The notes under the pieces were generated by a model. It was not told the DNA's origin. It ran no database searches and saw only the letters and a list, made by a program, of their open reading frames with translations. Both the position numbers and the translations under genes were made by a program. Shown here piece by piece: positions 1 to 35,899 of a stretch of 35,899 bases of DNA. The stretch lies in assembly GCF_900115185.1 (NCBI RefSeq), contig NZ_FOVN01000009.1, positions 1 to 35,899 of the forward strand, in the 5' to 3' direction. This stretch comes from Algorimicrobium echini (GTDB taxonomy: Bacteria; Bacteroidota; Bacteroidia; Flavobacteriales; Flavobacteriaceae). The first letter of the stretch is position 1. Each line of letters begins with the position of its first letter.

Positions 1-337
1 GCTCTCTGGCTATGAGTTGAGCATCAATCTTATCAGTCTTGGTAAATCGTTCTTTTCCTTTTCGGTGAATGTCTGCTGGATTAACAACCAATGAATGCCA
101 TCCATAGCTCTCGAAACTACGATGTGCATAGTAACCACAACAGCCTGCCTCATAAGCTGTAGTAACTTCGTAATCTGTAAAATGTTTCTCAACATAGCTT
201 CGCAATACAGCAGGTTTTGGTGGCATCGTAAATGACTTTCCTGAAAATAAATCTGTGGCACAATGAATCTTCCAGCTACGTTTGTGGATGTCGATTCCAA
301 TGTATAACTTTGGTTGAGCAGTTTGTTCAGTTTTCAT
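1..337 (-). CDS. IS110-family transposase, N-terminal part (cut by window edge)
   Basis: This is the RuvC-like DEDD recombinase of IS110 elements, which moves the element under guidance of an element-encoded bridge RNA (family knowledge). The ATG is at 337 on the minus strand, and 112 codons are visible before the sequence leaves the left edge. The catalytic pattern is readable: Asp16 in GIDIHK, Glu63 in YEAGCCGY, and Asp102/Asp105 in TKTDKIDAQLIA, spaced as in IS110/IS621-type enzymes. The VVNPADIHRKGK segment before the last two acids is also typical. No frameshift or stop appears in the visible part, so the gene may be intact. The C-terminal serine-containing Tnp20 domain lies outside the window. 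Confidence 0.9.
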   Translation of the reverse strand, partial: MKTEQTAQPKLYIGIDIHKRSWKIHCATDLFSGKSFTMPPKPAVLRSYVEKHFTDYEVTTAYEAGCCGYYAHRSFESYGWHSLVVNPADIHRKGKERFTKTDKIDAQLIARE

Positions 338-386
338 ATCTTATTGTTTTGGTGAACTTTAAAGATACTGGACTTTCTGCTTTTTC

Positions 387-530
387 ATGGATGCTATAAT
401 CCATTGCTAGTGCTGGCTTACTTACGAAAATCCTCCCGGATTTTCTATCTGATTTTTATTTGCTAACTTTCGTGCTAACACACGAAACTACTCATAGCCG
501 AGACCTTACAGGCAATCGCTCGAGGACGCA
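387..530 (-). ncRNA. Candidate IS110 bridge RNA region
   Basis: IS110-group elements make a structured bridge RNA from the region upstream of the transposase. Here that region holds three perfect hairpins: 387-392/399-404 (ATGGAT, 6-nt loop), 426-433/438-445 (8-bp stem, 4-nt loop) and 468-474/481-487 (TTTCGTG, 6-nt loop). A CTCGAG palindrome lies near 519-524. Such density in about 150 bases of AT-rich DNA fits a folded RNA. The limits and the assignment of target and donor loops are not determined. Confidence 0.45.
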
Positions 531-584
531 AAAAAAATAGTCGTTAATACTGTTTAAAATATATTCTAACTCTAGCCTATCCTC

Positions 585-624
585 TTAAATCTTCACAGAT
601 TTTCTATCTGTACTTTATTGGCTA
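585..624. repeat. Imperfect direct repeat of the IS110 hairpin region (426-465)
   Basis: An ungapped 40-base alignment of 426-465 with 585-624 gives 31 identities, including an unbroken 13-mer (439-451 and 598-610). Both copies can form the same stem with a 4-nt loop. The stem pair next to the loop is C-G in one copy and T-A in the other, so both sides changed together. This suggests a relic of a related IS110 end, or less likely a second loop of the same RNA. Confidence 0.6.
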
Positions 625-814
625 CTCCACTACTATCCCATTCAAATACTGATAATCAAGATTGGTAATTAATACATGTAATACTGTTATAGCTGGTAAA
701 AAAAATTAAATCACTACAACTCATCCCAAAGAAATAACAATTGAGTATATAAAATTAAACGGAATCAACACTATTATTGAATTTTGCATCGTAAAACAAA
801 ACACACATACGAAC

Positions 815-1294
815 ATGAAAAAAGTAACGCATTTATCTTTCAAACATAGTAAAACGTTATCTCAATTATTTTGGAAATGGTTCTGGCTTACATTTCTAGT
901 TGTTTCTTTAGCATATGCATGGTATTCATTTTATGTCCCTTCTAATGATGTTGCATGGGATAACAGAATTACGTCTACGGAAATGTTAACCAAGCAAACA
1001 AATAAAAACACACTTCTTTTTTTTACAACAGATTGGTGTGTGCCTTGCCGAATAATGAAGCGCAACGTATTTGCTGACAAGGCCGTTATGCAACGAGTTA
1101 ATAAGGAAGTAACGCCAGTTATGGTTGATATTAACAACCCAAACACAAAAGAACTCGTAACGCATTATCAAATTGGAGCCACTCCAACAACCATTTTAGT
1201 TGACACTGAAGGAACTGTTCTAGATTATGCCGTTGGAAAAATTGAAAAAAAGAAATTCCTTGAAATGCTTAACAATTTAAATACTATTAAATAA
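815..1294 (+). CDS. Membrane-anchored thioredoxin-fold protein
   Basis: A 159-residue thioredoxin-like protein, predicted to act in the periplasm in thiol-disulfide exchange. A hydrophobic segment at about residues 19-40 looks like an uncleaved anchor. The redox motif is W-C75-V-P-C78 in FTTDWCVPCRIMK, and the cis-proline loop is GATPTTILVD. The C-terminal helix ends normally, so the domain is complete. It lies 39 bp before a serine hydrolase gene in the same direction, perhaps in one transcript, but the two functions do not obviously connect. Substrate unknown. It could serve as a general reductant or as a client-specific thioredoxin. Confidence 0.85.
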   Translation: MKKVTHLSFKHSKTLSQLFWKWFWLTFLVVSLAYAWYSFYVPSNDVAWDNRITSTEMLTKQTNKNTLLFFTTDWCVPCRIMKRNVFADKAVMQRVNKEVTPVMVDINNPNTKELVTHYQIGATPTTILVDTEGTVLDYAVGKIEKKKFLEMLNNLNTIK

Positions 1295-1333
1295 CGGGTA
1301 GCTTAACAAACTCACCCTTAAAAATTTAAAATA

Positions 1334-2500
1334 ATGATTAACTTTCTATATCACAGTATACGCACGCACACCAACCCACAGCATGCAGCCCTTTTGGGTC
1401 TAACTATGCTACTAACCATAGGTTCATCTACCTTTGCACAACGCAATTCTGATTCCATTTCACAAAAATCATCCACATGGAATCCCAAAGAACATAACGT
1501 ACCTAATGGTAGTAAAATTTATGAACTTCCAAAGGGATTGCCAATTGCAGCTTTTAGTTCTGGCGGCACAAAGGAAGCCAGCTTGGAAAACTTTATAATA
1601 GAACAGAAAGTGGCTGGACTTCTTATTATACATAACGGAAAAATAAGGCTGGAGCGCTATGGCATGGAACATAACCGCACCAATTTATGGTCTTCATTAT
1701 CCGTTGCAAAATCTGTAACGAGTACCCTTGTAGGAATTGCTATTAAAGACGGCTATATTAAAAGTGTTGACGACAACGTAACACAGTACCTACCCGAATT
1801 AAAAGGAAGTGTTTTTGATAGTGTAAAAGTCCGCCACCTACTTACCATGACTAGTGGTATAAAATGGAACGAGAATTACACAGACCCTGATTCTGACATT
1901 GCAGGATTTGATAAAGATACAACTGCAAATGGCGTGAAAGCCATTGTAAAATATATGAGCAGTTTACCAGCAGTAGCAAAACCTGGCAAGAAATTTAATT
2001 ATAGTACAGGAGAAACACATCTTTTAGGCGCTCTTATAAGTTCCGCAACAAACCAAAGCCTGTCGGAATACCTTTCTGCCAAAATTTGGATACCCTACGG
2101 TATGGAGCAAACCGCAACCTGGAGATTGGATCGCACTAATCAAGAAATGGCCGGTTGTTGCCTTCAAATGCGGCTACGAGATTTTGGAAGGTTCGGACAA
2201 TTTGTACTTAATGATGGATATATTAACGGTAAACCTATTGTCCCTGATAACTGGTTCAAAGCAGCCACTAAAATACAAGTACCACTTTGGCCAGGTGGTG
2301 GCTATGGATATGGCTGGTGGATTTTTAACGACTATAGTTTTGAAGCTTTAGGTATTCATGGACAGAAAATTTATATAGACCCTTCCCGAAAACTTGTTAT
2401 TGCTATTAACAGCGCTTGGCCAGAAGCCGATAGTAACGAGCGGCATTTTGCAGCTGCTAATTTTATAAAATCCATAACTAACGAGATTGATAAAGAATAA
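1334..2500 (+). CDS. Serine hydrolase, class C beta-lactamase/CubicO family
   Basis: 388 residues with a signal peptide ending near STFAQ36, so it is exported. The family triad is visible: S123-V-A-K126 (SxxK), Y223-S-T in FNYSTGETHLLG, and H342-G-Q near the C terminus (the HxG/KTG position). The stretch GMEQTATWRLDRTNQEMAGCC resembles 6-aminohexanoate-dimer hydrolases and esterases of PF00144 more than true AmpC enzymes. It is therefore probably an esterase or peptidase on an unknown substrate. Resistance to beta-lactams should not be inferred from the fold alone. It follows the thioredoxin gene by 39 bp. No terminator is seen after it. Confidence 0.85.
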   Translation: MINFLYHSIRTHTNPQHAALLGLTMLLTIGSSTFAQRNSDSISQKSSTWNPKEHNVPNGSKIYELPKGLPIAAFSSGGTKEASLENFIIEQKVAGLLIIHNGKIRLERYGMEHNRTNLWSSLSVAKSVTSTLVGIAIKDGYIKSVDDNVTQYLPELKGSVFDSVKVRHLLTMTSGIKWNENYTDPDSDIAGFDKDTTANGVKAIVKYMSSLPAVAKPGKKFNYSTGETHLLGALISSATNQSLSEYLSAKIWIPYGMEQTATWRLDRTNQEMAGCCLQMRLRDFGRFGQFVLNDGYINGKPIVPDNWFKAATKIQVPLWPGGGYGYGWWIFNDYSFEALGIHGQKIYIDPSRKLVIAINSAWPEADSNERHFAAANFIKSITNEIDKE

Positions 2501-3358
2501 AAGCATCGTATACAAAAAACATATAGATGAAATGGTTGTACAATAAAAATCCCAACTATTTTTAGTAGATATTAATGAAATTTATTGGAACGTATAATTA
2601 ACCGCTCTATAAAAATGTTACGAAATCAAAGCTAGCCACAACAATCTGTATAAAAAATAGCGGTTTAATAGATCAATAGAAAGGCAAAACAAAGACTCGT
2701 ATAGAACTAAAATATTAATGAGCATAAACGCGACACGAATCAAAACCATCACCAAAAACACGGAGATACACGACTCCATTCAACAACCTAACGCCAACAA
2801 TCAAGACATTTTTAGCATTAAAAAAAACCATTTTAACCAAAAAAAGCTAATAAAAAACCTAGGTTATAGCGTGGTTATAACATAGTTATAGTGTGGTTAT
2901 AGTATAGTTACAGCATGACATAATAAGGTAAAATAACGCCCAAACAGCACGTAAATCCTAATGAAACTCATAGCCAACTCAAACTAAAAAATTAAAACCT
3001 GCAGAAAAGACAAAAGAAAACAACCATTACAGTATAATACCCCAATGGAGCACTCAAATGCAAAAATAAACAAAGTGCAAACTTGTTAGCGCATTTACAG
3101 AATTAAGTAAAAGGAATTCGTTCCTAGACTGGAGTCACTAAAATCACATCTGTTGAAAATAAGGTAAAATTTATAACGCGGATAGTTATACATTAAATTC
3201 TAATAATGGTCGTTTGATAGCAAAGTGCAGAAAGAAAAGTTATGTTTAATAATCAAAGTAAATCTTCATGAAACGAATTTTTAATAGATAAAACAAATTC
3301 ATATAGGACTATGTACCCTAGTAAAATATCAATTAAGTCCCGTAATAAAAAAAACATT
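2501..3358. other. Gene-free region of 858 bp
   Basis: No convincing gene is present. The only clear structure is the 11-bp tandem array at 2863-2917. The plus strand is rich in A and C (many aaaac/caac runs) compared with neighbouring coding DNA. A 9-mer CAAAGTGCA occurs at 3071 and 3221, compatible with chance. The region separates the accessory left part from the minus-strand genes that begin with the LysE-like gene. Confidence 0.6.
2863..2917. repeat. Five 11-bp tandem repeats, consensus GTTATAGYRTR
   Basis: The copies start at 2863, 2874, 2885, 2896 and 2907. All begin GTT and keep A at positions 4 and 6. Copies 1, 3 and 5 end in TG, and copies 2 and 4 end in ATA, so the array also reads as 22-bp units. 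The 11-bp period is close to one DNA helical turn. Translation gives stops in the frames checked, so it is not coding. Confidence 0.85.
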
Positions 3359-3985
3359 CTAACCCGTAACCAAAAAATAAACCACATTCCCAATTCCTAC
3401 AACACCTGTAATACACCCTAAAATAAAATCCATTTTAGTGGCAATAAATGCCAACTTCTCTTCAATTTTATTTGCAACGGTTGCATATACCGAATACAAT
3501 GCAAATGAGCCAATAGTGGACCCCAATGAAAAATAAAGACTGTTTTGAATGGTATATTCAAAATAACCTAAACCAATTAAAAACGAAATGGATGTAAAGT
3601 AAAATGGAATAGCAACAGTATTTAATAAAGCCATACCAATGCCATGGAAATAGGCTTTAGACCTTTCGATTTCGACTTTCTTTTTCAGTTTTTTAGACGT
3701 AACATACAATCTAAAAAAGTTAATAGATAGCAGAATTAGAATTCCGGTTCCTATTTTTTGAATAATGCTAATGTATTCGGAATTTTTCATCAAAATACTG
3801 GATAAATAAGCACCAATATTCGCTTGAAAAAATAAAACCGTAGCAAAACCTGCAATCAGAAAATAAGCCGCTTTTTGGCCACTTTTTAAACTGAATTTAA
3901 CAACAGTAAGATTTAAAAAACTAGGTACAATACTCCCTGAAACAGCAATTACAAATCCAAAAAATAAACAGGTAATAAAAGTCAT
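3359..3985 (-). CDS. LysE/RhtB-type translocator-like membrane protein
   Basis: 208 residues with about six hydrophobic segments. The N terminus (FGFVIAVSGSIVPSFLNLTVVKFSLKSG) matches the opening of LysE-superfamily exporters, where a G-(S)-P-G-like loop is followed by a second helix. These proteins export amino acids or similar small molecules (family knowledge), but the flavobacterial subgroup has no known substrate. A basic cytoplasmic loop, TSKKLKKKVEIERSK, lies mid-protein and splits two halves. It is monocistronic, with gene-free DNA on its left and a divergent gap on its right. The upstream TAAACTTTA at the minus-strand start region is only a weak -7 match. Confidence 0.7.
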   Translation of the reverse strand: MTFITCLFFGFVIAVSGSIVPSFLNLTVVKFSLKSGQKAAYFLIAGFATVLFFQANIGAYLSSILMKNSEYISIIQKIGTGILILLSINFFRLYVTSKKLKKKVEIERSKAYFHGIGMALLNTVAIPFYFTSISFLIGLGYFEYTIQNSLYFSLGSTIGSFALYSVYATVANKIEEKLAFIATKMDFILGCITGVVGIGNVVYFLVTG

Positions 3986-4142
3986 GTAAAGTTTATAAAC
4001 ACCAATAAACAGTTTAACAACTTCCAGTATTGACGCGATAGAGGTTTATTTTAATTCAAAAAAAAAAATTAACATTTTATGAATTTAAAAATTTTTATTA
4101 GCAATCCACTAATGTTAAAATTGGCATCAGCATTCGTAGAAG

Positions 4143-4193
4143 AACCCATAAAGCAACTTAAAAACGCATCTATTTTGAATTGCTTTATGGGTT
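4143..4193 (-). terminator. 14-bp stem-loop after the lipoprotein gene
   Basis: AACCCATAAAGCAA (4143-4156) pairs perfectly with 4180-4193 around a 23-nt loop. It lies 31 bp downstream of the minus-strand stop at 4224 and is followed there by a U-rich TTCTTCTAC. On the plus strand it is followed by a T5 run, so it could work in both directions. Confidence 0.65.
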
Positions 4194-4223
4194 TTTGTTT
4201 AAAACTTAAAAAAGGTTTTAGAA

Positions 4224-4712
4224 TTAGTCATTTGGTTTTGATTGCAACAGATCTGAATGGTATTTTTCTAAAAATGCGTTTTGTTTTAAAATCATTTGTT
4301 GTCTTATTGCATCAATATCCATAAAATCTTTACCAAAATCACTTTTAAAAAAATCATCGCTAAAGAAGCGTTTATCAAAAAGAGAATCTTGAGTAAAAAC
4401 ACTTTCAAGTTCGGAATTATCGAAATCTGAAAAATTTGTAAAAAATCGAGATCTAAAAGACTGCATTAGGCTATCTCGATCTAAAGTTGATAAATTCTTC
4501 AGGGTTGTACCGTGCGACGACCACGAGTAAATACTATCATACTTAATTAAGTTACCCTTTTCATCAAATGCTTTTTCAACACTCCAAGACCCTTTAGGCT
4601 CTTGCACGCTGTGTTTGTTATCATTATGCAGTTCAGCCTTCTTTGCTTCATCCTGTTGACCATTACAACTAAAACTTAATAAAGCGGCTATTGCTAAAAT
4701 ATATGTTTTCAT
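4224..4712 (-). CDS. Small lipoprotein of unknown function
   Basis: 162 residues. A type II signal with lipobox LSFSC (Cys16) is followed by NGQQDEAKK, so the product is probably a lipid-anchored periplasmic or outer-membrane protein. The mature part is hydrophilic, rich in D, F and S, with a repeated Phe-Asp-rich flavour (RSRFFTNFSDFDNSE, FFSDDFFKSDFGKDF) and no domain I recognise. The middle segment KGSWSVEKAFDEKGNLIKYDSIYSWSS resembles short conserved flavobacterial proteins near stress genes. A strong stem-loop follows the stop. It shares its orientation with the YodC-like and Hsp20 genes upstream. Confidence 0.75.
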   Translation of the reverse strand: MKTYILAIAALLSFSCNGQQDEAKKAELHNDNKHSVQEPKGSWSVEKAFDEKGNLIKYDSIYSWSSHGTTLKNLSTLDRDSLMQSFRSRFFTNFSDFDNSELESVFTQDSLFDKRFFSDDFFKSDFGKDFMDIDAIRQQMILKQNAFLEKYHSDLLQSKPND

Positions 4713-4759
4713 CTGTAATAATTTTAAGGTTACACTATTTGCTTGATAAAAGACTTAAG

Positions 4760-4990
4760 CTATGTTTTAAAAAAACCACCTGTATCAACCAACTTAATCA
4801 ATTTGTTTTGGTTAAATACGGCTGATTTGCGCGTTCCATTTTCATACCAAATACATTCCACATACGTATCTGTATTAACAACACCAAAAATGCCATCTTT
4901 TTTAGGTACGTACTTTAGGACTTCCATTTTAGGGCTAAAATTTTTTCCTTTTATGGTTACCCAATCACCAGGTTTATATTTTTTTAGCAT
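4760..4990 (-). CDS. YodC-like small protein (DUF2158)
   Basis: 76 residues. It shows the DUF2158 pattern: KPGDWVTIKG, a central PKMEVLKY, and VECIWYENGTRKSAVFNQNKLIKL at the C terminus. These proteins are small and SH3-like in appearance, and no biochemical role is established. It lies between Hsp20 and the lipoprotein, all on the minus strand. A terminator-like hairpin (5019-5040) separates it from hsp20, so it probably has its own promoter or is reached only by readthrough. The lipoprotein start follows 47 bp after its stop. Confidence 0.75.
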   Translation of the reverse strand: MLKKYKPGDWVTIKGKNFSPKMEVLKYVPKKDGIFGVVNTDTYVECIWYENGTRKSAVFNQNKLIKLVDTGGFFKT

Positions 4991-5018
4991 AACAATTAAA
5001 TTTAATAATTAAACTGTA

Positions 5019-5040
5019 AGAGGAGGTTTTAGCCTCCTCT
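5019..5040 (-). terminator. Intrinsic terminator of hsp20
   Basis: AGAGGAGG (5019-5026) pairs with CCTCCTCT (5033-5040) around a 6-nt loop, 30 bp after the hsp20 stop. The downstream minus-strand sequence, TACAGTTTAATTATT, is moderately T-rich. This is the most GC-rich hairpin nearby. Confidence 0.75.
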
Positions 5041-5070
5041 ATTAACTTGTACTAAAAAAATGGAACCTAA

Positions 5071-5547
5071 TTATGAAATTTCAATAGTTCTAGATGGCTT
5101 TTGTTTCGCTTCTTCTTTTTTTGGTAATAGAATGGATAGAATACCATCATTATAGTTTGCATTAATTTTTTCGTCGTCTACACTTTCTGGTAAGGTAAAC
5201 GTTCTTTTAAACGATGCATAGCCAAACTCTCTACGTGTGTAGTTAGGTTCTTCATGCTTATTGTCTTCTTTTGTTTCTGTAGAAATAGATAACACTTTGT
5301 TATCCACATCTATTTTGAAATCTGACTTTTTCAAACCTGGAACTGCCATTTCTACCTCAAAAGCATCTGCGTTTTCTTTAATATTTACTTTTGGTAATGA
5401 CATTCCTGAATTAAAATTAGAAGTAAAAACTGAAGATAGGTCTCTGTTAAACACCTCATCTAACCAGCTTGACCATGACGGGAAGTCTGCATTTGAATTT
5501 GTTTTTGCTAAACTTCCGTTCTTAGGAACATTAACTAAATTGCTCAT
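5071..5547 (-). CDS. Hsp20/alpha-crystallin small heat-shock protein
   Basis: 158 residues. An N-terminal arm (about 1-48) is followed by the alpha-crystallin domain, starting at SLPKVNIKENADAFEVEMAVPGLKKSDFKIDVDN and ending with the A-x3-N-G-hydrophobic-hydrophobic signature ANYNDGILSILLPKK. The C-terminal tail carries the basic SRTIEIS end, with an IxI-like motif used for oligomer contacts. It is an ATP-independent holdase that binds unfolding proteins in the cytoplasm. A terminator follows at 5019-5040. A palindrome at 5726-5740 in the upstream region is a candidate operator. The start ATG at 5547 fits the family N terminus. Confidence 0.92.
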   Translation of the reverse strand: MSNLVNVPKNGSLAKTNSNADFPSWSSWLDEVFNRDLSSVFTSNFNSGMSLPKVNIKENADAFEVEMAVPGLKKSDFKIDVDNKVLSISTETKEDNKHEEPNYTRREFGYASFKRTFTLPESVDDEKINANYNDGILSILLPKKEEAKQKPSRTIEIS

Positions 5548-5939
5548 AATTACAAAATTTTACGTTAAACATTATTTCAAACTTGAAATCTTAATTAATT
5601 TCATGATAATATTTACAAAAAAAATACCAAAATAAGAATGCTGTATTTTTTTCAATAATTCACCAACAATTACCACGTATAATTATGAAATTATATGAAA
5701 ATTTGACAATTTTAAAACTAAACAAATGTCAAATTGACATTCAAAACCAACCAAAATAGTAAACTGATTATAAGTAAATTTTTGAAAATAGTAATGCAAC
5801 TTGCTGTAACCTGCTCTGGAGAATTTTATGATTATTAGCCAAGACATTTAATTGACTAGAAAAAACATTTTTTTTAGTGCTGCCAATTTAATTCTGAAAA
5901 CTGAAGGTCTAACCTAAATTTAAGGTATCTTTAAAGAAT
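5548..5939. other. 392-bp divergent intergenic region between hsp20 and the exonuclease-like gene
   Basis: It contains no gene. It should hold promoters for both directions. Visible elements are the TGTCA/TGACA sites at 5704-5740 and, close to the plus-strand gene, TATCTTTA at 5926-5933, a near match to the -7 box TAnnTTTG. Very long A and T runs occur around 5860-5880. Confidence 0.5.
5704..5740. promoter_or_regulatory. Operator-like TGTCA/TGACA sites
   Basis: ATGTCAA-A-TTGACAT at 5726-5740 is a perfect 7-bp inverted repeat with a one-base centre. A third half-site TGACA lies at 5704-5708, about two helical turns to the left. It sits between divergent genes, about 180 bp upstream of hsp20. 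Protein binding is inferred from symmetry only. Confidence 0.4.
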
Positions 5940-6941
5940 ATGGAAAAATTTAAAAAGATTCTAAAAATCATCATTTATGTGATTGCCGTTTTTACTGTTT
6001 TGAGTTCCATGTTTTCACTATTTAGGAATGCAGAAATCCGTTACTTTAAAATGTTAGATTTTCCACGGATTCAATTATTCATTATTTCATTAATTTGTTT
6101 TGCAATACTAATATTTACAACAAACAAAAGAAATTGGTACAATTACATTATCCTCATTGGATTGCTAATTAGTATAACAATAAACAGTGTCTTTTTAATA
6201 AACTACACACCTTTAGTAGCTTCACAAGTTCCATTAGCAAAAAGCCCTTTTGATAACAATAACCAACTCCACCTATTATTAGCCAATGTGAAAATGTCTA
6301 ATAAAAACGCTAAATCCTTAATTAATCTTATTTCAATTAACGATCCTGATATAATTTTAGCCATGGAAACAGATAGTTGGTGGAATAACGAACTAAAGGT
6401 TCTAGAGAACACCTATCCATATTACCAATTAAAGACAAACGAGGTAGCCTACGGCATGAGTTTATACAGTAAGTTTCCTATAAAAGAAATAGACATCGAG
6501 TATTTAAACAATAAAAACGTACCATCATTCCAAAGCACCATTACTTTACCGAGTAATAAGGAAATTGCTTTACACTGTCTACATCCAGTACCACCCTCAC
6601 ACTTTAAAGATTTACCAGATAACGCCAATCAGGAAGAAAACGCGTTAAAAAAAATAGGAAAGCGTGTTCAAAATAGTAAGCTACCAACAGTAATAGCTGG
6701 CGATTTAAATGATGTTGTTTGGTCCTATGTTGATAACTTAACGAATACCAAAAATTTACTTTTTGATGTAAGAGCTGGGAGAGGTTTTTACAACAGTTTT
6801 AGCGCTAGAAATATTTTCATGCGGTGGCCTTTAGATCACGTTTTCGTTACAAAGGAATTTCAGCTAAAAAAAATAAAACGATTATCTAAAATAGGTTCCG
6901 ATCATTTTCCAATTTATATTGAATTAGCACTTATAGATTAG
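5940..6941 (+). CDS. Membrane-anchored endonuclease/exonuclease/phosphatase family protein
   Basis: 333 residues. Three hydrophobic segments (about 8-26, 45-60 and 68-88) precede an EEP domain from about residue 108. Motifs are visible: LLLANVKMSN (Asn116), the metal ligand Glu143 in AMETDSW, AGDLNDVVWS, WPLDHVFV and the C-terminal GSDHFPIYIEL. The domain is complete and the known catalytic residues of the fold are present. The catalytic part probably faces the periplasm. The fold acts on phosphodiesters or phosphates of nucleic acids, lipids or sugars, and the substrate here is open. A microprotein gene follows 41 bp later in the same direction. Confidence 0.85.
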   Translation: MEKFKKILKIIIYVIAVFTVLSSMFSLFRNAEIRYFKMLDFPRIQLFIISLICFAILIFTTNKRNWYNYIILIGLLISITINSVFLINYTPLVASQVPLAKSPFDNNNQLHLLLANVKMSNKNAKSLINLISINDPDIILAMETDSWWNNELKVLENTYPYYQLKTNEVAYGMSLYSKFPIKEIDIEYLNNKNVPSFQSTITLPSNKEIALHCLHPVPPSHFKDLPDNANQEENALKKIGKRVQNSKLPTVIAGDLNDVVWSYVDNLTNTKNLLFDVRAGRGFYNSFSARNIFMRWPLDHVFVTKEFQLKKIKRLSKIGSDHFPIYIELALID

Positions 6942-6982
6942 CTAAAAAATTAGTTAAATTAGACAATAACGTATATTTAAAT

Positions 6983-7222
6983 ATGACTCGAATTTATATT
7001 ATTGGTTTGGCCATTCTTATAATTGCTATTATAGCTAATGGAATGATATTAAAAATAGGAATAAAGTCTTGGTACGGTTTTATTGAAATGCTTGGCCAAA
7101 ATGGTTTTTCCGCTTTTAAATCCCTTACTTTATTAGATTGGGTTTGGCTCTTTATTGGCTACCCTTTCATACTTGGATGCGGTTATATAATTGGAGACAA
7201 ATTATATAGTTGGATTTTTTAA
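6983..7222 (+). CDS. Two-helix membrane microprotein
   Basis: 79 residues with an N-terminal hydrophobic helix (about 3-25) and a second one (about 52-70). I do not recognise a named family. The second half, TLLDWVWLFIGYPFILGCGY, closely resembles MTLMDWFDLLFHGFPFILLI in the 74-aa protein at 16225-16449, so the two are probably distant paralogues. It lies 41 bp after the EEP gene and its stop codon overlaps that of the convergent rhodanese gene by four bases (TTAA at 7219-7222). TATATTTA about 15 bp upstream of the start is close to the -7 box, so separate transcription is possible. Confidence 0.7.
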   Translation: MTRIYIIGLAILIIAIIANGMILKIGIKSWYGFIEMLGQNGFSAFKSLTLLDWVWLFIGYPFILGCGYIIGDKLYSWIF

Positions 7223-7620
7223 TTTGGCTTTACAACAGCATGTCCATCATGCTCCCATTTGGAAATACCACCTTGCAAATCATAAATTTTAACAAAACCA
7301 GCTTCTAACATTTTTTCAGCGCATTTAGCACTTCTGCCGCCTTTTTTACAATACAAAATAACGGGTTTGTTTTTATCAAGCTTGAGAATATCTGCATCAA
7401 AAGTTTCCGAGAAAAAATCAATATTCTGAAAATTAGCTATGTAACCTTCTGCATATTCTTCAGGTGTACGCACATCAATAAGTTGCACATCATCAAGAGA
7501 CAAAAGTGTTTGCATTTCTTCTGAAGTTACCACTTGAATGCCTTGATTTTCTGATGTTTGTTGACAACCCATTACAACAAACGTTACCAACACAACACCT
7601 AATCTAATTATATTTTTCAT
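7219..7620 (-). CDS. Rhodanese-domain lipoprotein
   Basis: 133 residues from the ATG at 7620. The signal and lipobox (VTFVVMGC19) make this start far better than an in-frame ATG at 7689 that lies inside the preceding gene. One rhodanese domain: LIDVRTPEEYAEGYI, active-site Cys91 in LYCKKGGRSAKC, and the closing DLQGGISKWEHDG. It would act on the outer face of a membrane, passing sulfane sulfur or binding thiol partners. It lies 10 bp downstream of a cytoplasmic rhodanese of similar sequence, so the pair looks like a tandem duplication with the product retargeted. The TlpA and redoxin genes lie further upstream on the same strand. Confidence 0.88.
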   Translation of the reverse strand: MKNIIRLGVVLVTFVVMGCQQTSENQGIQVVTSEEMQTLLSLDDVQLIDVRTPEEYAEGYIANFQNIDFFSETFDADILKLDKNKPVILYCKKGGRSAKCAEKMLEAGFVKIYDLQGGISKWEHDGHAVVKPN

Positions 7621-7630
7621 AAGCTTAAAT

Positions 7631-7945
7631 TTATGGTTTAACCACCTCGCCTTGCCATTCCATAAAGCCACCCGACAAATTAAAGGCATTTTTTATTCCT
7701 ATTTGGTTCATTAAAGCACAGGCTTGAGCACTCCGACCTCCTGACCTACAATATACATAGTAATTTTTGGATGCATCTAATGCTTGAATTTTTTCAATAA
7801 AGGTTTGACTTTGAAAAATATCTATCTGTTCGGCATTAGGAATCATCCCTTCAGCTAGTTCTTCATCAGTCCGAACATCAATAATTACAGCTTCTGTATC
7901 GTTTTCTAATTGCTCACGCCAAGCACTTTGTGTTAAATCTGCCAT
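7631..7945 (-). CDS. Single-domain rhodanese (cytoplasmic)
   Basis: 104 residues with no signal peptide. Motifs: IIDVRTDEELAEGMI, active-site Cys66 in VYCRSGGRSAQAC, and NLSGGFMEWQG at the end. The six-residue active loop CRSGGR is the size expected for a sulfurtransferase rather than a Cdc25-like phosphatase. The IDIFQSQTFIEKI segment is shared in outline with the adjacent lipoprotein rhodanese, supporting duplication. It lies 109 bp after the redoxin gene, with a terminator hairpin between, so the two rhodaneses are probably transcribed separately from the thioredoxin pair. Confidence 0.9.
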   Translation of the reverse strand: MADLTQSAWREQLENDTEAVIIDVRTDEELAEGMIPNAEQIDIFQSQTFIEKIQALDASKNYYVYCRSGGRSAQACALMNQIGIKNAFNLSGGFMEWQGEVVKP

Positions 7946-7995
7946 CCTAAATTTTTATTTTTTCAAAATTACCAATTATTCACTAATAGACGAAA

Positions 7996-8026
7996 AAAAA
8001 TCCGAACTGTTACGTATCGGATTTTT
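7996..8026 (-). terminator. Intrinsic terminator after the redoxin gene
   Basis: AAAAATCCGA (7996-8005) pairs with TCGGATTTTT (8017-8026) around an 11-nt loop, with A/T runs on both sides. It lies 29 bp after the minus-strand stop at 8055. The flanking runs would allow termination in either direction. Confidence 0.8.
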
Positions 8027-8054
8027 ATTTTAAATAATTTTTAGAAACTGTGTT

Positions 8055-8666
8055 TTAAACCTTAATGCTGCAACCTATAGCACGAGTTTGTGTTTCTTTA
8101 ATAGCTTTACCTGCCAATAGAGCATCTACAGCATCTTCAACATATTTTTGGTTTACCGCTTCTGCATCTTGGTAATTATCATCTATAGCTCCAATATATT
8201 TAACTTGGTTACCATCTGATGTTTTTTGGAGGATATACACATGTGGTGTTTTGGTTGCTCCGTATTGTGGATATATTTTCTGTCCTTTATCTAACAGGTA
8301 TGGAAATGTAAAACCTTTTGCTTTAGCTCTCGCCTTCATTGCTTCCATATTATCATCTGGTTTTACAGTGGTATTGTTTGGCATGATAGCAATAACTGGA
8401 TAGCCTTTTTGAGCGTATTTTTTATCCAAGGCTATAATGCGATCTTCATAGGCTACTGCATACGGACAGGTATTACAGGTGAAAATAACAATAAAACCTT
8501 TCGCATCTTTATAATCTTTTAATGATACCATGCTACCGTCAATATTTTCGAGGCTAAAATCGGTTGCCATATCGCCTACTTTGTAACCAGCATCTTCGGT
8601 TTGTATGGTGAAAGCAAAAAAGGACATCACTGCTAGTAATACAAATGTTGTTTTAAGTGTTTTCAT
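8055..8666 (-). CDS. Exported thioredoxin/AhpC-TSA family protein
   Basis: 203 residues. A signal peptide (FVLLAVMSFFAFT) is followed by a peroxiredoxin-like core: GDMATDFSLENIDG, the motif C64-N-T-C67-P, and the cis-Pro segment GATKTPHVYIL. The CNTCP pair in place of WCxxC is typical of a Bacteroidota redoxin subgroup annotated simply as thioredoxin family. The role is probably periplasmic disulfide or peroxide chemistry, with the substrate not identified. A further Cys near the C terminus (IGCSIKV) could take part. It starts 7 bp after the TlpA-like gene stops, so the two form an operon. Confidence 0.88.
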   Translation of the reverse strand: MKTLKTTFVLLAVMSFFAFTIQTEDAGYKVGDMATDFSLENIDGSMVSLKDYKDAKGFIVIFTCNTCPYAVAYEDRIIALDKKYAQKGYPVIAIMPNNTTVKPDDNMEAMKARAKAKGFTFPYLLDKGQKIYPQYGATKTPHVYILQKTSDGNQVKYIGAIDDNYQDAEAVNQKYVEDAVDALLAGKAIKETQTRAIGCSIKV

Positions 8667-8673
8667 GGTTTTT

Positions 8674-9201
8674 TTATTTTTTTAAAAATTTATTAAGTTC
8701 TGTTTGCAATTCATTGTAAGTAAATGTTTGTTCATAAAACATACGTTTGTCTTTATTATAGATAAGCGTTGCTGGAATAGCACCACTCCAATTAGGGCTT
8801 ATTTGTGGAATCCAACTGTTGGCATCTACATCATTTAATACCAAGATTTCAGATTGTAGTTGCTGCTCTTTTATAAATGGTTTGAGTTTTGTTTCATATT
8901 GTCTTGGAAAATCTAAACTAACCAAAAGTACTTCTACTTTTTCAGATTTATAATTTTCTCTTAATTTCTCAAATGCTGGAAGCTCTTTTACACAAGGCGC
9001 ACACCATGTTGCCCAAAAATTAACTACATAAACCGTATCATCACGCCTATTAAGAAACGGTTTCAATCCTTCAAAATCAAAAACACGAAGGCTATCTTTC
9101 ATGTGTTCGTTTTCTGAATTCGTATCTCGAGCCGTTTCTGTTTTATGGGTATCTTGACAGCCCCAAACCATAAGTATTAAAAAACAAAGTATATATTTCA
9201 T
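8674..9201 (-). CDS. TlpA-like thioredoxin lipoprotein
   Basis: 175 residues. Lipobox LMVWGC15, then a linker and a TlpA/ResA-type domain with W66-C67-A-P-C70 in VNFWATWCAPCVKELP and cis-Pro in GAIPATLIYN. Such proteins reduce periplasmic disulfides, classically in cytochrome maturation (family knowledge), though no cytochrome gene is near. It is the first gene of the minus-strand redox group and lies 7 bp from the redoxin gene. Its start faces the trp promoter region divergently, with about 100 bp between the start codon and the trp -33 element. Confidence 0.9.
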   Translation of the reverse strand: MKYILCFLILMVWGCQDTHKTETARDTNSENEHMKDSLRVFDFEGLKPFLNRRDDTVYVVNFWATWCAPCVKELPAFEKLRENYKSEKVEVLLVSLDFPRQYETKLKPFIKEQQLQSEILVLNDVDANSWIPQISPNWSGAIPATLIYNKDKRMFYEQTFTYNELQTELNKFLKK

Positions 9202-9297
9202 TAGTTAAAAATACATATTTGTTTCCAATTCAATTCATCTTTAACAAACATTTAAACGAAGCGAATATCTTTTTCAACGCTTTTTAGTGTTTATTTT

Positions 9298-9327
9298 TTG
9301 GTTAGTTAAATTTTCATTTTATATTTG
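9298..9327 (+). promoter_or_regulatory. trp operon promoter
   Basis: TTG (9298-9300), a 19-bp spacer and TATATTTG (9320-9327) match the Bacteroidota promoter pattern TTG-N19-TAnnTTTG. Transcription would begin near 9333, only about 12 nt before the leader peptide ATG at 9345. Confidence 0.8.
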
Positions 9328-9344
9328 ACTCACAATTTAAATTA

Positions 9345-9407
9345 ATGAACACAATTTTAAATCATACATGGTGGTGGAGCAATCGAAACTCAAAATTCGT
9401 GAACTAA
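9345..9407 (+). CDS. trpL: trp leader peptide with three consecutive Trp codons
   Basis: A 20-codon reading frame from ATG 9345 to TAA 9405-9407. Codons 9-11 (9369-9377) are all TGG, and the peptide contains no other recognisable domain. It lies directly after the trp promoter and before the terminator at 9446-9478. Trp is the rarest residue, so three in a row immediately upstream of trpE is strong evidence for an attenuation sensor: scarce Trp-tRNA would stall the ribosome here. The last codons (Phe18-Val19-Asn20) contain TCGTGAA, which is complementary to the terminator loop. Confidence 0.88.
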   Translation: MNTILNHTWWWSNRNSKFVN

Positions 9408-9445
9408 CCCTATTCTGTATATTTAAAACTTAACATACGCAAAAA

Positions 9446-9478
9446 GGCTTGTCATTCACGACAAGCCTTTTTTTTTTT
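9446..9478 (+). terminator. trp attenuator terminator
   Basis: GGCTTGTC (9446-9453) pairs with GACAAGCC (9460-9467) around the loop ATTCAC, extended by A-T pairs and followed by eleven Ts. TTCACGA (9455-9461) in the loop and 3' arm is the exact complement of TCGTGAA (9397-9403) in the leader, giving a competing antiterminator pairing. Confidence 0.9.
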
Positions 9479-9491
9479 GAAATACATATTT

Positions 9492-10895
9492 ATGAAAAAA
9501 TTTAGCCTATACACCCATTATAAAAAAATTCTAGCTGATACCATCACACCAGTAAGTGTGTATTTAAAAATTCGTGATAAATTCCCGAATAGTATTTTAT
9601 TGGAAAGTAGCGACTATCATGCAAGCGACAACACCTTTTCTTACATCTGCTGCAACCCAATAGCGTCTATTTCGGTAAAAAATGAAGAAATCACTCAAAA
9701 TTTCCCTGATGGCAGCCAATTAAATCATAAAATCTCAAAAAAAACAAATGTCGTAGCAAATATCCATAAATTCACTAAACGTTTTAAAATTCATTCAGAC
9801 ACCAATTTTAAATTTATAAACAATGGTGTTTTTGGCTATATGGCTTATGATGCGGTTCGGTATTTTGAAGACGTTTCTATCTCTAAAAAAGAAAACCACC
9901 TGGATATTCCTGATATATACTATGCCGTTTATCAAAATATTATAGCCATAAATCATCATAAAAATGAAGCCTATATCTTTGCACATTGTTTTAATACGGA
10001 AACAAATATTGATGAAATTTTACAACTCATCACCTCTCGCAATTTTGCAGCTTTCAACTTTTCGGTAGTAGGTGATACAGCATCTAATATTACAGATAAA
10101 GCCTATAAAGATCAAGTGGAATTAGCCAGAAGACATTGTGCACGAGGCGATGTATTTCAGTTGGTTCTATCAAAAAAATTCTCACAAAAATTTAAAGGCG
10201 ATGAATTTAATGTTTATAGAGCCTTACGAAGTATTAATCCATCACCTTATCTGTTTTACTTTGACTATGGCGATTTTAAAATCTTTGGAAGCTCGCCAGA
10301 AGCACAATTAGTAGTTAAAGGCGAAAAAGCTGAAATTCATCCTATTGCAGGAACTTTTAAACGAACTGGTAACGATGAAAAAGATGCTTTGCTTGCTAAA
10401 CAGCTTGCTGAAGATGATAAAGAAAATGCCGAACATGTTATGCTAGTCGATTTAGCTAGAAATGATTTAAGCAGACACGGAAGCCAAGTAACAGTTGAAA
10501 CCAATAGAGAGGTTCAGTTCTTTTCTCATGTAATTCATTTAGTGAGTAAAGTTACAGGTAAAAAACATGCCGAAACCACTACTATGCAAATGGTTGCCGA
10601 TACATTTCCTGCTGGAACTTTAAGTGGAGCGCCTAAACATAAGGCCATGCAACTCATTGAAAAATATGAAACAACTAGTCGCGATTTTTATGGAGGCGCC
10701 ATTGGTTTTATGGATTTTCATGGCAATTTTAATCATGCTATTATGATTCGGACTTTTTTAAGTAAAAACCATGAACTGCACTGGCAAGCAGGCGCTGGAT
10801 TGGTTTCAAAATCAGACCCAGAAAGTGAGTTACAAGAAGTGTATAATAAATTAGGCGCTTTAACAAAAGCAATAGAATTGGCAACCGAAATTTAA
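9492..10895 (+). CDS. trpE: Anthranilate synthase component I
   Basis: 467 residues from ATG 9492. This start is preferred over an in-frame TTG at 9477, which falls in the terminator T run. It converts chorismate plus ammonia or glutamine to anthranilate. The N-terminal Trp-binding motif LLES is at residues 36-39, suggesting feedback inhibition. The catalytic domain shows DVFQLVLSKKF, FGSSPEAQLVV, PIAGTFKRTG, HVMLVDLARNDLSRHG and the closing AGAGLVSKSDPESELQEV. Length is normal for the family. First structural gene of the operon, 13 bp after the attenuator T run; trpG starts 3 bp after its stop. Confidence 0.97.
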   Translation: MKKFSLYTHYKKILADTITPVSVYLKIRDKFPNSILLESSDYHASDNTFSYICCNPIASISVKNEEITQNFPDGSQLNHKISKKTNVVANIHKFTKRFKIHSDTNFKFINNGVFGYMAYDAVRYFEDVSISKKENHLDIPDIYYAVYQNIIAINHHKNEAYIFAHCFNTETNIDEILQLITSRNFAAFNFSVVGDTASNITDKAYKDQVELARRHCARGDVFQLVLSKKFSQKFKGDEFNVYRALRSINPSPYLFYFDYGDFKIFGSSPEAQLVVKGEKAEIHPIAGTFKRTGNDEKDALLAKQLAEDDKENAEHVMLVDLARNDLSRHGSQVTVETNREVQFFSHVIHLVSKVTGKKHAETTTMQMVADTFPAGTLSGAPKHKAMQLIEKYETTSRDFYGGAIGFMDFHGNFNHAIMIRTFLSKNHELHWQAGAGLVSKSDPESELQEVYNKLGALTKAIELATEI

Positions 10896-10898
10896 AAG

Positions 10899-11474
10899 AT
10901 GGAACACAACACACATATATTAGTTATTGATAATTACGATAGTTTTACCTATAATCTCGTACATTATCTAGAGGATTTAAATTGTAAAGTAACCGTTAAA
11001 CGTAATGACCAACTTACTTTGGATGACGTTAATGCGTTTAATAAAATTGTATTATCTCCAGGGCCAGGTATTCCAGATGAAGCTGGTTTACTTAAAGCCA
11101 TTATCCAAAAATATGCACCCACAAAAAGCATTTTAGGTGTTTGTTTAGGGCAACAAGCTATTGGCGAGGTTTTTGGAGGCTCACTAACCAATTTAGAAAC
11201 CGTTTTTCATGGTGTAGCTACACAAATTACAGTGACAGTGGATGATGAAAACCTGTTCAAAGGAATGGGTAAAACCATGGAGGTTGGTCGATACCATTCT
11301 TGGGTGGTTCAAAACAATTTACCCGATGTTTTAGAAGCTACATCCTTTGATGAAAATGGACAAATAATGTCACTTCGTCATAAATTTTTTGATGTTCGTG
11401 GTGTTCAATTTCATCCAGAATCTGTATTAACACCAAATGGAAAACAGATATTAGCAAATTGGCTGAATAGTTGA
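10899..11474 (+). CDS. trpG: Anthranilate synthase component II (glutamine amidotransferase)
   Basis: 191 residues. Class I amidotransferase that supplies ammonia to TrpE. The opening IDNYDSFTYNLVHYL, the oxyanion loop SPGPGIPDEAG, nucleophile Cys82 in GVCLGQQAIGE, and His-x-Glu in VQFHPESVLTPNG are all present. It is the short form without a fused TrpD. Because no pabA is seen in the window, a shared role with 4-amino-4-deoxychorismate synthesis is possible but not shown. A 177-bp non-coding gap follows before trpD, the largest gap inside the operon. Confidence 0.96.
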   Translation: MEHNTHILVIDNYDSFTYNLVHYLEDLNCKVTVKRNDQLTLDDVNAFNKIVLSPGPGIPDEAGLLKAIIQKYAPTKSILGVCLGQQAIGEVFGGSLTNLETVFHGVATQITVTVDDENLFKGMGKTMEVGRYHSWVVQNNLPDVLEATSFDENGQIMSLRHKFFDVRGVQFHPESVLTPNGKQILANWLNS

Positions 11475-11651
11475 ATTAATGAAAACAAATAAATTAAAAT
11501 AAAAGTATTTAGTTTTTTTAGAACACACAATTTGTTATTTGATAATTAGGTCAGAATGCAGCAATAACTCATTTACATAATTACTTAAAAATTAAAAAGT
11601 GTTCCAAAAAAAAGAAAGGTCTAGCCTTTAACAAAAAATAGTATCAATAAA

Positions 11652-12647
11652 ATGAAAAACACACTTAATAGACTAATAAATCAAGAGCATATTTCTAGCG
11701 AAGAAGCAAAAAGTGTCTTGGTTAATATTTCAAAAGGCAATTATAATCAAAGCCAGATAGCATCCTTTTTAACAGTTTATATGATGCGAAATATTACCAT
11801 TGAAGAACTTCAAGGTTTTCGTGATGCTTTATTGGAGTTATGTATTCCAGTTGACTTAAAAGCCTATAATGCCATAGATTTATGTGGTACTGGTGGTGAT
11901 GGCAAAGACACTTTTAATATTTCAACTTTAGCTTCTTTTGTAACAGCTGGAGCTGGTGTGCATGTTTCAAAACATGGTAATTACGGTGTTTCTTCTGCTT
12001 GTGGCTCATCTAATGTCATGGAGCATTTAGGTATAAAATTCAGTAATGATATTGATTTTTTAAAAACCTGTTTGGATCATGCAGGCATTTGTGTACTACA
12101 CGCTCCTTTGTTTCATCCTGCCATGAAAAACGTAGCGCCAATACGTAAAGAATTAGGAGTAAAAACATTTTTTAATATGTTGGGCCCCATGGTTAATCCG
12201 TCCTTTCCAGACAATCAATTAGTTGGTGTTTTTAGTTTAGAATTATTGCGCTTATATAATTACCTCTATCAAAATTCAGACAAAAACTATAGCATTGTTC
12301 ATGCTTTAGATGGCTATGATGAAATATCACTAACAGGATCGGCAAAGGTGATTAATAATGTCTCTGAAAAGATAATTCATCCAAGTGATTTTGGTGTTGA
12401 ACCTCTTAAACAGGAAGCCATTCATGGTGGTGATACTGTAGCAGCATCTGCAAAAATATTTACTCATATTTTAGATGGTCAAGGAACCAATGCCCAAAAC
12501 AATGTGGTTTGTGCCAATGCAGCATTAGCAATAGCTACGGTGAAAAACACTTCTATTTCAGATAGTTTTGCTCTAGCAAAAGAATCCTTACATAGTGGTC
12601 AAGCTAAAAAGTGTTTTGAAAAATTGGTTGCGTTAAGTCAGAAATAA
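11652..12647 (+). CDS. trpD: Anthranilate phosphoribosyltransferase
   Basis: 331 residues. Transfers phosphoribose from PRPP to anthranilate. The PRPP-binding glycine loop CGTGGDGKDTFNIST lies at about 78-92, KHGNYGVSSACGSSNVMEHLG follows, and HPAMKNVAPIRKELGVKTFFNMLGP is the anthranilate-site region. All of these are family hallmarks and the length is normal. It is separated from trpG by 177 bp in which I find no clear terminator or -7 box, so it is probably still part of the same transcript. trpC follows 22 bp later. Confidence 0.96.
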   Translation: MKNTLNRLINQEHISSEEAKSVLVNISKGNYNQSQIASFLTVYMMRNITIEELQGFRDALLELCIPVDLKAYNAIDLCGTGGDGKDTFNISTLASFVTAGAGVHVSKHGNYGVSSACGSSNVMEHLGIKFSNDIDFLKTCLDHAGICVLHAPLFHPAMKNVAPIRKELGVKTFFNMLGPMVNPSFPDNQLVGVFSLELLRLYNYLYQNSDKNYSIVHALDGYDEISLTGSAKVINNVSEKIIHPSDFGVEPLKQEAIHGGDTVAASAKIFTHILDGQGTNAQNNVVCANAALAIATVKNTSISDSFALAKESLHSGQAKKCFEKLVALSQK

Positions 12648-12669
12648 AAAAAACATCTATAAACACGAA

Positions 12670-13461
12670 ATGGCCATGGATATATTAAAAAAAATAGTAA
12701 CAGATAAACGTCAAGAAATTGCTTTTAAAAAGCAACTCATTCCTACATTTCAATTGGAGCAATCAGTGTTATTTGAGCGGGAAACCGTTTCTATCATTAA
12801 TAATTTACAAAACAATGAAATTGGAATCATTGCTGAACACAAAAGACGTTCCCCATCTAAACAAGTTATAAATCATAATTTAAATGTATTTGATGTGGCT
12901 CAAGGATATGAAAAAGCTGGTGTTTGTGGTATGTCGGTTTTAACGGATGGTAAATATTTTGGTGGATCGTTAGACGATTTACTTTTAGCAAAATCAAGTT
13001 GTAACCTGCCTCTATTACGAAAGGAATTCATTATTGATAACTACCAGATATTAGAGGCTAAAGCCTATGGTGCCGATGTTATTTTATTGATAGCTACCAT
13101 TTTAACCCAAAAAGAAATCAAAATCTTATCAGAATTTGCAAAAAGTTTACAATTGGAGGTGCTTTTGGAAGTTCATAATGAAGCTGAATTACGAAAATCT
13201 ATTATGCCGAGTTTAGATATGATTGGTGTCAATAACCGTAATTTAAAAACGTTTGAAGTATCATTAGAAACAAGCAAAATGTTAAGCACATTAATCCCAA
13301 ACGATTTTATAAAGGTTTCAGAGAGTGGCATCAGTAATGTGGAAGCTATAAGAGAATTGAAACCTTTTGGTTATCAAGGGTTTTTAATTGGTGAAAATTT
13401 TATGAAAACGGATAATCCAGGTGAAAGCGCTGGTTATTTTATAAACCAATTTTCCTTATGA
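12670..13461 (+). CDS. trpC: Indole-3-glycerol-phosphate synthase
   Basis: 263 residues from the first ATG. A second in-frame ATG at 12676 gives MDILKKIVTDKR, closer to the usual family start, so either may be used. It closes the indole ring of CdRP. TIM-barrel motifs: IIAEHKRRSPSK (catalytic Lys), GMSVLTDGKYFGGSLDDL, LRKEFIIDNYQI, LLEVHNEAEL, IGVNNRNLKTFEV and VSESGI near the C terminus. It is not fused to TrpF, unlike the enterobacterial enzyme. Its TGA overlaps the trpF ATG (ATGA at 13458), pointing to translational coupling. Confidence 0.96.
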   Translation: MAMDILKKIVTDKRQEIAFKKQLIPTFQLEQSVLFERETVSIINNLQNNEIGIIAEHKRRSPSKQVINHNLNVFDVAQGYEKAGVCGMSVLTDGKYFGGSLDDLLLAKSSCNLPLLRKEFIIDNYQILEAKAYGADVILLIATILTQKEIKILSEFAKSLQLEVLLEVHNEAELRKSIMPSLDMIGVNNRNLKTFEVSLETSKMLSTLIPNDFIKVSESGISNVEAIRELKPFGYQGFLIGENFMKTDNPGESAGYFINQFSL

Positions 13462-14105
13462 AACTGAAAGTTTGTGGGATGAAATTCCCAGATAACATAG
13501 AAGCTATTGCTAAATTACAACCAGATTATTTAGGTTTTATTTTTTATAAAAAATCAACTCGTTTTTTTGATGCTATAATTCCATCATTACCTGATGCCAT
13601 TAAAAAAGTAGGAGTTTTTGTAGATGCATCAGCGGAAGACATTATAACCCTAGCAAATAATTACAATCTGGATGTTATACAATTACATGGCAATCAAACC
13701 AAGGAATTTGTTTTAGCATTAAACAAACTCGTCTCGCTTTATGCAAACAAAGAAATTGAAATTTGGAAAGTTTTCAGTGTTGATAAGCATTTCAATTTCA
13801 AGGACTTGCATCCTTTTGAAAATGAAGTTCATAAATATCTGTTTGACACCAAAGGCCAACTAAAAGGTGGTAACGGCTATACCTTTAATTGGGAAATCTT
13901 AAAAGAATATCCTTCTAAAAAACCATTTATTTTAAGTGGTGGTATTGGTTTAGATGAAGTGGAAAATATTAAAAATTTTTTTAAGCTGGACGTTTCAAAA
14001 AACTGTTTTGCTTTGGATGTGAATAGTCAATTTGAAATAAAATCAGGACTTAAAAACATTGAGGCTTTAGAAAAATTTAAAAATAAGCTACATCACTTCA
14101 AATGA
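13458..14105 (+). CDS. trpF: Phosphoribosylanthranilate isomerase
   Basis: 215 residues. Performs the Amadori rearrangement of PRA to CdRP. The start LKVCGMKFPDNI carries the catalytic Cys6. Further motifs are YLGFIFYKKSTRF, VGVFVDAS, VIQLHGNQTKEF, the Asp-containing YLFDTKGQLKGGNGYTFNW and FILSGGIGLDEVENI. It is slightly longer than the usual 200 residues because of a loop insertion around residues 90-110 (LYANKEIEIWKVFSV). Overlaps trpC by four bases. A 91-bp gap precedes trpB. Confidence 0.95.
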   Translation: MKLKVCGMKFPDNIEAIAKLQPDYLGFIFYKKSTRFFDAIIPSLPDAIKKVGVFVDASAEDIITLANNYNLDVIQLHGNQTKEFVLALNKLVSLYANKEIEIWKVFSVDKHFNFKDLHPFENEVHKYLFDTKGQLKGGNGYTFNWEILKEYPSKKPFILSGGIGLDEVENIKNFFKLDVSKNCFALDVNSQFEIKSGLKNIEALEKFKNKLHHFK

Positions 14106-14196
14106 TTTTATAACGGACGAAAAATAAGTAACGAAAAGCAAAAGAATCAAAAAATTAAATTCTAATTGAATTTTAGAAACCTAACAACAAAACAAC

Positions 14197-15378
14197 ATGA
14201 CTTACAACATAAACGAAAAAGGCTATTATGGTGAATTTGGAGGCGCTTATATTCCAGAAATGCTCTATCCTAACGTCGAGGAATTACGCTTAAAATACCT
14301 AGAAGTTATGGCGGAGCCAGACTTCCAAACGGAATTTAAAGCTTTACTTAAAAACTATGTTGGCAGACCGTCCCCCTTATATTTTGCTAAACGCCTTTCA
14401 GAAAAATATAACACAAAAATTTATTTAAAGCGCGAAGATTTAAATCATACAGGAGCTCATAAAATCAATAACACTATTGGTCAAATTCTGATGGCGCAAC
14501 GCTTGGGTAAGAAACGCATTATTGCCGAAACTGGTGCTGGGCAACATGGTGTAGCTACAGCAACCGTTTGTGCATTAATGGGGCTTGAATGTATTGTATA
14601 TATGGGAGAAATAGACATAGCAAGGCAAGCACCCAATGTGGCTCGAATGCAAATGCTTGGTGCTAAAGTTATTCCTGCATCATCTGGTAGTAAAACACTG
14701 AAGGACGCAACAAATGAAGCCATTCGCGATTGGATTAACAATCCAGTAGATACACATTACATTATTGGTAGTGTGGTTGGACCACATCCATATCCAGATA
14801 TGGTAGCGCGTTTTCAAGCAATTGTTTCTGAAGAAATAAAATGGCAATTACAAGAACAGGAGGGTAATCCAAATCCTGATTATGTAATTGCCTGTGTTGG
14901 TGGTGGCAGTAATGCGGCAGGTGCTTATTATCATTTTTTGGAAGACACAAATGTAAAACTTATAGCTGTTGAAGCCGCTGGAAAAGGCGTCAATTCTGGA
15001 GAAAGTGCTGCAACTTCATCTTTGGGCAAAATAGGTATTATACATGGAAGCAAAACGTTATTAATGCAAAGTAAAGATGGGCAAATTACAGAACCTTATT
15101 CTATTTCTGCAGGACTGGATTACCCTGGAGTTGGCCCTTTGCATGCGCACTTATTCCAATCGGGTCGTGCAGAATTTATAGCCATAACAGATGATGAGGC
15201 CATGGAAGCTGGACTAGAATTATGCCAATTAGAAGGTATTATACCAGCTATAGAAACCGCTCACGCATTAGCGATCTTTAAAGAAAAGCCGTTTCAACCC
15301 AATGACATTGTTGTATTAAGTTTATCCGGTCGTGGAGATAAAGATTTGAGTACTTATAATAATTATTTTAATATATAA
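14197..15378 (+). CDS. trpB: Tryptophan synthase beta chain
   Basis: 393 residues. PLP enzyme that joins indole and serine. The PLP lysine is K89 in [10 protein letters not shown]. The phosphate-binding loop [10 protein letters not shown], the catalytic Glu region [14 protein letters not shown], and the closing [11 protein letters not shown] are in place. The N terminus [12 protein letters not shown] is that of the classical TrpB1 form that pairs with TrpA. High conservation and normal length leave no doubt. A weak hairpin at 15377-15400 overlaps the stop and lies before trpA. Confidence 0.98.
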
Positions 15379-15400
15379 AACACCAGCTAAATAGTGTTTT
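15377..15400 (+). other. Weak AAAACAC/GTGTTTT stem-loop between trpB and trpA
   Basis: A 7-bp stem (15377-15383 with 15394-15400) around a 10-nt loop overlaps the trpB stop. It has only four Ts after it and few G-C pairs, so full termination is unlikely. It may protect or process the mRNA, or be fortuitous. Confidence 0.3.
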
Positions 15401-15449
15401 CTAGATTGACCCGAAAGATAAGATTGCGTATTCCGAAAAAAAAAGAAAA

Positions 15450-16214
15450 ATGAATAGAATAAATCAAAAATTACAAGCAGATAAAAAGTTGTTATCCATT
15501 TATTTTACAGCTGGATATCCGCAATTAACAGACACCGTTTCCATAATACAAAATCTTGAAAAAAGCGGTATAGATATGGTAGAAATTGGATTACCATTTA
15601 GTGACCCTCTAGCAGACGGCCCAACAATTCAGGCGAGTTCAACTCAAGCATTAAAAAATGGCATGACTACCGAGACCCTTTTTAATCAGCTCAAAGATAT
15701 CCGAAAAACCGTTTCTATTCCATTAATAATCATGGGATATTTCAACCCTATTTTACAATTTGGTGTGGAAGCATTTTGCAAAAAATGTCAAGAAGTAGGA
15801 ATTGATGGTTTAATTATTCCAGATTTACCAGTGGATGTTTATAATGATAATTATAAATCAATTTTTGAAAAATATAGTCTTGTAAATGTATTTTTAATCA
15901 CGCCTCAAACATCAGAGAAACGCATCCAATTTATTGATAGCATATCAAATGGTTTCATTTATATGGTTAGTAGTGCCAGCGTAACTGGTAGCCAAACTGG
16001 TTTTGGCAATGACCAATTAGCTTATTTTAAACGAATTGAAACCATGAAACTGAAAAGCCCTCAAATTATTGGTTTTGGTATTTCAACAAATGAAACCTTT
16101 AATCAAGCAATCAAATATGCTAAAGGCGCTATAATTGGTAGTGCATTTATAAAACATTTAAAACATGAAGGTGTTAGTAATATTGATAGGTTTGTAAAAC
16201 AGATTAGACCATAA
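15450..16214 (+). CDS. trpA: Tryptophan synthase alpha chain
   Basis: 254 residues. Cleaves indole-3-glycerol phosphate to indole and G3P. The opening YFTAGYP, catalytic Glu45 in VEIGLPFSDPLADGP and the second acid Asp56 in the same motif are present, as are PLIIMGYFNPILQFG, DGLIIPDLPVD, FLITPQTSEKRI, YMVSSASVTGS and IGFGIST. Complete TIM barrel of normal size. It is the last enzyme of the operon. A 74-aa membrane protein gene begins 10 bp after its stop and is almost certainly co-transcribed. Confidence 0.97.
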   Translation: MNRINQKLQADKKLLSIYFTAGYPQLTDTVSIIQNLEKSGIDMVEIGLPFSDPLADGPTIQASSTQALKNGMTTETLFNQLKDIRKTVSIPLIIMGYFNPILQFGVEAFCKKCQEVGIDGLIIPDLPVDVYNDNYKSIFEKYSLVNVFLITPQTSEKRIQFIDSISNGFIYMVSSASVTGSQTGFGNDQLAYFKRIETMKLKSPQIIGFGISTNETFNQAIKYAKGAIIGSAFIKHLKHEGVSNIDRFVKQIRP

Positions 16215-16224
16215 AACCATAAAG

Positions 16225-16449
16225 ATGTTTAAAATTATTAACGATTGGAAATTGCTACTTTTATTATGTTTAACCCTTGGCCTTGCCCCTTTTTTTCCAG
16301 AGCCACACGTTTGGGGCAAAATAAAATGGGTTCTAGGAGGTGCTAAAAATATGACCCTAATGGACTGGTTTGACCTATTGTTTCATGGCTTCCCGTTTAT
16401 ATTGTTAATAAGGTATGTGGTTCTAAAATTAGTTTGGAAAAAATTATAA
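16225..16449 (+). CDS. Membrane microprotein at the end of the trp operon
   Basis: 74 residues, two hydrophobic helices (about 9-25 and 50-70) joined by a polar loop with PEPHVWGKIKWVLGG. No named family is recognised. The motif MTLMDWFDLLFHGFPFILLI matches the C-terminal half of the microprotein at 6983-7222. The shared skeleton is W-x5-LG, then TLxDW, then LF-x-G-(F/Y)-PFIL. It starts 10 bp after trpA, so it should respond to the trp attenuator, although a role in tryptophan metabolism is not implied by the sequence. The C terminus is basic (KLVWKKL). Confidence 0.7.
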   Translation: MFKIINDWKLLLLLCLTLGLAPFFPEPHVWGKIKWVLGGAKNMTLMDWFDLLFHGFPFILLIRYVVLKLVWKKL

Positions 16450-16490
16450 AAATCTAATTATCAAGGCTACAAAAAAACTTTTTTATTATA

Positions 16491-16510
16491 TTTAGGTACC
16501 TATACCTAAA
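16491..16510 (+). promoter_or_regulatory. 8-bp palindromic hairpin upstream of the DUF481 gene
   Basis: TTTAGGTA (16491-16498) pairs with TACCTAAA (16503-16510) around CCTA, ending 10 nt before the ATG at 16521. The upstream TTATATTTAG is close to the -7 box, so the palindrome would sit at the transcript start. It may be an operator or an mRNA 5' hairpin. Confidence 0.45.
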
Positions 16511-16520
16511 CCAACTAATC

Positions 16521-17555
16521 ATGCTAAAAAAATACCCTGTAAATAATCTTATAGTCTTTCTATTTTTCATTGTATCACAATTTTCATGGTCTCAAAACGA
16601 CACGATTGTTTTAAATAATAACGACAAATTAATTGGCGAAATAAAAGCTATGGATCGTGGTGTTGTTACTGTAGAAACAGATTATAGTGATTCAGATTTT
16701 AAAATAACTTGGATTGATATAAAAAGCGTAAAGAGTACTCAAATCTTTTTATTAACCCTTTCAAGCGGAAAAAGAATCAATAGTTCCCTAACCACAAAAG
16801 ATGATAATTTAGGTCAAGTTACCATTACTGAAAATGGCACTGAACTAACCATTCCTATTTCAGATATTGTATACATTAAACCTGTAAAAGATAATTTCCT
16901 CTCCCGTATTGTTGCATCAGTTTCCGTTGGATATAACATAACAAAAAGTAATAATTTGAGTCAGTTTTCTGTTAATAGTAATTTGAGTTATACCGCATAT
17001 AAATGGCTATTAACTGGTAGTTACAATTCGGTAAGAAGCAATCAAGATGATATTGAAGAAACACAGCGAACAGATGCTAGTATTGGTTTTAAGTACTTTA
17101 TGAAACGTGATTGGTTCTATTCAACAGAAGCCAATTTTCTTTCTAATGATGAACAAAAATTAAAATTACGTTCCACTATAAAAGGTGGTTTGGGTAAATA
17201 TTTTATACACTCTAACAAATTGTTCTTTGGTGGTGGTTTTGGTTTAGCTTGGAACAACGAACAATATAATGATGTTACAGATGCCAACCGTAATTCTTTG
17301 GAAGCTTATGGCAACCTAACATTAAATATGTTTGATTTTAGTGATTTTAGCTTAAATACCGACCTAACCTTTTACCCAAGTTTAACAGAAGGCGGACGTT
17401 ATCGTGCAGATTATAATCTGAATTTAAAATATGATTTACCGCTTGACTTTTTTATAAAATTAGGCTTAACTTACAACTATGATAGTAAACCTGTTGAAGG
17501 TGCTTCTGTTTCAGATTATGTATTCCAATCTACATTTGGTTGGGAATTTAACTAA
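16521..17555 (+). CDS. DUF481 outer-membrane beta-barrel protein
   Basis: 344 residues. A signal peptide ends near FSWSQ25. Residues about 26-115 form a small beta-rich periplasmic region (DTIVLNNNDKLIGEIKAMDRGVVTVETDYSD; ITWIDIKSVKST). From about 125 to the end, alternating amphipathic strands typical of DUF481 barrels are seen, closing with aromatic-rich VFQSTFGWEFN, a normal outer-membrane C-terminal signal. Function unknown; salt-induced homologues exist in other phyla. A hairpin lies just upstream. The DUF502-like gene begins 12 bp downstream, so the two are probably an operon. Confidence 0.85.
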   Translation: MLKKYPVNNLIVFLFFIVSQFSWSQNDTIVLNNNDKLIGEIKAMDRGVVTVETDYSDSDFKITWIDIKSVKSTQIFLLTLSSGKRINSSLTTKDDNLGQVTITENGTELTIPISDIVYIKPVKDNFLSRIVASVSVGYNITKSNNLSQFSVNSNLSYTAYKWLLTGSYNSVRSNQDDIEETQRTDASIGFKYFMKRDWFYSTEANFLSNDEQKLKLRSTIKGGLGKYFIHSNKLFFGGGFGLAWNNEQYNDVTDANRNSLEAYGNLTLNMFDFSDFSLNTDLTFYPSLTEGGRYRADYNLNLKYDLPLDFFIKLGLTYNYDSKPVEGASVSDYVFQSTFGWEFN

Positions 17556-17567
17556 CACTATTTCTGT

Positions 17568-18173
17568 ATGACTGGATTAAAGAAATCAACTCGTGTTTTA
17601 ATTTTTGGTGGACTATTTTTCCTTGTACCCATTATTATTGCTTTTGTCCTTTGGAAACATCTATTTCAAATATTAAAACCGTTAGCAAACAGAATAAGCC
17701 ACGTTTTTCAATTACAAAGTATCTTTGGGTCAGCCACCTTATTAATTATTTGCATACTCCTTTTTTTAATAATCTGTTTCATAGGAGGCTACCTCATTGA
17801 GAAAGGTATTCTAAAAAAATGGAGCGCTAACTTTGAAAAAAAACTATTCATTTTTTTTCCTTCACTACAAATAATAAAGTTCAGAATTATTGGTGATCAA
17901 GAAACCGTGATTAATGAATTCTGGCAGGCCATTGTATTTAAAGAAGATAATTATTACAAAATAGGCTTTATTACAGCTAAACAAGAAAAGTATTTGGCAA
18001 TATACATTCCAGACGCACCAAAACTAGATGCAGGAGAAGTACGTTATGTAAAAAATGAAACCTTTGAGTACTATCCCATTCGGATGAAACAAGCTATGTC
18101 TGCTATTTATGATTTTGGTGGCGGATTAGATATTGAAACTATTATTCAGCAATTAAACAATTCAGATAAATAG
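17568..18173 (+). CDS. DUF502-like membrane protein
   Basis: 201 residues with two strong membrane helices (about 10-32 and 52-75), the second followed by GGYLIEKGILKKW. The soluble C-terminal part (FPSLQIIKFRIIGDQETVINEFWQAIVFK, then IYIPDAPKLDAGEVRYV) resembles DUF502 proteins, in which two helices precede a conserved domain with a P-(N/D)-x-P motif. Assignment is by overall pattern, so moderate. It follows the DUF481 gene by 12 bp. Its stop lies 5 bp from the convergent VF530 gene, with no room for a separate terminator. Confidence 0.65.
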   Translation: MTGLKKSTRVLIFGGLFFLVPIIIAFVLWKHLFQILKPLANRISHVFQLQSIFGSATLLIICILLFLIICFIGGYLIEKGILKKWSANFEKKLFIFFPSLQIIKFRIIGDQETVINEFWQAIVFKEDNYYKIGFITAKQEKYLAIYIPDAPKLDAGEVRYVKNETFEYYPIRMKQAMSAIYDFGGGLDIETIIQQLNNSDK

Positions 18174-18178
18174 CAATA

Positions 18179-18400
18179 CTATTTATTAGCCAACATATTC
18201 AAATACATATTTTCCACTTTTTTTCGAGCCCAAGGTGTACGTCGCAAAAATTTTAAGCTGGATTTAACTGAAGGATTATCAGTAAAACACTTTATTTTAA
18301 TGGTATATCCCATATACTCCCAGCCATAATGAGCCTCAAGTGCTAAAATAATTTTTTCAAGAGTAATTCCGTGTAACGGGTTATTGGGCTGATGTTCCAT
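18179..18400 (-). CDS. VF530-type DNA-binding protein (DUF2132)
   Basis: 73 residues. Almost the whole length matches the VF530 family: [21 protein letters not shown], then [30 protein letters not shown]. The fold is a small helical domain reported to bind DNA. It is rich in Lys and Arg near the C terminus. It is the last gene of a tight minus-strand operon: 1 bp after the DUF6500-like gene, which itself is 2 bp after the RNA helicase gene. Regulation is therefore probably through the helicase promoter. Confidence 0.88.
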
Positions 18401-18401
18401 G

Positions 18402-18614
18402 TTACAAAGTTACTAAATCTTTTATCTTCTTGGCTTTTTCAAAATGATCTAATTGGTGTGTTTTTATCCACCATGTCGCGGCTTCCATAAGTAATTCTGG
18501 ATTATCATTTTTATTGGCAAAAAAAGCATAAAAAGACAAACCAACGTTCTCGCCTTTCTGCGCTATTTTAGTGTTACAAACCGCAATTATTTTTGCTCGT
18601 AATTCTGGACTCAT
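18402..18614 (-). CDS. Small conserved protein, DUF6500-like
   Basis: 70 residues, no signal peptide or membrane helix. Recognisable elements are [21 protein letters not shown] at the start, the aromatic [15 protein letters not shown], then [11 protein letters not shown] and [10 protein letters not shown]. This pattern fits the small DUF6500 proteins by memory, but I cannot confirm the family number. Function unknown. It is sandwiched between the RhlE-type helicase gene (2-bp gap) and VF530 (1-bp gap), so it is co-transcribed and perhaps works in the same nucleic-acid context. Confidence 0.65.
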
Positions 18615-18616
18615 AC

Positions 18617-19918
18617 TTAATCTCTCCTACTTTTTGGTCGCCTATTATTAGAACGACTATCATTAGATCTGTTCGATTTTCTAGAGGTATTATCAATTGA
18701 TTTTCTAGAATTTGAAGTCCCTTTTTTAGAACTACGTTGTTGATTCCGTCCTTGGCCTTGCTTAATAGGCTTCGTAGAGGCATTTGGATCTGGCTCAAAG
18801 CCTTCTAGAATAGTTACTGGAATGCGCTCACCTAATAATTTCTCTATATCACGTAAAAACGTTGTTTCATCAGCACTTACTAAAGAAATAGCTTCTCCAC
18901 TGGCGCCAGCTCTACCCGTTCTACCAATTCGGTGCACGTAATCTTCAGAAACATTCGGCAACTCAAAATTAATAACATGTGGTAATAAAGGAATGTCCAA
19001 ACCGCGTGCCGCTATATCTGTTGCTACTAACACACTTATTTTACTTGATTTAAATCCAGCCAACGCCTTGGTTCTAGCTCCTTGACTCTTATTACCATGT
19101 ATAGCGGCAGCTGTAATACCACTGCTAATCATTTTTTTACAGAGTTTGTTAGCACCATGTTTTGTACGTGTAAATACAAGCACCTGATTCCAATTTCCGT
19201 CTAAAATTAATTTGATAATCAGATCTGTCTTTTTGCCTTTTGCAACCCGATAAACTTTCTGTGTTATAGCATCCACAGTAGAGTTTTCAGGTGTTGCTTC
19301 TACTAAAACTGGCTTTCTTAAAATACCGTTAGCCAATTTTTTAATGTCTTTAGAAAATGTAGCCGAAAACAACAAATTCTGTCTTTTAGCTGGCATTAAA
19401 GCCATGATACGCTCAATATCACGCAAAAAACCCATATCCAACATTCTATCAGCTTCATCTAAAACAAGAATCTCAATCTGCTTTAATGAAATAACTCCTT
19501 GATTTTGTAAATCTAACAAACGACCAGGTGTTGCTACTAAAATATCCACACCTCTATTTAAAGATGCCACTTGTGGTTTCTGGTTGACACCTCCAAAAAT
19601 AACCAGAGAGCGTAAATCCGTAAATTCACTGTAGGATTTCACGTTTTCATAAACTTGTGCAGCCAACTCACGTGTTGGCGTTAATATTAAAGCTCGAATA
19701 GGCCTTTTGTGAGACGTTTGTTTTTGCAATAAAATATGTAATAACGGTAGTGTAAAACCTGCCGTTTTTCCAGTTCCTGTTTGTGCAGATGCTAAAACAT
19801 CACGTCCTTCAAGAACTGCAGGAATAGCTTTTTGTTGAATGGGAGAAGGTGTTTCATAACCTTGCTTACTGACCGCTTTTAAAAGGGCGTCAGACAAACC
19901 TAAAGAATTAAATGACAT
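18617..19918 (-). CDS. DEAD-box RNA helicase, RhlE type
   Basis: 433 residues. Unwinds or remodels RNA, typically in ribosome assembly, RNA decay and growth in the cold. Motifs in order: Q motif ([10 protein letters not shown]), Walker A AQTGTGKT (45-52), [19 protein letters not shown] (154-157), SAT (185-187), [27 protein letters not shown] and [10 protein letters not shown]. The C-terminal tail (from about 375) is low-complexity, rich in Arg, Ser, Asn and Lys, as expected for RNA binding. First gene of an operon with two small proteins. It has a -7 box at 19978-19985 and a nested hairpin in the 5' UTR. Confidence 0.93.
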
Positions 19919-19931
19919 ATAAAGTGTTTGT

Positions 19932-19965
19932 GAAGTGAAAATCTATTAAGTTCAGATGTCACTTC
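19932..19965 (-). promoter_or_regulatory. Nested hairpin in the helicase 5' UTR
   Basis: In mRNA sense, GAAGTGA (19965-19959) pairs with TCACTTC (19938-19932). Inside it ATCT (19957-19954) pairs with AGAT (19944-19941). It lies between the predicted transcription start (about 19971) and the ATG at 19918, and could be a temperature- or protein-sensing element. Confidence 0.4.
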
Positions 19966-19977
19966 TTTTGTTAGCAG

Positions 19978-19985
19978 CAAAGGTA
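19978..19985 (-). promoter_or_regulatory. -7 box of the helicase operon
   Basis: TACCTTTG on the minus strand matches TAnnTTTG. No clear TTG is seen at the -33 distance. Transcription from here gives a 5' UTR of about 50 nt that includes the nested hairpin. Confidence 0.5.
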
Positions 19986-20117
19986 AGCTTATTTAGTTCC
20001 TAATATGGGTAAAACCGAGTTTTTATCAAAATCAAGGCGCACTAATAAATTAACATTCAACAAACTGATTTTAAGATAGTTTTAATAAAAAACCATTATG
20101 TTTTACTTATATTAAGA

Positions 20118-20285
20118 ATGAACACAAAAAACAACAAGATTATGGGAACTATAACAGATAAAAGAAAATTTAAACCAACCAAGGAACAGTCAAATCCGAC
20201 TAATCCTACTGCAAATACCAATATTGAAACAAACGATTTTGATATTGACAAAAAAACCATTAAAGATCAACAAAATAAGGAATAA
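20118..20285 (+). CDS. Small hydrophilic protein, 55 aa
   Basis: A 55-codon frame from ATG 20118 to TAA 20285, below usual gene-calling size. The product is highly polar, rich in Asn, Thr, Lys and Asp, with no Cys, Trp or hydrophobic helix, so it is probably soluble and disordered. A second ATG at 20142 (MGTITDKRKFKP) is an alternative start. Support for a real gene comes from its isolated position, a possible -7-like TATGTTTTA about 20 bp upstream and a strong terminator 24 bp after the stop. No family recognised. Confidence 0.6.
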   Translation: MNTKNNKIMGTITDKRKFKPTKEQSNPTNPTANTNIETNDFDIDKKTIKDQQNKE

Positions 20286-20308
20286 ACAGTCTTTATTTTG
20301 TTAATTGG

Positions 20309-20345
20309 AAAAAGCCTATTTCACAAACTGAAATAGGCTTTTTTT
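20309..20345 (+). terminator. Intrinsic terminator after the 55-aa gene
   Basis: AAAAAGCCTATTTC (20309-20322) pairs perfectly with 20330-20343 around a 7-nt loop, with the T run continuing to 20345. Flanking A and T runs make it potentially bidirectional, but the only gene it directly follows is the small plus-strand gene. Confidence 0.9.
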
Positions 20346-20429
20346 ATAAATAACTTTTAAAACGATTCAAACTAAAAATAACACAATTCAACCGTATTAA
20401 GTTATTCAAGAATTGCGTTATTTTGCATT

Positions 20430-21029
20430 ATGAAAAACACATTAAAATCTTATATTCCAGACACAGCTGTTGCACAAGTAATGGCCTTATTGGATCATGA
20501 CGATTTAACTGTGACAGTTAAAAATGAGCGTAAAACACGACATGGCGACTATAAACGTTTGCCTAATGGTAAGCATGAAATCACGATAAATTCAAATTTA
20601 AATTCCTACCGTTTTTTAATTACACTCATTCATGAAATTGCTCATTTTGAAGCTTATAAAACATTTGGCAAAAATATTAAACCACACGGAAAAGCTTGGA
20701 AACACACTTTTCAAAAACTCATGTTACCTTTTTTGAATCCATCTATTTTTCCAATAGATTTATTACCACTTTTAGCAAATCATTTTAAAAACCCTAAAGC
20801 AAGTAGTGATACGGATATTAAATTAGCATTGGCTTTAAAACAGTTTGATCCACAGAACAACAAAACCTATGTTTTTGAAATCCCTTTTGGGCAAACCTTT
20901 AAATTGTATAATGGTAAAATATTTAAAAAAGGCAACAAACGCGTAAAACGGATTGAATGTATAGAAATTAAAACAGGAAAATTGTATCTTTTCAACCCAA
21001 ATGCTGAAGTAGATATTATAAATGATTGA
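20430..21029 (+). CDS. SprT-like zinc metalloprotein
   Basis: 199 residues. The SprT-like domain has HEIAH at 68-72 inside LITLIHEIAHFEAYKTFG, followed by PHGKAWKHTFQKLM, where the second His provides the third zinc ligand. Eukaryotic relatives such as Spartan cut DNA-protein crosslinks; the bacterial role is not settled. The C-terminal half (about 110-199) ends with a beta-rich segment (KTYVFEIPFGQTFKLYNGKIFKKGNKRVKRIECI) that replaces the four-Cys zinc ribbon of classical SprT; no Cys pairs are seen. manC follows 65 bp later. Confidence 0.85.
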   Translation: MKNTLKSYIPDTAVAQVMALLDHDDLTVTVKNERKTRHGDYKRLPNGKHEITINSNLNSYRFLITLIHEIAHFEAYKTFGKNIKPHGKAWKHTFQKLMLPFLNPSIFPIDLLPLLANHFKNPKASSDTDIKLALALKQFDPQNNKTYVFEIPFGQTFKLYNGKIFKKGNKRVKRIECIEIKTGKLYLFNPNAEVDIIND

Positions 21030-21094
21030 TGAATATTTTATCAAGAATCAGGCAAATACACAAAGCTAATCTTGTTAAAATTAAATGATACTAA

Positions 21095-22174
21095 ATGAAT
21101 AAAAATTATTACGCCATATTAATGGCAGGTGGTGTTGGCTCTAGATTTTGGCCTGTAAGCACTCAAGATTTTCCCAAGCAGTTTCATGACATGTTAGGAA
21201 CTGGTGATACATTAATTCAAAAAACATTCAGCCGATTAAGCAAACTGATTCCGAAAGAAAACATTTTTATTCTGACCAACGAACGTTACAATAATTTAGT
21301 TTTTGAACAATTACCAGAAGTTACACAACGTCAAGTAGTATTGGAACCTGCAATGCGTAATACAGCGCCATGTATTTTGTATGCGTCACTAAAAATTCAG
21401 AAAGAAAATCCCAATGCTCTAATGATTGTTGCGCCAAGCGATCATTGGATTGAAGATGAAGATGCTTTTACTAACAATGTTGAGCAAGCTTTTGAATTTT
21501 GTAGAACACATGATGCACTCATGACTTTAGGTATAAAACCTACATTTCCTAATACAGGTTATGGCTATATTGAATATGATAAAATGGCAATGTCTGCTAT
21601 TAAACTGGTTAATCAATTTAGAGAAAAACCAGACTATGAAACAGCCAAAACGTTCATTGAAAAAGGAAATTTTTTATGGAATGCTGGAATTTTTATATGG
21701 AGTGTAACAAGTGTTATTGATGCTTTTAGAAACAATCAATCAGATTTATTTAAACTATTCGAAAGTGGAATAACATCGTACAATACTGAAAAAGAAGCTA
21801 AATTTATAGCTGAAAATTATGCGAAGGCTGACAATATTTCTGTTGATTACGCAATTATGGAAGCATCTAAAAACGTATTTGTACTTCCAGCAACTTTTGA
21901 CTGGAATGATTTAGGAACTTGGGGAAGCTTGTATGATAAATTAAGTAAAGATTCTAGCAATAATGCCGTTGTAAACGCCAAAACATTAACTGAAAATGCA
22001 ACCGGTAATATGATTCGGACCCAAGGAAAAAAACTCGTTGTAATTGATGGTTTAAACGATTATATAGTAGTTGACAAAGACGAAGTTTTACTTATCTTTC
22101 CCAAGTCTAAAGAACAAGACATTAAAGACACATTAAAACGCGTTAAAGATAATTTTGGAGATCAATTCATTTAA
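21095..22174 (+). CDS. manC: Mannose-1-phosphate guanylyltransferase
   Basis: 359 residues. Makes GDP-mannose from mannose-1-phosphate and GTP for surface polysaccharides or glycoproteins. Signature at residues 11-20, AGGVGSRFWP, then FPKQFHDML, VLEPAMRNTAPC, IVAPSDHWIEDE, the mannose-site motif NTGYGYIEYD, FREKPDYETA, FLWNAGIFIW and FDWNDLGTWGSL. It is the short form, lacking the C-terminal isomerase domain of bifunctional AlgA/ManC. The start is set by the conserved YYAILMAGG opening. The DUF389 gene begins 2 bp after its stop, so they are co-transcribed. Confidence 0.95.
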   Translation: MNKNYYAILMAGGVGSRFWPVSTQDFPKQFHDMLGTGDTLIQKTFSRLSKLIPKENIFILTNERYNNLVFEQLPEVTQRQVVLEPAMRNTAPCILYASLKIQKENPNALMIVAPSDHWIEDEDAFTNNVEQAFEFCRTHDALMTLGIKPTFPNTGYGYIEYDKMAMSAIKLVNQFREKPDYETAKTFIEKGNFLWNAGIFIWSVTSVIDAFRNNQSDLFKLFESGITSYNTEKEAKFIAENYAKADNISVDYAIMEASKNVFVLPATFDWNDLGTWGSLYDKLSKDSSNNAVVNAKTLTENATGNMIRTQGKKLVVIDGLNDYIVVDKDEVLLIFPKSKEQDIKDTLKRVKDNFGDQFI

Positions 22175-22176
22175 AT

Positions 22177-23664
22177 ATGGAAGAAAATAAATTCAACTTT
22201 TCTGATGAAGAAATAAAGAAAGAAACAACTAGCGAAGAGGCTAAAAAAGCAGCAGCAGTTGAGGAGTCTAAAAAAGCAGTAAAAAAAGATGCCAAAGGGC
22301 TTTTTGAAAATATTAAAAAGTTCCTAATCGAATTATTAGATTTTCGTGAAGACACAGATCGTGACGAAACTACTGAAGCCATTAAAAAAGATATTTCATT
22401 CAAAGGTGCCACGGCTTGGATCTTGGTCTGTTCTATATTCGTAGCATCAATTGGATTGAATGCTAACTCTACAGCTGTTGTAATTGGTGCCATGTTAATT
22501 TCACCATTAATGGGTCCCATACTGGGAATTGGTTTATCGGTAGCAGTCAATGATATTGACACTATGAAAAAATCATTAATAAATTTAGCCATCATGATTG
22601 TGTTGAGTTTATTAACCGCCTACTTATTCTTTTGGTTATTTCCATTAAGTGAAGATACATCGGAATTACTAGGACGTGTACAACCAGATATTCGAGATGT
22701 TTTAATAGCATTTTTTGGTGGTGCAGCCCTCATTATTGCTAAAACAAAACGCGGTACCATTGCTTCTGCAATTTTTGGCGTAGCTATTGCAACGGCCTTA
22801 ATGCCACCTTTATGTACGGCAGGTTACGGTCTTGCTAAAGCAAATTGGCCTTACTTTTTTGGCGCGATGTATTTATTTATTATCAATACTATTTTTATTG
22901 CGTTGGCCACATTTATTGTCGTTAAAGCACTCCGGTTTCCAATGTTGAAATATGCCAACTCAAAAAAGCGTAAGCGAACAGCTCAAATTGCTTCATTCTT
23001 GGCCATTATTGTTATGGTGCCAGCAGTATATACGTTTTGGAATGTATTGAAAGAAAGTAATTTTGATACTGAAGCAAAACGTTTTGTGGATAACGAGCTT
23101 AAGGGCTTACCACAATATGAGTATATTAAAAAGAATACCATCCCTAAATATAATGATGGAGATTCTTATATTGAATTTAACACTTATGGTTTAGGAGAAA
23201 TTCCAGAATCTACAATTGGTGTCATTAAAAGCAGAACATCTGACTATCCTGCTTTAGCAAATACCCGTATTATTTTCAACCAAAGCCGAACGGAACAATA
23301 TGATAATATGAAATTTATGGAACAATTACGTTATCGTGATTCTATAGATTTAATATCACAATCGCAAAAAATTAATAGTTTAGAAGATCGTCTTAAAATA
23401 TTAGCCTTGTACGAAAAAAACTCCATCCCTTTTAATGAGGTTATCAAAGAAGTTAAAATTAACTACGAAAACTTGGAGCGATTTAGCTATGCGAATGAAA
23501 TAGAATCTGATTTTGAAAAAACAGATACCATTTCGGTGTTCTCTGTTAAATGGAATAACGAAAAAATGAGTGCCGCTAATATTGCCAAAGAACAAGATAA
23601 ACTAGAGCGTTGGCTGAAAGTAAAATTAAAATTAGATACGCTTGTTGTACGACAAATACAATAA
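22177..23664 (+). CDS. DUF389 multi-pass membrane protein
   Basis: 495 residues. An acidic-basic, Lys/Glu-rich N-terminal region (1-50) precedes the DUF389 core from about 70: WILVCSIFVASIGLNANSTA, VVIGAMLISPLMGPILGIG, then ALIIAKTKRGTIASAIFGVA and ATALMPPLCTAGYGLA. About six helices end near residue 285. The rest (about 290-495) is a soluble, charged domain. No function is established for the family. It is coupled to manC (2-bp gap), perhaps just by operon organisation. It converges on the mlaF-like gene with 6 bp between stops. Confidence 0.88.
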   Translation: MEENKFNFSDEEIKKETTSEEAKKAAAVEESKKAVKKDAKGLFENIKKFLIELLDFREDTDRDETTEAIKKDISFKGATAWILVCSIFVASIGLNANSTAVVIGAMLISPLMGPILGIGLSVAVNDIDTMKKSLINLAIMIVLSLLTAYLFFWLFPLSEDTSELLGRVQPDIRDVLIAFFGGAALIIAKTKRGTIASAIFGVAIATALMPPLCTAGYGLAKANWPYFFGAMYLFIINTIFIALATFIVVKALRFPMLKYANSKKRKRTAQIASFLAIIVMVPAVYTFWNVLKESNFDTEAKRFVDNELKGLPQYEYIKKNTIPKYNDGDSYIEFNTYGLGEIPESTIGVIKSRTSDYPALANTRIIFNQSRTEQYDNMKFMEQLRYRDSIDLISQSQKINSLEDRLKILALYEKNSIPFNEVIKEVKINYENLERFSYANEIESDFEKTDTISVFSVKWNNEKMSAANIAKEQDKLERWLKVKLKLDTLVVRQIQ

Positions 23665-23670
23665 GAAGAA

Positions 23671-24438
23671 CTAGGCTCGCTCTTCCAGGTACATTTGGCG
23701 TACTTTTTTAAACAGTTCAGAGGAATACACAAAATTGGTTACGGCTTCATTATCGGTTTTAAAAATCGTTTTATTGGAGCCTTCCCACTCTTTTAAACCG
23801 TCTTTTAAGAATACTATTTTTTCACCTATTTCCATCACGGAATTCATATCATGCGAATTTATAACGGTAGTAATATCATATTCTTCTGTAATTTCTTGAA
23901 TTAGATTATCAATAACCATAGCCGTTTTAGGATCTAATCCTGAATTAGGCTCATCACAAAATAAATATTTAGGTTTGTTAACAATAGCACGTGCAATAGC
24001 TACTCGCTTTTGCATTCCTCCTGAAGCCTCACTTGGATATTTATTATGAGCATCAGATAGATTAACCCGATTTAGAACAAAGTCTGCACGATCTTGCATT
24101 TCGCTTTTGCTCTGTTTCGTAAACATTCGTAAAGGAAACATCACATTCTCTAAAATAGTCATAGAGTCAAACAAGGCGCTTCCTTGAAAAACCATTCCCA
24201 TTTCAGCTCGCAAGTTTCGTTTTTGATCCTCTGTTAATTCAGAATATATTTTACCATCGTAGGCTATGCTACCTTCTTCGGGACTAAAAAGTCCAAGAAG
24301 ACATTTTAAAAAAACCGTTTTACCAGAACCACTTTGCCCAATAACCAAACTTGTTTTGCCTTTTTCAAAACTGGTTGAAACTCCCTTTAAAATATGAGCT
24401 TTACCAAAAGACTTATGTAAATTTTTAACTTCTATCAT
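23671..24438 (-). CDS. MlaF-like ABC transporter ATP-binding protein
   Basis: 255 residues. Walker A GQSGSGKT at 34-41; Q-loop in GMVFQGSALFD; signature EASGGMQKRVAIARAI; Walker B YLFCDEPNSGLDP; H-loop NSHDMNSV. The FQGSALFDSMT and GGMQKRVA variants are those of the Mla/MCE-type lipid transport ATPases rather than sugar or peptide importers. It partners with the permease gene immediately upstream, whose stop overlaps its start (TAATG). It therefore probably drives phospholipid movement across the envelope. No MCE substrate-binding gene lies beside it. Confidence 0.9.
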   Translation of the reverse strand: MIEVKNLHKSFGKAHILKGVSTSFEKGKTSLVIGQSGSGKTVFLKCLLGLFSPEEGSIAYDGKIYSELTEDQKRNLRAEMGMVFQGSALFDSMTILENVMFPLRMFTKQSKSEMQDRADFVLNRVNLSDAHNKYPSEASGGMQKRVAIARAIVNKPKYLFCDEPNSGLDPKTAMVIDNLIQEITEEYDITTVINSHDMNSVMEIGEKIVFLKDGLKEWEGSNKTIFKTDNEAVTNFVYSSELFKKVRQMYLEERA

Positions 24439-25175
24439 TAGCTTAATAATAATTGGGTTAAGATATAGTTACACAAAATAATCATGACACTGGTCCATAC
24501 AAACGAAGTTGTACTCGCTTTCCCAACTTCTAGAGCACCTCCACGCATATAAAAACCATAGTAAGATGGTATGGTAGCTAGAAGAAATGCAAAAACAATT
24601 GTCTTTATAAACGCGTAGGTGATATGAAATGGAATAAAATCTAATTGAACACCGGTTATAAAGTCTTCTACAGAGCTAAAACCACCATAATAACAAGCGG
24701 CTAAACCGCCTACGATACCTAAAAACATAGCAATAGATATCACAAAAGGGTAAAGCATTAAAGCAATAAATTTTGGGAAAACCAGATAATTTAAAGCATT
24801 TATACCCATAACTTCTAAAGCATCTATTTGCTCTGTTACACGCATAGTTCCTATACTAGAGGTTATAAATGAGCCCACTTTACCTGCCATAATTATGGAT
24901 ATAAAAGTTGGTGCAAACTCTAAAATTACAGATTGTCTGGTTGCAAAACCAACTAAATATTGTGGAATTAAAGGGCTGGTAATGTTTAAAGCTGTCTGAA
25001 TGGTAACAACACCTCCAACAAAAAATGAAATAAACGCAACAATACCTAATGACCCGATTATTAGGTCATCAATATCATTAAAAATTAACCTTTTCATGAC
25101 GGACCATTTCGTTGGTTTACGAAACATTTCCTTAATCATTAAAAAGTAGGTGCCAATATTATGGAGGTATGTCAT
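24438..25175 (-). CDS. MlaE-like ABC transporter permease
   Basis: 245 residues. MlaE family (DUF140): five or six hydrophobic segments and the conserved core SFFVGGVVTIQTALN, FATRQSVILEFAPTFISIIMAGKVGSFITSSIGTMRVTEQIDALEVMGINALNYLVFPK, where the EQIDALEVMG loop contacts the ATPase. Inner-membrane part of a lipid transporter. It overlaps the ATPase gene by one base. It is divergent from the PafA gene, with about 100 bp between the starts. Confidence 0.92.
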   Translation of the reverse strand: MTYLHNIGTYFLMIKEMFRKPTKWSVMKRLIFNDIDDLIIGSLGIVAFISFFVGGVVTIQTALNITSPLIPQYLVGFATRQSVILEFAPTFISIIMAGKVGSFITSSIGTMRVTEQIDALEVMGINALNYLVFPKFIALMLYPFVISIAMFLGIVGGLAACYYGGFSSVEDFITGVQLDFIPFHITYAFIKTIVFAFLLATIPSYYGFYMRGGALEVGKASTTSFVWTSVMIILCNYILTQLLLS

Positions 25176-25253
25176 TCTGCTTTTTGTTCCTGCTAAAATA
25201 AAAAACTAAAATGTATTTAACGGTAATTTTAATTAGGGATATTTAAAAATCCT

Positions 25254-25261
25254 TACTTTTG
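25254..25261 (+). promoter_or_regulatory. -7 box of the pafA-like gene
   Basis: TACTTTTG matches TAnnTTTG and ends 18 bp before the ATG at 25280, which would give a 5' UTR of about ten bases. A clear -33 TTG is not seen. Confidence 0.5.
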
Positions 25262-25279
25262 AATTTTAAATTCCCCATC

Positions 25280-26956
25280 ATGATGAAAAATAGTTTATAT
25301 ATTATAATTATCGCTATTTTATTTACGGCTTGTCAAGCTCAAAAACCAACCATTAACACAGCTGAAAACACCGAAAAAAAACTCGTATTTGAGAATCCGA
25401 AGCTAGTAGTTGGCATTGTTGTAGACCAAATGCGGTATGATTATTTAACACGTTTTTATAATAAATATTCTGATGGAGGGTTTAAGCGCTTGATGAATAA
25501 TGGATTTAACTGTAAAAATAATCATTTTAATTATATTCCAACGTATACTGGACCAGGACATGCTTCCGTTTTTACTGGCACCACACCAAAATATCATGGC
25601 ATAATAGCAAATGATTGGTATGATAAAGAAACAAAAGAGTTTGTGTATTGTGCTGGTGACGATAATGTGCAACCGCTAGGTACCATGGATGATGCTGGCA
25701 AAATGTCTCCACATCGGATGCAAACGACTTCTTTTGCAGATGAAAACCGTTTATTTACACAAATGAAAGGTAAAACAATTGGTGTATCCCTAAAGGATAG
25801 AGGTGCTATTTTGCCTGCTGGTCATGCTGCTAATGCAGCCTATTGGTTTCATGGCCAAAATGAAGGACAGTGGATAAGCAGTACATATTATATGAACCAA
25901 CTACCTAATTGGGTTGCTGAATTCAACAAGACGGATACTGCAAAATCCTATTTAAAAGTCTGGAATACGCTTTACCCTATTGAAACTTATACGGAAAGCG
26001 GACCCGACTTGAATGCCTTTGAAGGCGGTTTTAAAGGTCAGAAAACCGCAACATTTCCTTATGATTTAGATCAACTGAAAAATGATAATCGTGGTTTTGA
26101 TATATTAAAAGCCACACCATTTGGCAATAGCTTAACAACTGATTTTGCCATGGCAGCCATTTCAGGTGAACAGTTAGGTCAGGATCAAATTACAGATATT
26201 TTAACTTTAAGTTTTTCCAGTACAGATTACGTAGGCCATAATTTTGGTGTTAATAGTAAAGAGATTGAAGACACCTATCTACGCCTAGACCTAGATATTG
26301 AGCGCTTTTTAAACTATTTAGATAAAACGGTAGGTGTTGGAGACTATACCGTATTCTTAACTGCAGATCATGGTGCTGTTGATGTCCCTTCTTATTTGAC
26401 ATCTGTAAAAATTCCATCTGGATATTTAAAAAACAGTGATACAAAAAAAAGGTTAAGCACGTTTATGACTAATCACTTTGGTGCTGACGATTTGATTGAG
26501 AACATAAGCAACAATCAAATATTTTTAAACCGCACAAAGTTATTGGAACTAAAATTAAATTTAGCCCAGGTTCAAGAAACTATTATTAACGAGTTAATAA
26601 CGTATGAGCATATGGCAAAAATTTATTCAGCAACAACCATGAGTAACGTTTCTTTCTCAACAGGTATTGAGTCCTTATTACAGAATGGTTATAACCAAAA
26701 ACGTTCAGGAGACATATTAATGGTTCCAGATATGGCTTATATTTCATATAGTAAAACGGGATCTACACATGGCAGTGGTTTTAACTATGACACCCATGTA
26801 CCGCTATTATTTTTTGGCAAAGGTATTGCTCCTGGAAGCACTTACAAAAAAACAGTTATTCCAGATATAGCTCCTACTATTTCAGCTTTGTTAGGGATTA
26901 GTTTTCCTAATGGATCTACAGGTAAACCTTTAGAATTTGTGATTGAAAATCAGTAA
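25280..26956 (+). CDS. PafA-type alkaline phosphatase lipoprotein
   Basis: 558 residues from ATG 25280. An upstream in-frame TTG at 25259 overlaps the -7 box and is rejected. Lipobox LFTAC18 places it in the periplasm or on the surface. Alkaline-phosphatase fold: GIVVDQMRYDYL (metal Asp49), nucleophile Thr90 in PTYTGPGHASVFTGT, Asn111 in IIANDWYD, and Lys172/Arg174 in SLKDRGAILP. This set matches the Thr/Asn/Lys/Arg active site of the PafA monoesterases, so phosphate release from organic monoesters is likely. LTADHGAVDVPSY and STHGSG-x-x-YDTHVPLLFFG complete the metal site. Related diesterases lack the Lys/Arg pair. Confidence 0.93.
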   Translation: MMKNSLYIIIIAILFTACQAQKPTINTAENTEKKLVFENPKLVVGIVVDQMRYDYLTRFYNKYSDGGFKRLMNNGFNCKNNHFNYIPTYTGPGHASVFTGTTPKYHGIIANDWYDKETKEFVYCAGDDNVQPLGTMDDAGKMSPHRMQTTSFADENRLFTQMKGKTIGVSLKDRGAILPAGHAANAAYWFHGQNEGQWISSTYYMNQLPNWVAEFNKTDTAKSYLKVWNTLYPIETYTESGPDLNAFEGGFKGQKTATFPYDLDQLKNDNRGFDILKATPFGNSLTTDFAMAAISGEQLGQDQITDILTLSFSSTDYVGHNFGVNSKEIEDTYLRLDLDIERFLNYLDKTVGVGDYTVFLTADHGAVDVPSYLTSVKIPSGYLKNSDTKKRLSTFMTNHFGADDLIENISNNQIFLNRTKLLELKLNLAQVQETIINELITYEHMAKIYSATTMSNVSFSTGIESLLQNGYNQKRSGDILMVPDMAYISYSKTGSTHGSGFNYDTHVPLLFFGKGIAPGSTYKKTVIPDIAPTISALLGISFPNGSTGKPLEFVIENQ

Positions 26957-26990
26957 TACTATTTCTCTTCCAATAAGCAATTTAATATGA

Positions 26991-27257
26991 CTATTTACGA
27001 TATAAAAAATAGTTATTTACTAAATCAATATAAGTTTCTTTCGCTTCGTCTTCAGAGATGTTTTGAATTTGAAACAAGGCATTTGTTTTAAAAGCTGTAA
27101 TGAGAGGTTTACTACTGCTTGGTCTACTATAATCATTAGTTGCTTTTTTATAGTATGCATACAAACGCAATAAAAAATCTGCAGGAAAAGGCTCATGATG
27201 ATCGTTAATTCTATCAACAGCATCTTTAAAGGCGATATCTAATTCTTCAGAAGTCAT
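26991..27257 (-). CDS. Acyl-CoA-binding protein
   Basis: 88 residues, the usual ACBP size. The four-helix bundle pattern is clear: LDIAFKDAVDRIND, the DFLLRLYAYYKKATNDY motif with the family's conserved LYxxYKQAT-like sequence, and NISEDEAKETYIDLVNNYF at the end. The ligand-contact Lys/Tyr residues are retained, but the glycine-rich KPGMFDFKGKAKWDAW part is replaced by SRPSSSKPLITAFKTNALFQ, as in other bacterial versions. It binds long-chain acyl-CoA. Its start overlaps the psd stop by one base (TAATG), so it is translated with the phospholipid genes. Confidence 0.85.
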   Translation of the reverse strand: MTSEELDIAFKDAVDRINDHHEPFPADFLLRLYAYYKKATNDYSRPSSSKPLITAFKTNALFQIQNISEDEAKETYIDLVNNYFLYRK

Positions 27258-27907
27258 TATTTTTCTGCTATAATACTTTCAGCACCACGAACTTTTTGAT
27301 TGAGTGACACATTAATTTTGGCGTCTAAAGGTAAAAACAAATCGACTCGTGAACCGAACTTAATAAATCCAGAATCGCTACCTTGATTTACTTGCTGTCC
27401 TTCTTTAGCATAGTTAACAATTCGTTTAGCCAGAGCTCCTGCTACTTGTCTGTATAATACAGGTCCAAAAACTTCATTTTCAACAACAACCGTTGTTCGT
27501 TCATTTTCTTCACTTGCTTTAGGATGCCATGCTACTAAATACTTCCCAGGATGATATTTACTATATACCACTTGACCTCCTATAGGATATCGGGTAACAT
27601 GTACATTTACTGGCGACATAAAGATACTAACTTGAATTCTTTTTTCCTTAAAAAATTCTTTTTCAAATACCTCTTCAATAACAACCACTTTTCCATCCAC
27701 TGGCGAAACAACGGTATTATCATCATAGGCTGTTTGCCTTTTTGGGTTTCTAAAAAACTGTAAAATCAGTAACAAAAAAACTAATAAGGCTATCATGATA
27801 ATCATATTTAGCCATGGCAAAACTACGTAAGTATCCGTAATTAAAAACAACGCTACAACAACTATGAGCGTGATTAAAATAATTTTATGTCCTTCTTTGT
27901 GAAACAT
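27257..27907 (-). CDS. psd: Phosphatidylserine decarboxylase family protein
   Basis: 216 residues. Converts phosphatidylserine to phosphatidylethanolamine. It is the short PSD form with two N-terminal membrane helices (about 8-24 and 31-50), then VVSPVDGKVVVIEEV, IFMSPVNVHVTRYPIGG and KYLVAWHPKASEENERT. Self-cleavage site is Gly185-Ser186 in IKFGSRVDLFLP, which yields the pyruvoyl Ser in the alpha chain. It begins 1 bp after cdsA and overlaps the ACBP gene, forming a compact lipid operon. Confidence 0.93.
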   Translation of the reverse strand: MFHKEGHKIILITLIVVVALFLITDTYVVLPWLNMIIMIALLVFLLLILQFFRNPKRQTAYDDNTVVSPVDGKVVVIEEVFEKEFFKEKRIQVSIFMSPVNVHVTRYPIGGQVVYSKYHPGKYLVAWHPKASEENERTTVVVENEVFGPVLYRQVAGALAKRIVNYAKEGQQVNQGSDSGFIKFGSRVDLFLPLDAKINVSLNQKVRGAESIIAEK

Positions 27908-27908
27908 A

Positions 27909-28718
27909 TTATATAACTTCTAAAAACAAATGAATAAAAGGTGCTGCAAAGATAATACTATCTAGCCTGTCTAGCAATCCGCCATGCCCAGGCATAATAA
28001 TACCACTGTCTTTAACACCTGCTTGACGTTTAAACTTGGATTCAATTAAGTCTCCTAATGTACCAAAAACACTGATAATTATTGCTAACATTAGCCAATT
28101 ATTAAAACTCAATGTTTCTGTAAAGGTAGCAATAAAATAGCTAGCTACGGATGAAAAAAATAATCCACCTATAAAACCTTCAACCGTTTTCTTTGGAGAT
28201 ATCTTTTCGAAAAGCTTTTGCTTTCCAAAATTTTTACCAACTAAAAAGGCAAAGGTATCATTAACCCAAACCAGGATAAAAGCACCTAATAAAATAAACG
28301 GATTGTATTCACTATTATAATTAGCAATAAGAATTAAAAACACAAATGCACTTGAAAGATAAAATGTAGCTATTAAAAAGCGTTTGGATATAAATAGTGG
28401 AATTGTTTTTGCAGTAAACAAATCTTTTATAAGTATGAGTTGTACAAATATGGTAACCACCTGAAGAATTTGAGTGGCTTCACTTAAACCGGTATCTGAT
28501 TTCATAAAAAATTGCCAATAGCCGAAAACTAAATACATTAGAATAAATATCACATATGGCAAAATAGATTTATAGCCTATTAATTTCTTAAATTCTCCCA
28601 TACAAATCAACCCAAAAACAAAAAAGAGTATAATTAAAGCATGCTCATTTAACAGGGACACCATTAATAAGGTAACATATAATAAACCCGTAAAGGATCT
28701 TACAAGGATTTCTTTCAT
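27909..28718 (-). CDS. cdsA: Phosphatidate cytidylyltransferase
   Basis: 269 residues, about eight membrane helices. Makes CDP-diacylglycerol from phosphatidic acid and CTP, the precursor of all its phospholipids. The family signature near the C terminus is clear: SPKKTVEGFIGG, GDLIESKFKRQAGVKDSG and PGHGGLLDRLDSIIF, with the metal-binding Asp residues. The VNDTFAFLVGKNFGKQ segment precedes it. It lies 1 bp after the LUD gene and 1 bp before psd. Its product feeds phosphatidylserine synthesis, whose enzyme (PssA) is not in this window. Confidence 0.94.
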   Translation of the reverse strand: MKEILVRSFTGLLYVTLLMVSLLNEHALIILFFVFGLICMGEFKKLIGYKSILPYVIFILMYLVFGYWQFFMKSDTGLSEATQILQVVTIFVQLILIKDLFTAKTIPLFISKRFLIATFYLSSAFVFLILIANYNSEYNPFILLGAFILVWVNDTFAFLVGKNFGKQKLFEKISPKKTVEGFIGGLFFSSVASYFIATFTETLSFNNWLMLAIIISVFGTLGDLIESKFKRQAGVKDSGIIMPGHGGLLDRLDSIIFAAPFIHLFLEVI

Positions 28719-28719
28719 G

Positions 28720-29340
28720 TTATAAATCTTCTAAAAGAAGTAGGTATAAATTTTTGGAATTACTTCCATAACTCATAAAATCATTTTCTTTTTCTTTGTT
28801 TTCTGAAGTTTTAAAATGTTTTATAGTTGTAATGTTGGTGGGAATTTTTTTTGAACTATTATTTTTAATACCACGAAGCCCTTCTCCAATATTAGCAGTT
28901 ATCTGACTTGTTGTGGCGAAAACAATAAAATTTTCTGGAAATTCAATTAATTTTTTCTCCGCTATTTGATTAGATGATATTAATAATGAACCATCATCAG
29001 CAATTAAGTTCTCACAAGTTGTTAAAAAATATTCGGCATCGTTACTTGTTCTAGTAACTTTTAAATCAGAATTTTTGAATTTAAGATTTAGTTGGTCATC
29101 ATAAATCAAAACCTTTTTTTCCTCCCAATCGTTTTCTAATATAATATTATTTAAGCTATCAAAAACTTCATCCAAATTTTCGCAATACAGAAATTTACCA
29201 CCATTGGCCTTGAAGTTTATTGTAAACCGCTCATCTATTGGTAGTTTTATTTCTGGCATGTATTTGCCACGCTCATTAGATTTCAATTCACTTTCTGAAT
29301 CATCAGATTTGGAACCAAAAATTTTTCTAAATAGACTCAT
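28720..29340 (-). CDS. LUD-domain protein
   Basis: 206 residues. A charged N-terminal tail (1-50) precedes a LUD/LutC-like domain: VFDSLNNIILENDWEEKKVLIYDD, ADDGSLLISSNQIAEKKLIEFPENFIVFATTSQI, IGEGLRGIKN and the basic ending. LutC-type proteins belong to lactate utilisation operons, but here no lutA/lutB is adjacent. The gene instead heads the cdsA-psd-ACBP operon, with a 1-bp gap to cdsA. The exact function is unknown. A promoter at 29382-29389 fits. Confidence 0.75.
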   Translation of the reverse strand: MSLFRKIFGSKSDDSESELKSNERGKYMPEIKLPIDERFTINFKANGGKFLYCENLDEVFDSLNNIILENDWEEKKVLIYDDQLNLKFKNSDLKVTRTSNDAEYFLTTCENLIADDGSLLISSNQIAEKKLIEFPENFIVFATTSQITANIGEGLRGIKNNSSKKIPTNITTIKHFKTSENKEKENDFMSYGSNSKNLYLLLLEDL

Positions 29341-29381
29341 TTATGTATTTGCTATTAATCCGAGTATTTTAAGGTGTTTTT

Positions 29382-29389
29382 CAAATATA
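29382..29389 (-). promoter_or_regulatory. -7 box of the LUD-cdsA-psd-ACBP operon
   Basis: TATATTTG on the minus strand matches TAnnTTTG. It begins right in the T run of the ftsH terminator (29391-29428), giving a 5' UTR of about 35 nt before the ATG at 29340. No convincing -33 TTG is visible. Confidence 0.5.
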
Positions 29390-29390
29390 A

Positions 29391-29428
29391 AAAATCTTAA
29401 ACGAACCGTAAGGCTAATTTAAGATTTT
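29391..29428 (-). terminator. ftsH terminator
   Basis: AAAATCTTAAA (29391-29401) pairs perfectly with TTTAAGATTTT (29418-29428) around a 16-nt loop, 31 bp after the ftsH stop. On the minus strand it ends in a T6 run. The stem is A-T rich, so efficiency may be partial. Confidence 0.65.
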
Positions 29429-29459
29429 AAATAAATGTTAACAGATAAATTTTAAAATA

Positions 29460-31406
29460 TTATTCTTCTTCGCCTGCAATTATTGGTCCATCAAAAGATC
29501 GTTTCCCGAATATTTTTTCTAAATTATCTTTAAATATGACTTCTTTTTCCAATAAAACATCAGCTAATTCGGTCAATTTATCCTTGTTTTCCTCAAGAAG
29601 ATTAATAGCACGTTGGTACTGTTCTTCAATGATTCTAGAAATTTCGTTATCAATAAGTTCTGATGTTTTTTCACTGTAAGGTTTTGTAAAACCATATTCG
29701 TTTTGACCAGAAGAATCGTAATACGTTAAATTTCCAACCTTATCACTTAACCCATAGACTGTTACCATAGCTCGAGCCTGTTTAGTAACTTTCTCTAAAT
29801 CGCTTAATGCACCAGTTGAAATTTGATTAAAAATAACTTTTTCTGCTGCACGACCACCTAAAGCAGCACACATTTCGTCTAGCATTTGCTCTGGTCTAAC
29901 AATTAAGCGTTCTTCTGGTAAATACCAAGCTGCTCCTAAAGACCGTCCTCGAGGCACTATAGTAACTTTTACTAATGGTGCAGCATGTTCTAACATCCAA
30001 CTTACAGTAGCATGTCCAGCTTCATGAAAAGCAACAGCCTTTTTCTCTCCTGGTGTAATGATTTTATTTTTCTTTTCTAAACCTCCTACAATTCTATCAA
30101 CAGCATCTAAGAAATCTTGTTTATCCACTGCTTTTTTGCCATTTCTAGCAGCAATTAAAGCTGCCTCATTACAAACATTGGCTATATCAGCTCCTGAAAA
30201 ACCTGGTGTTTGCTTGGATAAAAAATCTAAATCTAAATCTTCAGCTTTTTTAAGCGGTCTTAAATGAACTTCAAATATTTCTTTACGCTCACGCACATCC
30301 GGAAGATCAACAAAAATTTGTCTATCAAAACGTCCTGCACGCATTAAGGCTTTATCTAAAACATCTGCTCTATTGGTTGCAGCCAATACAATTACGTTCG
30401 TATTGGTTCCAAACCCATCCATTTCGGTTAATAATTGGTTTAATGTATTTTCCCGTTCATCATTAGAACCGGACATATTATTTTTTCCACGAGCACGACC
30501 AATGGCATCTATCTCATCAATAAAAATAATGGCAGGTGATTTTTCTTTAGCTTGCTTAAACAAATCACGTACTCTAGATGCTCCAACACCAACAAACATT
30601 TCTACAAAATCTGAACCAGATAATGAAAAGAATGGCACTTTAGCTTCACCTGCAACAGCTTTTGCTAATAAAGTTTTTCCAGTCCCTGGAGGTCCTACTA
30701 ATAAAGCTCCTTTAGGTATTTTACCACCTAAATTAGTGTATTTTTCTGGGTTTTTAAGAAAATCAACTATTTCCTGAACTTCTTCTTTAGCTCCTTCCAA
30801 GCCGGCTACATCTTTGAAAGATGTTTTTACATCTGTGTTTTCATCAAATAATTTGGCACGGGATTTACCAATATTGAAAATTTGGCTTCCAGCTCCACCA
30901 CCAGCTCCACCAGACATGCGTTTCATAATAAAAATCCAAACTCCTATTAGAAGCACAAATGGCAATAATCCAATTAAGAAATCACCCCAAGCATTCTGTT
31001 CTGTTTTGTACTCAATCTGTGGTTTTGGATTTAAATTTTCCGTTTGAATGACATTCGCGATGTCATCTTCAAAATTCTGAAGGTCTCCAAATTCAAAACG
31101 ATAGTTAGGCAATTTAGTTGCCGTTGGCAAAAGCGATGTTGGTTTGGATTTTTTATGGACATCTTTAGCTTCTGCTTCAGGTGTTAAATAAACTTTAGCT
31201 TCACGCCTGTTAACTATTTCTACTTTATCTACATCACCATCTTTTAGGTAAGTCATGAATTCAGATGGTGTGGTTGGATTTGTTTCATCAAAACCCGTAC
31301 CTCCTAAAACTTGCACAACGATAAATAAAACGATGGCTCCTCCATAAATCCAATACATATTGAATTTAGGCTTCTTATTTTTATTATTTTTTGTATCCTT
31401 TGTCAT
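29460..31406 (-). CDS. ftsH: ATP-dependent zinc metalloprotease FtsH
   Basis: 648 residues. Membrane-bound AAA+ protease that degrades unneeded membrane and regulatory proteins. Two helices (about 18-34 and 142-160) flank a periplasmic domain. Walker A GPPGTGKT is at 238-245, Walker B IIFIDEID at 293-300, the second region of homology includes RADVLDKALMRAGRFDRQI, and the zinc site HEAGH is at 461-465. The C-terminal region is complete. The Gly-rich linker SGGAGGGAG (165-173) before the AAA domain is typical of Bacteroidota FtsH. rsfS lies 9 bp upstream in the same operon. Confidence 0.97.
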   Translation of the reverse strand: MTKDTKNNKNKKPKFNMYWIYGGAIVLFIVVQVLGGTGFDETNPTTPSEFMTYLKDGDVDKVEIVNRREAKVYLTPEAEAKDVHKKSKPTSLLPTATKLPNYRFEFGDLQNFEDDIANVIQTENLNPKPQIEYKTEQNAWGDFLIGLLPFVLLIGVWIFIMKRMSGGAGGGAGSQIFNIGKSRAKLFDENTDVKTSFKDVAGLEGAKEEVQEIVDFLKNPEKYTNLGGKIPKGALLVGPPGTGKTLLAKAVAGEAKVPFFSLSGSDFVEMFVGVGASRVRDLFKQAKEKSPAIIFIDEIDAIGRARGKNNMSGSNDERENTLNQLLTEMDGFGTNTNVIVLAATNRADVLDKALMRAGRFDRQIFVDLPDVRERKEIFEVHLRPLKKAEDLDLDFLSKQTPGFSGADIANVCNEAALIAARNGKKAVDKQDFLDAVDRIVGGLEKKNKIITPGEKKAVAFHEAGHATVSWMLEHAAPLVKVTIVPRGRSLGAAWYLPEERLIVRPEQMLDEMCAALGGRAAEKVIFNQISTGALSDLEKVTKQARAMVTVYGLSDKVGNLTYYDSSGQNEYGFTKPYSEKTSELIDNEISRIIEEQYQRAINLLEENKDKLTELADVLLEKEVIFKDNLEKIFGKRSFDGPIIAGEEE

Positions 31407-31415
31407 TAATATCCC

Positions 31416-31787
31416 TTAATAGTTTGTTTCAATTACCGTTGTTTTTGCATCACCCCAGAGGCTTTCAATATCATAATACTCACGAATATGTTTCTGAAAA
31501 ACATGAACTACAATGTTCACATAGTCCATTAACACCCACTCGGCATTATCCGTTCCTTCAATATGCCAAGGCTTATCTTTGAGCTCTTTACTGACTTTTT
31601 TCTGGATGGAGTTTACAATGGCATTTACTTGCGTGTTTGAAGTACCCTCGCATATAATAAAGTAATCGCAAACCGTATTTTCAATCTCGCGTAAATCTAA
31701 TATATTTATTTCTTTTCCTTTTACGTCCTCAATTCCGCTTAAAATAGTAGCTATCAATTGGTCTGCACTGATTTGTTTTTTTGCCAT
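31416..31787 (-). CDS. rsfS: Ribosomal silencing factor RsfS
   Basis: 123 residues. Binds ribosomal protein uL14 and blocks subunit joining when nutrients are low (family knowledge). Motifs: DLREIENTVCDYFIICEGTSNTQVNAIVNSI, KPWHIEGTDNAEWVLMDYVNIVVHVF and REYYDIESLWGDA, covering almost the full domain, so identification is safe. It is followed 9 bp later by ftsH. A -7 box TAACTTTG on the minus strand (31807-31814) lies 20 bp before its ATG. Confidence 0.95.
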   Translation of the reverse strand: MAKKQISADQLIATILSGIEDVKGKEINILDLREIENTVCDYFIICEGTSNTQVNAIVNSIQKKVSKELKDKPWHIEGTDNAEWVLMDYVNIVVHVFQKHIREYYDIESLWGDAKTTVIETNY

Positions 31788-31806
31788 TCAATTAATTTAA
31801 TTTGTG

Positions 31807-31814
31807 CAAAGTTA
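31807..31814 (-). promoter_or_regulatory. -7 box of the rsfS-ftsH operon
   Basis: TAACTTTG on the minus strand fits TAnnTTTG, 19 bp before the rsfS start codon. The expected -33 TTG is not clear. The opposite strand of this 95-bp divergent gap must also carry the birA promoter. Confidence 0.5.
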
Positions 31815-31882
31815 TTATTTTTTAGTTCTTTATACCGTAAAAAAATCATAAGATTTTAGGTCTCTATTCAATAATTTACTGA

Positions 31883-32614
31883 ATGCATATAATCAAACTT
31901 AATGCCACCGATTCTACAAACTCGTATTTAAGAGCATTAAGCACCCGTAATACACTTGCTGATTATACTATTGTTACCGCAAAACACCAAACAAATGGAC
32001 GTGGACAACGCGGTACAAATTGGGAGTCGGAATCAGATAAAAACTTGATGTTTAGTATCTTCAAGAACGTTTCATTTCTAGATTTTCAAGATAATTTCTT
32101 TATTAGCATGGTAACGTCTTTAGCTCTTATAAAAACCTTGCAACAATTTTTAATACCCAAATTAAGCATTAAATGGCCTAACGACATTTTGTCAGAAAAC
32201 AAAAAAGTATGTGGCATTCTTATAGAAAACACAGTCAAACAAAATGCCTTTGGTGGCACTATAATTGGCATTGGATTAAACGTTAATCAAACACAATTTA
32301 ATGGACTTCCTAACGCCTCTTCTTTACAGTTAATTACCGGTACTCATCTAAATACTGATGAACTCCTACTTAATATTGTTAGTAATTTGAGATTTTACTT
32401 TAAATTACTAAAAACCAATCAAAAAACACTTTTAAAAGAGACTTATGAAGGGTATTTGTTTAGAAAAAACAAACCTTCGACTTTTAAAAGCTTGGATGGG
32501 AATCTTTTTACAGGCTACATTCAAGGTGTTACCAATTCAGGAAATATTCAGATCCTTTTAGAAGACGAAATTATAGCCGAATTTGAACTAAAAGAAATTA
32601 CCTTATTGTACTAA
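31883..32614 (+). CDS. birA: Biotin-[acetyl-CoA-carboxylase] ligase
   Basis: 243 residues. Attaches biotin to carboxylase carrier proteins. The class I (ligase only) form: it lacks the N-terminal helix-turn-helix of E. coli BirA, so it should not be a repressor. The biotinyl-AMP loop is GRGQRG at 39-44 in TNGRGQRGTNWES; SIKWPNDIL, KVCGILIE and GIGLNVNQ follow. The short C-terminal SH3-like domain is present (YIQGVTNSGNIQILLEDEI). Its stop is 1 bp from that of the convergent SRPBCC gene. Confidence 0.94.
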   Translation: MHIIKLNATDSTNSYLRALSTRNTLADYTIVTAKHQTNGRGQRGTNWESESDKNLMFSIFKNVSFLDFQDNFFISMVTSLALIKTLQQFLIPKLSIKWPNDILSENKKVCGILIENTVKQNAFGGTIIGIGLNVNQTQFNGLPNASSLQLITGTHLNTDELLLNIVSNLRFYFKLLKTNQKTLLKETYEGYLFRKNKPSTFKSLDGNLFTGYIQGVTNSGNIQILLEDEIIAEFELKEITLLY

Positions 32615-32615
32615 A

Positions 32616-33011
32616 TCAAACTGCACTAGGCATATTATTGGCCAAAGTTTCAATAAATTTTGAAATGGGTCCTTTTATCATCATGGCCATCATAGCGTTA
32701 AACTCACCACTAAATTGCAGGTAGACTTCACTCGTGTTTGCATCAATCTCTGAAATATGACCTATTAAAGAAAAATCTAGTTTTCCGCCAGCTGCTCCTA
32801 GCACAATTTTATTAGGAGGTACCACTTCCTTCTTCTTTAATACAATTTCTGGCATGCCTTTTAAAGCGAATAAAAATTTATCTTCGCCTAAAACCTCGAA
32901 TTTACTAATGTTCTCAGGCATTAATTTTTCGAAATTTTTAATATCAGACAAGAAATTAAAAACAGTTTCAGAAGACTTATTAATAGTTGTTTTAGGGGAT
33001 TCTAAATTCAT
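32616..33011 (-). CDS. SRPBCC (START-like) family protein
   Basis: 131 residues, no signal peptide. The helix-grip pattern is visible: LESPKTTINKSSETVFNFLSDIKNFEKLMPENI at the start, central beta strands (KFEVLGEDKFLFALKG) and a long C-terminal helix. These proteins bind hydrophobic ligands or act as cyclase-like enzymes; no ligand can be read from sequence. It follows pyrE by 31 bp in the same direction, perhaps co-transcribed. The Met-rich stretch NAMMAMMIKG in the last helix is noteworthy. Confidence 0.8.
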   Translation of the reverse strand: MNLESPKTTINKSSETVFNFLSDIKNFEKLMPENISKFEVLGEDKFLFALKGMPEIVLKKKEVVPPNKIVLGAAGGKLDFSLIGHISEIDANTSEVYLQFSGEFNAMMAMMIKGPISKFIETLANNMPSAV

Positions 33012-33042
33012 AATGTGATTTTAATCGTTGTTTTACTAATTA

Positions 33043-33687
33043 TCAATTAGCATTCCATTCTGCAGGATTGGCATTCCAAGATGCCAAAATAGCTTGTTCT
33101 TTTGTAGAAATATAATTGGTATTAAAAGCTTGCTCTAATAGGGATTCGTAATCACTTAATGTGGTTAAATGAACATGCTCTTTTTCAAAATTATCTTTTG
33201 AAATTTGAAAGCCGTACGTAAAAATAGCCATCATGCCTTTTACATTAGCATGATTTTCTTTTAAGGCTCGTACTGCATTTAAGCTACTTTTACCTGTGCT
33301 TATTAAATCTTCCACGACAACCACATTTTGTCCTGGCTCTAAATGTCCTTCAATTTGATTTTGGCGACCATGACTTTTGGCTTCTGGCCTTACGTATACA
33401 AATGGTAGTCCTAAATACTCTGCAACCAACATACCTATTCCAATAGCACCAGTTGCAACACCTGCAATAACATCTGGCTTACCATATTGCTTTTCAATTT
33501 GTTTAGCCATAGTTTCACGAATGTAATTTCTTATTGGCGGATATGATAATACAATCCTATTGTCGCAATATATAGGAGATTTCCATCCCGAAGCCCAAGT
33601 AAAAGGTTCTTTAGGTTGTAATTTTATTGCATTTACCTGAAGTAATACTTCGGCAGTTTTTCTGGCGGTATCTTTATTAAAAATCAT
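33043..33687 (-). CDS. pyrE: Orotate phosphoribosyltransferase
   Basis: 214 residues. Fifth step of pyrimidine synthesis: orotate plus PRPP to OMP. PRPP-binding motif VVVVEDLISTGKS at 122-134; substrate regions FTWASGWKSPIYCDNR, GVATGAIGIG and YVRPEAKSHGRQNQIEG are typical. The extra C-terminal stretch (ASWNANPAEWNAN) contains a near-duplicate of WNAN. The only sensible start is the ATG at 33687, which lies 5 bases from a -7 box (33693-33700), so the mRNA may be leaderless. Divergent from the NUDIX gene. Confidence 0.96.
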   Translation of the reverse strand: MIFNKDTARKTAEVLLQVNAIKLQPKEPFTWASGWKSPIYCDNRIVLSYPPIRNYIRETMAKQIEKQYGKPDVIAGVATGAIGIGMLVAEYLGLPFVYVRPEAKSHGRQNQIEGHLEPGQNVVVVEDLISTGKSSLNAVRALKENHANVKGMMAIFTYGFQISKDNFEKEHVHLTTLSDYESLLEQAFNTNYISTKEQAILASWNANPAEWNAN

Positions 33688-33692
33688 AGTGG

Positions 33693-33700
33693 CAAAATTA
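33693..33700 (-). promoter_or_regulatory. -7 box directly before pyrE
   Basis: TAATTTTG on the minus strand fits TAnnTTTG. Only 5 bases separate it from the pyrE ATG, which places the transcription start at or next to the start codon. No clear -33 TTG is present. Confidence 0.4.
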
Positions 33701-33815
33701 CACTTTTTTACGTAAACTGCATTTTTAAAATCTGATTTAAAATTAATTTTTTAATTCTATGGCTATCCTATAATTTTTAATATTTTTACAAAACCTAATT
33801 GCAACAATTTACACT

Positions 33816-34397
33816 ATGTATAAAGTTTTTGTTAATGATAAACCTATTATCTTAACAACCGAAGTAGAAAAAGAGGCATCTTTTAAAAACTACTTATTAA
33901 AATCTGTTGCTATCAACAAGGTTATTAAAGAACTTAACAAGAAGTCCGTTAAAGAAGTTCATCTTATACACTCTAAAGAAGAAAAATTATTAAAAAAATT
34001 CCTAAAAAAACTTCCTAATGTTATAGCAGGTGGTGGAAAAGTTTATAACGATAAAGGTGACATTTTATTTATCTTCAGAAATAAAAAATGGGATTTACCA
34101 AAAGGAAAAACCGAAAAAAAAGAAAGTATTGAAACCACGGCTATTAGAGAAGTAGAAGAAGAAACTGGTGTTGAAGGTTTAAAAATCACTAAACCACTTG
34201 AAACAACTTACCACATCTTTAAAAGAAATGGTAAATACAAAATTAAAATTACCTATTGGTTTGAAATGACTACAACCTATTCCGGCACACTTGAACCACA
34301 AGAAAACGAAGGTATCACTAAAGTTGCATGGTTGAATCCTGATGAGACTCAAGAAGCATTAAAAAACAGTTATGCCAATATTAAATTACTTTTTTAA
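33816..34397 (+). CDS. NUDIX hydrolase
   Basis: 193 residues. A 70-residue N-terminal extension of unknown role precedes the NUDIX domain. The full Nudix box is G97-x5-E103-x7-R111-E-V-E-E-E-T-G118-V119. Flanking signatures are VIAGGGKVYNDKGDILFIFRNKKWDLPKGK and IKITYWFEMTT. It hydrolyses a nucleoside diphosphate linked to some moiety; the actual substrate is unknown. The N-terminal extension (MYKVFVNDKPIILTT) is shared by many flavobacterial members by memory. No good terminator on the plus strand follows. Confidence 0.92.
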   Translation: MYKVFVNDKPIILTTEVEKEASFKNYLLKSVAINKVIKELNKKSVKEVHLIHSKEEKLLKKFLKKLPNVIAGGGKVYNDKGDILFIFRNKKWDLPKGKTEKKESIETTAIREVEEETGVEGLKITKPLETTYHIFKRNGKYKIKITYWFEMTTTYSGTLEPQENEGITKVAWLNPDETQEALKNSYANIKLLF

Positions 34398-34569
34398 ATT
34401 TATTTAAATAAAGTCAATCCTCCACAAAAAGCCTATTCCACTAGGCATAACAAACCATAAATCATTCATTTATAATTTTTTACAACACTTTTTTTATGCT
34501 TATTTTTTAAAAAATATTGCTTGCTATTTCTTTTTTGTTTAACTTTATCAAATAATCTTTAAACAAAAT

Positions 34570-35899
34570 ATGATGAAATTAGAAACTACATTCAGATTTC
34601 CCAAATCTACCATCTTACTTTTGTTTTTATTTATTTTTTCCATTCAGTCTTATGCTAATAACAATTGTGGGGAAATTAATGGATTTGAATTTTCAAATGG
34701 TTCCGAAAGCATGGCCATTGAAAATGGAGGCGTCTATAACATTACAGACATACCCTCAAATGCTTTTATTAATCTATTAGTTGATGGCTACTCACAGAGT
34801 GTCCGGTATGCCGTTCGAAATGACAATACCAATGAATACGATTACATTACGGAAAATGTGGAGCCTTACACGTATCCGGCAGGTAACCGTGCTTGGAATC
34901 TAGGAACTGGCACTTTTACTATTCGTGCTGATCTTCACAGATATAACAATGGCTACGGACAGCGATGTGACAGAGAAATGATAACCTTTACAGTAACAGA
35001 AACTTGTAATGCTTTTTCTGGAACTGCAACAGCAACCATGTCTAACGTGTCTTTAGTTGATGGTATGGCTACTATTTCAGCGACACCGAACGGTGACGCA
35101 GTAATTCCAGATGGCTTTACTCTTGGATTTGTTTTAACTTTTGGTGAAGAACTGGTTATTGTGGATGGCGATGATATATCATCTTTCCCAGTTACAGAGC
35201 CTGGAAACTATACCATTCATCCATTTGTTTACAATCCTAATACTTTAGATGTTGGTATTGTAGAATTTGGTGTTACAACTGGTGTAGACGTACTTGGATT
35301 AATCTCTCAAGGTGGTGGCGACATTTGTGCATCTCTTGATGTTGCTGGTGCACCTGTTACAGTTGAAAGCTGTGAAGCTGACGCTGGAACACTTATAGCA
35401 AACATGGACACGGCTTGTTTAGTAGATGGTATGGCGACTATTTCTGCCACATCTAATAACGATGCTAATATTCCAGATGGCTACTCGTCTATTTATGTAT
35501 TAACGCAAGGTGACGGTTTAGTAATTGTTAATGCTGGTGCAGAACCAAGTTTTGACGTTACAGAAGATGGCAATTATACCATACATACGTTAGTGTACAA
35601 TCCAAACACGTTAGATTTAGGTATCGTAGAATTCGGTGTTACAACCGGTTTTGATGTCTTCGGACTTATTATTCCGGGGGGTGGAAACATTTGTGCTGCT
35701 CTTGATGTAGCTGGCGCTCCTATTTCTGTTGAAAACCCTATGGCTGGAACATTAACAGCTGATATGGATATGGCAACTTTAGTTGATGGTGCTGCTACAA
35801 TTTCTGCAACACCTAACGGTGATATCAATATTCCTGATGGCTATTCTTCAATTTATGTTTTAACGCAAGGTGATGATTTAGTTATCGTAAATGCTGGTG
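34570..35899 (+). CDS. Secreted repetitive surface protein (partial, runs off right edge)
   Basis: 443 codons are visible without a stop. The start is ATG 34570 or the adjacent ATG 34573. A signal peptide ends near QSYA30. An N-terminal domain (about 31-145, two Cys) is followed by repeats of about 122 residues: unit 1 at 35005-35370, unit 2 at 35371-35736, unit 3 from 35737 and cut. Each unit contains (L)VDGxATISAT, IPDG(F/Y), VLT, a TIH-x-x-VYNPNTLD-GIVEFGVTTG block and GGG(D/N)ICA(A/S)LDVAGAP. The repeats look like extracellular beta-sandwich units of an adhesin or T9SS cargo protein, but the C-terminal sorting domain is outside the window. Confidence 0.85.
   Translation, partial: MMKLETTFRFPKSTILLLFLFIFSIQSYANNNCGEINGFEFSNGSESMAIENGGVYNITDIPSNAFINLLVDGYSQSVRYAVRNDNTNEYDYITENVEPYTYPAGNRAWNLGTGTFTIRADLHRYNNGYGQRCDREMITFTVTETCNAFSGTATATMSNVSLVDGMATISATPNGDAVIPDGFTLGFVLTFGEELVIVDGDDISSFPVTEPGNYTIHPFVYNPNTLDVGIVEFGVTTGVDVLGLISQGGGDICASLDVAGAPVTVESCEADAGTLIANMDTACLVDGMATISATSNNDANIPDGYSSIYVLTQGDGLVIVNAGAEPSFDVTEDGNYTIHTLVYNPNTLDLGIVEFGVTTGFDVFGLIIPGGGNICAALDVAGAPISVENPMAGTLTADMDMATLVDGAATISATPNGDINIPDGYSSIYVLTQGDDLVIVNAG
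35005..35899 (+). repeat. Tandem 366-bp repeats in the surface-protein gene
   Basis: Units begin at 35005, 35371 and 35737 (third unit cut, and two codons shorter near its start). Units 2 and 3 share long near-identical stretches in DNA around GATGGCTA(C/T)TC and TTAACGCAAGGTGA, which points to fairly recent duplication. Unit 1 is more diverged. Confidence 0.85.

Follow-up and report, generated by a model that had tools for sequence, protein, structure and literature searches.

In attenuators of the Escherichia coli trp type, segments of the leader RNA form the alternative helices 1:2, 2:3 and 3:4, and the 5' arm of the terminator is the target of the antiterminator strand in classical attenuators generally. 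Among the Bacteroidota, the closest described element is the Bacteroid-trp RNA (Rfam RF01692). In Table 1 of the founding paper (Weinberg et al. 2010, PMC2864571) it appears under Bacteroidetes, with "y" for RNA, "y" for cis-regulatory and "n" for switch; in the paper's passages on RF01692 the element is a likely cis-regulatory RNA and no mechanism is given. A passage in a Flavobacterium psychrophilum paper (PMC6414381) compares the Bacteroid-trp RNA to the E. coli trp leader, and the parts of a transcriptome study of F. psychrophilum that concern amino-acid operons (PMC9723704) describe hints of leader-peptide attenuation ahead of them, with structured elements before pheA and hisG. In view of these reports, a Trp-leader attenuator in Bacteroidota has already been proposed. 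The RF01692 structure ends in the 5' arm of the terminator and includes neither an antiterminator nor a pairing between leader and terminator loop; a description of such a pairing was not found in the part of the literature that was searched.

The stretch of DNA analysed here, referred to as the window, comprises 35,899 nt of the Algorimicrobium echini genome (contig NZ_FOVN01000009.1). It carries a complete trp operon, trpEGDCFBA as judged from Pfam families, 3' of a leader that aligns to the full RF01692 model (1-131) with a score of 72.8 against a gathering cut-off of 49 bits. RF01692 was the only Rfam family found at gathering score in the window; a T-box leader was rejected, no T-box covariance-model match being present at cut-off. 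The trp genes of a Bacteroidota genome downstream and the WWW sequence in the leader peptide likewise agree with membership in the Bacteroid-trp family, which has matches in 141 of 199 genomes sampled from the Flavobacteriaceae (123 above cut-off) and in 42 of 395 sampled from the phylum (38 above cut-off). The closest named TrpE among the matches listed, from which the window's own records may be missing, is that of Bizionia algoritergicola (93% identical). The element is thus already catalogued: it is RF01692, sharing with the other members the covariance-model fit, the position before trp genes, the Trp-codon leader and the terminator 5' arm. What goes beyond the Rfam structure is the pairing between leader and terminator loop. 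From sequence comparison and RNA folding, the element is very probably a ribosome-mediated transcription attenuator of the Bacteroid-trp type, in which a leader strand (strand 2) pairs with the terminator loop and the start of the 3' arm (strand 3).

Features of the trp leader region and operon in the window, with the evidence for each. All lie on the forward strand.
Feature	Position	Strand	Evidence
Putative -33 element, TTTG	9297-9300	+	Sequence; Bacteroidota promoter pattern; TTG spacing in relatives
Putative -7 element, TATATTTG (TAnnTTTG)	9320-9327	+	Sequence; box frequency in relatives
Rfam RF01692 (Bacteroid-trp) match, 72.8 bits	9325-9453	+	Covariance model
Leader peptide ORF, MNTILNHTWWWSNRNSKFVN and stop, 20 codons	9345-9407	+	Read from sequence
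Outer protector helix, 5' strand ATACA (partner 9416-9420)	9364-9368	+	RF01692 structure line; MFE fold
Three Trp codons, putative sensor	9369-9377	+	Sequence
Strand 1, CGAA (partner 9396-9399; protector hairpin, weak in the window)	9384-9387	+	Folding
Strand 2, TCGTGAA, proposed antiterminator strand	9397-9403	+	Core-pair counts; column shuffles
Outer protector helix, 3' strand TGTAT	9416-9420	+	RF01692 structure line; MFE fold
Intrinsic terminator: 13-bp stem (9441-9453/9460-9472), 6-nt loop ATTCAC, T11 (9468-9478)	9441-9478	+	Terminator search; hairpin -17.7 kcal/mol
Strand 3, TTCACGA, partner of strand 2 (terminator loop and first two 3'-arm nt)	9455-9461	+	Core-pair counts; column shuffles; loop conservation
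trpE, first structural gene	9492-10895	+	Pfam families
trpG, trpD, trpC, trpF, trpB, trpA	10899-16214	+	Pfam families, from which the gene names follow

An earlier note on this DNA, made from its letters alone, had described the 20-codon leader, the three Trp codons, the T11 terminator and trpE behind it, as well as the exact complementarity between TCGTGAA and TTCACGA. All of these are present in the sequence at the positions given in the table, and the terminator is the single terminator-like site between 9200 and 9520 (shuffle mean, 0.1). Taken by itself the complementarity is weakly significant: when the leader tail was dinucleotide-shuffled 2000 times, 4.5% of the shuffles gave a helix as good (P 0.045), and 2.5% did so when only pairing to the loop and three further nucleotides of the 3' arm was allowed. 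A genome-wide search for TTGTCGTGA yielded 9 sites, against 34 for a reversed-pattern control, hence no enrichment. Since the single sequence proves little, the claim has to be carried by comparative evidence, and leader loci were therefore collected from other genomes.

The collection comprised 253 loci (L003 to L255, the window being L009), of which 173 were reached through RF01692 matches and 80 through TrpE alone, the latter being the best 80 of at least 591 TrpE matches. The RF01692 model spans strand 2 and stops short of the terminator loop and 3' arm. One RF01692 match at a contig end (G082) was left out of the loci. Also set aside were two loci lacking a leader, both cut by contig ends (L193, L237), five in which the parser called no terminator (L090, L207, L226, L230, L232), eight duplicates and one locus on the wrong strand (L068), leaving 237 distinct leaders with the window included. 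Leader and terminator were aligned separately, so that the alignment anchors are independent of the pairing. Inspection by eye of some of the omitted loci showed TCGTGAA and TTCACGA in L193, an intact leader further upstream with all six core pairs in each of L207, L226, L230 and L232, and five of six core pairs, one of them doubly changed, in L090 (AAGTGA against TCACTG). Conservation of Trp codons in the leaders of relatives, a check proposed in the earlier note, was borne out: 225 of the 237 leaders have three and 8 have two. The remaining 4 count four, the parser having chosen a start upstream of a further TGG.

All six core pairs of the leader-loop helix are standard in 209 of the 237 leaders, and at least one is missing in 28. 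The proportion is similar however the loci were reached (60/68 TrpE-selected and 149/169 RF01692-selected leaders), and five of the eight TrpE-selected leaders that fall short are Pontibacter sequences with a shifted register. Standard pairing at the successive core positions amounts to 226, 230, 236, 233 and 229 of 237 and, at the sixth, 224 of 235; the pairing attains P<=0.05 in 150 of 237 leaders taken singly (60 shuffles each). When the leader segment that starts at the last Trp codon and extends 13 nt beyond the stop is matched to the terminator hairpin, the best helix engages the loop and 3' arm in 217 of 238 leaders. In addition, the last four bases of the terminator loop, TCAC, are conserved (T 217/235, C 224/237, A 213/237, C 215/237). 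The base before them varies (T 100, A 97 and G 3 of 200), as does loop length, and the second base before them, where present, is A in 121 of 144. No general cause for the conservation of terminator loops is known to us.

Double changes that keep the pairing occur at L103 (TCGCAA/TTGCGA), L253 (TCGCGA/TCGCGA, a palindrome), L140 (TCGTAA/TTACGA) and, at the first core pair, L138. In three leaders from other families of the class (L143, L148 and L169), TCGTAA is accompanied by TTGCGG, CTGCGA and TTACGG, respectively, with a T opposite the changed A. Such changes are found in several genera, whose standing as separate lineages is taken from genus and family labels. In column shuffles that ignore kinship, the observed 1378 paired core cells of 1420 (shuffle mean, 1370.0) and the 8 double-change cells (mean, 0.64) were each reached in none of 2000 shuffles, while 9 further pair types (mean, 6.6) and 3 core pairs with a double change (mean, 0.6) were reached in 26 and 22 of 2000, respectively. 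Sliding the partners by one to three columns left 34 to 711 paired cells of 960 to 1422. Because slides of -2 and +1 produce 10 and 8 double-change cells themselves (with 376/1191 and 34/1422 cells paired), the double-change count alone does not discriminate. At individual positions, Fisher tests that ignore kinship associate A in the leader with T in the terminator at core pair five (P 5e-7) and C in the leader with G in the terminator at core pair four (P 0.001); at core pair two, none of the seven leaders with T has A in the terminator, all being of the G-U type (P 1.0). The covariation that the earlier note proposed to look for is present, and the support it lends rests on few sequences.

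Strand 2 also has a partner upstream. In the window, the hairpin between strands 1 and 2 is weak (-1.2 kcal/mol) and is helped by the outer helix, which is also part of the RF01692 structure; the MFE fold of 9364-9424 comes to -10.4 kcal/mol. Across 236 leaders, the 1:2 hairpin has a mean z of -1.8 relative to dinucleotide shuffles, with z below -1 in 181, and in folds running from the last Trp codon to the core four or more bases of the core and the two positions that follow it are paired upstream in 233. All three strands differ together in L103 (TTGCG, TCGCAA, TTGCGA). Since strand 1 lies just 3' of the Trp codons and pairs with strand 2, the arrangement appears to follow the full three-strand logic of classical attenuation. 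The earlier note had envisaged the same logic with a simplified fold; the logic finds support, and the simplification does not hold.

The placement of the core relative to the leader peptide is narrow. The distance from the last Trp codon to the core start is 18-19 nt in 214 of 237 leaders, and the stop codon begins between -7 and +8 nt of that start in 227. Judging from the known size of the ribosome footprint, a ribosome at the stop codon would therefore cover the core. The stop codon overlaps the core, then in frame 0, in 132 leaders, lies 3' of it in 63 (core in frame 1, 2 or 0 in 57, 4 and 2 of these) and precedes it in 42.

To represent the ribosome, RNA exposed beyond it was folded in 232 leaders, the five Pontibacter leaders being left out. 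The ribosome was assumed to cover 10 nt beyond the last Trp codon when stalled and 10 nt beyond the stop codon when it has reached the end of the ORF; the folds are equilibrium predictions on truncated RNA that take no account of pseudoknots or polymerase contacts. With the ribosome stalled, the predicted antiterminator averaged 0.55 once the loop was out and 0.94 with three to five nucleotides of the 3' arm out, the terminator staying at or below 0.01. With the ribosome at the stop codon, the terminator averaged 0.97. With no ribosome, strand 2 was held upstream at a mean of 0.64, the antiterminator averaged 0.32 with three 3'-arm nucleotides out and the terminator 0.73 with five. In the window, the terminator reached 0.97 without a ribosome (five 3'-arm nucleotides out); with the ribosome stalled, the antiterminator stood at 0.97 with five out and the terminator at 0.96 with eight, pseudoknots not being part of the model. 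RNA polymerase hides some 10-14 nt of its transcript. By the time eight nucleotides of the 3' arm have emerged, polymerase would thus be at or beyond the end of the U-tract. As strand 2 displaces only two or three pairs at the top of the terminator, and the terminator wins at eight nucleotides, the switch would have to be kinetic.

These predictions, together with the covariation and the geometry, agree with the earlier proposal that a ribosome on the Trp codons frees strand 2 and one at the stop codon covers it. When Trp-tRNA is short, the ribosome would stall on the Trp codons, where it would cover strand 1 and keep strand 2 accessible. Strand 2 would pair with the terminator loop as this emerges from RNA polymerase, and then with the first nucleotides of the 3' arm, delaying the terminator until polymerase has moved beyond the U-tract. 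When tryptophan is plentiful, the ribosome would proceed to the stop codon and cover strand 2, and the terminator would form. It would also form in the absence of a ribosome, strand 2 then being held by strand 1 and the outer helix. The switch seems to sense tryptophan by means of a tiny leader peptide.

Other readings of the conserved pairing have to be weighed. The tail of the leader might be kept for its peptide, for example as an arrest peptide, and some tails are indeed alike (NLRQTS and FVN endings). However, genomes differ in the frame of the core (0, 1 or 2), and in some it lies past the stop codon; read in differing frames or left untranslated, the core is conserved as RNA rather than as peptide, and we reject peptide conservation as the cause, finding it scarcely credible. 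A different reading accepts Trp attenuation as real and has the RF01692 hairpin, which joins the Trp-codon region to the region after the stop, do the switching alone, the leader-loop complementarity being incidental or auxiliary. The absence of this complementarity from the RF01692 structure line and its near-chance level in the window alone speak for such a view, but the pairing covaries, persists while the reading frame changes and is the one chosen by the best helix, within the leader segment matched, in the large majority of leaders. Moreover, the 5' arm of the terminator is unpaired in the hairpin as drawn, which in our reading therefore offers no strand to compete with the terminator. 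We regard this explanation as quite improbable.

It is also conceivable that the leader-loop pairing and the lower terminator stem coexist as a pseudoknot, whose role would be to tune termination or to yield a small, stable leader RNA that might act in trans, and not just to block termination. Pairing of strand 2 in the window uses up no more than the loop and two 3'-arm nucleotides; 11 of the 13 terminator pairs are still topologically possible, and the terminator is lower in energy (-17.7 against -8.6 kcal/mol for the strand 2:3 duplex). A trans-acting trp leader peptide is described for Sinorhizobium in a passage of PMC7298713. Against this stand the narrow spacing to the Trp codons and the position of the stop codon, both of which fit gating by the ribosome, and we consider the pseudoknot unlikely. 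The ribosome-gated antiterminator remains the preferred reading.

Like the E. coli trp attenuator, the putative switch combines tandem Trp codons in a leader peptide with three alternative helices, and the position of the ribosome would decide between these; an intrinsic terminator between leader peptide and trpE and a protector 1:2 helix are present as well. In E. coli, however, the antiterminator forms on the 5' arm (segment 3), while here it would form on the loop and 3' arm. A 5'-arm antiterminator was not found in the window, where TCGTGAA pairs with TTCACGA. From sequence and folding we judge that the element would work like a classical trp attenuator lacking this one feature. Relative to RF01692, whose drawn structure stops in the terminator 5' arm, it adds the leader-loop pairing.

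Two further leaders in the same genome have an amino-acid-run leader peptide, a terminator and a complementary leader strand in common with the trp leader. One (L256, on the reverse complement, ATG at 1142) precedes hisG and encodes MSFIQLHHHHFHTCTQAG with a run of four His; its ACTCAAGC pairs with GTTTGAGT in the terminator 5' arm and loop. The other (L257, ATG at 1309) precedes pheA and encodes MNTSTNNTYHNWYYFFFNKRNETLYV with a run of three Phe; its CGAGAC pairs with GTCTCG in the terminator 5' arm. Both look like ribosome-mediated attenuators, and their strands lie in the classical register, in which the trp leader differs from them. For a branched-chain leader (ilvD), PF00920 was not found in the A. 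echini genome. The five Pontibacter trp leaders (L250, L251, L252, L254 and L255) resemble the trp leader of the window in having WWW and, 16 nt after the last Trp codon, TCGTG (ACGTG in L251), but differ in pairing over 8-11 bp with the terminator 5' arm and loop and in giving no RF01692 match at cut-off. The Rfam model could be widened to take them in.

Given that the his, phe and Pontibacter leaders all use the 5' arm, the Flavobacteriaceae trp register stands apart, and what is unusual about the predicted switch is that it would pair with the loop and 3' arm. As a tentative generalization, to which we assign somewhat less than an even chance, the antiterminator of the whole family might act loop first: prior to emergence of the 3' arm, the loop would serve the free leader strand as a toehold, from which it would then invade that arm, termination being kinetically delayed and not excluded. 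In evolution, the same strand would have served two registers, the terminator stem sliding from the Pontibacter side (5' arm and loop) to the Flavobacteriaceae side (loop and 3' arm). An antiterminator placed on the loop and 3' arm would escape searches for competitors of the 5' arm. The comparison would supply a switch mechanism for RF01692, for which the founding paper's passages on this family give none (PMC2864571), and would give the Bacteroidota, in which, according to a passage of PMC9976891, Shine-Dalgarno sequences are not recognised by the ribosomes, a clear translation-coupled transcription switch for study.

In L143, L148 and L166, which belong to other families of the class, a different first gene seems to follow the attenuator, and in L166 the start of this gene is TrpB-like by eye. 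In L207, L226, L230 and L232, an ORF of 66-98 aa, GIY-YIG nuclease-like by eye, lies between the intact attenuator and trpE and could therefore be under Trp control.

Upstream of the leader, the earlier note had seen a consensus promoter. None of the E. coli sigma-70 type was found, whereas TATATTTG, with TTTG ahead of it, fits the Bacteroidota promoter pattern TAnnTTTG. Of the 237 leaders compared, 215 have TAnnTTTG no further than 45 nt ahead of the leader ATG, and 182 of these 215 also have TTG at a distance of 17-24 nt on the 5' side of the -7 box. In 34 of the 215, just 5 nt separate the end of the box from the parser's ATG, which suggests that in these 34 the leader-peptide mRNA is leaderless or nearly so.
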